Below, one piece after another: positions 1 to 64,000 of a stretch of DNA of 64,000 bases. The DNA is taken from contig NZ_JAPDIA010000008.1 in NCBI RefSeq assembly GCF_029525575.1, forward strand, positions 434,001 through 498,000, given 5' to 3'. This DNA comes from Cohnella rhizosphaerae (GTDB taxonomy: Bacteria; Bacillota; Bacilli; Paenibacillales; Paenibacillaceae). Each line of letters opens with the position of its first letter. The stretch's first letter is position 1. The notes below the pieces were generated by a model that did not search any database, was not told where the DNA came from, and saw only the letters and a list, made by a program, of their open reading frames with translations. Position numbers and translations under genes: made by a program.

Positions 1-143
1 GCAGGCCGTTCGTCCGGGAGGCCGTCAGCTGCAGACCGGCGCTCGCCGAGCATCCGGTCGCGCTCGAAGCCGCGGAGATCGGCGCGCTCATGATTTTGCT
101 TCCCGAAGCGGCGCGCATCGACGCTTCACGGCCGATCACTTGA
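1..143 (+). CDS. C-terminal end of an unidentified protein (partial)
   Basis: An open frame enters from the left edge (codons start at base 3) and stops at TGA 141-143, giving the last 46 residues of a protein. It ends in a hydrophobic/acidic stretch (EIGALMILLPEAARID). I do not recognise the family from this fragment. It lies just upstream of ylbF on the same strand, separated by about 70 bases that contain a possible -10 (TATGAT near 165-170), so ylbF probably has its own promoter. Confidence 0.45.
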   Translation, partial: RPFVREAVSCRPALAEHPVALEAAEIGALMILLPEAARIDASRPIT

Positions 144-212
144 CCCCACGCCGCGAATATGTGATATGATAGACCATGTATCCCAAGCGCATGAGGGGAA
201 GGTGGTTCAATC

Positions 213-707
213 TTGACCATGGTTAAATCCCTCCCTGCGGCGGAGGCGTCCGTCGGATATTCGCCGGATCCCGCGGTTGACCTGACGGCGATCGCGGCAC
301 GCGCCTTCGAGCTGGGAGATTTGATAAAGCACTCCGCTCTGACGGAGGATTACGTATACTGGAAGCGTTCCGTGGCGGGCAGCGGCGAAGCGCAGGTACG
401 CATACGCGAGTTTCTAAAGGCCAAGGACAAGTTCAGCGAGTGCGAGCGCTTCGGCCGCTTTCATCCGGATTACAACGAGGCGCTGGACAAACTGTACGAA
501 GCCGAGGCGAAGCTCGAGGAGATCGAGGCGGTTCGCCGCTTCAAGGAAGCGGAGCGCGCGGTCGACCTGCTGCTTCACGAAGTGTCGCTGCTGATCGCGC
601 ATTCGGTGTCCGAGACGATCAAGGTGCCGGACAACGATCCGAATCCCAAGGCATCGGGCTGCGGCAGCGGCGGCAGCTGCTCCTGCGGCAGCGGGGGCTG
701 CGGATAA
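213..707 (+). CDS. ylbF: YlbF/YmcA-family regulator with cysteine-rich tail
   Basis: This 164-residue protein is a YlbF-family helical protein. In B. subtilis YlbF forms the Y-complex with YmcA and YaaT, which binds Fe-S clusters and acts in RNase Y-dependent mRNA maturation, sporulation, competence and biofilm formation. The central region (about residues 25-130) is helical and charged, as expected for the family. The last 15 residues are almost only Gly, Ser and Cys with five cysteines (CGSGGSCSCGSGGCG), a plausible metal or Fe-S ligand tail. The TTG at 213 is chosen because the AGGGGAAGGTGG ribosome site is about 8 bases away; an ATG at 219 is the alternative. ylbG follows on the same strand, as in Bacillus. 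Confidence 0.88.
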   Translation: MTMVKSLPAAEASVGYSPDPAVDLTAIAARAFELGDLIKHSALTEDYVYWKRSVAGSGEAQVRIREFLKAKDKFSECERFGRFHPDYNEALDKLYEAEAKLEEIEAVRRFKEAERAVDLLLHEVSLLIAHSVSETIKVPDNDPNPKASGCGSGGSCSCGSGGCG

Positions 708-750
708 TCACGACGCCGGCTTCGGCCGGCTTGCGGAACGGAGGAGCGAC

Positions 751-1014
751 ATGTTCGCCGAACGGATCGGCTACATCGTATGGTTCAGCGATTGGAAGGC
801 GGCGCGCGCGCTGGACAAGTACGGGAGCCTGCATTATATGTCACGGAAGATGAATTACGCCGTCCTTTACATGGACGCGGATACCTCGGAGGACACGGTC
901 CGCAACATGCAGCGGCTGCCCTACGTCCGCAAGATCGAGCGATCCTTCCGTGGCGAGATCAAGACCGAGTACGAGAGCAACGTGCCGGACAAGACCCGGT
1001 TTTACGGGCTCTAA
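751..1014 (+). CDS. ylbG: YlbG family protein (DUF2129)
   Basis: This 87-residue protein matches the small cytoplasmic YlbG family (DUF2129), whose function is not established. Typical features are the N-terminal RIGYIVWFSDWKAARAL segment, the YMSRKMNYAVLYMD strand and the LPYVRKIERSFR core. It lies 43 bases after ylbF with a GGAGCGAC ribosome site (about 741-748) before ATG 751, so the two genes are probably co-transcribed. A terminator follows within 20 bases, closing the unit. Confidence 0.88.
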   Translation: MFAERIGYIVWFSDWKAARALDKYGSLHYMSRKMNYAVLYMDADTSEDTVRNMQRLPYVRKIERSFRGEIKTEYESNVPDKTRFYGL

Positions 1015-1032
1015 GCGAGTGGCAAGCGATTG

Positions 1033-1068
1033 GAGCGCCGCGCCGGCGACGGGGCGGCGCTCTTTTTT
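1033..1068 (+). terminator. Rho-independent terminator after ylbG
   Basis: GAGCGCCG (1033-1040) pairs with CGGCGCTC (1055-1062) and is followed by a run of seven T. It sits 19 bases after the ylbG stop. Confidence 0.8.
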
Positions 1069-1136
1069 TATATTCGTCGTTTTGGGAGCGCGAACATAAA
1101 ATAATTGTAAAGTATGGAATCTATTTTTTTTTAATG

Positions 1137-1166
1137 TTGAATGTACGGGAATAATTGCGATAGAAT
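1137..1166 (+). promoter_or_regulatory. Candidate sigma-A promoter
   Basis: TTGAAT (1137-1142) and TAGAAT (1161-1166) are separated by 18 bases in an AT-rich stretch, upstream of the GTG at 1238. Inferred from motif match only. Confidence 0.45.
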
Positions 1167-1237
1167 GTATATATATGCCTAGCATCTTTTACCCTTTATA
1201 GGTCTTTTGGCTCATGCGATCGAGGGAGGGAAGTCCC

Positions 1238-1675
1238 GTGAAAGACAAGCAAACGGAGCGTTGGAGCACGTACGAGCCTTTTTTCGTTGAGCTTGGGGAT
1301 AAGAAAGTCGCGGACATCATCATTACGAATCATGCTCGCGTTCGTTGGACCGACCGCGTCGAATCCGAAAAAACGGGATTTTCCGATATCGCCGAGTTTT
1401 TGTGGCAGTGTCTGAAAGAAGGCCGCGTCGTATCTTACTATCGCAACGAAGAGGATGTCTACACGATCGACGACGACCTCGTGTTCGTGGCGGAGTTCGC
1501 CGTCTCTGACAAGGAAGTGGATCTGATCGGCAATCCGCTCCACAAGATGATCGTCGTGACCTTCCTCGGCCGAATGTCGGAGACGATGGAGCTGCGCGAT
1601 CTGAAGACGTACTATTCCTGGCTGCGGCATTCGCGTCGCATGACGCTGATCAAGAACAACCGCAAGCGTCGCTAA
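1238..1675 (+). CDS. Conserved hypothetical protein, 145 residues
   Basis: I do not recognise a named family. The protein is soluble, with a mixed alpha/beta pattern: a segment IIITNHARVRWTDRV near residues 25-40, an acidic DVYTIDDDLVFVAEF strand near 75-90 and a basic C-terminus rich in Arg and Lys. The start is taken at GTG 1238 because GAGGGAGGG (1222-1230) lies 7 bases upstream; an in-frame ATG at 1214 precedes that ribosome site and is less likely. It is monocistronic, with a candidate promoter at 1137 and a strong terminator at 1690. The HARVRW-type segment hints at a nucleic-acid or nucleotide-binding role, but this is speculation. Confidence 0.7.
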   Translation: MKDKQTERWSTYEPFFVELGDKKVADIIITNHARVRWTDRVESEKTGFSDIAEFLWQCLKEGRVVSYYRNEEDVYTIDDDLVFVAEFAVSDKEVDLIGNPLHKMIVVTFLGRMSETMELRDLKTYYSWLRHSRRMTLIKNNRKRR

Positions 1676-1689
1676 ACCTATTCATATTA

Positions 1690-1717
1690 AAGCATGCCGC
1701 GCGGCATGCTTTTTTTT
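1690..1717 (+). terminator. Rho-independent terminator
   Basis: AGCATGCCGC (1691-1700) is followed directly by its perfect complement GCGGCATGCT (1701-1710) and then T7. It ends the transcript of the 145-residue gene. Confidence 0.85.
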
Positions 1718-1811
1718 GCATCGAAAATGCCGCTGGCCGAAGACGCGAAGATCACGGCGTCCGATTGTGTTATAATGCTTTAAAATGTCCGGAAGGCAGG
1801 AATACGATCCT

Positions 1812-2711
1812 ATGGCGCTGAACGTGCATCAACTCCACACCTTTTACGCCGTGGCGGAAAGGGGGAGCTTTTCCGCAGCCGCCCAGACGCTGCATATGAC
1901 GCAGCCCGCGGTGACGATGCAGATTCAAGCGCTAGAGGAGCGGTTCGGGGCGAAGCTGTTCCAGCGGTCCGCGAAGAAGCTGGAGCTGACCGATGCGGGA
2001 CGCGCGCTGCTGCCGCAAGCGCGCAAGGCGATGGAGCTGATGCGGGAGACCGACGCGATCATGGCCGCGCATGCCGAACAGCTCAAGGGGCGGCTGAAGT
2101 TCGCCGCCAGCCTGACGATCGGCGAATACGTGCTGCCGAGGCTGCTCGCCCCATTTTTGAAGCGGTATCCCGGGCTGTCGCTGAGCATGCGGATCATCAA
2201 TACGTCAGAGATTATCGAGGAGATCGAAAACCACGGCCTCGCCTTCGGGCTGGTCGAGGGACGCGCGGAAGGGCCGGGCCTGCTCGCCGAGCCCGTCATG
2301 AACGACGAACTCGTGCTCGTCGCACCCGCGGGTCATCCGTTCGCGGCGCGCGGCGAGGTCGGGCTCGAAGAAGTGCTGAAGGAGCCGATGGTGCTGCGCG
2401 AGACGGGTTCCGGCACGAGGCAGGTCATGGAGGAGGAGCTTCTCCGGCATGGCGCGCAGCCTTCCGATCTGCGGGTCGTGAGCGACTTCGGGAGCACGGG
2501 CGCCGTGAAGTCGGCCGTCGAGGCGGGACTTGGACTGTCCTTCGTATCGGTATGGACGATCCGACATGAGACGGCGCTCTCGCTGCTCGCGCCGGTGAAG
2601 ATAAGCGGCGTGTCGTTTCGCCGGCAGTTCTACGCCGTTCGCCAGCAGTCGTCGGACCTGCCGATCGCTGGCGCTGCGCTGCTAGATTACTTAAGGGGGA
2701 TTCAAGCTTGA
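1812..2711 (+). CDS. LysR-family transcriptional regulator
   Basis: This 299-residue protein is a LysR-type regulator. The N-terminal winged helix (about residues 1-60) has the family pattern: FYAVAERGSFSAAAQ, then MTQPAVTMQIQALEERFG, then LFQRS. Residues 90-295 form the periplasmic-binding-like effector domain (for example LKFAASLTIGEYVLPRLL and ELVLVAPAGHPF), most like the CysL/YwfK branch. The ATG at 1812 fits the family start; an ATG at 1785 would add nine residues. A TATAAT at 1771-1776 is a probable -10. The stop overlaps the TTG start of the next gene (TTGA), so the PHP phosphoesterase is translationally coupled. The target genes cannot be read from the sequence. Confidence 0.9.
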   Translation: MALNVHQLHTFYAVAERGSFSAAAQTLHMTQPAVTMQIQALEERFGAKLFQRSAKKLELTDAGRALLPQARKAMELMRETDAIMAAHAEQLKGRLKFAASLTIGEYVLPRLLAPFLKRYPGLSLSMRIINTSEIIEEIENHGLAFGLVEGRAEGPGLLAEPVMNDELVLVAPAGHPFAARGEVGLEEVLKEPMVLRETGSGTRQVMEEELLRHGAQPSDLRVVSDFGSTGAVKSAVEAGLGLSFVSVWTIRHETALSLLAPVKISGVSFRRQFYAVRQQSSDLPIAGAALLDYLRGIQA

Positions 2712-3607
2712 ACAGAGCGGACCTGCATACCCACACGACCGCGTCGGACGGTCTTCACAAGCCGTCCGACAACGTCCGCATGGCGGCGGAGGCGGGCCTC
2801 GCCGCCATCGGCATCACGGATCACGATACGGTAGCCGGGCTCGACGAAGCGCGCCAAGCCGCCAGGACGTACGGCGTCGAAGTCGTGCCGGGCGTTGAGA
2901 TAAGCACTGCCCATGACGGCCAGGATATCCACATTCTCGGCTATTTCGCCGACGACCGCGATCCGGTATTTTTGGCGAGGCTCGCTTCCCAGCGGCGGGT
3001 GCGCGATTCGCGCAACGAACTGATCGTCGCCAGGCTGAACGAGCTTGGGGTGCGACTGTCCTGGGAAGCCGTGCTGGACGCGGCGGGAAGGGATCGAGGA
3101 CCGGACGAGACGGTCGGCAGGCCCCACATCGCCGAAGCGCTGGTGAGGATGGGGGCGGTAAGTTCGCTGCAGGAGGCGTTCGACCGCTATCTGGCCGAAG
3201 GCAAGCCGGCTTACGTGCTGCCCCCGCGGATCGCGCCGGCCGAGGCGATCGCCTGGATCCACGAAGCCGGAGGCGCAGCGGTCGTCGCCCATCCCGGACT
3301 GTACGGGGCGGACGACACCGTAGAAGCGCTGCTGCGTGACGGCGTCGCGGACGGCGTCGAGGCGTACCATTCGGACCACACGGCCGAGGACGAACGGCGT
3401 TATGCGGACATGGCGGCGCGCTACGGCGTCGTCGCGACCGGCGGTTCGGACTTCCACGGCGAGCGCAAGGGGCGGGTATATCACGGCCCGATCGGTTCGC
3501 GATCGGCCGACGCGGACGTCGTGCGCGCGCTTATGGGGAGGGCGAAGGATCGGCGGGCGGCGCGCCTGTCGGACTCGCCGGGCGACGGCGGTACTGCATC
3601 GGACTGA
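2708..3607 (+). CDS. PHP-domain phosphoesterase (TrpH/YciV-like)
   Basis: This 299-residue protein belongs to the PHP metallophosphoesterase superfamily, in the TrpH/YciV group that includes 3',5'-nucleoside bisphosphate phosphatase and 5'-3' exoribonuclease RNase AM. Metal ligands are visible in order: DLHTHTTASDG (residues 4-14), ITDHDTVAG (about 37-45), PGVEIS, RPHIAEAL, VVAHPGLYG and GGSDFHGE (about 245-252). Length and motif order fit the family. It starts at TTG 2708, inside the stop of the LysR gene. Its last 77 bases overlap, tail to tail, the end of the AraC gene on the opposite strand. The exact substrate cannot be decided here. Confidence 0.88.
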   Translation: MNRADLHTHTTASDGLHKPSDNVRMAAEAGLAAIGITDHDTVAGLDEARQAARTYGVEVVPGVEISTAHDGQDIHILGYFADDRDPVFLARLASQRRVRDSRNELIVARLNELGVRLSWEAVLDAAGRDRGPDETVGRPHIAEALVRMGAVSSLQEAFDRYLAEGKPAYVLPPRIAPAEAIAWIHEAGGAAVVAHPGLYGADDTVEALLRDGVADGVEAYHSDHTAEDERRYADMAARYGVVATGGSDFHGERKGRVYHGPIGSRSADADVVRALMGRAKDRRAARLSDSPGDGGTASD

Positions 3608-4428
3608 GGCCGTAGTAAGCGCCGAAGTGGCGCGTAAACGGATGAATCGACGGGTAACCGAGCTTGTCCGCGACGGCGGTGATCGTAAGGTCGCTCTCCC
3701 GCAGCAGTATCGCCGCTCTCCGCATGCGAAGACGATGCTGGTAGGCTTTGGGGGTGAACCCCGTTTCCCGAAGGAACAGCTCGTGAAAATACGTGCGGCT
3801 CAGTCCGCACATCTCCCACCATTCGCCGACGCGCTCGCGACGGCCGGGGTCGCGTTCGAGACGCTCCAGCAGCTTTACGATCCGGTAATCGCTCGGGCGC
3901 CGCGTATGGCGTGCGTTGTACCAGTTCAGCATCCACGCGTACATCATGCTGTTCAAAATCTCGCTGCGGTAGTAGCGGGATTGTTCGTGTGCCCCGACGA
4001 TGCGCAGCAGCTCCTCATACAGCTGCGGCTCGTCCTGGAGCGACGACACGCCGGGAAGGGCGTCCAGCTCGGCGCAGGGACCGGCGACGGAGACGGCGTC
4101 GAGCCGGAAGGGCTCGGGCGCATAAATAAAAATGCGATTGAGCGAAACCGGATTTTTGGCATCCCACAGGTCGAAGTAAAAATTGAAGGAGGCGAGCGGT
4201 CGCTCCGGCGAGATATGAAACGCATGCGGCTGGCCGGGACGCAAAAAAAACGAGCGCCCGCTTGTCGAGCGGATATCGCGCGCCTTCGATCTCCATCTCC
4301 GCTCCGCCCTCCGGAAACAGATGCATCGCGTACACGCTGCAAACCCGAAGCCCTTCGTTCGCGCTGCCGTCATAGACGTAAGGCATCAGATCGCCGAGGT
4401 AAGGCGTCATTTCGGACAGCTTTCTCAT
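3531..4428 (-). CDS. AraC-family regulator (frameshifted in an A8 run)
   Basis: Reading from ATG 4428, with a GAGG ribosome site 8 bases upstream, the first ~60 residues form a cupin-like N-terminal half (GLRVCSVYAMHLFPEGGAEM). The frame breaks in an A8 run (4243-4250 on the plus strand). With seven A the protein continues as VFLRPGQPHAFHISPERP and runs on to a C-terminal double HTH (about residues 195-290: GLSRTYFHELFLRETGFTP and YPSIHPFTRHFGAYYG). The corrected protein has 298 residues, normal for sugar-sensing AraC regulators. It is divergent from the GH95 fucosidase gene and probably controls it. The shift is most likely a sequence error. The 3' end overlaps the PHP gene. Confidence 0.82.
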
Positions 4429-4499
4429 AACTGAAACCTCCATGCGTTAGAAAATGACCGGATGAATCGTCAAATTAGTGGATGCGCTAACAAATACGA

Positions 4500-4545
4500 A
4501 ACGCTCCTCTCATGGTACGATATCGATGACGATATGAAAAGCGTT
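4500..4545. promoter_or_regulatory. Nested dyad between the AraC gene and the GH95 gene
   Basis: ATATCG (4520-4525) and CGATAT (4530-4535) form an inverted repeat with a 4-base spacer. It is nested inside an outer pair, AACGCT (4500-4505) and AGCGTT (4540-4545). The position, in the 200-base divergent intergenic region about 85 bases before the fucosidase ATG, suits an operator. No binding protein is proven. Confidence 0.35.
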
Positions 4546-4629
4546 CGCTGCTGACTGCGGACGATCAAACAAATGAAATCGCAACAAAGCCATCGGCGCA
4601 AGCGATCGAAACGCGAAGGGTGAACGGAT

Positions 4630-6956
4630 ATGAGCGATACGAAGCTGTGGTACGACAAGGGCGCGGACGGCTGGAAGCAAGGCTTGCCGCTCGGCAACGG
4701 AAAAATGGGCGCCGTTATTTACGGAGACGCCGCGCGCGAGGTTTGGAGCTTGACCGAAGTCACCTATTGGTCGGGCAAGCCGGAAGAGACGCCGTTCGCG
4801 CCGCGGAACAAGGCCGATCTCGAAGCGCTCAGAGGCGCGTTCTGGCGGGGCGACTATGCCGCAGGCGAGGAACGCGCCGCGGAGCTGCTCCAATCGGAAA
4901 AAGGGAATTTCGGCACGAATATGCCGATGTGCGATCTGATCGTAACGTTCACGGATGCGATCGTCGGCGCCTTCAAGCGGGAGCTCGATCTGGAGACGGC
5001 GCTGTACGCGTTTGCCTGCGAGGATCGGACCGGCATCCGCCGCGAAGCGCTGGCCAGCCATGCGGACGGCGTCATCGCAGGCAGTCTGGCCAGCGCCGGG
5101 CCTGGCGGCGTATCGTTCGCGCTGGCGCTAGAGGGCCGCACGGACCGCTTCGCTTCGTCGGCGGATGCCGCATCCGGCGTCCTGTCGTTCTCCGGCCGGG
5201 CGACCGAGACGATGCACAGCGACGGACAGTGCGGCGTGCGGGCCGAAGGACGCGTCCGGGTCGTTGCGCGCGGCGGGCGGATTACGGCGCAAGGCGGTCG
5301 GCTGGTCGTCGAAGGGGCGGACGAGGCGTGGATCTACGTCGCCGCAAGCACGGATTACGGCAGGGCGGGCGAGGACTGGCGCGCCGAATGCGCGATTGCG
5401 GTCGAACGGGCGGCGGCGAAGGGGTATGCGAAGGTGCGCGAGGATCATATCGCGGACTACAGGAAGCTGTTCGGCCGCGTGGGCGTCTCGCTTGGCGAGG
5501 CGCCGGAAGGCGTTCGGCTGCCGACCGACGCGCGGATGAGCCGTTTGCGCGAAGGAAGCGACGATCCCGGCCTGTTCGCGCTGTTTTTCCAATACGGACG
5601 CTATCTGACGATCGCCGGCTCGCGCGAGGATTCGGCGCTGCCGCTCCACCTGCAGGGCATCTGGAACGACGGCGAGGCGAATCGCATGGCCTGGAGCTGC
5701 GATTATCATCTCGATATCAACACGGAGATGAACTACTTCCCGACCGAGGCGGCCAACCTGGCCGAATGTCATATGCCGCTCCTGCGCTACGTGGAGCGTT
5801 TGGCCGAAGCGGGGCGGCGGACTGCTCGCGACTTCTACGGCGCGCCCGGATGGGTAGCGCATGTGTTTTCCAACGCTTGGGGCTTTACCGCGCCGGGCTG
5901 GCATTATTCGTGGGGGCTGAACGTGACGGGCGGGCTGTGGCTGGCCGAGCAGCTTCGCGTTCATTACGAATACGGACTTGACGAAGCGTTCCTGCGGAAG
6001 ACCGCGTATCCGGTGCTCAAGGAGTCGGCGCTGTTTTTCCTGGACTACATGAGCGTCCACCCGGACACCGGCCGGCTCGTGACCGGGCCTTCCAATTCGC
6101 CGGAAAACAGCTTTTACGTCGGGGAAAGCCGCGACCGCAGCTACGCGCTGTCGATGGGCGCCACGCTCGATCAGGTACTCGTGCGAGATCTGTTCGCGTT
6201 TTGCCTGGACGCGGCCGAGCGGCTGGGTACGGACGAAGACTTCCGATTGAAGCTGCGCGAGGCGATTCGCCTGCTGCCGCCGCTGCAGATCGGCGCGGGC
6301 GGGCAACTGCAAGAATGGCTGGAGGACTACGGCGAGGCGCAGCCGGACCACAGGCACGTATCGCATCTGCATGCGCTTTACCCTGGCGCCCAAGTGACGC
6401 CGCGCGACACGCCGGAGCTGGCCGAAGCGGCGAAGCGTACGCTCGCCAACCGGATGGACGCGGCCGAGCTCGAGGACGTCGAGTTCACGCTCGCGCTGTT
6501 CGCGGGCGGCTTCGCCCGGCTTGGCGAAGGGGAGCTGGCGCTGCGCCAGCTGTCCTATCTCGTCGGGCGGCTCTGCTTCGACAATTTGCTGACCTACTCC
6601 AAGGCCGGCATCGCGGGAGCGGAGAGCAACATATTCGTCGCCGACGGCAACTTCGGCGGGACGTCCGCCTTCGCGGAGATGCTGATGCAAAGCCATGGGG
6701 GGCGTCATTCATCTGCTGCCCGCGCTCCCCGCCAGCTGGCATACCGGCAGCATCCGGGGGGCTAAAGGCGAGAGGCAACGCCGAGGTTGACCTCGCCTGG
6801 TCGGACGGCGCGCTGACGAAGGCGACGATCCGCGCCGGTTCTCCGCTGCGGGCTGCGCTGCGGTACGGGAACCGCGAGAAACGCTTGAACCTGCGGGCCG
6901 GCGAGACGGCAGACCTGAACGCCGAACTGATCGCGTCGTCGGCGAACCGAACCTGA
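4630..6956 (+). CDS. GH95 alpha-L-fucosidase (two homopolymer frameshifts near 3' end)
   Basis: This is a cytoplasmic-type glycoside hydrolase family 95 enzyme (alpha-L-fucosidase or alpha-L-galactosidase); no signal peptide is visible. The N-terminal domain opens with LWYDKGADGWKQGLPLGNGKMG. The (alpha/alpha)6 domain carries CDYHLDINTEMNYFPTEAAN, whose two Asn match the family's catalytic Asn pair, then QEWLEDYGE with the expected Glu acid, HRHVSHLHALYPG and DGNFGGTSAFAEMLMQSHGG. The uninterrupted frame ends early at 6765. Dropping one G from the G6 run at 6697-6702 and one from G6 at 6756-6761 restores the usual C-terminal beta domain (NAEVDLAWSDG) to TGA 6954-6956, giving 774 residues, normal for GH95. 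Both shifts look like sequence errors. The gene faces away from the AraC gene. Confidence 0.9.
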
Positions 6957-6975
6957 TCATAGGACGCAAAGCTGC

Positions 6976-7020
6976 GACAACTACGGGGCTGCCGACGATG
7001 GCGGACCGGTAGTTGTCTTT
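6976..7020 (+). terminator. Probable terminator after the GH95 gene
   Basis: GACAACTAC (6976-6984) pairs with GTAGTTGTC (7009-7017) over a 24-base loop and is followed by a short T tract. A TATAAT at 7024-7029 just beyond it may be the -10 of the next gene. Confidence 0.6.
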
Positions 7021-7059
7021 CGTGTATAATGGTGCTACTAGAAAAGGGGGGGTCGGACG

Positions 7060-9357
7060 TTGCCGAAGCATTCGAGGATCTACCGGAACTTTCTGCTCTC
7101 CTATCTCGTCATCCTGATCCTGCCCAGCATCGCGGGTTACATGTCCTACCGGACATCGATCGAAGTCACGCAGACGATCTCGATCGAGAACGGCGTCACC
7201 CAGCTGCAGAATGCGCAGCAGCTGCTGGAGCGCAGAATGGCCGAGGTCGAGGGGTTCACCCGGCAGCTCGCGCTGAACCAGGATCTGTTCGTGCTGATGA
7301 ACGAGAAAAAGAGCGACGGCGACGTCAATTTGTACAGCATTTGGAACGTACTGCGGAATGTGATGGTTTTCGGACAAACCAATGACTTTCTGCGCAACTA
7401 TTACATTTATCTGCGCAACTATAACGTCGTTTTGACGCCGGGGTCCGCTTATTTCCGTCCCGAGCATTATTACGAGACGGCGCATTATCGCAATATGACG
7501 ATGGACGACTGGCGCAATACGATATTGAACAAGCCGCACAGCCGGGAGATTTTGCCGCTCAGCCCGTTCGAGGACGGCGACGGGCAAACGTCCGTCATTT
7601 CATATATGCAATCGCTTCCATTGGACAGCTTCGTCGACGTCTCGCCGGCGACCGTCGTCGTCATCATCGACGAGAAGACGATCCAGCGCCTGCTCGCGGG
7701 GGTGAAGGAACGCTACGGCGGATGGACGTACATCAGCGACCGCGAAGGCAAGACGATCAGCCGCCAGGGCATCGAGGAAAAGGAGATCGCCGAGCTGAAC
7801 GGACCGGACGGCCTGCGCGCGGACCGCCAAAACCAGTTTTACGGCGACGACCTCGTTATCGCCATCCAGTCGGACAAGACGGGATGGACGTATCGCGCGG
7901 GCATTCCACGCGCCGTACTGATGGAAAACGCGAACCATATCAAATTCATCAGCTGGACGGTCACGGCGATCGCGCTTGTCGTCGGGCTGCTGGCGGGCAT
8001 CGTCCTGTCGTACCGGAACAGCGCCCCGATCAACCGGCTGCTCGGCGTTTTTCGCGACCAGTTCGCCAAGGATCAGCCTACGCTCGGCAATGCCTACGAA
8101 TTTTTGCATGGCAACGTCGCCAATATGCTGACCAACAACAAATGGCTGCAAAGCGAGCTCGACCGGCAGCTCCCGCTCGTGCAGGACGCCTATTTGAAGC
8201 GGCTGCTCGCGGGCGAATTCCAGACGCGCGACGAGGCCGAGGCCGCTGCGGAGCAAGCCGGTCTTGGGTTCGGCTTCGCGTCGGGCGCGGTCGGCATCCT
8301 GCGTATCGAAGGGTACGCGGGCATCGACACAGTCGAGATTTTGAACGAATTGAACGCCGCGCGCCTGCTCGTCAAGCAGAATCTGCGGGATCTGTTCCCC
8401 GACCTGCAAATGACGGATTTGGGTTCGGACCGGGTGGCCGCGCTGTTCGGCTGTTCGCCCGAGCAGCCGGAAGAAGAAGCCGGGGAACGCGAGATCGAGC
8501 GTCTGCTGCGGCCGCTGTCCGTTCGCTTGTTCGACGAGTACAAAATTTCCGTCACCGCCGCGTTCGGCGAGCGTTTCGCCACGGCGCTGGAGGTCAGCCG
8601 TTCGTGCGAGCAGGCGCGGGAGACGCTCGAGTATGCGGATTATGCCGTTCGCAAGGACATTTTATGGCATCGCGACATCCGCTCCGAGAGCGCGACCTAT
8701 TATTATCCGCTGGAAACGGAGCTTCGGCTGATCGGCACGATCCGGGCGGGGGAGCGGGAAGAGGCGCGGCGGATGGTGGAGGAGCTGCTGGCGCGCAACG
8801 CCGAGAGCCGCGAGCTATCCCCGGACATGAAGCGGCAACTGATCGGCGAATTAAAAGGAACGCTGCTAAAAGTGCTCGATCAGAAGACGTTTCAATCCGC
8901 CGAATCGTTCGAAGCGGTCAAAAACCGGACGCTCGCCATCCAGGAATCGGATTCGCTCGAGGCGGTCCGCGAAGAGATCGGCCAAATCACCGACACGCTG
9001 TGCGGCGTCGTGGCCGCGAAGAAGAATGATCTGCATCACAAGACGGTAGAGGAGATCAAGAAGTACATCGCCGAGAAGTATTCGGATGCCGAGCTGACGC
9101 TTAACAAGGTCGCCGAACAGGTGGAGCGTCCGGAGAAATATATTTCGCAGCTTTTCAAGGACGTCACCGGCACCAACTTGTCCGACTATCTGGAAAAAAT
9201 CCGCATGGATCGCGCGGCCGAGCTGCTGCGGGACCGGAGCGTCACGATCGACGAGATCGCGTACAAGGTCGGCTACAACAGCTCGCATTCGTTCCGGCGG
9301 GCGTTCAAGCGGGTATCGGGCGTATCGCCGAGCGCGTACAGGCAGTCTTTCGATTGA
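7060..9357 (+). CDS. Membrane-spanning AraC-family regulator
   Basis: This 765-residue protein has the architecture common beside sugar transporters in Paenibacillaceae. There is a transmembrane segment at about residues 10-30 (FLLSYLVILILPSIAGYMSY), a large extracytoplasmic sensor (30-290, Cache-like by position), a second transmembrane segment (about 293-318), a cytoplasmic linker, and a C-terminal AraC HTH pair (about 655-765: LTLNKVAEQVERPEKYISQL and YKVGYNSSHSFRRAFKRVSG). It probably senses an extracellular sugar or loaded binding protein and activates the transporter genes that follow. The TTG at 7060 follows a G-rich ribosome site. A strong terminator separates it from the transporter, so that operon has its own promoter. 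Confidence 0.87.
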   Translation: MPKHSRIYRNFLLSYLVILILPSIAGYMSYRTSIEVTQTISIENGVTQLQNAQQLLERRMAEVEGFTRQLALNQDLFVLMNEKKSDGDVNLYSIWNVLRNVMVFGQTNDFLRNYYIYLRNYNVVLTPGSAYFRPEHYYETAHYRNMTMDDWRNTILNKPHSREILPLSPFEDGDGQTSVISYMQSLPLDSFVDVSPATVVVIIDEKTIQRLLAGVKERYGGWTYISDREGKTISRQGIEEKEIAELNGPDGLRADRQNQFYGDDLVIAIQSDKTGWTYRAGIPRAVLMENANHIKFISWTVTAIALVVGLLAGIVLSYRNSAPINRLLGVFRDQFAKDQPTLGNAYEFLHGNVANMLTNNKWLQSELDRQLPLVQDAYLKRLLAGEFQTRDEAEAAAEQAGLGFGFASGAVGILRIEGYAGIDTVEILNELNAARLLVKQNLRDLFPDLQMTDLGSDRVAALFGCSPEQPEEEAGEREIERLLRPLSVRLFDEYKISVTAAFGERFATALEVSRSCEQARETLEYADYAVRKDILWHRDIRSESATYYYPLETELRLIGTIRAGEREEARRMVEELLARNAESRELSPDMKRQLIGELKGTLLKVLDQKTFQSAESFEAVKNRTLAIQESDSLEAVREEIGQITDTLCGVVAAKKNDLHHKTVEEIKKYIAEKYSDAELTLNKVAEQVERPEKYISQLFKDVTGTNLSDYLEKIRMDRAAELLRDRSVTIDEIAYKVGYNSSHSFRRAFKRVSGVSPSAYRQSFD

Positions 9358-9381
9358 TTTTGTTTTTCTTTTTTTTTAATG

Positions 9382-9414
9382 AACGTCAGGGGGGATTCCC
9401 TTGACGTTTTTTTT
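9382..9414 (+). terminator. Rho-independent terminator
   Basis: AACGTCAGGG pairs with CCCTTGACGTT around a short loop and is followed by T8. It ends the membrane AraC regulator transcript. Confidence 0.85.
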
Positions 9415-9687
9415 GCGCTTTGCAGCGAAACGCGCCTTATCCAAGCCGAATTCCCGCTCCGGCGCGTCCCGATCGACCGTACCCTTCTCCAATGGGCCGT
9501 CCCTGCGTCCCGTCGCGGAAAATGGGCCGTTCTAAGGCGAATCGGCTCCCCGAAATCGGGTTTTTGGTACGTAGAAATACCGATTTGTACCTACCGAAGG
9601 GCGATTTGGATGCGCTATCATCGGACCTGTAGAAAGCGCTGCCAAGACAAATCGGCGCTAGGGAACGATAGGAGGGGATCGTCCAAG
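9415..9687. other. Intergenic region before the transporter operon
   Basis: I see no gene in these 273 bases. The sequence repeats short blocks such as AATGGGCCGT (about 9491 and 9531) and CGATTTG (about 9581 and 9602). The block GATTTGTACCTACCGAAG resembles the reverse complement of the core of the 51-bp repeats found after fmt, so it may be a decayed copy. The transporter promoter should lie here, but I cannot place it with confidence. Confidence 0.35.
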
Positions 9688-10666
9688 ATGGATGGAGAAA
9701 TCGCATGGGAAGGCAACGCGCAGCCGCAGCCGATCCGCAAGCGGACGAAAAGGAGCCGGACGCTCGAAGCCAGGAAAAGCTTCAAGAAACATTGGCAGCT
9801 GTACCTGGTCGTGCTGCCGCCGCTTTTGTTCTTTTTTGATTTTCAAGTATTACCCGATGGCAAACGCCGTGCTCGCCTTCAAAGATTACAACGTCATTAA
9901 AGGCATCTGGGGAAGTCCCTGGGTCGGGATGCGGAACTTCAAGCTCTTTTTCGACAACCCGATCTTCTGGGACCTGATCCGCAATACGATCCTGCTGAGC
10001 GGCTACCTGCTGCTGGCGGGCTTCCCGATCCCGATTCTGCTCGCGCTCATGCTGAACGAGATCCGCAGCGGGCGATTCAAGCGCATCGTGCAGCTCGTGA
10101 CGTTCGCGCCTTACTTTATCTCGACGGTCGTCATGGTGTCGATCATCATGCTGTTCCTGGCGCCGAGACTCGGCTTCGCCAATGTCGCCTTGAACCACCT
10201 GGGCTTCGATTCGATCAACTTCCTCGGCGAGCCCGGCATGTTCCGTTCGATCTACGTCTGGTCCGACATCTGGCAGACGGCCGGCTACTCGGCGGTCATC
10301 TACCTGGCGGCGCTGGCGGGCATCGATCCGACGCTGTACGAGGCGGCCAAGGTAGACGGCGCGTCCAGGTTCCAGAAGATCGTTCATGTCGATCTGCCGG
10401 GCATCCTGCCCACGATCGTCGTCATTCTGATCCTGAACGTCGGCAACGTCATGGCGATCGGCTTCGAAAAGGTGTATCTGCTTCAAAATCCGCTGAATCA
10501 GTCGACCTCGGAAATCATCGCGACCTATGTCTACAGCATCGGCCTGCTGAACGCCAACTACAGCTTCGCCACCGCGGTCGGACTATTCAACTCGGTCATT
10601 AATCTGGTCCTGCTGCTCCTGGTCAACGGCATCGCCAAGCGCCTGACGAACAGCAGCATCTGGTAG
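9688..10666 (+). CDS. ABC sugar transporter permease, LplB-like (frameshift in T6)
   Basis: The start is ATG 9688, ten bases after AGGAGGGG (9670-9677). The cytoplasmic N-terminus runs into the first membrane helix (LYLVVLPPLLFF), where a T6 run (9832-9837) breaks the frame. With five T it continues LIFKYYPMANAVLAFKDYN and reads to 10666, for 325 residues. Six hydrophobic segments and the EAA loop (YEAAKVDGASRFQKIVHVDL, about residues 213-232) identify a CUT1-type inner-membrane permease of the LplB group. It pairs with the second permease 15 bases downstream and the lipoprotein after that to import an oligosaccharide. No ATPase gene is nearby, so a shared MsmX-type ATPase is inferred. Confidence 0.87.
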
Positions 10667-10681
10667 AAAGGAGATTCGAAC

Positions 10682-11590
10682 ATGCAGGCACAAGCCGCAA
10701 CCAAGCGAACGGCCATCCGGGAATCGACCGGGGACCGTCTGTTCATGGCCGTCGTCTATACGATCCTCACGATCGTTCTGATCGCCGTCCTGTATCCGCT
10801 CATTTACATCCTCAGCAGTTCGATCAGCAGCCCCGCCGCCGTCACGTCCGGACGCGTCTTCCTGTGGCCGGTGGACATTTCCTTCAAAGGCTTCGAGACG
10901 CTGTTCAACACGCCCGCCATCTTGACCGGGTACGGCAATTCGATCTTCTACACGGCGGCCGGCACGCTGATCAGCGTCGCGCTGACAGTGATGATCGCCT
11001 ACCCGCTGTCGCGCAAAACGTTTTTCGGACGCAATGCCCTCATGATGATCGTCACCTTTACGATGATTTTCAGCGGCGGCCTGATCCCGACCTACATGGT
11101 CGTCAAGTCGCTGCATCTGATCGATACCCGGTGGGCGCTGCTCATCCCGAACGCGATCTGGGTGTGGCAGGTCATCATCGCCCGCACGTTTTTCCAAGCT
11201 TCGATACCCGATGAACTCGCCGAAGCCGCCGAGATCGACGGCTGCAGCGACCTGCGCTTCATGCGCAGCGTCGTCATCCCGCTCTCCAAGCCGATTCTTG
11301 CCGTCCTGGTGCTCATGTATGCCGTCGGTCAGTGGAATGCTTACTTCGACGCGCTGATCTACCTGAAGTCCGCGAACCTGTTCCCGCTGCAGCTCGTGCT
11401 GCGCAGCATCATCATCCAGAACAACAGCTCCGGCATGATGGACGCGATGAAAATGGTCGAGCGGCAGCAGCTGTCCGAGCTGCTCAAGTATTCGCTGATC
11501 GTGGTGGCGACGCTGCCCGTGCTCATTATTTATCCGTTCGTGCAGCGGTATTTCGTACAGGGCATGCTGGTCGGCTCCGTGAAGGGATAA
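10682..11590 (+). CDS. ABC sugar transporter permease, YtcP-like
   Basis: This 302-residue inner-membrane permease of the CUT1 family has six predicted helices. The first is at about residues 20-45 (VVYTILTIVLIAVLYPLIYI). The EAA loop, AEAAEIDGCSDLRFMRSVVI, lies near residues 180-200, and the protein ends in the typical YFVQGMLVGSVKG. The ATG at 10682 follows AAAGGAG (10667-10673), 15 bases after the first permease, so the two are co-transcribed. It is the heterodimer partner of LplB-like permeases in many Paenibacillaceae carbohydrate loci. Confidence 0.9.
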   Translation: MQAQAATKRTAIRESTGDRLFMAVVYTILTIVLIAVLYPLIYILSSSISSPAAVTSGRVFLWPVDISFKGFETLFNTPAILTGYGNSIFYTAAGTLISVALTVMIAYPLSRKTFFGRNALMMIVTFTMIFSGGLIPTYMVVKSLHLIDTRWALLIPNAIWVWQVIIARTFFQASIPDELAEAAEIDGCSDLRFMRSVVIPLSKPILAVLVLMYAVGQWNAYFDALIYLKSANLFPLQLVLRSIIIQNNSSGMMDAMKMVERQQLSELLKYSLIVVATLPVLIIYPFVQRYFVQGMLVGSVKG

Positions 11591-11685
11591 CGCCGTCCGG
11601 CGGCGAATGTGAGAGGGGGGGATGCGTATGTAGCACGCTGCCGCAAACTTAGCCTGCAACTATCCAAGAAAAGGGAGCGACCCAA

Positions 11686-13365
11686 TTGAAAAAGAGAATC
11701 GTAAGTCTGCTGGCGATCGTCATCGCCCTCAGCATGGCACTGGCGGCCTGCGCCAAAAACGAAAATTCGCCCGCCTCGTCTAGCGGCGCCTCGACTTCTT
11801 CCGCCGCCGCATCGGGAAGCGCTTCGGCGTCCGCCGCGCCGGTGCCGATCAAGGTATTCTCGATCCAGGAGTCCAATATCGATCTTACGACGAACAAATT
11901 TTCCAAGTTTATCGAGGATAAATTCAACATCAAGTTCGACTGGCAGCTTAACCCGTCCGACGGCGCGAAGGAAAAACGCCAGATCTCGCTCGCGAGCGGC
12001 GACTATCCCGACGCCTACATCCTGCCTTCCTACATCGATCATTTCTCGCAAGCCGATCTGCTCAAGTACGGCAAGCAGGGCGTCATCGTCCCGCTGAACG
12101 ACCTGATCGACCAATACGGCCCGAACATCAAGGCGGCGATGGAAGCGCATCCCGACCTGAAGCAATACATCACGGCGCCGGACGGCAACATTTACGGCCT
12201 CGTATCCTACACGCAATGCTTCCACTGCTCGTACCCGAACAAGATGTGGGTCAACACCAAGTGGATGAAGCAGCTCGGAATCGAGCCGCCGAAGACGACC
12301 GAAGAATTCAAAGCGATGCTCGAAGCGTTCAAGACGAAGGACCCGAACGGCAACGGCAAGCAAGACGAAGTGCCGCTTAGCGGTTCCATCGAAGACTTCG
12401 GCGTTCGCGTCGTGCCTTACCTGATGAACGGCTTCGTCTACGACGACGACCGCAACTACCTGAACCTGAAGGACGGCAAGGTCGTCTCCGCCGCCGTCAC
12501 GCCGGAATGGAAGGAAGGCCTCGCGTACATCAAGTCGCTGTACGACGAGAAGCTGATCGATCCGGGCGCCTTCACGCAAAACGCCGAAGCGTTCAAGAAG
12601 ATCGGCGAAAACGGCGACGCGCAAATTCTCGGCGCAGGCGCGGGCATGCACCCCGCTATCTTCGTCAACATCGACAAAGGCAACCGTTTCTCCGCCGACT
12701 ATGACGCACTGCCTCCGCTGACCGGTCCGCACGCATCGTTCGCGACGCATGACGGCGGCGGCGTCGACCCGGGCGCCAAGTTCGTCATCACGAACAAGGC
12801 CAGCAAAGAAGCGCAAGTCGCGCTGATCAAAATGGTCGACTATATGTTCACGCCGGAAGGCCAGACGAACGGCGCATCCGGCATGGAAGGCATCGACTGG
12901 GAGAAGCCGGGCCCGGACGACGTGGCCCTGGACGAGAGCATCAAGGCGCAATTCAAGCCGATTCCGGCGACCGAAGGCGAAGCGCCGCGCAATGCGGGCT
13001 GGAGCGGCGTCGCCCACTTCTACCAACCGAAGGAATACCGCGACAGCTTCGTCTCGGCGACGGACATCTACGATTCGGCCGGCTATGAGCGCAGACTGTA
13101 CCAAGCGACCCTCGAGTATCAAGGCCACGAGCCGAAGGAGCTGTTCCCGCTCTGGTCGCTGTGGATCGATCCTACGCTCACCGACGAAGCCAGCATCCTG
13201 CAAACGAACTTGAAGAACTACATCGAGCGCAGCGAGCTTCAATTCATCACGGGCAACCTCGACCTGAACAAAGACTGGGACAGCTACGTGAAAGGCTTGA
13301 AGGACCTGAAGCTGGACCGCTACCTGGAAATCCTGCAGCAAGCGTACGACAAGGCCGCGAAATAA
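11686..13365 (+). CDS. Extracellular sugar-binding lipoprotein (LplA-like)
   Basis: This 559-residue lipoprotein is the solute-binding subunit of the transporter. A signal peptide (residues 1-20) ends in a lipobox with Cys at about residue 21 (MALAACAKN), so the protein should be lipid-anchored outside the membrane. A Ser/Ala-rich linker follows, then the binding fold of family 1 extracellular proteins (ISLASGDYPDAYILPSY, NIYGLVSY, NKMWVNTKWMKQLGIEPPKT). The start is TTG 11686 after AAAGGGAG. The 95-base gap from the permeases contains a GC hairpin near 11591. It sits directly upstream of the glycosidase genes, whose products probably feed it. Confidence 0.9.
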   Translation: MKKRIVSLLAIVIALSMALAACAKNENSPASSSGASTSSAAASGSASASAAPVPIKVFSIQESNIDLTTNKFSKFIEDKFNIKFDWQLNPSDGAKEKRQISLASGDYPDAYILPSYIDHFSQADLLKYGKQGVIVPLNDLIDQYGPNIKAAMEAHPDLKQYITAPDGNIYGLVSYTQCFHCSYPNKMWVNTKWMKQLGIEPPKTTEEFKAMLEAFKTKDPNGNGKQDEVPLSGSIEDFGVRVVPYLMNGFVYDDDRNYLNLKDGKVVSAAVTPEWKEGLAYIKSLYDEKLIDPGAFTQNAEAFKKIGENGDAQILGAGAGMHPAIFVNIDKGNRFSADYDALPPLTGPHASFATHDGGGVDPGAKFVITNKASKEAQVALIKMVDYMFTPEGQTNGASGMEGIDWEKPGPDDVALDESIKAQFKPIPATEGEAPRNAGWSGVAHFYQPKEYRDSFVSATDIYDSAGYERRLYQATLEYQGHEPKELFPLWSLWIDPTLTDEASILQTNLKNYIERSELQFITGNLDLNKDWDSYVKGLKDLKLDRYLEILQQAYDKAAK

Positions 13366-13401
13366 GCACGAGCCGGCCGGCATAGGAACGCGCAGCACAG
13401 G

Positions 13402-13425
13402 CCTTCTGGCCCTAAAGCCGGAAGG
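13402..13425 (+). terminator. Hairpin after the binding-protein gene
   Basis: CCTTCTGGC (13402-13410) pairs with GCCGGAAGG (13417-13425) around a 6-base loop. No T tract follows, so it may be a stabilising or attenuating hairpin that sets different levels of binding protein and downstream hydrolase. Confidence 0.5.
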
Positions 13426-13472
13426 TCTGGCTCGTCATGCCCGAAAAAGGAATTCGAGGGGGAGGCGGGCTT

Positions 13473-15929
13473 GTGAAACCGCGTAAGCAAAGCATGAAAC
13501 ATGCAATGGGGGGGCTTCGCTTGAACGTCATGGAAAGGGCAGCCGCCCACGGCATCCGCTACGACCGTCCGGCCGCGACGTTTTTCGAGGGCGCGCTGCT
13601 CGGCAACGGCAAGCTCGGCGCCGTCGTCACGACCCGGCCCGACGCGATCGTCATTCACTTCGGACATAACAACGTGTGGGACATTCGCATCGCGGAAAAC
13701 AATAAAGAAAAGATCGGCACTTTCGAGAGTCTTTTCTCGAGGCTCAAGGAAATTCCCTCGCACTACGGCTCGCTTTCCGATGATCCCTGGTACCGCGAAT
13801 ACGTGGAGATGGCAGCAGAAAACTACGCCCGGCCTTATCCGCGCCCGATGCCCTGCGGCTCGCTGCTGCTCGGCTTCGACCGCCGGCGGATCGAAGTGCT
13901 CGGCCATACGCTTCGCATCCACGACGGCATGTGCGAGATCGATCTGCTCGCGGACGGCAAGCAAATGCAGCTTTTGACGTTCGTCGAGCAGGATTCGGAC
14001 GCGCTGCGACTGGCGCTCAGGGCGGATGGCGGACCGGAAGACGTACAGATCGTTTTCAACCGCGTCAAGCTGATCGCCGATCCACGGACGCCGCAAGAGC
14101 TGCCTGCTCCGGAACCCTATATCGATGCGCAGCGGGGTCTGATGGCTTTTCGCCAGCGTTTGCCCGCCGCGACCGGCGGGGAGCCGGAAGATGACGGAAG
14201 GGCAACCGACCGCGCTTTCCGCCTGACGGCGACGTTCGAACCGAAGGCTGTCCTGCAGGCAGGCGTTTCCTCCTGGGAAGGACTGCTGAACCCGGTTCAG
14301 GCGGAAGGCAGGTTCGAGGTGCGCGTCGCGCTCGACGAGGGATTCGACGCCGACGTACCGGAGCCGGATGCCGCGCAGCAGGCTGGCGACGCCGGATTCG
14401 CAAGTGCATTCGCGCAGGCGGCGGACAGCTGGTCGCGCTTCTGGTCGCGCTCCGGCGTGGCGCTCGGCGACGCTTTTCTTGAGCGAACCTGGTACCGCAA
14501 CTTGTACTTTTTCAACTGCGCCGTCTCGCCGGATGCCATTTGTCCGGGCTTGTTCGCCAACTGGAGCTACGGCAAGATCGGCTCCGAATGGCACGGCGAC
14601 TATCATATGAACTACAACACGCAGCAGCCGTTCTGGCTGGCTTTCTCCAGCAACCACGTCGACAAGCATCTTGCCTACGTGGACATGGTCGAACGGATCG
14701 GACCGGTCAGCCGCAAGTGGGCGAGCGAATATTACGGGTCGCGAGGCGCGTATTACCCGCATTCGGCTTACCCGGTCGAGATGACGATGATGCCGTATCC
14801 GGTCCCGCATTGGGGCTGGGAAATTTGCGAGACGCCATGGACCGTGCAAAGCCTGTGGTGGCATTACCTGTACACGATGGATCTCGATTTTCTCGCCGGA
14901 CGCGCGTTCGGTCCGATCCGCGACGCCGCGCTGTTCATGGTCGATTACATGAAACGTCCGGACGCGCGGGGAGAAGCTTGGGGCGACGAACGCTATCACG
15001 TTTATCCGACCGTCGCCCCGGAGCTGTACGAGCTGACGCCGGGCTTTCGTTTGAACCGGGATTGTATCGTCGATCTGACGCTGACGAAGTTCTTGTACCG
15101 CGCATTCGGGCAAGCTTGCGCAGCGCTAGGGCGGACGCAAGAGGAGGCGGAACTGCTCGCGGAGGTAGAGGAGGTGCTGTCGCATTTTCCGGACTATCCG
15201 ACCGCGGAGTCGGCGCGCGGCACCGTTTTCGTCTCGGTCCCGGGTGAGGATCCGGAGGTCGTGTACAACGTGCCGAACGGCGTCGCTACGGTATTTCCCG
15301 GCGAGGACCACGGCTTGCATTCGCCGCCGGACGACTATGCGATCGCGGCGAACAGCTACCTCAACCATCGCAACGAAGGCGGCAACGACCTGGTGTTTTT
15401 CGCGATGGCCGGCGCCCGTCTGGGCCTGCTCGATCTCGAACGGTTCAAACGACAGATCGAATACTGCATGCTGCCCAACGGGACCTGCACCGACAAGCTC
15501 CTGGAGGCGGGCGGCCGCTATTCGGATACGACGCCTTTCGACTATATGGGGCAGATGGGGATCTGGTTTGAAAATTTCGCGCTGCCGGCCGTCATCAACG
15601 AGTGTCTGCTGCAGAGTTATAACGGCGTTTTGCGGCTGTTTCCCAATTGGCCCAAGCACCTGCCGGCTTCGTTCTCGACGCTGCGGGCGGCGGGCGGTTT
15701 TCTCGTAAGCGCTTCGCTCGAGAACGGCCAGGTAAGTTGGATCGACATCTTCAGCGAGGCCGGCGCTCCCCTTCAAATCTACAATCCGTGGACGGCCGAT
15801 GCGGCCGTTCTGCGGGACGGCGCAGCCGAGCGGGCGAACGGCGCGCTTCTGGCGTTCGACATGCCGGCGGGAACGGCGCTGCGGCTTGTGCCGGTTCAAG
15901 ATGGAAGCCATCATTCGATTAGGAGCTGA
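13473..15929 (+). CDS. GH95-like glycoside hydrolase, 818 residues
   Basis: The protein resembles GH95 fucosidases in layout but is divergent. It opens with FFEGALLGNGKLGAVVTT, like the family start. Its mid region has WHGDYHMNYNTQQPFW, which aligns in position with the catalytic Asn region of GH95, and the C-terminal part has INECLLQSYNGVLRLFPNWP, matching the family segment MLLQSHGGVIRLLP. No signal peptide is visible. The start GTG 13473 lies 7 bases after AGGGGGAGG; an in-frame ATG at 13437 precedes that site. A G7 run near 13507-13514 stays in frame. It follows the transporter genes and probably cleaves imported oligosaccharides; the specificity is unknown and may differ from the gene at 4630. 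Confidence 0.8.
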   Translation: MKPRKQSMKHAMGGLRLNVMERAAAHGIRYDRPAATFFEGALLGNGKLGAVVTTRPDAIVIHFGHNNVWDIRIAENNKEKIGTFESLFSRLKEIPSHYGSLSDDPWYREYVEMAAENYARPYPRPMPCGSLLLGFDRRRIEVLGHTLRIHDGMCEIDLLADGKQMQLLTFVEQDSDALRLALRADGGPEDVQIVFNRVKLIADPRTPQELPAPEPYIDAQRGLMAFRQRLPAATGGEPEDDGRATDRAFRLTATFEPKAVLQAGVSSWEGLLNPVQAEGRFEVRVALDEGFDADVPEPDAAQQAGDAGFASAFAQAADSWSRFWSRSGVALGDAFLERTWYRNLYFFNCAVSPDAICPGLFANWSYGKIGSEWHGDYHMNYNTQQPFWLAFSSNHVDKHLAYVDMVERIGPVSRKWASEYYGSRGAYYPHSAYPVEMTMMPYPVPHWGWEICETPWTVQSLWWHYLYTMDLDFLAGRAFGPIRDAALFMVDYMKRPDARGEAWGDERYHVYPTVAPELYELTPGFRLNRDCIVDLTLTKFLYRAFGQACAALGRTQEEAELLAEVEEVLSHFPDYPTAESARGTVFVSVPGEDPEVVYNVPNGVATVFPGEDHGLHSPPDDYAIAANSYLNHRNEGGNDLVFFAMAGARLGLLDLERFKRQIEYCMLPNGTCTDKLLEAGGRYSDTTPFDYMGQMGIWFENFALPAVINECLLQSYNGVLRLFPNWPKHLPASFSTLRAAGGFLVSASLENGQVSWIDIFSEAGAPLQIYNPWTADAAVLRDGAAERANGALLAFDMPAGTALRLVPVQDGSHHSIRS

Positions 15930-15934
15930 TCCGT

Positions 15935-18900
15935 TTGCATCGAATCGTTAAGAGAAGAAGTCTCATCCTGCTGCTCGTCGTCGCGCTCTTCGCGCAGCTC
16001 GGTCTCGTCGCCCCCGGCGCGAAAAGGGCCGCCGCGGCCGACAAGGAGCTGGCGCAGAAGCCCTATATGGGCTGGAGCAGTTACAGCATGCAGGTGTACG
16101 ACGGTCCGTCCGGCGGCTGGACTTCCGCTGCCAAGATCAAGCAGATGTCCGACGCGATGCACGAAAAGCTCCAGTCGCACGGTTACAACTACATCAATAT
16201 CGACGCGGGCTGGAACGGCGGCATGGACGAATACGCCCGGCCGATTCCGAGCGAGACGCTGTATCCGGACGGCTTTCAGAACGTCATCGACTACGTTCAC
16301 GCCAATGGGCAGAAGATCGGGATTTATCTGATCCCGGGGCTGTCGCCGGCGGCGTACGAGGCGAACCTGCCGATTTACGGCACGGAAAGCTGCCACATTC
16401 GGGACATCACGAAACAGCCCGTCCAATATGCGGATTACTGGAACATCGGCTATAAAATCGACTTTAAAACGAATCCCGAATGCGCGCAGGCCTACATCGA
16501 TTCGATCGCGGATCTGATCGGCTCCTGGGGCATCGACTTCGTCAAGTTCGACAGCGTGACGCCGGGCTCCGGCCACAACGACACGACGATCGACGCGCGC
16601 GACGACGTGGCGGCCTGGTCCAAGGCGCTCGCTCGCCACGGGATCTGGTTCGAGCTGTCCTGGGCGCTTGACCACAACTATGCGGACGTGTGGAAAAAGT
16701 ACGCTAACGGCTGGCGCGTCAATTGGGACGTCGAATCCTACGACCCGAAGGTCGGCCTGACGCAGTGGGCCAACATCGCCCGGCTGTTCCCGGACGCCGC
16801 GATCTGGTGGCGGGACGCGGGTCCCCGCACCGGCTGGAACGACTTCGACTCCCTGAACGTCGGCAACGGCGCGATGGACGGTCTGACCAAGGACGAGCGC
16901 CAGACGGCGATGACGTTCTGGTCCGTATCGGCGGCGCCGCTGTATACGGGCAACGATCTGACGCGCCTCGACAGCTTCGGTCTCCAACTGCTGACGAACG
17001 ACGAGGTTATCGCCGTCAATCAGGCGGGCCGTCCGGCGCATCCCGTGTCCACCGCGACCAGCCAGCAGGTCTGGTTCGCGAACAACGGCGACGGCACCTA
17101 CAACGTCGCGGTGTTCAACCTTGGAACCAAAGCCGAATCCATCACGGTAAACTGGCGCGATATCGGACTTAGCGGGCCGGCATCGGTTCGCGATCTGTGG
17201 AGCCACAGCGAGCTCGGTACGTTCGAGAAGGGCTATACGGCCGAAAGCGTCGATCCGCATGCGTCGCGCTTGTTCAAGGTAACGGCGAAGAGCGGAACGT
17301 CGTTCGTCAACGACGACGACACGGGCTTCATTTATGACGGCGACTGGACGCGCAACGGCGGCAAGGAAGTGTCCGCCGAGTCGCAGGATCTGACGGTGAA
17401 CGTGGGGACGACGGCGCCTGGTCTGACGGCTTCCGCTCCGCAGGAAGACGTAAGCAACGTTCAAGATCCGGCGACGAACGCGCAAGCGTTAACGGCCGCC
17501 GATCATTATTACGTACTGAACGACGACGATACGGACATTCAGTACCAGGGAAACTGGAACGACAGCGGCGATCGGGGCTTAGGCGATTACGCGAACGACG
17601 TTCATTGGACGGACGGGAACGGCAATTCGTTTCAACTGACTTTTAAGGGTACGGGCATCGACTACATTACCGAAACGGAAGGCGCTCAGGGCAATGTCGA
17701 CATCTATCTGGACGGCGCGCTGCAGGGCACGGCCGACACGCACAAGGACGACGGGCGTTCGGTGCAGCAGACCGTTTACCGGATCGAAGGGCTGGACGGC
17801 GAGGCGCATACGCTGAAAGGCGTGAAGCAGTCCGGCGGCTATGCGCTGCTGGATGCGCTCAAAGTGCGCGTCGACCATCTGATCGATCCGGCGGCAGCAT
17901 CGTTCGACTCGGAGCTGCCGGCGGACGTTCAGACCGCGCTCAAGGTCGACGCCCGCTACTTGAACAGCGTGACGCTGAACGGGAGCTCGCTCGCCAATCC
18001 TGCGGACTACAGGGTAGCCGGCGGTACGGTAACGGTGAAAAAAGAAGCCTTCGCGGGTCTCGCGGCCGGCGATGCGACGCTCGCCTTCGCCTTCGCGGGC
18101 GGCGATTCGGAGTCGAAGACCGTTACGATCAGCGGCCAGAGCAGCGCGATCAGCCCGAAGACCGCTTCCTTCGACAAGAAGCCCGCGAATCAATCTGACG
18201 TGTCGACCACGCTGACGCTGAACGGCAATTCGCTTGTCGGCATCGCGAACGGCGACAAGGCGTTGACGGCCGGTACGGATTATTCGGTCGCCGGGACGAC
18301 GGTCAAGATTGCGAAGTCTTATCTGGCCACGCTGCCTGTCGGCAGCGCGCAGCTCGCGTTCTCGTTCAGCGGCGGTGCGCCGCAGACGCTGACGATTAAC
18401 GTGACCGATACGTCGGGACTGCGGTACGTGCTCGTGAACAACAGCGATGCGGGCATCGCGTACAGCGGCTCCTGGAACAACAACGGCGGCCGTCCGTACG
18501 GCGATTACCAGGGCGACGTGCAATTTACGGAAAACAACGGCGATTCGTTCACGTACGTGTTCTCGGGAACGGGCATCGGGATCGTTACGGAGATGGACAA
18601 TTCCCAAGGCGATATGGACGTGTATCTGGACGGACAGCTCGTCTCGACGGTCGATACGCGCAGCGCGGTACGCAAGGGCTTCCAGACCGTGTACAGCGTC
18701 TCCGGTCTGCCGAACGGCCAGCATACGCTGAAGGGCGTCAAGAAGAACGGCCAGTTCATGCTGCTTGACGCGCTTCGAATCGAAAAGCCGAGCCTGCTCG
18801 GCGAGGAAGCGGTCGGATTCGATCCGGCGCAGCCGGCGGATGCGGCGGTAACCCTGCTCCGGGACAGCGGCAGCCTTGTCGACGTGAGGAACGGAACCAA

Positions 18901-20608
18901 AACGCTGTCGGCGGAAACGGATTATACTTTGACCGGCAATACGGTGACGATTCGCTCCTCTTATCTGGCGACGCTGCCGTCCGGGGCGACTACGCTTACT
19001 TTCGGCTTTAAAGGGGATGCGTTCAGCGACATTCACTATACGGCAAAAAACGAAGATTTCTACAGCTATACGTTTAAAGGAACGGGCTTTGCGCTACGCA
19101 TGCCTACCGGTCCGTCTCAGGGCGAATTCGAGGTGTACGTGGACGGCGTATCGCAAGGGACGGGCGATGCGGAAAGCGCCGATTTGAAGCTTCAGCAAAA
19201 CGTCTTCCAGTTGGACGGCTTGACGGACGGCACGCATACCGTTAAGGTCGTCAAAAAATCCGGCGACCTGCTGCTCGCGGACGGGATGGCTTATACGGTG
19301 GGCAGCGCGGACGTCGTGCCGCAAAATCCGTCCGGTCCCGTCACGCAGACGCCTGCGCCTGAAAAGGTTCAAGGCAGCGTAGGAGGCGCTTCCGGCAGCG
19401 GCGCCATCTCCGTAGACGTCAGCCGTACGACGCTAGGCGACGGCACGAAGCGGGACGAATTGACGCTCTCGGGCGCGTCCGTCAAGGATGCGATCGCCAA
19501 GCAGGCGGCTTCGGGCGCCGCGTCGATCGCGCTCGTCATTCCAGATGCGAATGACGAAGTGTCCGAGACCAAAGTGACGGTGCCGACCGACATCGCCAAG
19601 CAGCTCGCGGACGGCCGGCTTGACCTTAGTCTTGCGATCGGCGGCTCCAGGATCGTCGTACCGGCGGCATCGCTCGGCGCAGCCGGCGGGGATCTCGTCT
19701 TTACGACCAAGCCGCTGAAGAGCGCGGCCGATCGATCGGCCGCGCAGAGCCGCGCGAACGCGTCGAGCGTCGTCAAGGCCGCGTACGGCGGAGAAGCGGC
19801 CGTCATCGGGCGCCCGCTTGCGATCGATACGAACGTGCAAGGACGCAACGTCGACGTCGTGCTGCCGCTCGGCGAAGCCGCAAGCGCCGTCGCGAAGCAA
19901 CTGGGCGTCTTCGTTGAGCACAGCGACGGTTCCACCGAGCTGAAGCGCGGCGAGATCGTCGATCTGGGCACGGGGAAAGGCTTCAAAATTACCGTGAACA
20001 AGTTCAGCACCTTTACGCTGCTGAGGCTGGGCGATCATTCTTCCGCGTCTCATCAAGCTTATATTAAAGGCTTTGCGGACGGCACGTTCAGACCTGCTGC
20101 GGCGCTGACGCGGGCGCAAATCGCGACGATCGTGGCGAGACTGACCGCGGGTACGGACAGCGGAGGCAACGGCCAAGCGAAGTCTTACGCGGACGTATCC
20201 GCTAGCCATTGGGCCGCGGCAGACATTGCTGCCGTCGGCAAGCTCGGACTCATGAACGGCTACGCGGACGGCACGTTCCGTCCGGATCAGGCGGTCACGC
20301 GCGCCGAGATGGCGGCGCTGGCCGCGAAGCTCGCGCAGCCTTCCGGCACGCCGGGCGCCGGCTTCAAAGACACGGCCGGCAGCTGGGCCGAAGCGGCGAT
20401 CAAGCAGGCCCAAGGCGCTGGCTGGATCGCCGGCTACGCGGACGGCACTTTCCGTCCCGGCCAGGCGCTGACGCGCGCTGAGGCGGTGACGCTGCTGAAC
20501 CGCGTGCTGGGCCGCGTGCCCGCGCAATCGGGCGGCGTCTCCGTATGGTCCGACGTGCCCGCGGGACACTGGGCGCTGGCCGATCTGCTCGAAGCCGCGG
20601 CGGATTGA
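15935..20608 (+). CDS. Secreted GH27 alpha-galactosidase with repeated modules and SLH anchor
   Basis: This 1557-residue surface protein starts at TTG 15935, nine bases after AGGAG. A signal peptide (1-36) is followed by a GH27 catalytic domain (about 40-450): PYMGWSSYSMQ, YNYINIDAGWNGG, IDFVKFDSVTPGSG with the nucleophile Asp, and WRDAGPRTGWNDFDSLNVGNG with the acid/base region. Then come three ~120-residue modules with the core TFKGTGIDYITETEGAQGNV and a YLDG motif (about 526-649, 829-949 and a shorter 1029-1122). Ig-like X2 modules alternate with these (about 650-735, 736-828, 950-1028). A Ser/Thr/Ala-rich segment leads to three SLH repeats (about 1370-1557, each with YADGTFRP), which bind secondary cell-wall polymer. 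It should release alpha-galactose outside the cell. Confidence 0.9.
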   Translation: MHRIVKRRSLILLLVVALFAQLGLVAPGAKRAAAADKELAQKPYMGWSSYSMQVYDGPSGGWTSAAKIKQMSDAMHEKLQSHGYNYINIDAGWNGGMDEYARPIPSETLYPDGFQNVIDYVHANGQKIGIYLIPGLSPAAYEANLPIYGTESCHIRDITKQPVQYADYWNIGYKIDFKTNPECAQAYIDSIADLIGSWGIDFVKFDSVTPGSGHNDTTIDARDDVAAWSKALARHGIWFELSWALDHNYADVWKKYANGWRVNWDVESYDPKVGLTQWANIARLFPDAAIWWRDAGPRTGWNDFDSLNVGNGAMDGLTKDERQTAMTFWSVSAAPLYTGNDLTRLDSFGLQLLTNDEVIAVNQAGRPAHPVSTATSQQVWFANNGDGTYNVAVFNLGTKAESITVNWRDIGLSGPASVRDLWSHSELGTFEKGYTAESVDPHASRLFKVTAKSGTSFVNDDDTGFIYDGDWTRNGGKEVSAESQDLTVNVGTTAPGLTASAPQEDVSNVQDPATNAQALTAADHYYVLNDDDTDIQYQGNWNDSGDRGLGDYANDVHWTDGNGNSFQLTFKGTGIDYITETEGAQGNVDIYLDGALQGTADTHKDDGRSVQQTVYRIEGLDGEAHTLKGVKQSGGYALLDALKVRVDHLIDPAAASFDSELPADVQTALKVDARYLNSVTLNGSSLANPADYRVAGGTVTVKKEAFAGLAAGDATLAFAFAGGDSESKTVTISGQSSAISPKTASFDKKPANQSDVSTTLTLNGNSLVGIANGDKALTAGTDYSVAGTTVKIAKSYLATLPVGSAQLAFSFSGGAPQTLTINVTDTSGLRYVLVNNSDAGIAYSGSWNNNGGRPYGDYQGDVQFTENNGDSFTYVFSGTGIGIVTEMDNSQGDMDVYLDGQLVSTVDTRSAVRKGFQTVYSVSGLPNGQHTLKGVKKNGQFMLLDALRIEKPSLLGEEAVGFDPAQPADAAVTLLRDSGSLVDVRNGTKTLSAETDYTLTGNTVTIRSSYLATLPSGATTLTFGFKGDAFSDIHYTAKNEDFYSYTFKGTGFALRMPTGPSQGEFEVYVDGVSQGTGDAESADLKLQQNVFQLDGLTDGTHTVKVVKKSGDLLLADGMAYTVGSADVVPQNPSGPVTQTPAPEKVQGSVGGASGSGAISVDVSRTTLGDGTKRDELTLSGASVKDAIAKQAASGAASIALVIPDANDEVSETKVTVPTDIAKQLADGRLDLSLAIGGSRIVVPAASLGAAGGDLVFTTKPLKSAADRSAAQSRANASSVVKAAYGGEAAVIGRPLAIDTNVQGRNVDVVLPLGEAASAVAKQLGVFVEHSDGSTELKRGEIVDLGTGKGFKITVNKFSTFTLLRLGDHSSASHQAYIKGFADGTFRPAAALTRAQIATIVARLTAGTDSGGNGQAKSYADVSASHWAAADIAAVGKLGLMNGYADGTFRPDQAVTRAEMAALAAKLAQPSGTPGAGFKDTAGSWAEAAIKQAQGAGWIAGYADGTFRPGQALTRAEAVTLLNRVLGRVPAQSGGVSVWSDVPAGHWALADLLEAAAD

Positions 20609-20633
20609 TCCGTTGGCGGACTGACAAGCGCGG

Positions 20634-20656
20634 GACTCTTCTGAACCGGAAGAGTC
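20634..20656 (+). terminator. Hairpin after the GH27 gene
   Basis: GACTCTTC (20634-20641) pairs with GAAGAGTC (20649-20656) with a 7-base loop, 25 bases after the stop. The T tract is weak. Confidence 0.6.
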
Positions 20657-21250
20657 TCGCTATTTAAATGGATCGAAAATATATAATTGACATGTAACGC
20701 CCTTCGGCGCCTCTTGGTCCGGAATACGCCGATGTCCCGACAGGTAACGCTGTGCAGCGAATAACTCCCCATCTGGCATCGTCGCGCGAGGCGAGAAAGC
20801 GGATAGCGCTGGATAACGCAGGCTTCCAGCCGATTGTTAGGCGTCAAAGTAAGCGGAGATGGCAATGAGAATTGCGGGCGTAACCGAATGCAAGCCGAGC
20901 GAAAAATATCGGACTCAGATGGACGCTATTTCTTACAAATCGGTGCAATTGCGATCATTTTGGACTGGAGAGTCGTTAATTACCCAGATCAAGACTAAAA
21001 AAAGGTCTCCAATCCCGCAATAAGGGCTCCTCGCTCGGTCCGCGAGGGGGCCGCAAAGCACGATCGGAACAAAAATAAGGGCTCCTCAGTCCGTTCATCG
21101 CGCGCCATTGCGCAAACAAAGGTCGCACGAGTCTTTTCTAAAGGAGTGGATCGCATCGATCGCGCAGATGATCCGAAGCGATTGATGGAACGGGAACCGG
21201 CGGCGCCTATTATCGAACCGGCGGCTGCCGGAGAAAGGAAGAACAAGCCC
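20657..21250. other. Long intergenic region with a short direct repeat
   Basis: I find no convincing gene in these ~590 bases. AATAAGGGCTCCTC occurs twice (about 21019 and 21074, 55 bases apart), each followed by a similar CGxTCxGTxCxxCGCG stretch, suggesting a degenerate intergenic repeat. The promoter for the SDR-dehydratase-fucosidase genes should lie in the last 250 bases. A GAAAGGA ribosome site precedes the ATG at 21251. Confidence 0.4.
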
Positions 21251-22013
21251 ATGCTGCTAAACGACAAGGTTTGCCTCATCACAGGGGGCGCTTCGGGGAT
21301 CGGCGAGGTGACCGCCCGCCGCTTCGCCGCAGAAGGCGCGATCGTCGCGATCGTCGACATCGACGCCGAAGGCGGGCGCCGCGTCGCGGATGCGATCGCG
21401 GACGAAGGCGGGCGCGCAAGCGCCGTGCGCGCGGACGTCTCGTCGGAGGCGGATGTCGCAAGCGCCGCGGCGGAGATTTTGCGGACGTACGGCAGAATCG
21501 ACGTGCTGCTCAACAATGCGGCGACCATCCTTCCCAAGCCGCTAGAAGAAGTGAGCGAGGAAGAATGGACGCGCGTCATCGCCATCAACTTGAAGAGCGT
21601 GTACCTGACGATCAAGCATACGATTCCCGCGCTGCGCCGCTCGAAGGGGAATATCGTGAACATGGCTTCGCTGAACGGACTTGTCGGACAGAAGCAGAAC
21701 GCCGTCTATGCCTCCACGAAGGGGGGCGGTCATCGCGATGACGAAGGCGCTGGCGCTCGACTACGCGCCGGACGGCGTCCGCGTGAATTGCCTTTGCCCC
21801 GCCGGCGTCATGACGCCGCTGCTGGAGCAGTGGCGCCTTCGGCAGCCGGATCCCGAGGCGACGACCCGGCTGCTCGCAGACATGCATCCGCTCGGGCGCC
21901 CCGCTACGTCCGAGGAGATCGCCGACGCCGCTCTCTATCTGGCCTCGGAAGGCGCGCGGTTCATTACGGGCGTCGCGCTGCCCGTCGACGGCGGCGCCTC
22001 GCTCGGCTATTAA
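21251..22013 (+). CDS. SDR-family dehydrogenase, possibly in fucose oxidation (frameshift in G6)
   Basis: This is a classical short-chain dehydrogenase/reductase. The cofactor motif TGGASGIG (about residues 11-18), the NNAA motif, the catalytic Ser in NMASLNG and the YASTK catalytic pair are present. The frame breaks at G6 (21721-21726) directly after YASTK. With five G it continues GAVIAMTKALALDYAPDGVR and ends FITGVALPVDGGASLGY, 253 residues, normal for the family. It is the first gene of a tight cluster with an acid-sugar dehydratase (28 bases away) and a GH29 fucosidase. By context it may be an L-fucose dehydrogenase or a 2-keto-3-deoxy-L-fuconate dehydrogenase; sequence alone cannot decide. 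The shift is most likely a sequence error. Confidence 0.86.
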
Positions 22014-22041
22014 CGCACTTTTTACACTTAGGAGGATACCC

Positions 22042-23139
22042 ATGAAAATCACGAAAGCCGAAAGCTTTATTTTACACGTGCCGATCACGCCGCCCATCAC
22101 CGACGCCATCAACGTCGCGACGCACTGGGGCGTTACCGGCGTACGCATCGAGACGGACGAAGGCATCGTCGGCTACGGCTATACCGGGACGACCGCCAAG
22201 GGCGACGAGATGATCGCGGATACGATCGACCGCTACTATGCGCCCGCGCTGATCGGCAGGGACCCTTTTATGGTCAGGCGCATCTGGGACGATCTGCGCT
22301 TCGGGCCGATGCACTGGATCGGACGCGCGGGCATTACGCATATGGCGCTCGCGGCGGTGGACGTCGCCCTGTGGGACATCATGTCCAAGGCGGCGGGCAA
22401 GCCGCTCTGGCAGTATCTCGGCGGACACAAGCCGGACAAGATCAAGGCGTACAACACGAACGGCGGCTGGCTGAACTGGAGCAAGGAGCGGCTGATCGCC
22501 GACATGACCGCGATGCTGGAGCAGGGCTTCACGGCGGTGAAAATGAAGGTGGGCAAGCCGGACCCGCGCGAAGATTTCGACCGGGTGCAGGCCGTTCGCA
22601 AGGCGATCGGAGACGAGGCGGGGCTCATGATCGACGTCAACCAGCAGTGGAATATCACGACGGCGATGACATGGGGCAAAAAGCTGGAGCAGTTCGACCT
22701 GATCTGGCTCGAGGAGCCGCTTAATCCCGACGACATTCCGGGCCATCGCAAGCTGGCGGACGAATTGAACGTGCCGATCGCGCTCGGCGAGCATGTATAC
22801 AACAAATACGCGTTCCGCGATTACATCGCGCAGGGCGCCGTCGAGTATGTCCAGGTGGACGTGACGCGGGTCGCCGGCGTGACCGAGTGGCTGCAGGTGG
22901 CCGGCATGGCCGCCGCGTACGATCTGCCGGTTTGCCCGCACGTCGGCGATATGGGACAAATTCACCAGCATCTCGTCGCGGCGACGCCGAACGCGGTCAT
23001 GCTCGAATACATTCCGTGGATTCGCCATATTTTCGAAGAGCCGATCGAGGTGGCGAACGGATTTTACAAGCTGCCGGAGCTGCCCGGCGCGTCCACGACG
23101 ATTTTGCCGCGTTATTTTGAGGAGTATCGCGTTAAATAA
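22042..23139 (+). CDS. Enolase-superfamily acid-sugar dehydratase (mandelate racemase/MLE type)
   Basis: This 365-residue enzyme of the mandelate racemase subgroup abstracts a proton alpha to a carboxylate and usually dehydrates aldonates. The capping domain is residues 1-125. The barrel shows the KxK motif (FTAVKMKVGKPD), metal ligands in LMIDVNQQWN, WLEEPLNPDD and ALGEHVYNKYAF, and a later His in LPVCPHVGDMGQIHQH. The start ATG 22042 follows AGGAGG at 7-8 bases. It lies between an SDR dehydrogenase and an alpha-L-fucosidase, so L-fuconate is a reasonable substrate guess, but related enzymes act on rhamnonate, galactonate and arabinonate. It is shorter than the characterised ~440-residue L-fuconate dehydratases, so the substrate is open. 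Confidence 0.88.
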   Translation: MKITKAESFILHVPITPPITDAINVATHWGVTGVRIETDEGIVGYGYTGTTAKGDEMIADTIDRYYAPALIGRDPFMVRRIWDDLRFGPMHWIGRAGITHMALAAVDVALWDIMSKAAGKPLWQYLGGHKPDKIKAYNTNGGWLNWSKERLIADMTAMLEQGFTAVKMKVGKPDPREDFDRVQAVRKAIGDEAGLMIDVNQQWNITTAMTWGKKLEQFDLIWLEEPLNPDDIPGHRKLADELNVPIALGEHVYNKYAFRDYIAQGAVEYVQVDVTRVAGVTEWLQVAGMAAAYDLPVCPHVGDMGQIHQHLVAATPNAVMLEYIPWIRHIFEEPIEVANGFYKLPELPGASTTILPRYFEEYRVK

Positions 23140-23193
23140 ACGGCCGTGGAGCGCGGAATACCGCGAAACCGCATGGGGAGGAGCGTCTTGGGC

Positions 23194-24472
23194 ATGAGAG
23201 CGTCGCATCCGGAAGCGCAGTGGTTCGACGAAGCGAGATTCGGCCTGTTTATCCACTGGGGACCTTATTCTTTGAGGGAGATCGAAGCGTCGTGGCCGCT
23301 CTTGGACAAAAGCGACAAGGCGATCGGCGTGGAAGCCTACGAGGCGCTGGCGGACGAATTCAACCCGGCGCGCTACGATCCCAAGGCTTGGGCGCGCGCG
23401 GCGAAGGAAGCCGGGGCCAAGTACGTCGTGCTGACCGCCAAGCATCACGACGGATTTTGTCTGTTCGACACGAAGACGACGGATTACAATGCCGCCCGGC
23501 GAGGGCCGAAGCGCGACCTGATCGGGCCTTACGTCGAAGCGATGCGGGATGAGGGCCTCAAGGTCGGTCTCTACTTCACGACGATCGACTGGCACGATCC
23601 GGACTTCGCGACGATTCCGATCGCGTCCTGGCTTGCGTCTCCCAAACCGAACGTTTACGATCCGCTGCGCTGGTGGTCGTTTCATCAACGCTTCGTCGAG
23701 CAGCTGCGGGAGCTTCTGACGGGCTACGGGCGCATCGACCTGATCTGGTTCGATGTGCCGGGCTTCGGCGCGGACCGCTGGCGCAGCCACGAGGTGAAGC
23801 GGATGATGCTGAACCTCCAGCCGCATCTCGTCGTCAACGACCGGCTGCCCGACGCGGGCGATTACGAGACGCCGGAGCAATTCGTGCCGCTGCATCCGCC
23901 GGACGAGTGGTGGGAGACGTGTTTGACGATGAACGATCAATGGGCGTATCATTCGGATCCCGATACGTACAAGCCGCCCGTGGCGCTGCTCGATACGCTG
24001 CTCGAGGTCGCGACCAAGGGGGGCAATCTGCTTCTGAACGTGGGCCCGCGTCCGGACGGCACCTGGCCAGAGCCGGCGCTGGCGCGGCTGGAAGCGATCG
24101 GCGCTTGGCTGCGGCATTCCGGCGAGAGCGTTTACGGCACGCAAAGAACGCCGGCGCATTTTCCTCCGGCGTTCTACGGTCCGACGACCGTCAAATCGAA
24201 AACGGTTTATTTGCATGTCAGGGATATTCCGAGGTTCCCGCTCGAGCTTCGGGAGATGGGCGGCCGGGTTCGGAACGTGAGGCTGGTCAGAACGGGGGGA
24301 GCCGCTCAACTACCGGACGGAAGTCGTCAGCGGCTTCTCGGGCGGCGTCGACGGTCATCACAGCATCCAGCGCCTCTCGATCGACCTGCCGGAGGCGTTG
24401 CTGGACGAATGGAACACGGTCGTGGCGGTCGAATACGAGGAGCTTCCGGTCTGGCCCGGGAAACGCGCCTGA
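23194..24472 (+). CDS. GH29 alpha-L-fucosidase (frameshift in G6)
   Basis: This is a cytoplasmic glycoside hydrolase family 29 enzyme; no signal peptide is seen. Motifs: FGLFIHWGPYSLREIEASW (near the N-terminus), YVVLTAKHHDGFCLFDT (His-His substrate pocket), IDLIWFDVPGFG with the nucleophile Asp, and GGNLLLNVGPRPDGTWP. The frame breaks at G6 (24294-24299). With five G it continues EPLNYRTEVVSGFSGG and ends at TGA 24470-24472, for 425 residues. The start is ATG 23194 (or TTG 23188) after GGGGAGGAG. It closes the SDR-dehydratase-fucosidase cluster and should release L-fucose from imported oligosaccharides for the two upstream enzymes. The end converges with rqcH 31 bases away. Confidence 0.88.
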
Positions 24473-24503
24473 ACCGCCTGAAGGGCCGGTTCCCGCAAGC
24501 GGT

Positions 24504-26234
24504 TTACGCCTTTTTGACGACGCCGGCGAGCTCGCGAACGAGCGACTCGTCCGGCGTGATGAACAGCGTCTTTTGCCCTTCGTAGATGACGAACCCCGGT
24601 TTCGCGCCGCTCGGCTTGCGAACGAGGCGTATTTTCGTGTAATCGACCGGTACGAGACTCGATTCCTTGCCTTTGCTGTAGTACGCGGCCAGCATGGCGG
24701 CTTCCTTGAGCGTCTGCTCGCCGTAGTCGGCGGCGCGGATGAGCACGTGCGATCCGGGCATGTCCTTCGTATGCAGCCAGGTGTCGTTCGGCTGCCCGAG
24801 CCGGTTGGTCACATAATCGTTTTGCGTATTGTTTTTGCCTACGTAGATCGGCACGCCCTCGCTGGAAGTATAGCAGAGGATGGCGGGCCGGTCGTTTTTC
24901 TTTTTGCCCCGGTCGCCCTTGCGTCCGCCGCGCGCGCGAATGTAGCCCTGCTCCGTCAACTCCGCGCGGATCTCCTCGATGTCGGCCGGCGTCGCCGTGT
25001 CCAGCCCCTGCAGCACCGATTCGAGATAGGCGATTTCACGCCCGGTCTCCTCGATCTGTTCAGTGACGACGTCGCGGCTGTTTTTCATTTTTGTATACTT
25101 GCGGAAATAACGCTGGGCGTTCTCGTTGGGCGTCAGCAGCGGGTCCAGCTGCACGCGCACCGTCGGCTGATCTTCCTCGTAATAATCGGTCACCTCGACC
25201 TGCTTATCCCCTTTGCTCATGGCGTACAAATGCGCGGTCAGCAGCTCCCCGATCCGGCGATATTTGTCCGCGCCAGCCGCTTCCTCCAGCGTTTGGCGGA
25301 GCTTTTCGAGCTTTTTGACGTTTTTGGCCGTCTCGTTCTGCAGCAGGCGGGTCAGATCGACGGTCCGCTGACGGACGAGATCGCGCGCGGCCTTGTCGAT
25401 ATAGTACGTTTCGAGGCAAGCGTGCATCGAATCGCAGCCGCGAACTTCGCCCTGCGCATGCGTCAGCGGCAAAGCGTGAAACAGGGTGCGGCCTGACGGC
25501 TCTTCGACGATGGACGGCGCGTAGCGATGGGCCGCAGCGTCGGCCATCAGCGCGGCGAAGGCGGCGGGAATGTCGGCTTCGCGACCGCCGGCGCGGAAGA
25601 CGATCTCCTTGGCGAGCAGCGGGCTGAAGCCCGTGAAGGCTTCGACCAATGCGCCGGCGGGCGGCGACCCGGCCGACTCGGACAACGCGCGCTCGACGTC
25701 CGCCGCCGTCGCTTCGAGCGGATTGCGCTTGTCCTGAGCCGGCGGCGCCACATAACGGACGCCCGGCAGCACGACCCGATAGCTGCTGATGGCGGGCGTC
25801 ACGTGCCGGATGCTGTCGTGGACGATGCCGGTCGCCGGATCGAGCAGCACCAGGTTGCTGTGGCGGCCCATGATCTCCAGGACGAGCCGCTTGAGCGACA
25901 GGTCTCCGAGCTCGTCCCTGTGGCGGACGTCGATCTCGACGATCCGCTCGGCGCCGAGCTGGCGCACCGCTTCGATAATGCCGCCCTCGCAGTGCTTCCG
26001 CAGGAGCATGCAGAACATCGGCGGCTCCTGGGGATTGGCCCAGGGCTGCTCCGTATAATGAAGCCTCGGCATCGAAGGATGGGCGGACAGCAGCAGCTTG
26101 CGGCCGAAGCCCTGGCCGCGGATATGCAGAACGACCTCGTTTTCGGTCGGTTGATAGATTTTGGCGATGCGGGCGCCGACGATCTCTCCCAGCTCGTGGA
26201 CGAGCGCGCGCACGACGATGCCGTCGAGTGACAT
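24504..26234 (-). CDS. rqcH: RqcH (NFACT family) ribosome quality control factor
   Basis: This 576-residue protein is the bacterial NFACT protein RqcH/YloA, older name fibronectin-binding protein A. It binds stalled 50S-peptidyl-tRNA complexes and directs C-terminal alanine tailing. The NFACT-N domain begins MSLDGIVVRALVHELGEIVG. A central coiled coil spans about residues 280-430. The NFACT-R domain near 450-560 contains PAILCYTSSEGVPIYVGKNN and DTWLHTKDMPGSHVLIRAAD. In B. subtilis yloA lies beside yloB, the Ca2+ ATPase, and here the two are again neighbours but divergent, sharing a 179-base promoter region. Confidence 0.92.
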   Translation of the reverse strand: MSLDGIVVRALVHELGEIVGARIAKIYQPTENEVVLHIRGQGFGRKLLLSAHPSMPRLHYTEQPWANPQEPPMFCMLLRKHCEGGIIEAVRQLGAERIVEIDVRHRDELGDLSLKRLVLEIMGRHSNLVLLDPATGIVHDSIRHVTPAISSYRVVLPGVRYVAPPAQDKRNPLEATAADVERALSESAGSPPAGALVEAFTGFSPLLAKEIVFRAGGREADIPAAFAALMADAAAHRYAPSIVEEPSGRTLFHALPLTHAQGEVRGCDSMHACLETYYIDKAARDLVRQRTVDLTRLLQNETAKNVKKLEKLRQTLEEAAGADKYRRIGELLTAHLYAMSKGDKQVEVTDYYEEDQPTVRVQLDPLLTPNENAQRYFRKYTKMKNSRDVVTEQIEETGREIAYLESVLQGLDTATPADIEEIRAELTEQGYIRARGGRKGDRGKKKNDRPAILCYTSSEGVPIYVGKNNTQNDYVTNRLGQPNDTWLHTKDMPGSHVLIRAADYGEQTLKEAAMLAAYYSKGKESSLVPVDYTKIRLVRKPSGAKPGFVIYEGQKTLFITPDESLVRELAGVVKKA

Positions 26235-26413
26235 AAAGGCATGACTCCTGACCGATGCGAATTTCGGAATTTCCGTTCCTTTATGATGCCACAGATGGTC
26301 TCAAAGGGAAAGGCGCCGGACAAGGGGATATTTCCGGGCTTGGCCGAATAGACATAGGCTAGTAGGCTGTCCGGCTTCGTCCGGAGGGCGATATCCGGGA
26401 GGAGGAACCCGTC

Positions 26414-29237
26414 GTGGAAGGGAAGGCCTGGCATCAGCTAAGCGAAGACGAGCTAGCCGTATTGCTCCAGACGAACACGAAGGCAGGGCTGGCGCCGAGC
26501 GCCGCGCAGGAGAGGCTGGCGGGACACGGGAAAAACGAGCTGGCGGAGAAGCGCAGGGAGTCTCCGATCAAGCTGCTGCTCAATCAATTCAAGGACTTCA
26601 TGGTGCTCGTGCTGGCAGGCGCGACGGTCGTGTCGGGTTTGCTGGGCGAGATGCTGGACGCCCTCACGATCATCGCCATCATCGTTCTGAACGGGCTGCT
26701 CGGCTTTTATCAGGAGTTTAGGGCGGAGCGCTCGCTCCGGGCGCTCAAGGAGCTGTCGGCGCCGAATGCCAAGGTTATTCGCGGGGGGCGGCCTCCAGGT
26801 GGTGCCCGCCAGCGAGCTGGTGCCGGGCGATCTCGTCGTGCTCGAGAGCGGCGACCGGGTGCCCGCCGACCTTCGGCTCGTGCAGAGCAGCCAGTGCATG
26901 ATCGAGGAGGCCGCGCTCACCGGGGAGTCCGTGCCGGCGGCCAAGCAGTCCATGCCGCTCTATGCCGCCGAGCTGCCCCTCGGCGACCGGAAAAACTGCG
27001 CTTACCTCGGCACGATGGTGACGCGCGGCACCGCCCGCGGCGTCGTCGTGCGCACCGGCATGAGCACCGAGATGGGCAAGATCGCCGACCTGATCCAGCA
27101 GACGGACGAAGCCGAGACGCCGCTTCAGCACCGGCTGGAGCAGCTCGGCAAGATCCTGATCGTCGTCGCTCTGGCGCTTACCGTGCTCGTCGTCGCCGCC
27201 GGCGTGCTGCACGGCCAGCCGCTCTACGGCATGTTCCTGGCCGGTGTCAGCCTCGCCGTCGCGGCCATTCCGGAAGGGCTGCCCGCGATCGTCACGATCG
27301 CGCTCGCGCTCGGCGTGCAGCGCATGATCCGGCGCAAGGCGATCGTCCGCAAGCTCCCTTCGGTCGAAACGCTCGGCTGCGCGTCCGTCATCTGCTCCGA
27401 CAAGACGGGCACCCTCACGCAAAACAAGATGACCGTCACCAAAGTTTGGACCGGCGGCCGGGACATCGACGTCACGGGCGAAGGCTACGGACCGGCAGGC
27501 CAGCTGCTCGAACGCGGGAGCGCGGTAGACGTGAAGGGCGACGCATCGCTGCGCAGGCTCATCCAGGTGGCGGCGCTTTGCAACAACGCCGAGCTGGCCA
27601 AGGCCGACCGCGGCGCCGAGCAAAGGGGACGGAAGGCGGAGCGCGGCGAGGAGGAAGCGCTCGAGGATACCGACTGGATGGTCAAAGGAGACCCCACGGA
27701 AGGGGCGCTGCTGGCGCTCGCGGCCAAGTCGGGACTGCCCAGAACCTCGCTAGAAGCGCTGTATCCGCGCGTGAAGGAATTTCCGTTCGACGCCGACCGC
27801 AAGCGCATGTCGGTGCTCGTATCGCACCAGGGCGGACGCCTCGTCTGCACGAAAGGCGCGCCGGACCTTCTGATCGACCGCTGCGCCTATGCCCTGTGGG
27901 ACGGAAAGGTCGTACCGTTCACGGGGACGCTTCGGCAAAAAGTATTGCGCGCGAACGAAGCGATGGCCAATGAAGCGCTGCGCGTGCTCGGGTTCGCGTA
28001 TCGCGACGCCAAAGGCGGCGAAAATTGCGAATCCGAGGACGAGGCGGAAGAGGGGCTCGTCTTCGTCGGCCTCGGCGGCATGATCGATCCCCCGCGCCGC
28101 GAGGTGCACGATGCGATCGTCAAATGCAAGGCGGCCGGCATCAAGACGGTGATGATCACCGGCGACCATCAGATGACCGCCGAGGCGATCGCACGTACGC
28201 TGGGCATTCTGCCCCGCGACGGCAAATCCGTCAGCGGCGCGGAGCTGGCGGGCATGACCGACGAGCAACTGGACAAAATTTCCGACGACGTCTACGTTTA
28301 CGCCCGCGTATCCCCCGAGCACAAGCTTCGCATCGTGCAATCGCTGCAGCGGCGCGGACACGTCGTGGCGATGACCGGAGACGGGGTCAACGACGCGCCG
28401 GCCGTCAAGGCGGCGGACATCGGCATCGCGATGGGCATTACCGGCACCGACGTGACCAAGGAAGCCTCGGCGCTCGTTCTGGCCGACGACAATTTCTCGT
28501 CGATCGTCGCGGCGGTCGAAGAGGGACGGGGCATCTACGAAAATATCCGCAAGTTCATCCGGTATTTGCTGGCTTCGAACGTCGGCGAGATTCTTGTCAT
28601 GTTTTTCGCGATGATGGCCGCGCTGCCGCTGCCGCTCATCCCGATCCAGATTTTGTGGGTCAATCTGGTTACCGACGGATTGCCCGCGATGGCGCTCGGC
28701 ATCGATCAGGCCGAGAGCGACCTGATGCGGCACAAGCCGAGATCGGCCAAGGAGAACATCTTCGCGCGGCGTCTGGGCTGGAAAATCGTCAGCCGCGGCG
28801 TGTTGATCGGCGCCTGCACGCTGGCGGCGTTCGTCCTCGCTCTCGGCGGCCGGGACGCGGACGCCGCGGCGCTCGTCCACGCGCAGAGCGTCGCGTTCGC
28901 CACGCTCGTCATGGCGCAACTGATCCATGTGTTCGACTGCCGCAGCTCGCGCTCCATTTTCCATCGCCGGTTTTTCGAAAACAAGTTTCTCGTACTGGCC
29001 GTCCTGTCCTCGCTGCTGCTTCTGCTCGCCGTCCTGTACTTCGAGCCGCTGCAGCCGGTCTTCAAGACCGTGCCGCTCGATCTCCGCGATTGGGCGCTCG
29101 TCTTCGTGGCCGCCGGCATCCCCACGTTCGCGATGGGCATCGGAAGCGTATGGGGCTCGTCGCGCCGCCGCCGCAGCGGCGGCCGCATCTCATACGGCGG
29201 CCGGGGCGCAGGCACGGTCAAGACGGTCGCCCGCTGA
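26414..29237 (+). CDS. yloB: P2A-type Ca2+-transporting ATPase, YloB-like (frameshift in G6)
   Basis: This is a P-type ATPase exporting Ca2+ (PMR1/SERCA-like group). After the N-terminal cation-ATPase domain and two membrane helices, the frame breaks at G6 (26783-26788). With five G it reads [24 protein letters not shown] and continues to 29237, for 940 residues. Motifs: TGES in the actuator domain, PEGLP in membrane helix 4, [13 protein letters not shown] with the phosphorylated Asp, KGAPD for nucleotide binding and [17 protein letters not shown] at the hinge. The C-terminal six helices end in a basic tail. The start GTG 26414 follows GGGAGGAGG. It probably links to sporulation-time calcium handling as for B. 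subtilis YloB. Confidence 0.9.
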
Positions 29238-29312
29238 TTCTCGGCTGCGGCTTGGCCGGCCCTTCTGACCGCCGTTCCGCCGAAAGCTCTCGCTGTCGCT
29301 GTTTGGATAGTC

Positions 29313-29342
29313 CGCCCGTTCGCGCCGCTCGCGCGAGCGGGC
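29313..29342 (+). terminator. Weak terminator-like hairpin after the Ca2+ ATPase
   Basis: GCCCG (29313-29317) can pair with CGGGC (29338-29342), with inner CCGCTCG/CGAGCGG pairing, followed by TTATTGCATTTTA. Convincing stem, poor T tract. Confidence 0.4.
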
Positions 29343-29512
29343 TTATTGCATTTTACGCTGCGCGATCGCGCGCGTCCGTCCGGGCGGTATCCATGCGGAA
29401 AAGTACAAACTAATTTGCGAATCCTGTATGCGCAGCGAAGTCGCGTTGCGGTATGATAGGGACACGGAAGGACAGGTCCGACATCGAACTTATACCAGGA
29501 GGGCATACCCCT

Positions 29513-30343
29513 ATGCAATTTACGAAAATGCACGGCCTCGGCAACGACTTCATCGTGGTGCACGGCGAAACCTCGCTCCCGGCCGACGCGGCCGAACGCG
29601 CCGTCAAGCTTTGCAACCGGTATTTCGGCATCGGCGCCGACGGGCTCGTCTATATCCTGCCTTCGGAGCGCGCGGATTTCAAAATGCGCATCATCAATTC
29701 GGACGGCTCGGAAGCCGAGCAGTGCGGCAACGCGATCCGCTGCGTCGCCAAGTACGTGTACGACAACGGACTGATCGGCCGCGAAGCGATCACGATCGAG
29801 ACGCTGGGCGCGGGCGTGCAGCCCGTCCAGCTCGAAGTCGAGGGCGGCAGCGTCCGCCGCGTCCGCGTCGACATGGGCGAGCCGATCCTGAACGGCCTTG
29901 ACGTGCCGACGACGATCGACGCCAATCCCGTCATCGGGCAAACGGTCGAGATCGACGGCCGCGCGTTCAAGTTCACCGCCGTCTCGATGGGCAATCCGCA
30001 CGCGGTCATCTACGTCGACGACGCGGTCGGGTTCGACCTGGCGACCTGGGGACCGAAGCTTGAGACGCATCCCTTGTTCCCGCGCAAGATCAACGTCGAA
30101 TTCGCGAAGGTCAACTCCGCGGAGCAAGTCGACATGCGCGTCTGGGAGCGCGGCGCGGGCCCGACGCTCGCCTGCGGCACCGGCGCCTGCGCGACGCTCG
30201 TCTCGTCCGTGCTGAACGGACTGACCGGCCGATCGGCGACGATCTCGCTTGCCGGCGGCGATCTGTACATCGAGTGGAGCGAGGACAACAACCGCGTCTA
30301 CATGACCGGTCCGGCCGAAGCGGTATATACCGGCACGGTCTGA
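29513..30343 (+). CDS. dapF: Diaminopimelate epimerase
   Basis: This 276-residue enzyme converts LL- to meso-diaminopimelate in lysine and peptidoglycan synthesis. Both catalytic cysteines are visible, in EAEQCGNAIRC (about residue 74) and TLACGTGACATL (about 219), with the GLGNDFI segment at the N-terminus. The ATG at 29513 lies 9 bases after AGGAGGG. A TATGAT upstream (about 29453) is a possible -10. It occupies, with the yitJ-like gene, the place where B. subtilis has yloC between yloB and remA. Confidence 0.94.
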   Translation: MQFTKMHGLGNDFIVVHGETSLPADAAERAVKLCNRYFGIGADGLVYILPSERADFKMRIINSDGSEAEQCGNAIRCVAKYVYDNGLIGREAITIETLGAGVQPVQLEVEGGSVRRVRVDMGEPILNGLDVPTTIDANPVIGQTVEIDGRAFKFTAVSMGNPHAVIYVDDAVGFDLATWGPKLETHPLFPRKINVEFAKVNSAEQVDMRVWERGAGPTLACGTGACATLVSSVLNGLTGRSATISLAGGDLYIEWSEDNNRVYMTGPAEAVYTGTV

Positions 30344-30392
30344 TCAAGACGCGGCGGCGAAACGCCGCAGGCGCCCGCTCCTCCACTTTCGG

Positions 30393-30419
30393 GAACCCGG
30401 ACTCGTCCGGGTTCTTTCT
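30393..30419 (+). terminator. Rho-independent terminator after dapF
   Basis: GAACCCGGA (30393-30401) and TCCGGGTTC (30406-30414) form a stem with a CTCG loop, followed by TTTCTCC. Confidence 0.65.
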
Positions 30420-30554
30420 CCATATTCGGGCGGCTGATCGGCGATCGGGGCTTGCAGCGGCGCGGCTGCCATTTTCGAGAGGGGAAGAAGTATGCTACAT
30501 TAATAGAACGATTGCGCGTACATCATTTATGACATAGATAGGATGGGAAGCCTC

Positions 30555-32468
30555 TTGAAACCGGATTTTCGCACAGCGCTGAGCCAGCGGCCGCTCGTCG
30601 GCGACGGGGCGATGGGAACCTACCTCTACCAGCTCGGATTCCCGATCGGCGTCGCGTTCGAAGAATATAACCTGATCAAGCCCGAGATGATCCTGGAGGT
30701 TCACCGCCGCTACGTCGCCGCCGGCGCCGAAGTCCTCGAGACCAACACGTTCGCCGCGCAGCACGGCAACCTGGTGCGGTTCGGTCTCGAAAAGCGGACC
30801 GCCGACATCAACGCAGCCGGCGTCGCGCTCGCGCGGCAGGCCGGCGGCGACGCGTCCTACGTACTTGGCGCGGTCGGCGCGATCCGGGCCGGCCAGCGCA
30901 AAAACGCGCGGACGGCGGAGATCACCCGCGACTACGAGGAGCAGATCGGCGCGCTGGTCGGCGCCGGCGCCGACGGCATTTTGCTCGAGACGTTTTTCGA
31001 GCTCGACGAGCTGATGCTGGCGCTGCGCGTCGCGCGCAGGCTGGGCGATCTGCCGGTCGTCTGCCAGTTCGCCGTGGACGATCCCGCGGTGACGCGCGAC
31101 GGCGTGCCGATGGGCGAAGCGCTGCGCAGGCTCCGGGACGAGGGGGCCGACGTCGTCGGCTTCAATTGCCGCAGCGGCCCGAACGGCATTCTCCGGGCCG
31201 TACAGAACATCCCGCTCGATCTCGGTCTTCCGCTCAGCGCCTTCCCGAACGCCGGCCTGCCGGATTACGAGGACGGCAAAGTCGTCTATTCCGCTTCTCC
31301 GGCCTACTTCGGCGACAACGCCAGGACGTTCGCGGACAACGGCGTCCGTCTGATCGGCGGCTGCTGCGGAACGACGCCCGAGCATATCGCCGAGATCGCC
31401 GCGGCTTTGCGCGGCTACGCGCCCAACGAGGCTGCGTCGCAGCGTCCGGCGACGGCCGTCGAGTCGAGCGTCGCGCCGTCCCGGCAGACGTCCGATTCGG
31501 CATCCGGCGGCGTCGAAGAGCCGGCCAACATCGTTCAGCTCGTCCGCGAGCGGCATACCGTCATCGTCGAGCTCGATCCGCCGAAGGATCTCGACATCGG
31601 CCGCTTCATGGACGGCGCCGCGGCGCTTCGGGACGCCGGCGCCGACGCGCTGACGATGGCGGACAATTCGCTTGCGGTCACGCGCATGAGCAACATGGCG
31701 CTCGGCGCCCTCGTGCAGGAACGGGTCGGCATCCGGCCGCTCGTGCACATCGCCTGCCGCGACCGCAACCTGATCGGCACGCAGTCGCTTATGATGGGCT
31801 TCGACGCGCTCGGCATCGACCATGTGCTGGCCGTGACCGGCGACCCTGCGAAGTTCGGGGACCTGCCGGGCTCGAGCTCGGTTTACGATCTGACCTCGTT
31901 CGAGATCATCAAGATGATCAAGCAGCTCAACGAAGGCATCGCGTTCTCCGGCCGCGCCCTCAAGCAGAAGGCGAAGTTCGTCATCGGCGCGGCGTTCAAC
32001 CCGAACGTCAAGCATCTGGACAAAGCGGTGCAGCGGCTCGAGAAGAAGGTGGCCGCCGGCGCGGACTATATCATGACGCAGCCGGTGTACGATCCCGAGC
32101 TGATCGCGCGCATCGCCGAGGCGACCAGACATATCGGCGTTCCGATTTTCCTCGGCATCTTCCCGCTGGCGAGCGGCCGCAACGCCGAATATTTGCACAA
32201 CGAGGTGCCCGGCATCCAGCTGTCCGACGCCGTGCGCGAGCGGATGCGCGGCCTCGAGGGCGCCGAAGGGAAAGCCGAGGGGATCGCTGTCGCCAAGGAA
32301 CTGCTCGACGCGGCGATGAAGCATTTTAACGGCATCTATCTGATGACCCCGTTCCTTCATTACGAGATGACGGTCGAATTGACGCGTTACGTCAAGGAGA
32401 AAAGCGGCGTTCATGCCGACAATTGCGGCTGCGCCTCTTGTCCGCCCAACGATTATCAAGTAAAATGA
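30555..32468 (+). CDS. yitJ: Bifunctional homocysteine S-methyltransferase / methylenetetrahydrofolate reductase
   Basis: This ~637-residue fusion is of the YitJ type. Residues 1-290 are the homocysteine methyltransferase barrel ([16 protein letters not shown], then the zinc-binding cysteines in GFNCRSG and [12 protein letters not shown]). Residues 330-610 are the FAD-dependent methylenetetrahydrofolate reductase ([44 protein letters not shown]). It supplies a methyl group to homocysteine for methionine. The TTG at 30555 is preferred because AGGATGGG lies 7 bases upstream; the in-frame ATG at 30543 falls inside that site. No S-box riboswitch is visible upstream, unlike B. subtilis yitJ. Confidence 0.9.
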
Positions 32469-32635
32469 GTCAATATGGCCTGCCGCGTTCGAACGTTATC
32501 TACAAGCCGAACGCGGACGGTGCCAAGCGTATTCCATCGATTGCGGTATGCGGGAGCGCCGCAGTGGCAACAATGGTGCCTATCCGGCGCCATCCGGCCG
32601 CTGCCAGCAAGACATGGACCGGAGGGAATAGTGGC

Positions 32636-32896
32636 ATGGCGATCAAGCTCATCAACATCGGATTCGGCAATATTGTATCGGCGAATCGGATCATCTCCAT
32701 CGTGAGTCCCGAGTCCGCGCCGATCAAGCGGATCATTCAAGAAGCGCGCGACCGGCATATGCTGATCGACGCGACGTACGGCCGCCGCACGCGCGCCGTC
32801 ATTATTACGGACAGCGATCACGTGATACTGTCCGCGGTCCAGCCGGAGACGGTGGCGCATCGCCTGTCCACCAAAGACGACGAACATGACGAATGA
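32636..32896 (+). CDS. remA: Extracellular matrix regulator RemA (DUF370)
   Basis: This 86-residue DNA-binding protein matches RemA, an activator of biofilm matrix operons in B. subtilis that forms octameric rings. The family start [19 protein letters not shown] and the [17 protein letters not shown] segment are present. The ATG at 32636 follows GGAGGG (about 32621-32626) at 9 bases. As in Bacillus it sits immediately before gmk and rpoZ, and its stop overlaps an upstream candidate start of gmk. Confidence 0.93.
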
Positions 32897-32909
32897 ATCG
32901 GGGAAGTCC

Positions 32910-33545
32910 ATGAACAGAGGTTTGCTGATCGTATTGTCCGGTCCGTCGGGCGTCGGGAAAGGGACGGTATGCGCGGCGCTGCGCCGCAAGCTGCCCGAAC
33001 TGACCTATTCCGTCTCGGCGACGACGCGGTCTCCGCGGGCCGGCGAGATCGACGGGGTCAACTATTTTTTCAAGACGCGCGAGCAGTTCAAGGATATGAT
33101 CGAACGCGACGCGCTGCTTGAGCACGCAGAGTACGTAGGCAACTACTACGGCACTCCGCGCGACTTCGTGGAGAAGACGCTGTCCGAGGGCAAGGACATC
33201 ATTCTCGAGATCGAAGTCCAGGGCGCGGTCAAGGTGCGGGAGAAATTTCCCGAGGGCGTCCTCGTCTTCTTGCTTCCCCCGTCGCTGCAGCAGCTGAAGG
33301 ACCGGCTGACGGGCCGGGGCACGGAGACCCAGGCGACCATCGATCACCGCCTTTCCGTCGCGGTCGAGGAGATGAACCTGCTCGAGCATTACGATTATGC
33401 GGTCGTCAACGACGAGATCGACGCGGCTTGCCGCCGCATCGAGAGCATCATGATCGCCGAGCATTGCAAGCGCGAGCGCTTCCTGCACGAGCTGTTCGTC
33501 GAGCTCGAAGGCTTGCGCGAAAAGCAGAACATACCGGAGAGGTGA
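32910..33545 (+). CDS. gmk: Guanylate kinase
   Basis: This ~211-residue kinase phosphorylates GMP to GDP. The P-loop [12 protein letters not shown] lies at the N-terminus, followed by [21 protein letters not shown] (GMP binding), [11 protein letters not shown] and ILEIEVQGA. Start ATG 32910 is preferred because CGGGGAA is 5-8 bases upstream; an ATG at 32886 overlapping the remA stop would add eight residues. It is part of the remA-gmk-rpoZ-coaBC-priA unit. Confidence 0.93.
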
Positions 33546-33549
33546 TTAG

Positions 33550-33786
33550 ATGCTATACCCATCGATCGACGAGCTCGTCCGCAAGGTGGACAGCAAATAC
33601 ACATTGGTCGTCGCGGCCTCCAAGCGCGCGCGGTCGCTGCGCGAAGGACAGAGCAGCAAGCTGCACGCGCCCAAGTCCCACAAGGTCGTAGGCGTCGCGC
33701 TCGAAGAGATTTTCAAGGATTACATCACGGTCGAGGCGATCTCCGAAGAGGACGCCACAGACGAGAAGTATGAAGAACAAGCATAA
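33550..33786 (+). CDS. rpoZ: RNA polymerase omega subunit
   Basis: This 78-residue protein is omega, which aids assembly and stability of RNA polymerase. MLYPSIDELVRKVDSKYTLV and AASKRARSLREG match the Firmicute family. It starts 4 bases after gmk with AGAGG as ribosome site. The acidic C-terminal tail is typical. A terminator follows after 10 bases. Confidence 0.93.
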   Translation: MLYPSIDELVRKVDSKYTLVVAASKRARSLREGQSSKLHAPKSHKVVGVALEEIFKDYITVEAISEEDATDEKYEEQA

Positions 33787-33795
33787 ACGGCTGCA

Positions 33796-33822
33796 AACAA
33801 CCCTTCGAGGTTGTTTTTTTTT
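33796..33822 (+). terminator. Rho-independent terminator after rpoZ
   Basis: AACAACC (33796-33802) pairs with GGTTGTT (33809-33815), followed by a run of T to 33822. It may partly terminate transcription before coaBC, which starts 27 bases further. Confidence 0.8.
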
Positions 33823-33849
33823 CAGAATCGCGAGGGAGGGGCGCTCTAA

Positions 33850-35118
33850 ATGAATTATTCGCTCTCGGGGAAAACGATCATCCTGGGCATCACGGGCGGC
33901 ATCGCGGCATACAAGGCGGCCACGCTGTGCAGCCGTCTCGTCGGCCTCGGCGCAAGCGTGCGCGTCATCATGACCGAAGGGGCGACGAAGTTCATCTCGC
34001 CGCTGACGCTTCAGACGCTGTCGCGGCATCCGGTGGCGACGGACGTATTCGACGAGCGGGATGCGGCCGTTGTGCAACACATCGATTGGGCGGATGCGGC
34101 CGATCTGGTGGTTGTCGCTCCCGCGACCGCGAACAGCATCGCGAAGCTCGCGCACGGCATCGCCGACGACATGCTCAGCACGACGCTGCTCGCGACGACG
34201 GCGCCGGTGCTGATCGCGCCCGCGATGAACGTGCACATGCTGGCGCATCCGGCCGTGCAGGACAATCTCGATACGCTGGCGCGCCGCGGGGTAAGGTTCG
34301 TCGAATCCGGCACCGGCCAGCTCGCCTGCGGCTACGTCGGCAAGGGTCGGCTGGCCGAACCGGACGAGATCGTGCAGGTCGTGGCCGAGCTGCTCGCCGG
34401 TCCTAAGCCGCTTGCCGGCAAGCGGGTGCTGATCACGGCCGGCGGCACGATCGAACGGCTCGATCCCGTCCGCTACATTACGAACGACTCGTCCGGCAAA
34501 ATGGGCTTCGCGCTCGCCGAAGAAGCGCGCGCGCTCGGCGCGGAAGTGACCGTCGTCTGGGCGCGAACGGAGCTTGCGCCGCCGCCCGTCGCCGAGGTCG
34601 TGCGCGTCGAATCCGCGCAGGAGATGTACGACGCCGTCATGGCGCGGCTTCCTGCCATGGACGTCGTCGTGAAGGCGGCCGCCGTCGCGGACTACCGGCC
34701 GGTGCAGCGCGAGAAGGTCAAAATGAAAAAGGGACCGGACAAGCTGACGCTGGAGCTCGTCCGCAATCCGGACATTCTGCAGGCGATCGGGGACTGGAAG
34801 CATGAAGGCGGCGGCGCTGGCGCGAACAAGCCTTACGTGATCGGCTTCGCGGCCGAGACGGGCGACGTGGAGGGCTATGCGCTGGACAAGCTGCGCCGCA
34901 AGCGCTGCGACCTGATCGCGGCCAACGACGTATCCGAGCCGGGCGCGGGCTTCGGCACGGATACGAACATCCTGCGGCTATTCGGCGCCGAGGGCCTCGT
35001 CGAATCGCTGCCGCTCCAGTCCAAGCGCGAGGCGGCCGGCCGCATCTGGCGAATCGCGCTTGCGCGCGCGCCGGGTCTGCGCGCCGTGGACGGCGAAGCA
35101 GGAGCTCCGCGGGCATGA
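33850..35118 (+). CDS. coaBC: Bifunctional phosphopantothenoylcysteine decarboxylase/synthetase
   Basis: This 422-residue enzyme catalyses two steps of coenzyme A synthesis. Residues 1-185 are the FMN-dependent CoaC decarboxylase (ILGITGGIAAYKAA, APAMNVHMLAHPAVQ, substrate-clamp TGQLACGYVGKGRLAEP). Residues 190-400 are the CTP-dependent CoaB synthetase (TAGGTIERLDPVRYITNDSS, KAAAVADYRP, KKGPDKLTLELVRNPDIL, AANDVSEPGAGFGTDTN). The ribosome site GAGGGAGGGG precedes ATG 33850. Its stop overlaps the start of priA by 4 bases (ATGA), which indicates coupling. Confidence 0.94.
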   Translation: MNYSLSGKTIILGITGGIAAYKAATLCSRLVGLGASVRVIMTEGATKFISPLTLQTLSRHPVATDVFDERDAAVVQHIDWADAADLVVVAPATANSIAKLAHGIADDMLSTTLLATTAPVLIAPAMNVHMLAHPAVQDNLDTLARRGVRFVESGTGQLACGYVGKGRLAEPDEIVQVVAELLAGPKPLAGKRVLITAGGTIERLDPVRYITNDSSGKMGFALAEEARALGAEVTVVWARTELAPPPVAEVVRVESAQEMYDAVMARLPAMDVVVKAAAVADYRPVQREKVKMKKGPDKLTLELVRNPDILQAIGDWKHEGGGAGANKPYVIGFAAETGDVEGYALDKLRRKRCDLIAANDVSEPGAGFGTDTNILRLFGAEGLVESLPLQSKREAAGRIWRIALARAPGLRAVDGEAGAPRA

Positions 35119-37626
35119 GCGTCGCCAGAATCAGCGTAGACGTGCCGACGCGCGACGCCGACCGGCCGTTCGACTATACCGTGCCCGCGCATCTGGAAGG
35201 ATGGGTGGAGGTCGGCAGCCGGGTGGCGGTTCCCTTCGGAGGCCGGACGCTGCAGGGCATCGTGCTGGCGCTGCCCGAGGATTCGGAGGTGGACCGCCGG
35301 CGGCTGAAGCCGATCTCCGACGTGCTCGACGCCGTGCCGCCCTTGTCGCCCGAGCTCGTGGAGCTGGGGGGTCTGGATGAGCGAACGCTGGCTGTGCCCG
35401 CTCACCGTGGCGCTGCAGGCGATGCTGCCCGCAGCGCTCAAGGGCAAAGCCGAAAAATATATTTCGGCGGCGCCGAACGCGGAGTGGTCGCCTTTGGACC
35501 GTTTCGAGCAGCCCGAGCTGCTCGATGCGCTGGAGCGGCACGGTACGCTGAAGCTGTCGCAGCTGCTTCAGCAGCATCCGGAGCGCGGCGCGGCCGTCAA
35601 GCGCTGGCTCGCGGAGGGCAAGCTTGAGGAGCGTCAGCAGGTCGAGGACCGGCTGTCGGTCAAGACGGTGCTGACGGTCGTCCCGCCGTCCGAGGCCGAG
35701 CTGCGCAGCGCGCTGCTCGGGCTGCCGAACCGGGCCGCCAAGCAGCGCGAGGTGCTCGCGTATTTGCTTGCCAATCGCGAGCCGATCGCCCAGCAGGCGC
35801 TGGCCGAGGCGGCCGGCACGACGACGGCGGTCATCCGCAGCCTCGCGGACAAGGGGCTGATCGGGATCGAGCAGACGACCGTGGAGCGCGATCCGTACGC
35901 CGGCCGGAGCTTCGCGCCGTCGGCTCCGCTCGCGCTGACGCCCGCGCAGCAGCAGGCGTTCGCGCCGATCGCCGACGCCGTCGACCGCGAGGCGCACCGG
36001 GTATTTTTGCTGCACGGCGTGACCGGCAGCGGGAAGACCGAGCTGTACCTGCAGGCGATCGACAAAGCGCTGCGGCAAGGACGCGAAGCGATCGTGCTCG
36101 TGCCCGAGATCGCGCTTACGCCGCAAATGGTGGAGCGGTTCAAGAGCCGTTTCGGCGCGCGGGTGGCGGTGCTGCACAGCCGGCTGTCGAGCGGCGAGCG
36201 GTACGACGAGTGGCGCAAAATCCGCGAGGGAAGAGCGACGGTGGCCGTCGGCGCCCGTTCCGCGATTTTTGCGCCCTTTTCCCGGCTTGGGCTGATCATC
36301 ATCGATGAAGAACACGAGACGACCTACAAGCAGGAAGAGAGTCCGAAGTACCATGCGAGAGACGTCGCGGTGCGGCGCGGGCAGCGTCACGGCGCGGCCG
36401 TCGTGCTCGGCTCGGCTACGCCGTCGCTCGAGACGTACGGCGCCGCGATCGAGATCGCGCCGGGAATCGGCGGACGCGGCGAAGAGGTCGTACCCGCCTA
36501 CGTGCCGCTGCCCGAGCGGGTCGCGGACCGCCCGCTGCCGCGCGTAACCATCATCGACATGCGCGAGGAGCTGCGGCTCGGCAACCGGGCGATGTTCAGC
36601 CGGGCGCTCGCGGACGCATTGCGAGAGCGGCTCGCGCGAGGCGAGCAGTCGGTGCTGCTGCTGAACCGCCGCGGCTACGCGACGTTCGTCATGTGCCGCT
36701 CCTGCGGGTACACGGCTTCGTGTCCGCACTGCGACATCGCGCTAACCTATCATCGCGGCTCGCGCAACCTTCGCTGCCACTATTGCGGCTACTCCGAGCG
36801 GGAGCCTGAAGCCTGCCCCTCCTGCGCGAGCCCGCACATCCGTTTTTTCGGAACGGGCACGCAGAAGGTCGAAGAGGCGCTCGCCGCGACGTTTCCCGGC
36901 ATCCGCGTGATCCGGATGGACGTCGATACGACGACGGAAAAGGGCTCGCACGAGCGCTGGCTGACGGAATTCCGGGAGCGCCGGGCGGACGTGCTGCTCG
37001 GCACGCAGATGGTCGCCAAAGGCCTCGACTTTCCGTACGTGACGCTCGTCGGCGTCCTGGCCGCCGACGCCGCGCTGCGGCTGCCGGACTTCCGGGCGGC
37101 GGAGCGCACGTTCCAACTGCTGACGCAGGTCGCGGGGCGAGCCGGCAGGCACGAGCTTCCCGGGGAGGTCATCGTTCAGACTTACGAGCCCGAACACGCT
37201 TCGATCGCCTCCGTCGAGCGGCACGATTACCGCGGCTTCTCGCAGCAGGAGCTCCGGCATCGCCGCGCGCTCGGCTACCCGCCTTACGGGCGGCTGCTCA
37301 CGCTCACGCTGACGCACGAGCAGGTGCCGCTGCTGCTGTCCATCGGGCAGACGTTCGCGGCCAAGATGCGGGAGCGGGCGGCAGCCGCAGGCGCGAAGGC
37401 GGACGGCAAGCCCGGACCCGGAGGAATCGCCGTCGAGGTGCTTGGCCCCGTGCCTTCTCCGATCGCGCGGCTTAAGGATCGCTACCGTTTTCAAGTTATG
37501 ATAAAATATCAGGGAAATCCCGACGTGCCCGGCTGGACGGCCGAGGTGCTGAAGGAACTGCAGGACGGCGCGAAGCGTCACGGCGTGCAGCTCGGCGTCG
37601 ACGTCGATCCGCAGATGATGCTTTAA
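35115..37626 (+). CDS. priA: Primosomal replication restart helicase PriA (frameshift in G6)
   Basis: PriA reloads the replisome at stalled forks. The N-terminal DNA-binding part starts at 35115 (ARISVDVPTRDADRPFDYTV). The frame breaks at G6 (35366-35371). With five G it continues GVWMSERWLCPLTVALQAML and reads to 37626, for 836 residues. Helicase motifs: Walker A GVTGSGKTELYLQAI, DEEH box LIIIDEEHETTYKQE, and QVAGRAGRHELPGEVI. The zinc-binding insert has paired cysteines (CRSCGYTASCPHC and CHYCGYSEREPEACPSC). Its importance for replication restart and the exact restoration by one base make a sequence error far more likely than a true mutation. It overlaps coaBC. Confidence 0.92.
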
Positions 37627-37681
37627 CCGCGCATGATTACCGGCATTTTATACTAGATATAGACTGAAAGGTGGGGATGGC

Positions 37682-38173
37682 ATGGCGATCCGATTGATCG
37701 TGAAGCACCCTGATGACGTGCTGCGCGAGAGAGCGCAGGAAGTGACGAAGTTTAACGCCAATCTGCACAAGCTGCTCGACGATATGGCGGACACGATGTA
37801 CGATGCCGACGGGGTCGGTCTGGCGGCGCCGCAGGTGGGCGTCTCCAAGCGCGTGATCGTGGTAGACGCGGACGAGGAGCACGGCCTGATCGAGCTTGTC
37901 AATCCGGAGGTCGTCTCTTCGGAGGGCGAGCAGTTCGGACCGGAGGGCTGCCTCAGCATCCCGGGGCTCCAGGGCGACGTGCGCCGTCCTCTCAAGGTCA
38001 AGGTCAAGGGACAGGACCGCAACGGCAACCCGGTGGCGTTCGAGGGAACGGAGCTGCTCGCAAGAGCTTTCCTGCACGAGATCGATCATCTGAACGGCGT
38101 CCTGTTCATCGACCTTGCCGAATCGATCTACGAGCGCCGCGCCCCCGAGCCTGCAGAAGAGGGCGAGGCGTAA
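37682..38173 (+). CDS. def: Peptide deformylase
   Basis: This 163-residue metalloenzyme removes the N-terminal formyl group from nascent proteins. All three motifs are present: GVGLAAPQVG, EGCLSIPG with the metal-binding Cys, and HEIDHLNG with the two His and the catalytic Glu. The ATG at 37682 follows AAGGTGGGG. Only three bases separate it from fmt, the functionally linked formyltransferase. Confidence 0.95.
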   Translation: MAIRLIVKHPDDVLRERAQEVTKFNANLHKLLDDMADTMYDADGVGLAAPQVGVSKRVIVVDADEEHGLIELVNPEVVSSEGEQFGPEGCLSIPGLQGDVRRPLKVKVKGQDRNGNPVAFEGTELLARAFLHEIDHLNGVLFIDLAESIYERRAPEPAEEGEA

Positions 38174-38176
38174 GGC

Positions 38177-39136
38177 ATGATCCGGATCGTATTCATGGGA
38201 ACGCCGGAATTCGCCGTGCCTTCCCTGCGGCTCCTGCTCGCGCGCGACGACGTTCGGATCGTCGCCGTCGTCTCCCAGCCGGACCGGCCGAAGGGGCGCA
38301 AGCGCGAGCTCACGCCGCCGCCGGTGAAGGCGTTCGCGCTGGAGCATGGGCTGCCGGTGCTGCAGCCGGAGCGCATGCGCGCGCCGGAAGCGGTCGAGGC
38401 GGTGCGCGAGCTGGCGCCCGACCTGATCGTTACCGCGGCGTACGGGCAAATTCTGCCCAAGTCGCTGCTCGACATCCCGCGGCTCGGCTGCGTGAACGTG
38501 CACGGTTCGCTCCTGCCGCGCTACCGCGGCGGGGCGCCGATCCAGCGCTCGGTCATCGACGGAGAAAAGTCGACCGGCGTCACGCTGATGTTCATGGCCG
38601 AAGGTCTCGATACGGGCGATATGATCGCCCGCGTCGAGCTGCCGATCACCGACGCCGACACGTCCGGCACGATGTTCGACAAGCTTAGCGTCGCCGGCGC
38701 CGAGCTGCTAGGCGAGTGGCTGCCGCGACTCATCGCGGGAGATGCGCCGCGCGAGCCGCAGGACGACGCTTTGTCGACCTACGCGCCGAATCTGACGCGC
38801 GACGACGAGCGGCTCGACTTCGGCGCCTCGTCGCGGCAGCTGTTCGACCGCGTGCGGGGCTTGTCTCCGATGGCGGGCGCGTTCACGATACTCGGCGGCG
38901 AGGTGTTCAAGGTATGGGGCATCGCCGTGCCTACGGAGGCGGACTTTAAGCTTAAGGCGGATTGGCAGGCTGCCGCGCCGGGCACCGTTCTGGATAGCGG
39001 CGCCTTCGGCATCCGCGTTCGCTCCGGCGACGGCAGCGTCGTGCTGACGGAGGTGCAGCCGGCGGGCAAGAAGCGGCTGTCGGCCGCGGATTACGCGCGT
39101 GGGGCCAGGCTGGCTCCGGGAACGACGCTCGGTTAA
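38177..39136 (+). CDS. fmt: Methionyl-tRNA formyltransferase
   Basis: This 319-residue enzyme formylates initiator Met-tRNA. It shows IVFMGTPEFAVPSL at the N-terminus, ITAAYGQILPKSLL-type residues, the catalytic segment VNVHGSLLPRYRGGAPIQ and the LTRDDERLDFGAS linker into the tRNA-binding C-terminal domain. It is coupled to def. A strong terminator overlaps its stop codon, so rsmB downstream is expected to have a separate promoter, unlike in B. subtilis. Confidence 0.95.
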   Translation: MIRIVFMGTPEFAVPSLRLLLARDDVRIVAVVSQPDRPKGRKRELTPPPVKAFALEHGLPVLQPERMRAPEAVEAVRELAPDLIVTAAYGQILPKSLLDIPRLGCVNVHGSLLPRYRGGAPIQRSVIDGEKSTGVTLMFMAEGLDTGDMIARVELPITDADTSGTMFDKLSVAGAELLGEWLPRLIAGDAPREPQDDALSTYAPNLTRDDERLDFGASSRQLFDRVRGLSPMAGAFTILGGEVFKVWGIAVPTEADFKLKADWQAAAPGTVLDSGAFGIRVRSGDGSVVLTEVQPAGKKRLSAADYARGARLAPGTTLG

Positions 39137-39154
39137 CCGGGCGTCGTTTTTTTT
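39121..39154 (+). terminator. Rho-independent terminator overlapping the end of fmt
   Basis: AACGACGC (39121-39128) pairs with GCGTCGTT (39141-39148), followed by T8. The left arm lies within the last fmt codons. Confidence 0.85.
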
Positions 39155-39224
39155 AGTGTTTGTGAACGGCGGCGTGCGTCTTGTTTAGCAACAAAGCAAG
39201 AAGGGCCAGTGGTTTTCGTCGCTC

Positions 39225-39790
39225 GGTAAGTCTCCGTTAGAAACCAATCGGTCCGAGGGCGGCGTCGTTTTGCTTGAATGGTTCCGGTTGGGAACAGATC
39301 AAGCTGAGCGCGCGCGCTTTTGCAGCGATGTTCTTGGGTAGGAACAAATGAGTCGGGGTTCTGCGCGCTAATATCGCGTTGGTCTTGGATAGGAGCTAAT
39401 CGGTCGGGGTACTGCGAGCTTATATCGATTTGGTCTTGGATAGGAACAAGTGAGTCCATGTTCTGCGGGCTAATGTCGAGTTAGTCTTAGATAGGAACAA
39501 ATGAGTACCGGTTCTGCGCGCTAATGTCGTATTGGTCTCGGATAGGAACAAATCAGTCTGTGTACTGCGGGCTTATGTTGTCCTAGTCTCGGATAGGATC
39601 TAATGAAGTCTGGGTACTGCGGGCTAATGTCGAGTTAGTCTTAGATAGGAACAAATCAGTCTGGGTTCTACGCGCTTACGTCGTGTTGGTCTCGGATAGG
39701 AACAAGCTGGTTGACGTAATATCCGCCTCAGCTATAATGGTCTCGGTTAGAAACAGATCAGTCCGAGGCGTGCGGCGTTTTGCAGGTAGG
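39225..39790. repeat. Tandem array of ~51-bp direct repeats, 11 degenerate copies
   Basis: The landmark TAGGAACAA or variants (GGAAC/GGAGC/GGATC/GAAAC) recurs at 39240, 39291, 39341, 39392, 39443, 39494, 39545, 39596, 39648, 39699 and 39750. The steps are 51 bases except for one of 50 and one of 52. A typical unit has GTCTCGGATAGGAACAAATC, then an AGTCTGGG-like part, then CTGCGGGCTTATGTCG. The period equals 17 codons, yet each frame is interrupted in some copies, so it is probably not coding. There are no unique spacers, so it is not a CRISPR. It fills most of the 965-base gap between fmt and rsmB. Confidence 0.85.
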
Positions 39791-40101
39791 GTCCTCATAT
39801 TGGAATCAAAACCTTCGTGTCGATGCGACGTCTTTCGAAAGGACTATGGCATTCTTGCTAACAATCATTTCGATTTCCTCCACGCGACTTCGTCATTTTC
39901 CCGCCACCCGCAGCAAACTTAATCCATACCGCCTCATAAATGCAATAATATGCCTATTCATATGAACCTTTGCGTACTTTGTGCTATATTTGAATGCATG
40001 AAAAGAGAGCGGCGCGAGCGGGCATGCTAGAAATAGGCAGTATCGCGCGTCCGTCTGCTCGCTCGAGCTCCCGCTAGGGAGCGGATTAAAGAGGTGTGAA
40101 A
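39791..40101. other. Leader region of rsmB
   Basis: No gene is seen. The sequence is AT-richer than its surroundings (about 39880-40010). A hairpin GCTCCC (40067-40072) / GGGAGC (40077-40082) with a 4-base loop lies just before the GAGGTG ribosome site, where it could affect translation of rsmB. A TATATT at about 39991 is a possible -10. Confidence 0.35.
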
Positions 40102-41998
40102 ATGAGTCAACCGATAAATCCGAATCAACCGCCGAAGACGGCGTCCTCCAACCGGGAAAACGGGAAAACGGCAGGCGCTGGGGGCAGGCCGTCTGGCGCG
40201 CGGGGGAGTGGGCGGCGGAGCGCCAAATCGCGGAGGGCAGGGCCGTTCGCAATATTTTAACTCCGCAGGACGATCGACATCCTCGCCACGGTCCGAGGGA
40301 ACGCCGCAGTCCGCTGCAGCGTCAAGGTCCGCTGAGGCGCGAAAGTCCACCGCAGCGCCACGGTCCGCGGCCGCGCGGTCCGCTGGAACGCCGCAGTCCG
40401 CCGCAGCGTCAAGGACCCCTGGAGTGCCAAGGTCCGGCGCAGCGTCAAGGACCCCTGGAGTGCCAAGGTCCAGCGCAGCGTCAAGGACCGCTGGAGCGCC
40501 AAAGTCCGCCGCAGCGTCAAGGTCGGCGGCAGCGCCAAAGTCCGGCGCAGCGACGCGGTCTGCACAACGCTCCGGACAGCAGCAAGGCCGGCGCCCGCCC
40601 GCTGCGGGCCAGCCTTCGCCTCCGCCGCTGCGCAAGCCGCAGACCGCGCGCGAGGTGGCGCTGCGGGTGCTGCTGCGCGTGGAAGAGCAAGGCGCCTTCA
40701 GCGGCCTGGAGCTTAATCGGGTGCTGACCGATGCCGGCCTGTCCCGCCCGGACGCGGCGCTCGCGACCGAGCTCGTCTACGGCACGATCCAGCGCCGGCT
40801 GACGATCGATCACGTCCTGGCGGCCCGCGTCAAGGGCTGGCCGAACAAGGTCGAGCCATGGGTCCGCTGCCTGCTGCGCCTAAGCTACTACCAGCTGCGC
40901 TGGCTCGACCGCGTGCCGGCGCACGCCGTCACCGACGAAGCCGTGCGCATCGCGAAAAAGCGCGGCCACGGCGGCATCGCCGGCCTCGTGAACGGCACGC
41001 TGCGCGCCCTGCTGCGCCAGGGCGTGACGCCACCCCTGCCGGCCGGGCTGCCGCCGGCCGAGCGGCTCTCGCTCGCCCACAGCTATCCGCTGTGGCTGGC
41101 CGAGCGATGGGTCGCCGCCTACGGCGAAGGCGGCGCCGAGGCGCTCATGGCGGCGGGCAACGAGCCGCCGCACATGTCCGTGCGCGCGAACCGGCTGCGT
41201 GGCACGCGCGACGCGCTGCTCGCGGAGCTCGCGAGCGCGGGCGTCTACGCCGAGCCGTCGAAGCTGTCGCCCGACGGCATCGTGGCGGCGCGCGCCGGCA
41301 GCCTGGCGCAGACGCCCTGGTACGCGTCCGGCCGCCTGTCGGTGCAGGACGAGAGCTCGATGCTCGTGGCCGCCGTCTGCGATCCGCAGCCCGGCATGAA
41401 CGTGCTGGACTGCTGCGCCGCGCCCGGCGGCAAGGCCGCCCATATGGCGGAGCGGATGGCAGGCGAAGGCCGCGTGACCGCCAACGACGTGCATCCGCAC
41501 AAGGAAGCGCTCATCCGGGAACAGGCGGAACGGCTCGGCCTGCCGAACGTCGTCACGACCGTGTCGGATGCGCTCTCGCTCCCCGAGCGTATCGCGCCCG
41601 GCTCGATGGACGTCGTGCTTCTCGATGCGCCGTGCTCGGGACTAGGCGTCATCCGGCGCAAGCCGGAGATCAAGTGGAACAAGTCGGCGGACGATATCGC
41701 AAGCCTCGCGTCGCTGCAGCGAAGGCTGCTCGAATCCGCTTCGCGCATGGTGAAGCCGGGCGGCCGGCTCGTGTACAGCACGTGTACGATCGCGCCGGAG
41801 GAGAACGAGGAGGCGGTGCGCGACTTTCTGAACGCGCATCCGGACTTCCGGCTCGATCCGGCATGGCCCGAAGAGACGCTTGCGCCGCTTCGCGACGCCG
41901 GCGTCGTGGACGGCGATTTCGCAGGCATGGCCCAGCTGCTGCCTCAGCATTTCGGCAGCGACGGCTTTTTCATCGCGCGGCTGGCACGGGCGGATTGA
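40102..41998 (+). CDS. rsmB: 16S rRNA (cytosine-967) methyltransferase RsmB with repetitive N-terminal extension
   Basis: From ATG 40102 (GAGGTG 8 bases before) the frame starts MSQPINPNQPPKTASSN and must lose one G, either in G5 40180-40184 or G5 40202-40206, to join the main frame, giving ~631 residues. The first ~180 residues are low complexity (Ala, Ser, Pro, Arg), built partly from 12-residue repeats (AASRTPGVPRSG). Then come the NusB-like RNA-binding domain (TAREVALRVLLRVEEQGAFS, about 185-320) and the SAM methyltransferase domain: DCCAAPGGKAAHMAERM, DAPCSGLGVI and the catalytic Cys in YSTCTIAPEENEEAV. Normal RsmB is ~450 residues, so the extension is unusual. Confidence 0.88.
40310..40560 (+). 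repeat. 36-bp tandem repeats inside rsmB
   Basis: GCGTCAAGGACCCCTGGAGT and the bases after it recur exactly 36 bases apart (40406 and 40442), with more degenerate copies on both sides. Each unit encodes about AASRTPGVPRSG. The array lies in the linker before the RsmB NusB-like domain. Confidence 0.75.
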
Positions 41999-42127
41999 CG
42001 GCCTGCGTTTCCCGATACGGCTTCGACCTCCTAACCGCGTCCCTTATCTTTTTAGATGCGAGCGTCTTCGGCACTTCGGCAACAATCGCGCACGAGCCGC
42101 GGCAACGGCTCCCATGCGGCGCAATCG

Positions 42128-42151
42128 GCCGCCTTCTACTGCGAAGGCGGC
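42128..42151 (+). terminator. Terminator-like hairpin between rsmB and rlmN
   Basis: GCCGCCTTC (42128-42136) pairs with GAAGGCGGC (42143-42151) around a 6-base loop, followed by GTTTATGGTAAAAT. The T tract is short; TAAAAT (about 42160) may be a -10 for rlmN. Confidence 0.5.
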
Positions 42152-42172
42152 GTTTATGGTAAAATAGAGCGA

Positions 42173-43275
42173 ATGGTGGTGACTATCCTTGATTGGATTA
42201 AAAAAATAAAGATTACGTTCCCGCCGACGGGAAACCTTTTATTTACGATTATACGCTGGACCGGCTCCAGGACTGGGTGAAGTCCGCGGGAGAGCCGGCT
42301 TTTCGCGCCGGGCAGATCTATGACTGGCTTTACGTGAAGCGGGTAAGCACGTTCGAGGAGATGACGAACCTGCCGAAGGCGCTGCGGGAGAAGCTCGCGG
42401 ACGGCTTCAACTTCGTCACGCTGACCGAGATCACCAAGCTTCAATCGAAGGACGGGACGGTCAAATTCCTGTTCGGCCTGGCCGACAACCACGCGATCGA
42501 GACGGTTATCATGCGGCACAATTACGGCAACAGCGTCTGCGTGACGACGCAGGTCGGCTGCCGGATCGGCTGCACGTTCTGCGCCTCGACGCTGGGCGGC
42601 CTGAAGCGCAACCTGACCGCCGGCGAGATCATCGCGCAGGTGGTCAAGGCGCAGCAGCTGCTCGATCCGGAAGGCGAACGCGTATCGAGCATCGTCATCA
42701 TGGGTTCGGGCGAACCGTTCGAGAACTACGAGCCGACAATGACGTTCCTGCGGACGATGACCCATCCGAAGGGGCTGAACATCGGACAGCGCCATATTAC
42801 CGTATCGACGAGCGGCATCGTGCCGAACATTTTGAAGTTCGCGGACGAGAATACGCAGATCAATCTGGCGATCTCCATTCACGCGCCGAACGACGAGCTC
42901 CGCTCGAAGCTCATGCCGGTCAACAGGCGGTATCCATTCGAGGAAGTGATGAACGCCTGCAAGTACTATATCGAAAAAACGGGGCGCCGCATCACGTTCG
43001 AGTACGCGCTGATCGGCAGCGTCAACGATCGCCCCGAGCATGCGGAGCAGCTGGCCGAGGTGCTGCAGGGCATGCTGTGCCACGTGAACCTGATTCCCGT
43101 CAATTACGTGCCCGAACGGGATTACGTCCGCACGCCGCGCGACGATATTTTCGAATTTCACCGCATCCTGGAGCGAAGGAACATCAATGCGACCATCCGC
43201 AGGGAGCAGGGGCACGATATCGCGGCGGCATGCGGCCAGCTGCGGGCGAAGCATATGGAGAAGCAGGCGAGGTGA
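42173..43275 (+). CDS. rlmN: 23S rRNA/tRNA adenosine C2-methyltransferase RlmN (frameshift in A7)
   Basis: This radical-SAM enzyme methylates A2503 of 23S rRNA and A37 of some tRNAs. The main frame ([20 protein letters not shown], then [19 protein letters not shown]) is open only from 42207 and has no normal start codon before those conserved residues. Adding one A to the A7 run at 42200-42206 joins it to ATG 42173 (or GTG 42179), giving ~367 residues, normal for RlmN. The radical-SAM cluster motif is [11 protein letters not shown], and [13 protein letters not shown] precedes the C-terminal region. This is the only shift in the window that needs a base added. The stop overlaps the prpC region (GGTGACGG). 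Confidence 0.9.
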
Positions 43276-43280
43276 CGGGG

Positions 43281-44048
43281 TTGAAGACCGCTGTACGGAG
43301 TCATATCGGACGAGTCAGGCAACTGAACGAAGACAGGGCTTGGGTCGGCACGACGCCCGGCGGGCTGACGGCCGCCGCGGTGGCCGACGGCATGGGCGGG
43401 CACAATGCGGGCGACGTTGCCAGCACGCTGGCGATCGACAGTCTGTCGAAGTCGCTGTCCGCATGGGAAGGCGTCGTCTCTGCCATCGAGGCGGAAGAAA
43501 AGCTCAAGGCGATCGTGCTCGCGGCGAACGCAGCCGTATTCGAAGCCGCCTCGACGAAGCCGCAATATCATAATATGGGCACGACGGTCGTCGTTGCTCT
43601 CCTTGACGAGCGGGAGGGGCTGATCGGCCATATCGGCGACAGCCGCGCCTATCGGGTCCGAGGCGGCGCCATCGAGCAGTTGACGGACGACCATACGCTC
43701 GTCAACGAGCTCGCCCGGTCGGGCCAGCTCAGCCGGGAGGAGGCGGCGAACCACCCCCGGCGCAACGTACTTACGCGCGCGCTCGGCACCGACGCGGACG
43801 TGTCGGTCGACCTGCAGCGGATCGACATGCTGCCGGGCGATCGCCTTTTGATTTGCAGCGACGGCTTAAGCGCCCTGGTCGACAAGGCACTCATACTCGA
43901 TACGATGAATACCGAAGGCGTCACCCTGGATCAACGCGCCGACCGTCTCATCGCGCTGGCGCTTACCGCCGGCGGCGACGACAACGTGACGGTCGCCCTC
44001 ATCGAATACGAGGCGGAGACCGTGACGCGGGATGGAGGGACGCCATGA
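43281..44048 (+). CDS. prpC: PP2C-family protein phosphatase PrpC
   Basis: This ~255-residue Mn2+-dependent phosphatase reverses PrkC phosphorylation. PP2C motifs: QLNEDRAWVG, VADGMGGHNAGD, GHIGDSRAYRV, ICSDGLSALV and GGDDNVTVALI. The TTG at 43281 is preferred, with GAGG 8 bases upstream and a family-like start MKTAVRSHIGRV; the GTG at 43272 is in frame and overlaps the rlmN stop. It ends in ATGA overlapping prkC, the cognate kinase. Confidence 0.92.
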   Translation: MKTAVRSHIGRVRQLNEDRAWVGTTPGGLTAAAVADGMGGHNAGDVASTLAIDSLSKSLSAWEGVVSAIEAEEKLKAIVLAANAAVFEAASTKPQYHNMGTTVVVALLDEREGLIGHIGDSRAYRVRGGAIEQLTDDHTLVNELARSGQLSREEAANHPRRNVLTRALGTDADVSVDLQRIDMLPGDRLLICSDGLSALVDKALILDTMNTEGVTLDQRADRLIALALTAGGDDNVTVALIEYEAETVTRDGGTP

Positions 44049-46259
44049 GCACGATCGGACATTTGCTCGGAGGCAGATACGAGCTGCTCGGCCGCGTGGG
44101 CGGCGGGGGCATGGCGCTCGTCTACAAAGCCCGCGACATCCTGCTGAACCGGTTCGTCGCGGTCAAGGTGCTCAGGCAGCAGTTCATGCACGACGACGAG
44201 TTCGTGCGCCGCTTTCGGCGCGAAGCCCAGTCGGCGGCCGCGCTGTCCCACCCGAATATCGTGAGCATCTACGATGTGGGCCAGGAAGAGGACACCCATT
44301 ACATCGTTATGGAATATATCGACGGCGCGAACCTAAACGAGATCATCCGCGAGCGGGCGCCGCTGGAGGTGGGCGAGGCCGTCCGCATTGCGTCGCAGAT
44401 ATGCGACGCGCTGGACCACGCGCATCACAACCAGATCATTCATCGCGACATCAAGCCGCACAACATTCTGATCGGATCGAACGGCCGGGTGAAGGTGACG
44501 GACTTCGGCATCGCGCGCGCCGCGACGTCGTCGACGATTACGCAGACCGGCTCCGTCGTCGGCTCGGTCCATTATTTTTCGCCCGAGCACGCCAAAGGCG
44601 TGGCCACCGGCGAAAAGTCGGACATTTATTCGCTCGGCATCGTGCTGTACCAGATGTTGACTGGCAGGCTTCCTTTTCTCGGGGAGAGCCCGATCAGCGT
44701 CGCGCTCAAGCATCTGCAGGAGCCGTTCGAGGACCCTCGCCTCGTGAATCAATCGATTCCGCAAAGCGTGGAAAACGTGATCCTGCGGTCGATGCGCAAA
44801 AATCCGCTCGAGCGCTATGCCTCGGCGCAGGATATGCTCGACGACCTGGCGACCTGCCTGCAGCCCCAGCGGCTGAACGAGCCGAAGGTGCGCTTTCCGA
44901 GCGACGCGGACGAGGAGGAGCAGACGCGCGTCATTCCGGCGATTCGTCCGGAGATGCGCTCCTCCGCCGAGGAGACGCTCGCCGGCAAGGGCGCAAGAAA
45001 AAACGGGCGGTCGGAGGACGAGCGGACGGCCGGCGGCGCGCCCGAGAAGCGCAAACGCAAAAAGTGGGTGCTGCCCACCGTATTCGGCGTCATCGCCGCC
45101 ATTCTGATCGCGATCCTCATCTGGGCCATTTTCGCGCTGAAGGGACAGCTCGTTTCCCCTGACGTGCAGGTGCCGACGGTCGTGAACAAGACGCTCGAAG
45201 CTGCGACAGCGGAGCTGGAGAAGGCCGGACTCAAGGTCGCGGATCCGGTCCTGTACGAGCCGAGCGATACGGTGGACAAAGATATCGTCATCAGGCAGAG
45301 CAAGCAGGACATGCCGGTCAAGAGCGGGTCGCTCATCACGCTGACGGTCAGTCTGGGCAAGGAATTGCCGACGCTCGACGACTATACGGGCAAGCTGTAC
45401 GACGACGCCGTCGAGGCGCTGAAGGCGCAGGGGGGCCAAGGCCGACAACATCGAAAAAGTCGAGAAGTTCGACGACGAGGTGCCCGCGGGCACGGTGCTC
45501 AGCCAGTCGCCGGCTCCGGGCGGCACATACGATCCGGAAAAGGATACGATCACCCTCAACGTCAGCAAGGGTCCCGAGTCGTTCCCGATGCCGAATCTGA
45601 TCGGCATGTCCTTGTCCGAGGCGCGGGCGGAGCTCACCAAGAGCAATCTGTCGCTGCCGAACGACAAGGTGCTGCAGGAGCCGAGCTACACGACCAAGGG
45701 CAAGGTGTTCAAGCAGTTCCCCGCCGAGCAGAACGAGCTCGTGACGCCGGGAACGGAAGTGACGATCTGGATCAGCAGCGGCTATCCGGCGGACGCCAAG
45801 GAAAAAACCTGGAACGTCACGGTATCTCCGGCCGTCGAGGGTAAGACGAGCACGATCAAGATTTTGCTGACCGACGCGCGGGGCGATAGCGAGTGGGGTA
45901 CGAAGAAGATCAAGACGTCGCAGACGTTCCCGATCAACCTCGTTCTGTCGCCTGACAAGGAAGGCCAGATTACGGTGTATCGCGACGATCAGTTCCTCGA
46001 CCGGATCAAGGTGCCTTACGCGGACGTGGAGCAGACGCCGGATCCTACGCCGACGCCGCCCGAGGAGACGCCGACGCCGCCGGCCGATACGCCGGCGGAC
46101 GGGACGATCGAACAGCCGACCGACGATGGCGCGACGCCTCCTGGAGACGGCCCCGGCAACGAGAATGCATCTGTTGGCGCGGCTAACGGAAAAGATAAAG
46201 GAAAAGGCCCGAATAAAGACAAGGCCAAGAGCGAGGAAATCGACAAAGGACGCGGCTAA
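44045..46259 (+). CDS. prkC: Ser/Thr protein kinase PrkC with PASTA domains (frameshift in G6)
   Basis: This membrane kinase senses muropeptides and peptidoglycan and acts in germination and stationary-phase control. The cytoplasmic kinase domain (about 10-270) has GRVGGGGMALVYKARD, FVAVKVL, IHRDIKPHNILI and VTDFGIARA. One transmembrane helix lies at about 345-370 (LPTVFGVIAAILIAILIWAI). Three PASTA domains follow (about 375-580). The frame breaks at G6 (45430-45435) inside the second. With five G it reads QGAKADNIEKVEKFDDEVPA and continues to 46259, for 737 residues. A Pro/Thr/Asp-rich then Lys-rich tail ends the protein. It is coupled to prpC upstream and sits 3 bases before rsgA. Confidence 0.92.
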
Positions 46260-46262
46260 CCG

Positions 46263-47210
46263 ATGAAAAACAAAGGCAACGACGCAGCGCGTCCGACATC
46301 GAAAGAGCGCGAAGGCATCATCGTCAAGGCGCTTAGCGGCTATTATTACGTGGTCGATGACGAACTCGATACGACGATTCAATGCAGGGCGCGCGGCATC
46401 TTCAAAAAACGCGGACAATCTCCGCTTGTCGGAGACAGAGTCGTTTATGAGGAAACGGAAAACGGAGAAGGCGCCGTAAACGGGATCCTGCCAAGGACAT
46501 CGGAGCTTGTCCGGCCGCCCGTGGCGAACGCGGATCTTGCGGTGCTCGTGTTCTCCGTCATTCGGCCCGAGCTTAACCTGCAGCTGCTCGACAAGTTTCT
46601 CGTTCATATCGAGCATGCGGGACTGGACGCGCTCATCGTGCTGACCAAGCTCGACGCGGCCGAGCGATCCGACGACGCAGGGCGAATCGGACGCGATATC
46701 GACGACGCGGTGGCGCTTTACGAAGGCATCGGCTACCCGGTGCTTGCCGTCAGCGCGCGCCAGGGTACGGGCCTTGAAGAGCTGCGCGGACTGCTGGCCG
46801 ATCATGTCAGCGTGTTCGCGGGCCAGTCGGGCGTCGGCAAGTCTTCGCTTCTCAATGCGCTCGTGCCGGGTCTTGCGATGGAGACGAACGAGATCAGCGA
46901 AAAGCTCGGCCGCGGCAAGCATACGACGCGGCACGTGGAGCTTGTCGAACTGCCGAGCGGCGGGTTCGTCGCGGATACGCCGGGATTCAGCCAGCTGGAT
47001 TTTCAGGAGCTCGGCATCGACGAGATCGGCTCGTGCTTCCGGGAGTTCAGGGAGCTGGCGCAGGGCTGCAAGTTCAGGGGCTGCACGCACACCCACGAAC
47101 CGGGCTGCGCCGTGCTGGCCGAGCTGGAGGCGGGAGGCATCGCGGAGAGCAGGTACCGCCACTACAAGGAATTCATGAATGAATGGAAAGATAAACCGCG
47201 GAGGTACTAG
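46263..47210 (+). CDS. rsgA: Ribosome small subunit-dependent GTPase RsgA
   Basis: This 315-residue circularly permuted GTPase checks late 30S maturation. An N-terminal OB fold (about 20-90) is followed by the permuted G motifs: LTKLD (G4), VSAR (G5), GQSGVGKSSLLNAL (G1) and DTPGFSQL (G3). A C-terminal zinc finger has CKFRGCTHTHEPGCAV with its Cys/His ligands. It sits in the conserved prpC-prkC-rsgA-rpe order, 3 bases after prkC. Confidence 0.95.
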   Translation: MKNKGNDAARPTSKEREGIIVKALSGYYYVVDDELDTTIQCRARGIFKKRGQSPLVGDRVVYEETENGEGAVNGILPRTSELVRPPVANADLAVLVFSVIRPELNLQLLDKFLVHIEHAGLDALIVLTKLDAAERSDDAGRIGRDIDDAVALYEGIGYPVLAVSARQGTGLEELRGLLADHVSVFAGQSGVGKSSLLNALVPGLAMETNEISEKLGRGKHTTRHVELVELPSGGFVADTPGFSQLDFQELGIDEIGSCFREFRELAQGCKFRGCTHTHEPGCAVLAELEAGGIAESRYRHYKEFMNEWKDKPRRY

Positions 47211-47213
47211 CAC

Positions 47214-47861
47214 ATGGCCATCATCGCACCATCGATCCTGTCGGCCGACTTCGCTCGGCTCGGCGAGGAGGTTCGTGCGGCGGAAGTCGCCGGCGCGGAC
47301 TGGATTCACATCGACATTATGGACGGACAGTACGTTCCGAACCTGACCTTCGGACCGCCGGTCGTCGCGGCGATCCGCTCCTGCACGGCATTGACGTTCG
47401 ACGCGCATCTGATGGTCGAAACGCCGGACCGGCTGCTCGCGGACGTCGCCGCGGCCGGCGCGGACCGGATCACGGTGCATGCCGAAGCGAGCACGCATCT
47501 GCACCGGACCGTGCACGCGATTCGCGAGCTCGGGAAAGGGGCGGGCGTCGCGCTTAACCCGCATACGCCGCTGTCCGTGCTCGACTACGTCCTTGACGAC
47601 GTCGAGCTGGTCCTCATCATGACCGTCAATCCGGGCTTCGGCGGACAGTCCTTCATCCATGGCATGCTGCCCAAGATCAAGCAGCTTCGGCAGACGCTCG
47701 TCGCGCGCGGACGGGGAGACGTCCACATCCAGGTGGACGGCGGCATCAACGCCGAGACGTCCAAGCTTGTGCGCGAGGCAGGCGCGGACGTGCTCGTCGC
47801 CGGCAATTACGTGTTCGGGCACGCGGATCGCGCCGCGGCCATCGCATCGCTCAGGGACTGA
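47214..47861 (+). CDS. rpe: Ribulose-phosphate 3-epimerase
   Basis: This 215-residue TIM-barrel enzyme interconverts ribulose-5-phosphate and xylulose-5-phosphate. Motifs: [46 protein letters not shown] and [13 protein letters not shown] with the catalytic Asp residues and metal-binding His. It follows rsgA by 3 bases. In B. subtilis thiN follows rpe; here that gene is absent and spoVM comes next. Confidence 0.95.
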
Positions 47862-48016
47862 CTCCGGTCGGTCCCTTTCCTTTTGCCCCAGGAATAGGAC
47901 AACTCCGCGCGCGCATACACATTTATCAACAGCGCGCGCCTTCGGGCGCTGCGCCGCCCCATGCAAGGCCCGTAGGGCCGCGGGCAACGCATCGGACCGG
48001 AGGAGGGGTGGGAACG

Positions 48017-48097
48017 ATGAAGTTTTACACCATCAAGCTGCCGAAGTTTTTGGGCGGATTCGTCAAAGCGATCCTGAATACGTTTCAGAAAAGCTGA
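48017..48097 (+). CDS. spoVM: Stage V sporulation protein SpoVM (26 residues)
   Basis: A 26-codon frame from ATG 48017 to TGA 48095-48097 encodes MKFYTIKLPKFLGGFVKAIL plus six more residues. This matches SpoVM, an amphipathic helix that recognises the convex forespore membrane and anchors SpoIVA to start coat assembly. The family pattern (MKFYTIKLPKFLGG, Pro at position 9, the FVKAIL helix and a basic end) is intact. AGGAGGGG (about 48001-48008) lies 8 bases upstream. The location between rpe and rpmB is the conserved one. Confidence 0.96.
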   Translation: MKFYTIKLPKFLGGFVKAILNTFQKS

Positions 48098-48312
48098 TGC
48101 CTCCCGGGTGATGGATCCCGCGGCCTTGCAAGGCTCGTGTACCCGTCCCCGGTACGGGCAGCCCCGCCATAGGCGGGCGATCCGGGATGTTCTAGCGGCG
48201 CCCTGCGCCGGCTGCGGCCGGACGCTCCGGGCGACATGCGCTTTCGCGGCGCGCATTGACGATGAACGATTAAAGCGAGCCCTCCGAAGCGCAGCGAGGA
48301 AGGCGCGGTAAA
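48098..48312 (+). other. Hairpin-rich segment between spoVM and rpmB
   Basis: ATCCCG (48115-48120) can pair with CGGGAT (48183-48188) and would enclose three hairpins: GCCT/AGGC near 48123-48134, CCCGT/ACGGG (48142-48146/48154-48158, 7-base loop) and CCCGCC/GGCGGG (48163-48168/48172-48177). More GC hairpins follow to about 48235. A frame from GTG 48108 to 48311 (67 codons, with CAGCGRTLRATC cysteines and a basic end) is also open but lacks a good ribosome site. It may be a structured transcript tail, a short unknown gene, or neither. Confidence 0.35.
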
Positions 48313-48345
48313 ACAAAAAGCACCTGGATGTCCAGGTGCTTTTGC
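48313..48345. terminator. Bidirectional terminator between spoVM and rpmB
   Basis: AGCACCTGGA (48319-48328) pairs with TCCAGGTGCT (48331-48340). The A5 before it gives a T tract for the minus-strand rpmB transcript, and TTTT after it serves the plus strand. Confidence 0.8.
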
Positions 48346-48382
48346 CATGGGCTGTCGTCCGCCGGGGCGAACGGGCAGTTGC

Positions 48383-48571
48383 TTATACGCGAACGACTTT
48401 GCCGGACTTCAGGGCGCGAGTGCTGACGTATACGCGCTTCGGCTTGCCGTTCACCAAGATGCGAACCTTCTGCACGTTGACGCCCCAAGAGCGTTTGTTA
48501 TGATTGTTGGCGTGGGAAACGTTGTTGCCGGAAGCCGGCTTCTTCCCCGTAATATAACATTTGCGAGCCAT
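48383..48571 (-). CDS. rpmB: 50S ribosomal protein L28
   Basis: This 62-residue L28 starts [20 protein letters not shown] and ends with a basic stretch ([13 protein letters not shown]). A GGAGG ribosome site lies 9 bases before the ATG (plus-strand ACCTCC near 48580). As in Bacillus it is transcribed opposite to spoVM and divergent from the yloU gene. Confidence 0.96.
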
Positions 48572-48755
48572 GTAAATCCACCTCCCTGACCAGACCTTGC
48601 ACACACTTTTCCTATCATAACACAGGCCCAGTCGGCTTGCAATGTCACCGGCTGACTTCAAACCGAATCTTTTTTATAGTACAATGGGAAAAGGTTCACC
48701 CATGGAGCCGTCTATCGCGGACGGCGTTCGAGAACCGCCAAAGGAGCGTGTGGCC

Positions 48756-49115
48756 ATGTCTATGCAGCTATCGACGGAAAACGGCAAAATCGACGTGGCC
48801 GACCAGGTCATCGCCGTCATCGCGGGTTCGGCGGCGCTCGACTGCTACGGCCTCGTCGGTATGGCCTCCAGGAAGCAATTAAAGGACGGGATCGCCGAGC
48901 TGCTCGGCCGCGAGAATCTCGCGCGGGGCGTCGAAGTGCGCCGCGAAGGGGAAGAGCTTCATCTGGATCTGTACGTGATCGTGAGCTACGGCACGAAGAT
49001 CTCGGAGGTTGCCCACAACATCCAATCCAAAGTCAAGTACGTGCTGGAGGAAGTCGTCGGGATTGCCGTGGACCGTCTGAACATTTTCGTTCAGGGCGTG
49101 CGCGTCATTCGCTAG
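48756..49115 (+). CDS. yloU: Asp23/Gls24 family protein YloU
   Basis: This 119-residue protein belongs to the Asp23/Gls24 family, whose members are small, abundant, often envelope-associated stress proteins. Typical segments are IDVADQVIAVIAGSAALDCYG and VVGIAVDRLNIFVQGVRV. The ATG at 48756 lies 7 bases after AAGGAGCG. It precedes fakA as in B. subtilis (yloU-yloV), suggesting a link to membrane lipid metabolism. Confidence 0.9.
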   Translation: MSMQLSTENGKIDVADQVIAVIAGSAALDCYGLVGMASRKQLKDGIAELLGRENLARGVEVRREGEELHLDLYVIVSYGTKISEVAHNIQSKVKYVLEEVVGIAVDRLNIFVQGVRVIR

Positions 49116-49223
49116 GCGAAGACCGGATCGTAACCACTTGCGCGATTATCCGATCTCACCTTGGCTTGCCGGGCTCTCCTGCCGGAGAGGCCGGCGTCGC
49201 GCCTTCGAAAAGGGGAATTTTCA

Positions 49224-51053
49224 TTGACTACGAGGCTTTTGAACGGAAGCGACTGGACGGCCATGGTGCTGGCCGGCGCGGAGCGACTCTCGCAGCAGGC
49301 GGAGCTGATCAACGCGCTGAACGTATTTCCCGTTCCGGACGGGGATACGGGGACCAATATGAACTTAACGATGACGGCCGGCGTGGCCGAATTGAAAAAT
49401 AAACCTTCGGCCGACATCGGCCGCGCTGCGGAAGTGCTGTCGAAGGGGCTGCTGATGGGCGCGCGCGGCAATTCGGGCGTTATTTTGTCGCAGCTGTTCC
49501 GCGGGTTCGCCCGCGCGGTCGCCGGCCAGCGGGAGATCACCGTGCCGCTGTTCGCAGCCGCCTTAAGGCAAGGAGTTGATACCGCTTACAAAGCGGTGGT
49601 CAAGCCCGTCGAGGGTACGATTCTGACCGTCGCCCGCGAAGCGGCGAAGCACGGCGAATCGATCGCGAGGCGCACCGAGGACATCGCCGAATGGATGGGC
49701 GAGGTGCATGACAAAGCGGCCGAGACGCTGGCCCGGACGCCGGATATGCTGCCGGTGCTCAAGCAGGTCGGCGTCGTCGATTCCGGAGGGCAGGGGCTCG
49801 TCTGTATTTATGAAGGCTTCGTTCAGTACCTGAACGCGGAACTGCGCGGCGGCGTTTCGGACACGTACGGGAGCGGCTGGAAGGCATACGCGCCGGTCGT
49901 CCCTGCCTCGTCTTCGCCCGTCCCGGCGCAGCATGCGGCGGCCGCCGCGACTCAGGCGTCGCCGGCCCAGGCGAGAATCGCGACCGCGTCCATCCAGTTT
50001 CCGTACGATATGGAGTTTTTCATTCGCCTGCAGGGGCGCACCGCCTTTTCCGAAGCGTCCTTCCGCAGAGCGCTCGAGCGGGACGGAGATTCGATCATTC
50101 TGATCGCCGACGGGGACGTCGTGAAGGTTCACGTGCATTCCCGACGTCCGGGAGACGTGCTGAACGCGGCGGTCGCGTACGGCGAATTGACAAACCTTCA
50201 TATTTTGAACATGCGGGATCAGCACCGCGAACTGCTGCATCCGGATTCGGGCGCGGAGCCCGCTGGCGAGACGGCCGATCCGATGGGACTCGAAGCTGCG
50301 TCGGGCATTCCGGATATGCCGGAGCTGAGAGCGGCGGAAGCGGCATCGCAGGACGTCGAGCCGGCGCATCCCGTCGCCTTCGAGATGGCGGACTACGGCG
50401 TCGTCGCGGTCAGCGTAGGCGCCGGCAACGACGAGCTGTTCCGCAGTCTCGGCGTCGACGCGATCATCTCGGGCGGCCAGAGCATGAATCCGAGCACGGA
50501 GGACCTGGTGCAGGCGATCTCCTCGCTCGCGGCGGATCATATTTTCGTCCTCCCGAACAACGCGAACATTCTGTTGGCGGCGAAGCAGGCGCAGGAGCTG
50601 GTCGACCGTCCCGTTACGGTCGTGCCGACGCGCAGCATTCCGCAGGGATTGGCGGCGATGCTTGCGTTCCAGGAGGAGCAGCCGGCGTCGGTCAACGAGG
50701 ACCGCATGCTGCGGGCGATCGACCGCGTGCTGACAGGTTCGGTCACCCGCGCCGTCCGGGATACGGTCATGGACGGCATCGACATTCGCGGCGGCGAGTA
50801 TATCGGCATATTGGACAAACAGATCGTCGCCTCGGAGGAGACGGTGGCGGCCGCCGCGAGAGGCTTGCTTGCGCGGATGCTCGCGAGCGGCGACGAGACG
50901 GTGATGCTGTTGTCCGGCGAAGGCGCCGAGGAAGCCGATACCGCGGGACTCGTCTCCTGGCTTGGCGAGGCTTATCCGGATGCGGAAGTGGAACGGCACG
51001 AGGGCGGACAGAATGTATATCCTTACCTCATCATGGTGGAGAAGTCGGATTAG
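49224..51053 (+). CDS. fakA: Fatty acid kinase catalytic subunit FakA (DAK2 family)
   Basis: This ~609-residue protein phosphorylates fatty acids presented by FakB proteins, feeding exogenous fatty acids into phospholipids. The N-terminal DAK2 kinase domain (about 1-200) has NVFPVPDGDTGTNMNLTM with the Mg-ligand Asp residues, LLMGARGNSGVILSQLFRGF and VGVVDSGGQGLVCIYEGF. The C-terminal DAK1-like part spans about 240-600. The start TTG 49224 follows AGGGGAA at 8 bases. It is directly followed by a DegV/FakB gene, its expected partner. Confidence 0.92.
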   Translation: MTTRLLNGSDWTAMVLAGAERLSQQAELINALNVFPVPDGDTGTNMNLTMTAGVAELKNKPSADIGRAAEVLSKGLLMGARGNSGVILSQLFRGFARAVAGQREITVPLFAAALRQGVDTAYKAVVKPVEGTILTVAREAAKHGESIARRTEDIAEWMGEVHDKAAETLARTPDMLPVLKQVGVVDSGGQGLVCIYEGFVQYLNAELRGGVSDTYGSGWKAYAPVVPASSSPVPAQHAAAAATQASPAQARIATASIQFPYDMEFFIRLQGRTAFSEASFRRALERDGDSIILIADGDVVKVHVHSRRPGDVLNAAVAYGELTNLHILNMRDQHRELLHPDSGAEPAGETADPMGLEAASGIPDMPELRAAEAASQDVEPAHPVAFEMADYGVVAVSVGAGNDELFRSLGVDAIISGGQSMNPSTEDLVQAISSLAADHIFVLPNNANILLAAKQAQELVDRPVTVVPTRSIPQGLAAMLAFQEEQPASVNEDRMLRAIDRVLTGSVTRAVRDTVMDGIDIRGGEYIGILDKQIVASEETVAAAARGLLARMLASGDETVMLLSGEGAEEADTAGLVSWLGEAYPDAEVERHEGGQNVYPYLIMVEKSD

Positions 51054-51072
51054 GCGCGGGGGGGTGGCTACG

Positions 51073-51945
51073 ATGAGCAAAGTTGTTTTGGTAACGGACA
51101 GCACGTCCGATATCCCGCTGGCGACGCGGGAGCGGCTCGGCATCGAGATGGTGCCGCTGCGCGTCATTTTCGGCGAAGAGAGCTACCTGGACAACGTGAG
51201 GCTTTTGCCCGCTCAATTTTACGACAAGCTGAAGAACGCGAATGCGCTGCCTACGACCTCGCAGCCCTCGCCGGCGCAGTTCCTCGAGGTGTATGAACGG
51301 CTCATCGCCGAGGGCAGTTCGGTCGTGTCGGTCCACCTGTCCTCGGCGATGAGCGGGACTTATCAGTCCGCGACGATTGCAAGGTCGATGCTGGACGACG
51401 ACAGCAGGGTGACCGTCATCGACTCGAGATCGGCTTCTTACGGCTACGGCGCGCTGGTCGTCGCCGCCGCCGAAGCGGCCGCGCGGGGCGCTTCCCGGGA
51501 AGAGGTCGAGGCGGAGGTGCTGCGGCTGCGCGGCGAGATGAAGCTATACTTCCTCGTGAGCACGCTCGAATATTTGCAAAAGGGCGGCCGGATCGGCAAG
51601 GCGGCGGCGATCTTCGGCACGCTGCTGAACATTAAGCCGATCCTGACGATCGGCGACGACGGCGTGATTTTCCCGATCGACAAGGTCCGGGGACAAAAGC
51701 GAGCGGTCGCGCGGATCGTCGAGCTGCTGGAGTCCGACTTCGGCCCGGGCGCGGCGATCGATCTCGCCGTGGTCGATACGCCCGGGGAGGTGGGAGCGGC
51801 GGACGATCTCGTCGAAGCGCTCCGGGCGCGCTTCAAGATCGCCGGCTTTCACCGCTCGGAGATCGGATCGGTGATCGGCACCCATGCCGGACCCGGCACG
51901 GCAGGCTTGTTCGTATTTCCCGCAGGCTCGGGGCATGTCGTCTAA
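51073..51945 (+). CDS. DegV family fatty-acid-binding protein (FakB-like)
   Basis: This 290-residue DegV protein binds one fatty acid and presents it to FakA. It shows VVLVTDSTSDIPLATRERL, the TTSQPSPAQF loop, VHLSSAMSGTYQSA and STLEYLQKGGRIGKAAA, all family signatures. The ATG at 51073 follows GGGGTGG, 19 bases after fakA. In B. subtilis the sdaAB-sdaAA genes occupy this place between fakA and recG; here a FakB partner stands there instead, making a self-contained fatty acid kinase pair. Confidence 0.92.
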   Translation: MSKVVLVTDSTSDIPLATRERLGIEMVPLRVIFGEESYLDNVRLLPAQFYDKLKNANALPTTSQPSPAQFLEVYERLIAEGSSVVSVHLSSAMSGTYQSATIARSMLDDDSRVTVIDSRSASYGYGALVVAAAEAAARGASREEVEAEVLRLRGEMKLYFLVSTLEYLQKGGRIGKAAAIFGTLLNIKPILTIGDDGVIFPIDKVRGQKRAVARIVELLESDFGPGAAIDLAVVDTPGEVGAADDLVEALRARFKIAGFHRSEIGSVIGTHAGPGTAGLFVFPAGSGHVV

Positions 51946-51988
51946 GGACGACCGTCCCGCCTGCGGCGCGATTCGGAGTTGATGGAGG

Positions 51989-54059
51989 ATGGCCGAACGT
52001 TCGGCAGAAGAGACGGATCTGTTCGCCATACCGGTCACGAAGATCAAAGGCGTGAGCGCCCCCAAGGCGGGGGGAGCTTCACGCCTTGGGTGTTTCTACG
52101 GTCGGCGAGCTGATCGAATATTATCCGTTCCGCTACGAGGATTATCGGCTGCGGCCGCTTCTCGAGGTGAAGGACGGGGAGAAGATCACCGTGCAAGGGC
52201 GGGTCGAGACGCCGCCTTCGCTTCAGCGTTTCGGCGGCAAGTCGCGGCTGCTCTGCCGGGTGACGGTGGAGGGAATGCTGCTGACGGCCGTCTGGTTTAA
52301 CCGCGCGTTTCTGAAGGATCAGATGGAGGTCGGGCGGGATATCGTTCTGACGGGCAAATGGGATCAGCGGCGGCGCCAGCTCACGGTGGCGGAGTCGGAA
52401 TTTCCCGACAAAGGGGCCGGCCGCACGGGGACGCTGCAGCCGGTGTACTCGATCGGCGGCAGCCTGACGCAGGCGTGGGTGCGCCAGCGCATCGAGCTCG
52501 CGCTCGCGCATTACGGCGCGATGATCCCGGAGCTGCTGCCGCCGGAGCTGCTCGATCGGCACGGGCTGATGCCGAGGCGCGAAGCGATTCACCGGATTCA
52601 CCGGCCGGAAAACACGCGCGAGGGCCAGGAGGCCCGGCGACGCATGGTGTACGAGGAGCTGTTCCTGTTCGAGCTGCGGCTGCAGGCTTACCGCGCGATG
52701 AACCGCAAGGCGCCCGACGGCATCGCGCACAAGATCAGCAGCGACGACATTCGCGCGTTCGCGGCGAATCTGCCGTTCGAGCTGACCGAGGCGCAGAAGT
52801 CGGTCGTCAACGAGATTACGCGCGACATGAAGCGGCCGTATGCGATGAACCGGCTGCTGCAGGGCGACGTCGGTTCGGGCAAGACGGTCGTGGCCGCGAT
52901 CGCGCTGTACGCGACGGTGAAGGACGGCTGCCAGGGCGCGCTGATGGTGCCGACGGAGATTTTGGCGGAGCAGCATGCCAAGTCGCTGGGGCGGCTGTTC
53001 GAGCCGTACGGCATTCAGGTCGCGCTGCTCACCGGGAACCGGGGAGCGCGGGAGCGGCGGGACCTTTTGGCTTCGCTTCAGATGGGGCTCATCGACATCG
53101 TCATCGGCACGCACGCGCTCATCCAGGAGGACGTCTTTTTCCGGCGGCTCGGACTCGTCGTGACGGACGAGCAGCACCGCTTCGGCGTCAACCAGCGCAG
53201 CATCCTGCGGCGCAAGGGGCTTAATCCCGACGTGCTCATGATGACGGCCACCCCGATTCCGCGCACGCTCGCCATTACCGTGTTCGGCGACATGGACGTG
53301 TCCACGATCGGCGAGCGGCCCAAGGGCCGCAAGCCGATTCTGACGTATTGGGTCAAGCACGACAAGATGGACCGCGTGCTGGGCTTCATTCGCCGGGAGG
53401 CGGAACTTGGCCGGCAGACGTTTTTCATCTGCCCGCTTATCGAGGAATCGGAAAAGCTGGACGTGCAAAACGCGATCGATCTTCACATGCAGCTTCGGCA
53501 GGCAATGCCGGAGCTATCGATCGGGCTGCTGCACGGGCGAATGACGTCGGCGGAGAAGGACGAGGCGATGGGGCGGTTCGCGGCGGGAGAACTGACGGTG
53601 CTCGTCTCGACGACGGTCATCGAGGTCGGCGTCGACGTGCCGAACGCGACGCTGATGATCGTCATGGACGCGGACCGCTTCGGGCTCTCGCAGCTGCACC
53701 AGCTGCGGGGCCGGGTCGGGCGAAGCGACCATCAGTCGTACTGCGTCCTCATCGCCGATCCGAAGTCGGAAAACGGGCTCGAGCGGATGCAGGCGATGAC
53801 CGATACGGACGACGGCTTCGAGATCGCGCGGCGGGATCTCGAGCTGCGGGGACCCGGCGAGTTTTTCGGGACGAAGCAGAGCGGGGTGCCGGAGTTCAGG
53901 CTCGCGAACTTGATGAACGACTTCGAGACGCTCGAGCAGGCGCGCGACGACGCGGCCGCGCTCACCGCGGAGCCGGCGTTCTGGACGGCGCAGGCTTACG
54001 CGGGGCTGCGGGAATACTTGCGCCGCGAGGCGCCGGACTACAGCGAGCCGCTGGATTAG
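51989..54059 (+). CDS. recG: ATP-dependent DNA helicase RecG (frameshift in G6)
   Basis: RecG regresses stalled replication forks and processes branched DNA. The N-terminus (ETDLFAIPVTKIKGVSAPKA) is cut off by a G6 run (52069-52074). With five G it continues GELHALGVSTVGELIEYYPF into the wedge/OB domain and runs to 54059, for 689 residues, normal for RecG. Helicase motifs: LQGDVGSGKTVVAAIA, VVTDEQHRFGVNQRS, TATPIPRTLAI, VGVDVPNATLM and HQLRGRVGRSDHQSYC. The ATG at 51989 has a close GGAGG; a CGGAG further up may serve. It closes the conserved cluster. Confidence 0.92.
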
Positions 54060-54092
54060 GCGCGTCTTTGCGCGGGGCGATTTTACGAGCGG

Positions 54093-54128
54093 GCAGGCCG
54101 GCCGGACATTCGGCTGGCCTGCTTTTTT
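54093..54128 (+). terminator. Rho-independent terminator after recG
   Basis: GCAGGCCGGCC pairs with GGCTGGCCTGC around a short loop and is followed by T6. Confidence 0.85.
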
Positions 54129-54195
54129 GCGCGCTGACATTTCCCTTAGGCTGCCGCATACAATATAAAAGCCTCGCGAAGGGAAGTGGGCAGCC

Positions 54196-54484
54196 GTGAG
54201 TTGGCAAAAGTTCGGCATTCGGCCGGATCTGGTGGAGCGCGTCAAGGTAAAGATGAAAAATCCCGCCACGAAGGATAGAATCAAAGCGCTGCTGGACGGC
54301 GTGACGAAGTTTGATCTGCAGGACCGCTCGAAAGTGAAGCGCCTCGTCAAGTCGTCCGCCAAAGTGCTTGGCGAACCGCTGACCGATCTGCAAGAGGAGC
54401 AACTGGTGAACTTCGTCATCGCGCAAAAAAATCGATCCGAAGAGCACGCTCCATCTCATCAAGCTGTGGGCGATGTTCCGCTAG
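54196..54484 (+). CDS. spoVIF: Stage VI sporulation protein F-like protein (frameshift in A7)
   Basis: The 95-residue corrected protein resembles SpoVIF-family proteins of Paenibacillaceae. It has an N-terminal FGIRPDLVERVKVKMKNPA segment, then two amphipathic helices around DLQDRSKVKRLVKSSAKVLG and LQEEQLVNFVIAQK. The frame breaks in A7 (54425-54431). With six A it ends KIDPKSTLHLIKLWAMFR at TAG 54482-54484, in place of an unrelated extension to 54519. In B. subtilis SpoVIF acts late in spore coat assembly under GerR control. It starts at GTG 54196. The family call is moderately sure; the C-terminus depends on fixing the shift. Confidence 0.75.
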
Positions 54485-54551
54485 TCCGCGACGGAAAAAT
54501 GCGGGCCATCGTCTGTTGAATAACAGGCGATCGGGGCCATCGCGTCATCTC

Positions 54552-54597
54552 CAAAAGACCCTGGCTCCCGGCAAACAGCGGGAATCAGGGTCTTTTG
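54552..54597. terminator. Long bidirectional terminator
   Basis: CAAAAGACCCTG (54552-54563) pairs with CAGGGTCTTTTG (54586-54597), with inner CCCG/CGGG pairing. It can end the spoVIF transcript and the minus-strand yedK transcript. Confidence 0.85.
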
Positions 54598-54614
54598 GTC
54601 ATTCGCGCGAGCGC

Positions 54615-55304
54615 TTAAAACAGCTCGCCTTGCTCTTCGTCAGGCACGAGGCAGCCGGGATCGTCGTTGGTTACGTTGCCGACACGGCGATTGGCCGGGT
54701 CGACGACGAGCTCAGCCGGATCCAGCGGAATCGCGAGCTGAAGGACTTCGTCGGGACGCTGGATCCGGCGGTCGAGCCATGCCGCCTCGGACCGCCGGTT
54801 CAGGATGACGGGCACGCGGTCGTGGATGTCGGCCAGATGTCCCTTTGCAGGCGCGGTCAAGATGGCGCATGTACGGAGCCTCGAGCCGTCCGGAGCGGTC
54901 CACGATTCGTAAATGGCGGCCATGCTGAACAAGGCTCCGTCCTTGCGGCGAATTCTCATCGGACGCTTGCCGCCCGCGGTCTGCCGCCATTCGTAGTAGC
55001 CGTCGGCCGGGATGAGGCACCGCCTGCGTCGCAGCGCTTCCCGGAAGGCGGGCCGCTCCGCGACGGTCTCGACCCTGGCGTTCAGCATCTTGCCGCCGAC
55101 CTTCGGGTCTTCGGCCCAAGGCGGAACGAGCCCCCACTTGAGCAGGCCCAGCCGGTTGCGGGAGCCGTCGCTGACGATCGCGGGAACCAACTGCCCGGGC
55201 GCGATATTGTACCGGGGGCCGTAGGGCGAGCCGGCGGCGTCGTCGGCCGAATAATAAGCGAGCAGTTCCTCGAACGAAATCGTGATCGTATAACGTCCGC
55301 ACAT
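54615..55304 (-). CDS. SOS response-associated peptidase (YedK/HMCES family)
   Basis: This 229-residue SRAP-domain protein forms a thiazolidine crosslink with abasic sites in single-stranded DNA and shields them. The essential Cys2 (MCGRYTITI), the NIAPGQLVPAI segment, WGLVPPWAED with downstream NARVETVAERPAFREAL, the active-site Glu in DGYYEWRQT, and the His in ILT..HDRVPVIL are all visible. It lies on the minus strand 117 bases after a small gene with two LexA-like boxes in its promoter, and could be transcribed from that SOS-type promoter. A candidate promoter of its own is not evident. Confidence 0.93.
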   Translation of the reverse strand: MCGRYTITISFEELLAYYSADDAAGSPYGPRYNIAPGQLVPAIVSDGSRNRLGLLKWGLVPPWAEDPKVGGKMLNARVETVAERPAFREALRRRRCLIPADGYYEWRQTAGGKRPMRIRRKDGALFSMAAIYESWTAPDGSRLRTCAILTAPAKGHLADIHDRVPVILNRRSEAAWLDRRIQRPDEVLQLAIPLDPAELVVDPANRRVGNVTNDDPGCLVPDEEQGELF

Positions 55305-55420
55305 CCGCGTGCCACCTACTCTCTCTCGTCAAGGCAGTCCTCGTATAGAAAGTAGTATACCCGAAAGGCCGCGGCGTGCGAAGAGAAGGCCGGCGGACAG
55401 CGGGAGCGCCAGCCTCCCGT

Positions 55421-55627
55421 TCAGGAGACGCTATGCTTCACCGGCCGGGCGCCCAGAATGCGGCTCGCGGACAGCGTGCGAAACGCCCGTTTTCCCCAAT
55501 CCAGCACGCGCACCTTGCCCCCGCGCACCGAAAATATCGCGACCGTTCGCTGGGTCAAGCGTCCTTTGCTGTCCTCGTAAATCATTTCCACGCTTTTCCC
55601 GACATACTTTTCGATATCGACCTGCAC
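55421..55627 (-). CDS. Small conserved hypothetical protein behind LexA-like boxes
   Basis: This 68-residue protein has a short beta-rich fold by pattern: VGKSVEMIYEDSKGRLTQRT, then VAIFSVRGGKVRVLDWGKRA, then basic FRTLSASRILGARPVK. The IYEDSKG..T.R.V..F....G....D...RAFRTL pattern resembles the C-terminal half of WYL ligand-sensing domains, but no WYL regulator body is present. The start GTG 55627 is preferred since AAGGAGG lies 7 bases upstream; an ATG at 55633 is too close to that site. Two GAAC-N4-GTTC boxes lie 42-78 bases upstream, so SOS induction is likely. The function is unknown; DNA-damage response is an inference from the boxes and the YedK neighbour. Confidence 0.65.
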   Translation of the reverse strand: MQVDIEKYVGKSVEMIYEDSKGRLTQRTVAIFSVRGGKVRVLDWGKRAFRTLSASRILGARPVKHSVS

Positions 55628-55668
55628 GGCCATTCCTCCTTGCGCCTCGGAGAAGCGAGGTTTGTTGT

Positions 55669-55705
55669 AGAACGTCTGTTCTTATAATAATACGAACTTA
55701 CGTTC
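55669..55705 (-). promoter_or_regulatory. Two tandem LexA-type (SOS) boxes over a promoter
   Basis: GAAC-GTCT-GTTC (55670-55681) and CGAAC-TTAC-GTTCC (55692-55705) match the Gram-positive LexA consensus CGAAC-N4-GTTCG closely; their centres are 23 bases apart. On the minus strand TTGTAC and TATTAT with an 18-base spacer form a promoter whose spacer holds the second box. Repression by LexA of the genes at 55627 and perhaps 55304 is inferred. Confidence 0.7.
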
Positions 55706-55861
55706 CTGTACAAGAGGAAAAATAAGCGGCGGATCCAGCCAATGCGCAGCAGCTCTATTTTGAGATAGGTAAATATTAATTACAAAATTCTTTTGGGTCT
55801 ATTTCGAATATCGCATTGAACCTGCATTATCAACCCCGTATAATATGAAAATGGGAATTAA

Positions 55862-55984
55862 TTCTACAACTATGCCGGGGGTTCCGCCACGATCTGGGTT
55901 GAGCCGTATACCGGTTCGAAAATGACCGCGAGCGGCATTCAAGCGCATGTCAATATCCATTACACAACAAGAGGAGGGGAATAG
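55862..55984 (+). other. Possible gene remnant before the histidine kinase
   Basis: A 40-codon frame between a TAA and TAG 55982-55984 reads like protein (GGSATIWVEPYTGSKMTASG and HVNIHYTT) but has no start codon. It could be the end of a decayed gene, or of one cut by another indel. The remaining ~230 bases back to the SOS boxes hold no gene that I can see. Confidence 0.3.
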
Positions 55985-57531
55985 GTGGAACGGGACTATT
56001 CCGCGAACATCCTCGTCGTCGGCGACAATCCGGCGCATTCGCTTGCGATCGAAGCCGCACTGGACGGCGAACCTTATCGATACGTCCGCGCAAGCTCCGG
56101 GATCGAAGCGGTTCGCTGTCTGCTGCGCGAGGAGATCTCCGTCATCCTGATCGACGTTCATATGTCGGGCATGTCCGGATTCGAGGCGGGCGGCTATATC
56201 AAGTCCCACGGCAGATTTGAATTCATACCGGTCATTTTTATATCCGGAGCCGTCGCGGATGCCGATCATCTGGCGACCGGCTATTCCGTCGGCGCTGTCG
56301 ACTATTTGATCAGACCGATCAATCCGCTCATATTCAAGGCCAAGATCAAGGTTCTGGCAGGACTTTACGGCGAACGGAGAAGTTCAAGCCTGCAGCCGCG
56401 TGAGCCGGCAGGCTTGAACCGGGAGACCGCGCAGGCAGCGGCGCAGGCTCGCGCGGTGCTGGACACTTCCATCGACGCGATGCTGGTGCTTGATGCGTCT
56501 GGCGTCATTTTGGAAGCGAACCCCGCAGCCGCCCTTATGTTCGGGTACGACCATGGCGAATTGCACGGGCTCCCCCGTATCGCTGCTGCTCCCTTCGGCC
56601 GAGCGTACGGGCGCACATCGGAACCCGCCGTTCGGCAAGCTGATGGAAGCGGAGCCGCGCCGCAAGGACGGCACGTCCTTCCCCGCCGAGGTCCACTGGG
56701 GCATGGCCGCCGGAGATCCCGGATTGCTGGCCTGTACCGTTCGCGATATTACGCGCCGCAAGCAGTCGGAGCAAGCATTGCGCGAAGCGAAGGAAGCGGC
56801 CGAACGGATTTCCCGGGCGAGGATGGCATTTTTGACCTTCATGAGCCACGAAATCCGCACGCCCCTGAACGGCATTATAGGGATGCTGGACCTGCTTCGC
56901 GAATCCGGACTGACGTCCGAACAGGCAGAGCTGGCAGAGATCGTGGCCAATAACGGCAATACGCTTTTGAAAATCGTCAACGACGTGCTGGATTTGTCCC
57001 GGATCGAAGCCGGCCGGATGGAGCTGGAGCAGGAACTCTTTTTTGCTGGATAACTGTCTGGATGAAGTCGGAAAAATGTTCACGGCCCAATTGCGCGAAA
57101 AAAAACTCGCCTATACGGTTGCCGTCGAACCCGGCGTTCCCGAACGCGTCCGCGGGGACCGATTCCGTCTGCAGCAGATTCTCATCAATCTGGTCGGCAA
57201 TGCGGTGAAGTTTACGGACAAAGGCGGCATCAGCGTGCGGGTAAGCGTGCTTGAAGAGACGGATAAGCGGGTCGCGCTCGAATTCGTCGTGAAGGATACC
57301 GGCATCGGCGTCGCCGCTGATGAGATCGACCGGCTGTTTTTGCCTTTCTCGCAGGCGAACGTCTCGACGACCCGCAAGTACGGCGGCAGCGGATTAGGGC
57401 TGTCGATCTGCAAAACGTTGTGCGAGCTCATGGAAGGAAGCATCCGCATAGAACCGTCCGGCGAACCCGGCACGGTTTTCGTTTTTTCCGTGCGCTTCGG
57501 CAAAAGCGATCCGAAGGTTCCGCAGGAATGA
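55985..57531 (+). CDS. REC-PAS histidine kinase (two homopolymer frameshifts)
   Basis: This is a soluble sensor kinase with an N-terminal receiver. Residues 1-130 are REC (ANILVVGDNP, phospho-Asp in ILIDVHMSGMSGFE, Lys position replaced in DYLIRPINPL). About 150-260 is PAS (VLDTSIDAMLVLDASGVILE). HisKA follows with FMSHEIRTPLNGIIGMLD, then HATPase (LINLVGNAVKFTDKGGI, DTGIGV, GGSGLGLSI). The frame breaks at C5 (56572-56576) and T6 (57039-57044). Removing one base from each gives 514 continuous residues. No transmembrane helix is visible. The start GTG 55985 follows GAGGAGGGG. With no terminal receiver, it may pass phosphate to an unlinked regulator. Confidence 0.82.
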
Positions 57532-57987
57532 AGCCGCGGGCGCTGTCGGCGGGGAATGCCCGAGCGATTTGCTTCTGATTGATGACGCTTCGCCGCAGCG
57601 TTTGGCGGGCAGCTTGATTGCGGGCTGGCGTCGTGGCCGGGCTGCGGGCCGGAGCCGGGATCGGCAATTGAGGGAGACGCCTCGTTTTCTGTGAAAGTTG
57701 AATTAATGGGTTTGACGATAACGACCTCAAATGGATTAAAAAAAGGCTTAAAAACAAGATTTCGGACGCGCGCGAATGAGTAAATCATTTATTCATAAAT
57801 AAAAGCCTTACAGGTGCCCGGCAGCGGTGCGAAACAATCGAAAAGAAGACGAAGGTTCGGACGGTCGCATGACGTCTGCCGCAGGGCTTCGGTTTCATCC
57901 CGCAGACGAACGGTTAATTTTAGAATTAAATACACCAGATTGACCTCGTTCAAGCGCTCGCCATTCATAATGAGAGGTGGGATTCAC
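57532..57987. other. Intergenic region, no gene seen
   Basis: 456 bases after the kinase gene. The second half turns AT-rich (about 57690-57810 and 57910-57975) and probably holds the promoter of the DUF6176-like gene. No clear terminator or RNA was found. Confidence 0.4.
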
Positions 57988-58320
57988 GTGGAAGTTCAAT
58001 GTCTGAAAGTAAAAATCAAGCCGGGGATGACCCAGGAATTTATAGATTTCGTCAAAGATATGCAGGTAAACAAGATGGAATTCGTGTACGAGACGATGAG
58101 AAGCGAAAACATCGTGGTCGAGTCGATCTTCCTGGAGAAGGGCGAGGACGCGGACCATATCATCTTCTATACGCGGAGTAATCCGGCCGAAAAAGCGGCG
58201 GAAGAGCGGGAGCAGGGTAGCGCGATTCCCGTCGACACCGCCTCGATCGAGATGCTCCAGAAAACGTGGGACAGCGTCGAATCGCTTGAAGTGCTGTTCG
58301 ACGCGGGCCGGCTCCCATAA
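57988..58320 (+). CDS. DUF6176-like small protein
   Basis: This 110-residue protein has the look of a ferredoxin-like dimeric alpha/beta barrel monomer: VQCLKVKIKPGMTQEFIDFV, then SIFLEKGEDADHIIFYTRS, then an Ala/Glu-rich helix and a DSVESLEVLFDAGRLP end. It matches my memory of the DUF6176 family, of unknown function. The start GTG 57988 lies 7 bases after GAGAGGTGG. It appears monocistronic. Confidence 0.7.
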   Translation: MEVQCLKVKIKPGMTQEFIDFVKDMQVNKMEFVYETMRSENIVVESIFLEKGEDADHIIFYTRSNPAEKAAEEREQGSAIPVDTASIEMLQKTWDSVESLEVLFDAGRLP

Positions 58321-58337
58321 ATGGCCGTAGAGTCCGA

Positions 58338-58382
58338 AAGAGGCTGTCCCGCAGTCGCGAAACCGACCGGGGGCAACCTCTT
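58338..58382 (+). terminator. Hairpin after the DUF6176-like gene
   Basis: AAGAGG (58338-58343) pairs with CCTCTT (58377-58382), with inner GTCCC/GGGGGC pairing. The T tract is poor. Confidence 0.45.
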
Positions 58383-58417
58383 GATAGCGGGGCAGGGCGC
58401 GCCGGTCGCCGCCCGGT

Positions 58418-59096
58418 TCACGGCCTGCCTACGGGATGGTAATACATAAGCTCGTACAGCCCTTCTTCGGCGTTCGGCTCTGCCCGCGCCTCCGAATCGA
58501 GCATCAGGGCGATTCGGCCCGTCGGATACAACTGCAGCGTGTTCTCGATAAACCGCCGATGCGAGTCGTTGTCCGGTTGGGGCTTATGCACGAGGAAGAT
58601 CGTGGGGATGCGTATCGTACGGTGAGGGCGGCTTTTCTTTTTTATCGCCGAGCGCTTGCGCCGTCCGGGGATCCGAATATACGAGTCCCAAGTCCTGCAG
58701 CAGCCTTGACGTTCCCCTGGGCGTGTACGTTTGGTTGAACTCGCGCTCGATCAAAGCCGATACGAGCTTGAGCGTCCACCTCGCTTGTCCGGCAAGTTCC
58801 AGTTCGTCGGGCCGCCTGGACGTGACCAATTGGATCAGGCGAGTCTCCTGCTCCGCCGTCAGTTTGCGAGGCGCTCCCGGCGAGCTTCCGATGGCCAGAC
58901 CTTCAAGACCGGACTGCTCGTACGAGCGGATATACGTATAGATCGTCTTCTCGCTAAGCTGGGAGACGCTTTGAATATCTCTGACCGCGTAACCGCTCTT
59001 GTACATAAAAACGGCCTGGTAGCGTTGAAACATTCGTTTGTCCTGCGTATCCTTCATCGCCTGGAGAAGAAGCACGTCTTCTTCGTTGCGCTTCAC
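58418..59096 (-). CDS. IS630-type HTH protein lacking a transposase domain (frameshift in A6)
   Basis: The first ~150 residues match the DNA-binding part of IS630-family transposases: an HTH (SGYAVRDIQSVSQLSEKTIY), a Pro-rich linker (SSPGAPRKLTAEQETRLI) and a winged helix (TYTPRGTSRLLQDLGLVYS). The frame breaks in T6 (58638-58643 on plus). With five it continues KKKSRPHRTIRIPTIFLVH and ends YELMYYHPVGRP, for 225 residues. No DDE catalytic triad is recognisable in the last ~75 residues, although LMLDSEA may echo its first strand. The start GTG 59096 lies 8 bases after AAAGGAGG, a good native signal. It is either a decayed insertion sequence or a domesticated DNA-binding protein. Confidence 0.7.
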
Positions 59097-59138
59097 GACC
59101 AACACCTCCTTTCTCCTGCCAGGGAAAAAATAAGCATA

Positions 59139-59150
59139 GGGTAATTACCC
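59139..59150. promoter_or_regulatory. Perfect 12-base palindrome upstream of the HTH gene
   Basis: GGGTAATTACCC lies about 43 bases before the GTG start of the minus-strand HTH gene. A short perfect palindrome there could be an operator, perhaps for the HTH protein itself. Confidence 0.35.
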
Positions 59151-59288
59151 CGTACGCTTCGGAATAAATCCTTACTTCTCCGTTTCCTTTACGCATCATT
59201 GTCTTTATCTTATCACAAAAAAAGTCGAGAAATGGCCCCAGTATCGTCCTAATATTGCTCCAAAACAAACGGCTAAGCAAGGAACACC

Positions 59289-59332
59289 AAAAAAGGACGA
59301 AGCAGGAGATTCCTCCGCGTCGTCCCTTTTGG
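59289..59332. terminator. Terminator downstream of the DUF2231 gene
   Basis: GGACGA (59295-59300) pairs with TCGTCC (59320-59325), with inner GGAG/CTCC pairing. A6 on one side and CTTTT on the other make it usable in both directions; it mainly ends the minus-strand DUF2231 transcript. Confidence 0.75.
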
Positions 59333-59373
59333 TTATTGCCGGAGACCAGCAACGCCTTGCCTGTCATGCGATA

Positions 59374-59847
59374 TTAATCATGATGTCCCTTCGGCGGATT
59401 CACCGGGGTGCCCTCTACCTTGACGCCGATGCCGTTGTCGTAAACCATCTTGCCCCCGTAATAGCCCGTGCCAAGCACTAACGCGCAAGAAGCGACGGCG
59501 ACCGCAAGGTAAGCGACAAGCGAAAAGCGGATCAGGGATGTTTTGCCGCGGAACAACATGAACAGTCTGGCCGCGACCAAAATGCTGACGACCCACGCCG
59601 TAATATCGGCCAAGGTACTATGGAGTTCCAGAAAAGACGTATTGCCGCGAGCGTCATCTTCGGGGCCCGTCGCGACGGACAGCCATGCCGATAAAACGGC
59701 GGCAAGCCAAATCCATATTCCCTGTTTAAGAGGCAGCGCGCGCCGTCGGATCGATACGACGAGGTCGTAAAGCATGCCGAGCGTTATGAGCACGATCGGA
59801 AAGTGGACAAAAATGGGATGCGCGTGATTCACGATATCGTTTAGCAA
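59374..59847 (-). CDS. DUF2231 family membrane protein
   Basis: This ~157-residue protein has four hydrophobic helices and the family start HAHPIFVHFPIVLITLGMLY, with two His in the first helix. GPEDDARGNTSFLELHSTLA lies between helices, and TGYYGGKMVYDNGIGV near the C-terminus is typical. The DUF2231 family is proposed to bind haem or a similar cofactor, without firm proof. The start TTG 59847 has AAGGAGG 8 bases upstream. Confidence 0.82.
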   Translation of the reverse strand: MLNDIVNHAHPIFVHFPIVLITLGMLYDLVVSIRRRALPLKQGIWIWLAAVLSAWLSVATGPEDDARGNTSFLELHSTLADITAWVVSILVAARLFMLFRGKTSLIRFSLVAYLAVAVASCALVLGTGYYGGKMVYDNGIGVKVEGTPVNPPKGHHD

Positions 59848-59887
59848 TCGACTTCCTCCTTGATTTTGAGGTGCTGGCAGGGTTACT

Positions 59888-60085
59888 TTAACAAGCAATT
59901 ATTAAAAAGATCTTAACTTTTGCGCGCTTTGCCGCAGATTCGAATCCATCGCTCCGGGAGTTGTTCTTATTCCACGCGTGCCATAGCATGCCCAAGACGG
60001 CAATAATCGAGAAGAAGAAGACCTTCGCGTATAATTCCTTGAGATGGATCGTTCTTGCCGTATTTATCGCTAAAGGCAAATGCAT
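59888..60085 (-). CDS. Possible small membrane protein (uncertain)
   Basis: A 65-residue frame with one hydrophobic stretch (VFFFSIIAVLGMLWHAW) and a basic C-terminal half. No ribosome site is seen before its ATG, and its end lies in the promoter region of the DUF2231 gene. It could be a real small gene or chance in an AT-richer stretch. Confidence 0.25.
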   Translation of the reverse strand: MHLPLAINTARTIHLKELYAKVFFFSIIAVLGMLWHAWNKNNSRSDGFESAAKRAKVKIFLIIAC

Positions 60086-60172
60086 CGTTGTATTTCTGCA
60101 AGCCCAATGCTAAATTGTCGGTAGCGACAAGAGCGGCTTAATCGACGGATAGCGAGAGGAGAGAGCGGGACT

Positions 60173-61643
60173 TTGTCGATTCGATGGAAGCTGCTTTGGT
60201 CTTATGCGGCGATGCTGATCGTTCCGCTGATGTTTCTGGTGCTGATTTCCGCGCTGCTGCTGATCGTTTTCCGGGGCGACGTTCGGAGCATTCATTCCAT
60301 TTACGAATCGAAAATCGAAGGGATCGAGGAGAACGACTACAATCGGCTGGTCAAGCGCACGCTTGCGCAGAACCCGCAGCTGTTGACGGATACCGCTTAT
60401 TTGCGGGAGCTGTCCGCCGAACTCGCTGCGCGGCAAGTCTCCTTGCTCGTCCGCGAGGAAAGCCGGACCGTTTACGCTTCGAGCGCCATCGCCGGCGATC
60501 CCGTCTTGACGTCGGATTTGCCGCCGTATGCGCATCCCGATTTTCGCAAGGATACGACGGTCAAGATCGACGACGTGTGGTATCAAATCGTCCAATACGA
60601 TTTGAAGGCGGCCGACGGCAAGCCGGTCAGCTTGTTTCTGCTGACGAAGATCGACCCGCTCGTTCATTTCGCGAAACGATGGTTCCCAATTGTATTTGCC
60701 GCTGCCGTCGCCGCCTTGATCCTGACGAATGCCGCCCTGACCTATTACATGTCGACCCGCATCATCCGGCCGCTCCTCGCGCTGCGTCAAGCCGCGGGCC
60801 GCTTCTCGGAGGGCGAGCTCGAGGTGCCGATCGCGGTTAAAGGCAAAGACGAGATCGGACAGCTGGGCGTCACTTTCGAGAACATGCGGGTGCGGTTGAA
60901 GGAATCGGTCTCGCTGCAGATGCAATACGAGAAAAATCGCAAACAGCTTATCGCCAACATCTCGCATGATCTTAAAACGCCGATAACCGCCATTAAGGGC
61001 TATGTCGACGGCATTCTGGAAGGCATCGCGGATACCCCGGAGAAGCATGAGCGCTATATGAAAACGATCGCTTCGAAAGCGGACGAGCTGGATAAACTGA
61101 TCGACGAGCTGTTCCTGTACGCGAAGCTGGACATGCAAAAGGTCCCTTTCCCCATGCAGCCGATGTCCGTTCGCGGCTTGCTGAACGATTGGTCGGAGGA
61201 TCTGGGGTTCGAGCTCGAAAAAAACGGCGTGACGCTCGAAAGGGACTTCGACCTGCCGGCGGCCGTATGCGTTCGGGTCGACCCGGATTCCTTCAAGCGC
61301 GTCCTCGGCAACATCATTCAAAACAGCCTGAAATACATGGATAAAGCAAGACCGTCGATTCGGCTGTCCGCCCGCACGATAAACGAAGCGGTCGAGATCG
61401 TCATCGAGGACAACGGGAGCGGCATTCCGGCGGAGGCGCTGCCCCTCGTTTTCGACCCGTTCTATCGGGCCGAATGGTCGCGGAACGCCCGCACGGGCGG
61501 AAGCGGGCTGGGTCTGGCCATCGCCAAGCAGATCATGATGGCTCACGAAGGGGATATAAGGGCGGAGAGCGTGGCGGGGGGAAGGGACGCGCTTGATTTT
61601 GACGATGGCGATCGACGGAGGCGGGGACGATGGCGGCAAATAA
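60173..61643 (+). CDS. Membrane sensor histidine kinase (frameshift in G6 near 3' end)
   Basis: This is a two-component kinase. Transmembrane helices at about residues 8-33 and 165-190 flank an extracellular sensor domain. Then come HAMP (about 190-245), HisKA with the phospho-His in LIANISHDLKTPITAIKGYV, and HATPase (IIQNSLKY, IEDNGSGIP, GGSGLGLAIAKQ). The frame breaks at G6 (61576-61581). With five G the end reads AGEGTRLILTMAIDGGGDDG and stops at TAA 61641-61643, overlapping the response regulator start by 14 bases, giving 489 residues. It starts at TTG 60173 after GAGAGGAGAG. The signal is unknown. Confidence 0.87.
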
Positions 61644-62325
61644 AAGGATATTGATCGTGGAGGACGAGCCGAGCATCGCCGAGCTTCAAAGAGATTACCT
61701 GGAGATGAGCGGCTACGAGACGGTCCTCGCCGATAATGGCGAAGCGGGTCTGCAGCTCGGGCTGACGGGCCGATTCGACCTGGTCGTGCTGGATGTGATG
61801 CTGCCGAAGCTAAGCGGCTTCGAAGTATGCCAAGCGCTCAGGGAGGCGTTCGACGTCCCGATCCTGATGGTGACCGCGCGCAGGGAAGATATCGATGTCA
61901 TCCGAGGGCTGGGCCTCGGCGCGGACGATTATATCGGCAAGCCGTTCAAGCCGGCCGAGCTGGTCGCGCGCGTCAAGTCGCATCTGGCCCGCTACGACAG
62001 GCTGACCGGGCGGAATGCGAGAGCCGGCGACTTGGAGATCGGCGAGCTGCGCCTTAATGGGAACACAAGGCAGGCCTTTGTCCGGGAAGAGGAGGTATCG
62101 CTTACCGCCAAGGAATTCGACCTGCTGCACTTCCTTGCGCAGCATCCGAATCAGGTGTTCAGCAAAGACCATCTGTTCGACCGTCTGTGGGGCATCGACG
62201 CGACGGCGGACACCCAGACGGTGACCGTCCATATCCGCAAGCTGCGGGAAAAAATCGAGAAGGACGCTTCGGCGCCCGTCTATATCGAGACAGTGTGGGG
62301 GGCGGGCTACCGGTTCCGTCTATGA
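61630..62325 (+). CDS. OmpR/PhoB-family response regulator
   Basis: This 231-residue regulator is the partner of the kinase just upstream, with overlapping coding ends. The receiver domain (1-120) has ILIVEDEPSI, phospho-Asp in LVVLDVMLPKLSGFEV, the Thr in MVTARRED and the Lys in IGKPFKPAEL. The winged-helix output domain (about 130-230) has LTAKEFDLLHFLAQHPNQVF and TVTVHIRKLREKIE, ending VWGAGYRFRL. A terminator follows at once, so the pair forms its own operon. Confidence 0.93.
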   Translation: MAANKRILIVEDEPSIAELQRDYLEMSGYETVLADNGEAGLQLGLTGRFDLVVLDVMLPKLSGFEVCQALREAFDVPILMVTARREDIDVIRGLGLGADDYIGKPFKPAELVARVKSHLARYDRLTGRNARAGDLEIGELRLNGNTRQAFVREEEVSLTAKEFDLLHFLAQHPNQVFSKDHLFDRLWGIDATADTQTVTVHIRKLREKIEKDASAPVYIETVWGAGYRFRL

Positions 62326-62344
62326 TGGTGATTTAACGATAAGG

Positions 62345-62393
62345 GCATCGGTTCGAGACTTTATTTTTCGGGTCTTGATCTGATGCTTTTTTT
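62345..62393 (+). terminator. Rho-independent terminator after the two-component system
   Basis: GCATC (62345-62349) pairs with GATGC (62382-62386), with inner GAGAC/GTCTT pairing, followed by T7. Confidence 0.65.
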
Positions 62394-62610
62394 GATGGAT
62401 CGCCCTTAACCCGAATAACCGACAGGCCGGAAGTTCGGAATTTGATCAACAATTAACGCATATTCGCTCCATTCGATAGCCCGATCGGGGCATACGCCCC
62501 CGGCAGCAGGTTCGGTACAATGAAGCCAGTCGCAGAGCGGGCGATCGACGACGCTCATGCATGGGCTGGTGCGCCGGCGCGTACTTCGGCTTCGAAAGTT
62601 GGTGAAATGA

Positions 62611-63980
62611 GTGTGGAATGTCATTCGGCATCGTTTTTTTAAGAGGACGATCGCGGCCGTAGTGTTTGCCCTGGTGTGCTTCACAGGTATTGCCTCTCCG
62701 CAAGCGCGCGCGGTGTCGGCATCGACGGAAGCCATACCGCTGCAGCCGCTTATCGATGCGACGCCGGCGGGGCAGACGCTGGTTCTGTCGGGGGACCGCG
62801 TTTATACGGGGCCAGCCGTCATCTCGGCGGCCATCACGATCTCCTCGGACGGCGAGGCCGTCGTGAAGAACGACGGCAACCGTCCAGCGCTTACGCTGGC
62901 TGCGGACCGTATCGTGCTGCAGGACATCGCCGTTAGCGACAGCCAGACCGATCCCAAGAAGCCGGCCATATTGGTGCAGTCCGACGGCAACCGGCTGGAA
63001 CGACTGCGAATCAAGTCCCAGGGCGGCGGTATTTTTCTGAGGAAAGCGAACGACAATCGCATTCTGAACAGCCGCATCGAAGGCGCGCGTCCCGGTGACC
63101 CGGACGAGCCGTATTCCCGTCGCGGCAACGGGATCGATCTGCTCGCATCGGCGCGCAACGTCATCGAGGGCAACTCGATCGTTCACGTCCACGACGGCGT
63201 GTACGCCGAGAGCAGCAACGAGACCCGCATGCGGGGCAATGTCGCGACCGACTCGAGGTACGGCTACCATGTTATGTTTTCGGGCAATACCGAGCTCACG
63301 GACAATGTCGGGGAAGGCAATGTCACCGGCGGGATGGTGATGAGCGTGGAAGGTGCCGTCGTCAAACGCAATCGCTTCGAGAAGCAGACGGAAAACGTCA
63401 ACTCGCAGGGCATCCTGCTGTTCGACGTCCATCGCTCCGAGATCAGCGGCAACCGTGTCGTCGACAACCGCGTCGGTCTCTATATCGAGCAATCGACGGA
63501 CAATACGCTCGCGGACAATGAGGTCGTTCAGAACTTTATCGGCATGCAAATGATCCGGTCCAGCGATAATCGGCTGCTAAACAGCCTGTTTGCCGCGAAC
63601 GTCAACCAGGCGCAGTCCACGGACAGCCACAACAACACGCTACAGGGGGAATTACTGGGACGACTTCGAGGCGCTCGACGCGGACGGAGACGGCTTCAGC
63701 GATCTGAGCTACGAGATCGATCCTTTTTTCCTTCAGCTGACCGCGGATATCGACGCCTTTCAGGTATTTTTCCAATCGCCCGGCCTGCCGTTTCTCGCGC
63801 AGATGTTCCATGCCGACACGGCCAACTGGCTCAAAGATCCAAGCCCGCTGCTTGAACCGCCTTTTGCTTCGCCGGAGACAGAATTCCCGGCGGACAGCCG
63901 TCGGACCTGGTTGCCGGGATGTCTGCTGTTGTTAGCCGCTCTAACAATCCTATACCGATGGGGGTACAAAAAAATCATGA
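62611..63980 (+). CDS. nosD: NosD-like copper/nitrous-oxide-reductase maturation protein (frameshift in G5)
   Basis: A signal peptide (about 1-33, with AAVVFALVCFTG core and AxA cleavage) leads into a right-handed beta-helix of CASH/NosD repeats (DNRILNSRIEG, RNVIEGNSIVHVHDGVYAES, ETRMRGNVATDSRYGYHVMF, DNTLADNEVVQN). The frame breaks at G5 (63645-63649). With four G it reads TLQGNYWDDFEALDADGDGF, a NosD signature, and goes on to a C-terminal membrane helix (LPGCLLLLAALTILYRW). If the A7 run at 63968-63974 is also one too long, the gene stops at TGA 63978-63980, ~455 residues; otherwise it runs off the window. NosD helps assemble the copper sites of N2O reductase with NosF and NosY. Confidence 0.82.
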
Positions 63981-64000
63981 AAAAGTGTTTGGCTGGCATT
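63977..64000 (+). CDS. Possible start of the next gene (partial)
   Basis: ATG 63977 opens MKKCLAGI, which could begin a lipoprotein or exported Nos accessory protein overlapping the end of nosD. Only eight codons are in the window, so this is a guess from context. Confidence 0.25.

Follow-up and report, generated by a model that had tools for sequence, protein, structure and literature searches.

A small LexA-controlled WYL-type protein beside an SRAP gene in Cohnella rhizosphaerae: a probable remnant of a Gram-positive mutasome operon

The WYL superfamily has been characterised by four basic residues lining a groove and by a position that is often Cys (PMC4012209). In two of its members, particular residues have been tied to the binding of single-stranded DNA (ssDNA). 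Changing R181, the group R181/R204/R208, or the pair R211/R214 abolished ssDNA binding in PafB (PMC11804915), while R464, R491, R495, R498, and R501 were named for the same function in a model of the Pif1 WYL domain (PMC9964779). YolD (YqjX; PF08863), the proposed Gram-positive counterpart of UmuD, has likewise been placed in the WYL superfamily and carries a WYL-like SH3-type barrel (PMC4012209, PMC6511836). Y-family polymerases of the YqjW/UvrX kind have been placed together with RecA and an arm of the YolD type, and a third variant of this arrangement, “Cohnella abietis YhjD”, has been described (PMC12926913). The occurrence of SRAP genes near mutagenic polymerases is also already known (PMC3765255).

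The locus considered here lies within a stretch of 64,000 nucleotides of the Cohnella rhizosphaerae genome (hereafter the window) and comprises a gene for a small WYL-type protein, called mini-WYL in what follows, and an SRAP gene. Its features are as follows.

55694..55705, minus strand: LexA box 1, GAACGTAAGTTC on that strand (forward-strand reading CGAACTTACGTTC at 55693-55705), between the -35-like and -10-like elements
55684..55713, minus strand: promoter-like element of the mini-WYL gene, TTGTAC or TGTACA, 17 nt, TATTAT (9/12 matches), spanning box 1
55670-55681, minus strand: LexA box 2, GAACGTCTGTTC (minus-strand reading GAACAGACGTTC), immediately downstream of the -10-like element
55421..55627, minus strand: mini-WYL gene, 68 aa from GTG 55627 (70 aa if read from ATG 55633)
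55404..55433, minus strand: junction of about 30 bp where relatives hold about 1.9 kb (polymerase and arm-protein gene)
55354..55382, minus strand: promoter-like element before SRAP, TTCGCA, 17 nt, TATACT (9/12 matches)
54615..55304, minus strand: SRAP (YedK/HMCES-like) gene, 229 aa, Pfam SRAP PF02586 at E 2.8e-69

A first, sequence-only reading of this DNA had proposed two LexA-like boxes over a minus-strand promoter, followed by a 68-residue protein and an SRAP-domain protein. Both boxes are indeed present, albeit with a start-to-start spacing of 24 bp and with the one at 55693-55705 displaced by one base from the position first given. A promoter-like pair overlies them as proposed (TGTACA, 17 nt, TATTAT), the SRAP assignment stands, and the length of 68 residues is likely right because the start (ATG) of the relatives aligns with GTG 55627. 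These relatives are five Cohnella in which the small protein is 84-85% identical (L006-L010, L079-L083); L001-L004 were omitted from the comparison, being taken as the same genomes as L006-L009. At the site of box 1, all five hold GAACGCTAGTTC, an exact box occupies the site of box 2 in 5/5, and the -10 region and the ribosome-binding site are kept along with the boxes. The mere number of LexA-type boxes in the window (2 observed against 1.09 expected, with two or more in 30/100 shuffles) is not significant and was dropped as evidence; the boxes are significant because of their placement and conservation. Boxes of the same form lie 72 bp 5' of the start of recA (recognised by eye) in the same genome, and at 1268332 and 1268365 of contig C9 by lexA (PF01726 match at C9:1268431).

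Across the genus, an exact GAACNNNNGTTC was found no more than 350 bp upstream of 83 of the 88 mini-WYL copies, two such boxes in 56 of them, and in 48 of these 56 the spacing was 24-26 bp; flanking DNA taken as a control held 13 boxes in 306,644 bp, or 0.015 per 360 bp. Of the five copies lacking an exact box, L166 has a one-mismatch box, two are broken, and one runs off its contig; the fifth is L138. Among 40 loci from other genera of the family, 25 had exact boxes and 15 had boxes with one mismatch, 25-76 bp upstream of the start, the start codons here and in the genus having been chosen by a simple script. With a box matrix trained on Cohnella boxes, the best upstream score was at least 9.0 in 40/40 of these loci, and the best score in the downstream kilobases did not exceed 9.0 in 38/40; in L239 the downstream score (15.3) surpassed the upstream one (10.2). 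Of the 20 loci taken from the wider class, 13 had exact and 7 had one-mismatch boxes within 500 bp, and in all 20 the highest upstream score (5.9 to 25.6) lay above the highest downstream one. Both the 40 and the 20 loci were picks from the matched places and not random samples. A LexA operator thus lies over the promoter of the mini-WYL gene and is conserved in relatives, and the SOS-type control originally suggested for this gene is, as judged from operator conservation, well supported.

Two further places in the same genome carry LexA-like boxes, 29 and 38 bp before transposase-like genes (L041 at ~1614, C6:525613; L046 at ~1401, C9:1473400). By their look we take these to be IS1595-type transposases, and their transposition may be tied to SOS. 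Elsewhere in the window, at 55985-57531, a response regulator/PAS coding region and histidine-kinase-like pieces (recognised by eye) are spread over several frames, as frameshifts or assembly errors would produce.

The mini-WYL is by no means confined to this species. A single-sequence search recovered it from all but one of the 37 genus genomes, in the 88 copies mentioned above. The sequence listing leaves out 7 of these copies, which are broken, truncated, or uncertain in their start, and the residue alignment leaves out 8. A profile of 45 sequences, hand-picked from 79 unique genus sequences and applied at E up to 0.001, found it in 339/394 genomes of the family (15/19 genera) and in 320/392 sampled genomes of the order (39/49 genera), with at most 15 candidates scored per genome, and, across the class, in 40/91 of those sampled, 33 of them being among the 84 from outside the order; a few matches in each of these three counts lie near the threshold. 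One of the 33 is doubtful, namely G533 (E 1.8e-4), where the match falls in a 349-aa frame that is maybe an ordinary larger WYL protein. The mini-WYL also occurs in plasmid (7) and Paenibacillus phage (20) records. The product is named “hypothetical protein” in 4/7 and 18/20 of these respectively, two others read “putative DNA binding transcriptional regulator”, and three had no gene listed. On plasmid pPC03, the gene lies beside a YolD-like gene. Paenibacillus larvae phages carry the mini-WYL as well, and the copy of phage Fern (L290 1501-1698) sits between YolD-like and MarR-like genes near the integrase. A search of NCBIfam left the small protein unnamed, PHROGs placed the window protein in a single family of unknown function (phrog_6785), and the titles and abstract openings among the literature matches listed described no single-domain WYL protein under LexA.

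As to its fold, an AlphaFold2 model built from only five sequences (pLDDT 88.5, pTM 0.72) shows a short helix followed by five strands, i.e., a five-stranded barrel of the SH3/Sm type that characterises the WYL superfamily. The top Foldseek matches of this model were WYL domains (best E 3.0e-3, TM by query up to 0.78), none of them at E 0.001 or below, and VIA-align returned BrxR (Z 9.0 over 68 residues), PafBC (Z 9.0 over 67), CapW with ssDNA (Z 8.9 over 66), and DriD with ssDNA (Z 7.4 over 66), with Hfq/Sm folds nearly equal at Z of about 8. The window protein itself had no match to Pfam WYL at E up to 1; 28 of the 45 genus members had one (best 6.1e-4), and of three members from outside the genus one passed the Pfam WYL cut-off of 21.8 bits (25.7) with the other two just below it (21.3 and 20.7). 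There is no W-Y-L motif, the spacing-aligned place being occupied, by eye, by G39-K40-V41. This does not exclude membership because conservation of the motif across the superfamily is not strong (PMC4012209). The often-Cys position may correspond to position 45, which is Cys in 27/39 other-genus sequences and Asp in the window. Likewise, R29, K48, R52, and R58 are candidates for the basic groove residues of PMC4012209. The mini-WYL is therefore predicted with confidence, on the strength of the model, to be a whole small single-domain barrel of the WYL/SH3/Sm type. The initial description as part of a WYL domain was right in kind.

The YolD/YqjX proteins invite comparison as small SOS-operon proteins that are, like the mini-WYL, linked to Y-family polymerases. 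The mini-WYL nonetheless differs from them in that it has no polymerase-inserting N-terminal arm (its first strand starts at residue 14 of 70, with nothing arm-like before it) and does not match their profile: 0/45 members matched PF08863 at E up to 1, as against 15/15 YolD sequences from mini-WYL loci at E up to 0.1, and a profile-profile comparison by hhalign gave a probability of 0.4%. Genuine YolD genes are sometimes encoded next to it. The notion of a split YolD, in which the mini-WYL would supply the barrel missing from the arm protein, was dropped given these mismatching profiles and the full or barrel-only YolD proteins that adjoin the mini-WYL. An apparent fusion of mini-WYL and YolD arm at L275 was also rejected, as frame-shifted YolD-like remains follow it and the arm-like stretch is out of frame in another genome of the same genus.

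The mini-WYL has the barrel fold and most of the basic ssDNA-contact positions in common with the WYL domains of DriD, PafBC, CapW, and the thermophilic Pif1. In contrast to these, it stands alone, is mostly about 61-77 aa long, lacks an HTH, a WCX domain, or a helicase, and is preceded by LexA boxes. In a weak HMM alignment to 8bnv_A (E 0.24), judged by its residue numbers to be the Pif1 of PMC9964779, R29, K48, R52, S55, and R58 fall on R464, R491, R495, R498, and R501; the correspondence with the PafB residues was drawn by spacing alone. Over 117 sequences, R29 (basic in 95% of Cohnella and 100% of other-genus sequences) and R52 (97% and 95%) are nearly invariant, whilst R58 (86% and 49%) and K48 (91% and 26%) vary more outside the genus. 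At position 55, a basic residue occurs in 32% of the Cohnella sequences and in 85% of those from other genera; the window has Ser there, at a place taken in PafB and the Pif1 WYL domain by an Arg that ssDNA binding requires or is proposed to require. The fold matches and the kept basic positions support the earlier suggestion of a barrel that possibly binds nucleic acids. From the kept ssDNA-contact residues, an ssDNA-binding accessory induced together with a polymerase is therefore proposed.

Such a polymerase is seen in the relatives. Behind the same boxes, the gene order in 5/5 is mini-WYL, Y-family polymerase (Pfam IMS, E 1.4e-39 in L079), arm protein, and SRAP, and the start of the polymerase gene overlaps the mini-WYL by 11 nt in every one of them, which makes translational coupling of the two probable. 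In the arm protein (209 aa in L079), a YolD-like arm at the N-terminus is followed by a further domain, and the Pfam scan put no name to the protein. We infer from the genus, the arm motif, and the gene order that it is probably “arm-YhjD”, the Cohnella variant of PMC12926913, and that the polymerase and arm-protein pair behind the mini-WYL is probably that of the Cohnella abietis YhjD mutasome; the main-text passages of that paper mention no WYL protein at the head of the YhjD-variant operon. The polymerases behind the mini-WYL are likely, if putatively, of the YqjW/UvrX subtype.

The polymerase and arm protein that mark a mutasome operon are both missing from the window and are found together in 5/5 of the nearest relatives. 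By blastn against L079, positions 2580 to 4484 of the flipped L079 sequence stand opposite 31 bp in the window, with both ends aligning. It is simpler to assume that the window lineage lost the genes, because a polymerase and a YhjD-like gene recur behind the mini-WYL in the genus (32/88). On this comparison, the direct pairing of mini-WYL and SRAP in the window arose by deletion of the two middle genes, and the partnership with SRAP is a by-product of gene loss. The own genome holds two matches to Y-family polymerases, none of them in the window. One of the two belongs to a paralogous operon on contig C4, which also has a pair of boxes, a lone LexA DNA-binding domain, a paralogue of the mini-WYL, and an arm protein.

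With its polymerase and arm genes gone, the window's mini-WYL could itself be a decaying leftover with no present role. Other copies do decay, such as that on contig C5 of the same genome, which contains a stop, and the Ser at position 55 would fit. Its dN/dS against the five relatives (0.12-0.16) is also somewhat above most ratios among the relatives themselves (mostly 0 to 0.08, with one of 0.32 resting on two changes), all of these being pairwise values that mix the time before and after the gene loss. These ratios are still far below 1, the frame is open, and the operators and ribosome-binding site are intact, so that we consider decay a decidedly improbable account of the gene.

The SRAP protein shows nothing unusual and is an ordinary member of the SRAP/YedK/YoqW family; it has the SRAP domain and, beginning with MCGRYT, the N-terminal Cys2. 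What is unusual is its place, directly behind the mini-WYL. The sequence-only reading had seen in the two genes a small damage-response operon, and had named among its grounds for refutation a lack of the boxes in relatives and a separate, non-SOS promoter for SRAP. The boxes are indeed kept in relatives. The window, however, is the only one of the 88 genus copies in which the next recognised same-strand gene is SRAP and nothing recognised intervenes. In L157 and L171, mini-WYL and SRAP are separated by a polymerase and a YhjD-like gene on the opposite strand. The promoter-like element before SRAP is conserved too, with TATACT in 5/5 relatives and TTCGCA in 4/5 (absent from L081), and the box scan of the window found no exact LexA box upstream of the gene. 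This answers to the second of those grounds, and SRAP is at best partly under LexA control here. Between the two genes, the search for a terminator yielded a hairpin that is rich in GC but has no U run; at z -1.19, and with 21/200 shuffles folding equally well, no terminator is claimed from it. A second SRAP copy of the same genome (C9:1156351-1156960) was matched as two overlapping pieces in different frames.

It may still be argued that the two genes form a dedicated SOS unit whose products act jointly on abasic sites in ssDNA. Both have stayed intact at low pairwise dN/dS (0.10-0.12 for SRAP against the five relatives) despite the lost middle genes, SRAP follows the polymerase and arm gene in the five relatives, and it also lies downstream in L257, behind an HTH gene. 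Yet the direct pairing is seen once in 88 genus copies and there as the product of a deletion, SRAP has its own promoter-like element, and an exact LexA box lies within 400 bp in only 8 of the 28 other SRAP loci of the genus that were parsed (30 examined). There is accordingly little to commend a two-gene unit, and we regard it as very doubtful.

The commonest recognised partners of the mini-WYL are the polymerase, YhjD-like, and YolD genes and not SRAP. A same-strand Y-family polymerase was found in 32/88 genus loci, all 32 with a YhjD-like gene and 29 with the arm motif; YhjD-like or YolD-type genes without a polymerase were found in 19/88, and 33/88 copies had none of the searched partners. 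The corresponding figures for the 40 loci of other family genera were 3 with a polymerase, 11 with YolD, 9 with an HTH gene, and 20 with none, a few of the loci in these tallies being shortened by contig ends. A repeat of the tally with clean queries shifted one Cohnella label from polymerase+YhjD+YolD+arm to polymerase+YhjD+arm and left the main figures as they were. Since 33/88 genus copies and 20/40 other-genus copies are partnerless, the mini-WYL cannot always depend on a linked polymerase.

This leaves room for the mini-WYL as a free-standing SOS effector, for example a sensor of ssDNA or nucleotides that modulates transcription or the replisome independently of any polymerase and merely shares a good LexA promoter. 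The partnerless copies speak for it, as do the stand-alone LexA DNA-binding-domain or other HTH genes that adjoin several copies and the fact that several published WYL proteins are transcription regulators. Against it stand the recurrent linkage to polymerase, arm-protein, and YolD genes in Cohnella, in other genera of the family, and in other Bacilli, the YolD linkage in plasmid and phage, and the 11-nt overlap with the polymerase in all five relatives. We hold a free-standing effector to be unlikely, though not far-fetched.

Proteins of ~70 aa consisting of a LexA DNA-binding domain without the protease domain lie beside the mini-WYL in L035, L130, L152, L160, L165, L174, L271, and L287, as recognised by PF01726 (E 4.5e-13 in L035 and 1.8e-17 in L287), by phmmer in five other Cohnella loci, and by eye in L271; that of L035 (C4:572000-580000 of the same genome) lies directly behind two LexA boxes. 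They are possible non-cleavable dampers of the SOS response. A different small HTH protein follows the mini-WYL in 9/40 other-genus loci, e.g., L257 (4-298, a weak HTH_36 match) and L259.

Taken together, we favour, at a probability of about 0.6, the reading that the mini-WYL is an SOS-induced, ssDNA-binding accessory of a Gram-positive Pol V-like mutasome and that the window holds the remnant of an operon encoding one; both its ssDNA binding and its partnership with the polymerase are inferred. LexA bound to the two operators over the promoter would keep the mini-WYL silent until damage-triggered cleavage of LexA released it, as the conserved operators suggest. In the relatives, the same mRNA would next encode the Y-family polymerase and then the protein with the YolD-like arm, a type of arm that has been proposed to insert itself into Y-family polymerases, with SRAP coming last behind its own promoter-like element. 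The mini-WYL would most likely bind ssDNA at stalled forks through its basic groove and help to target or regulate the polymerase at damaged forks. In the window lineage, the comparison indicates that the polymerase and arm gene were deleted, leaving the mini-WYL, its operators, and SRAP intact. There, the mini-WYL might, speculatively, act in trans on the mutasome operon of contig C4 or, alternatively and just as speculatively, alongside SRAP at abasic sites in ssDNA.

A wider proposition, which we offer tentatively and at less than even odds, is that the mini-WYL represents an undescribed LexA-controlled family of single-domain WYL proteins, present in Bacilli and carried also by some of their phages and plasmids, and that it forms the ssDNA-sensing subunit of the Gram-positive Pol V-like mutasome. 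If true, this would be a WYL domain whose target is a DNA polymerase rather than a transcription factor, a helicase, or a CRISPR effector. The interest of the locus accordingly lies in the unnamed mini-WYL family and not in the pairing of mini-WYL with SRAP. Gram-positive SOS mutagenesis proceeds without UmuD. The mini-WYL, which in Cohnella often heads polymerase operons, offers a small and concrete candidate for the part that is missing, whether for sensing damage or for targeting, and makes the question of UmuD-less mutagenesis directly testable.
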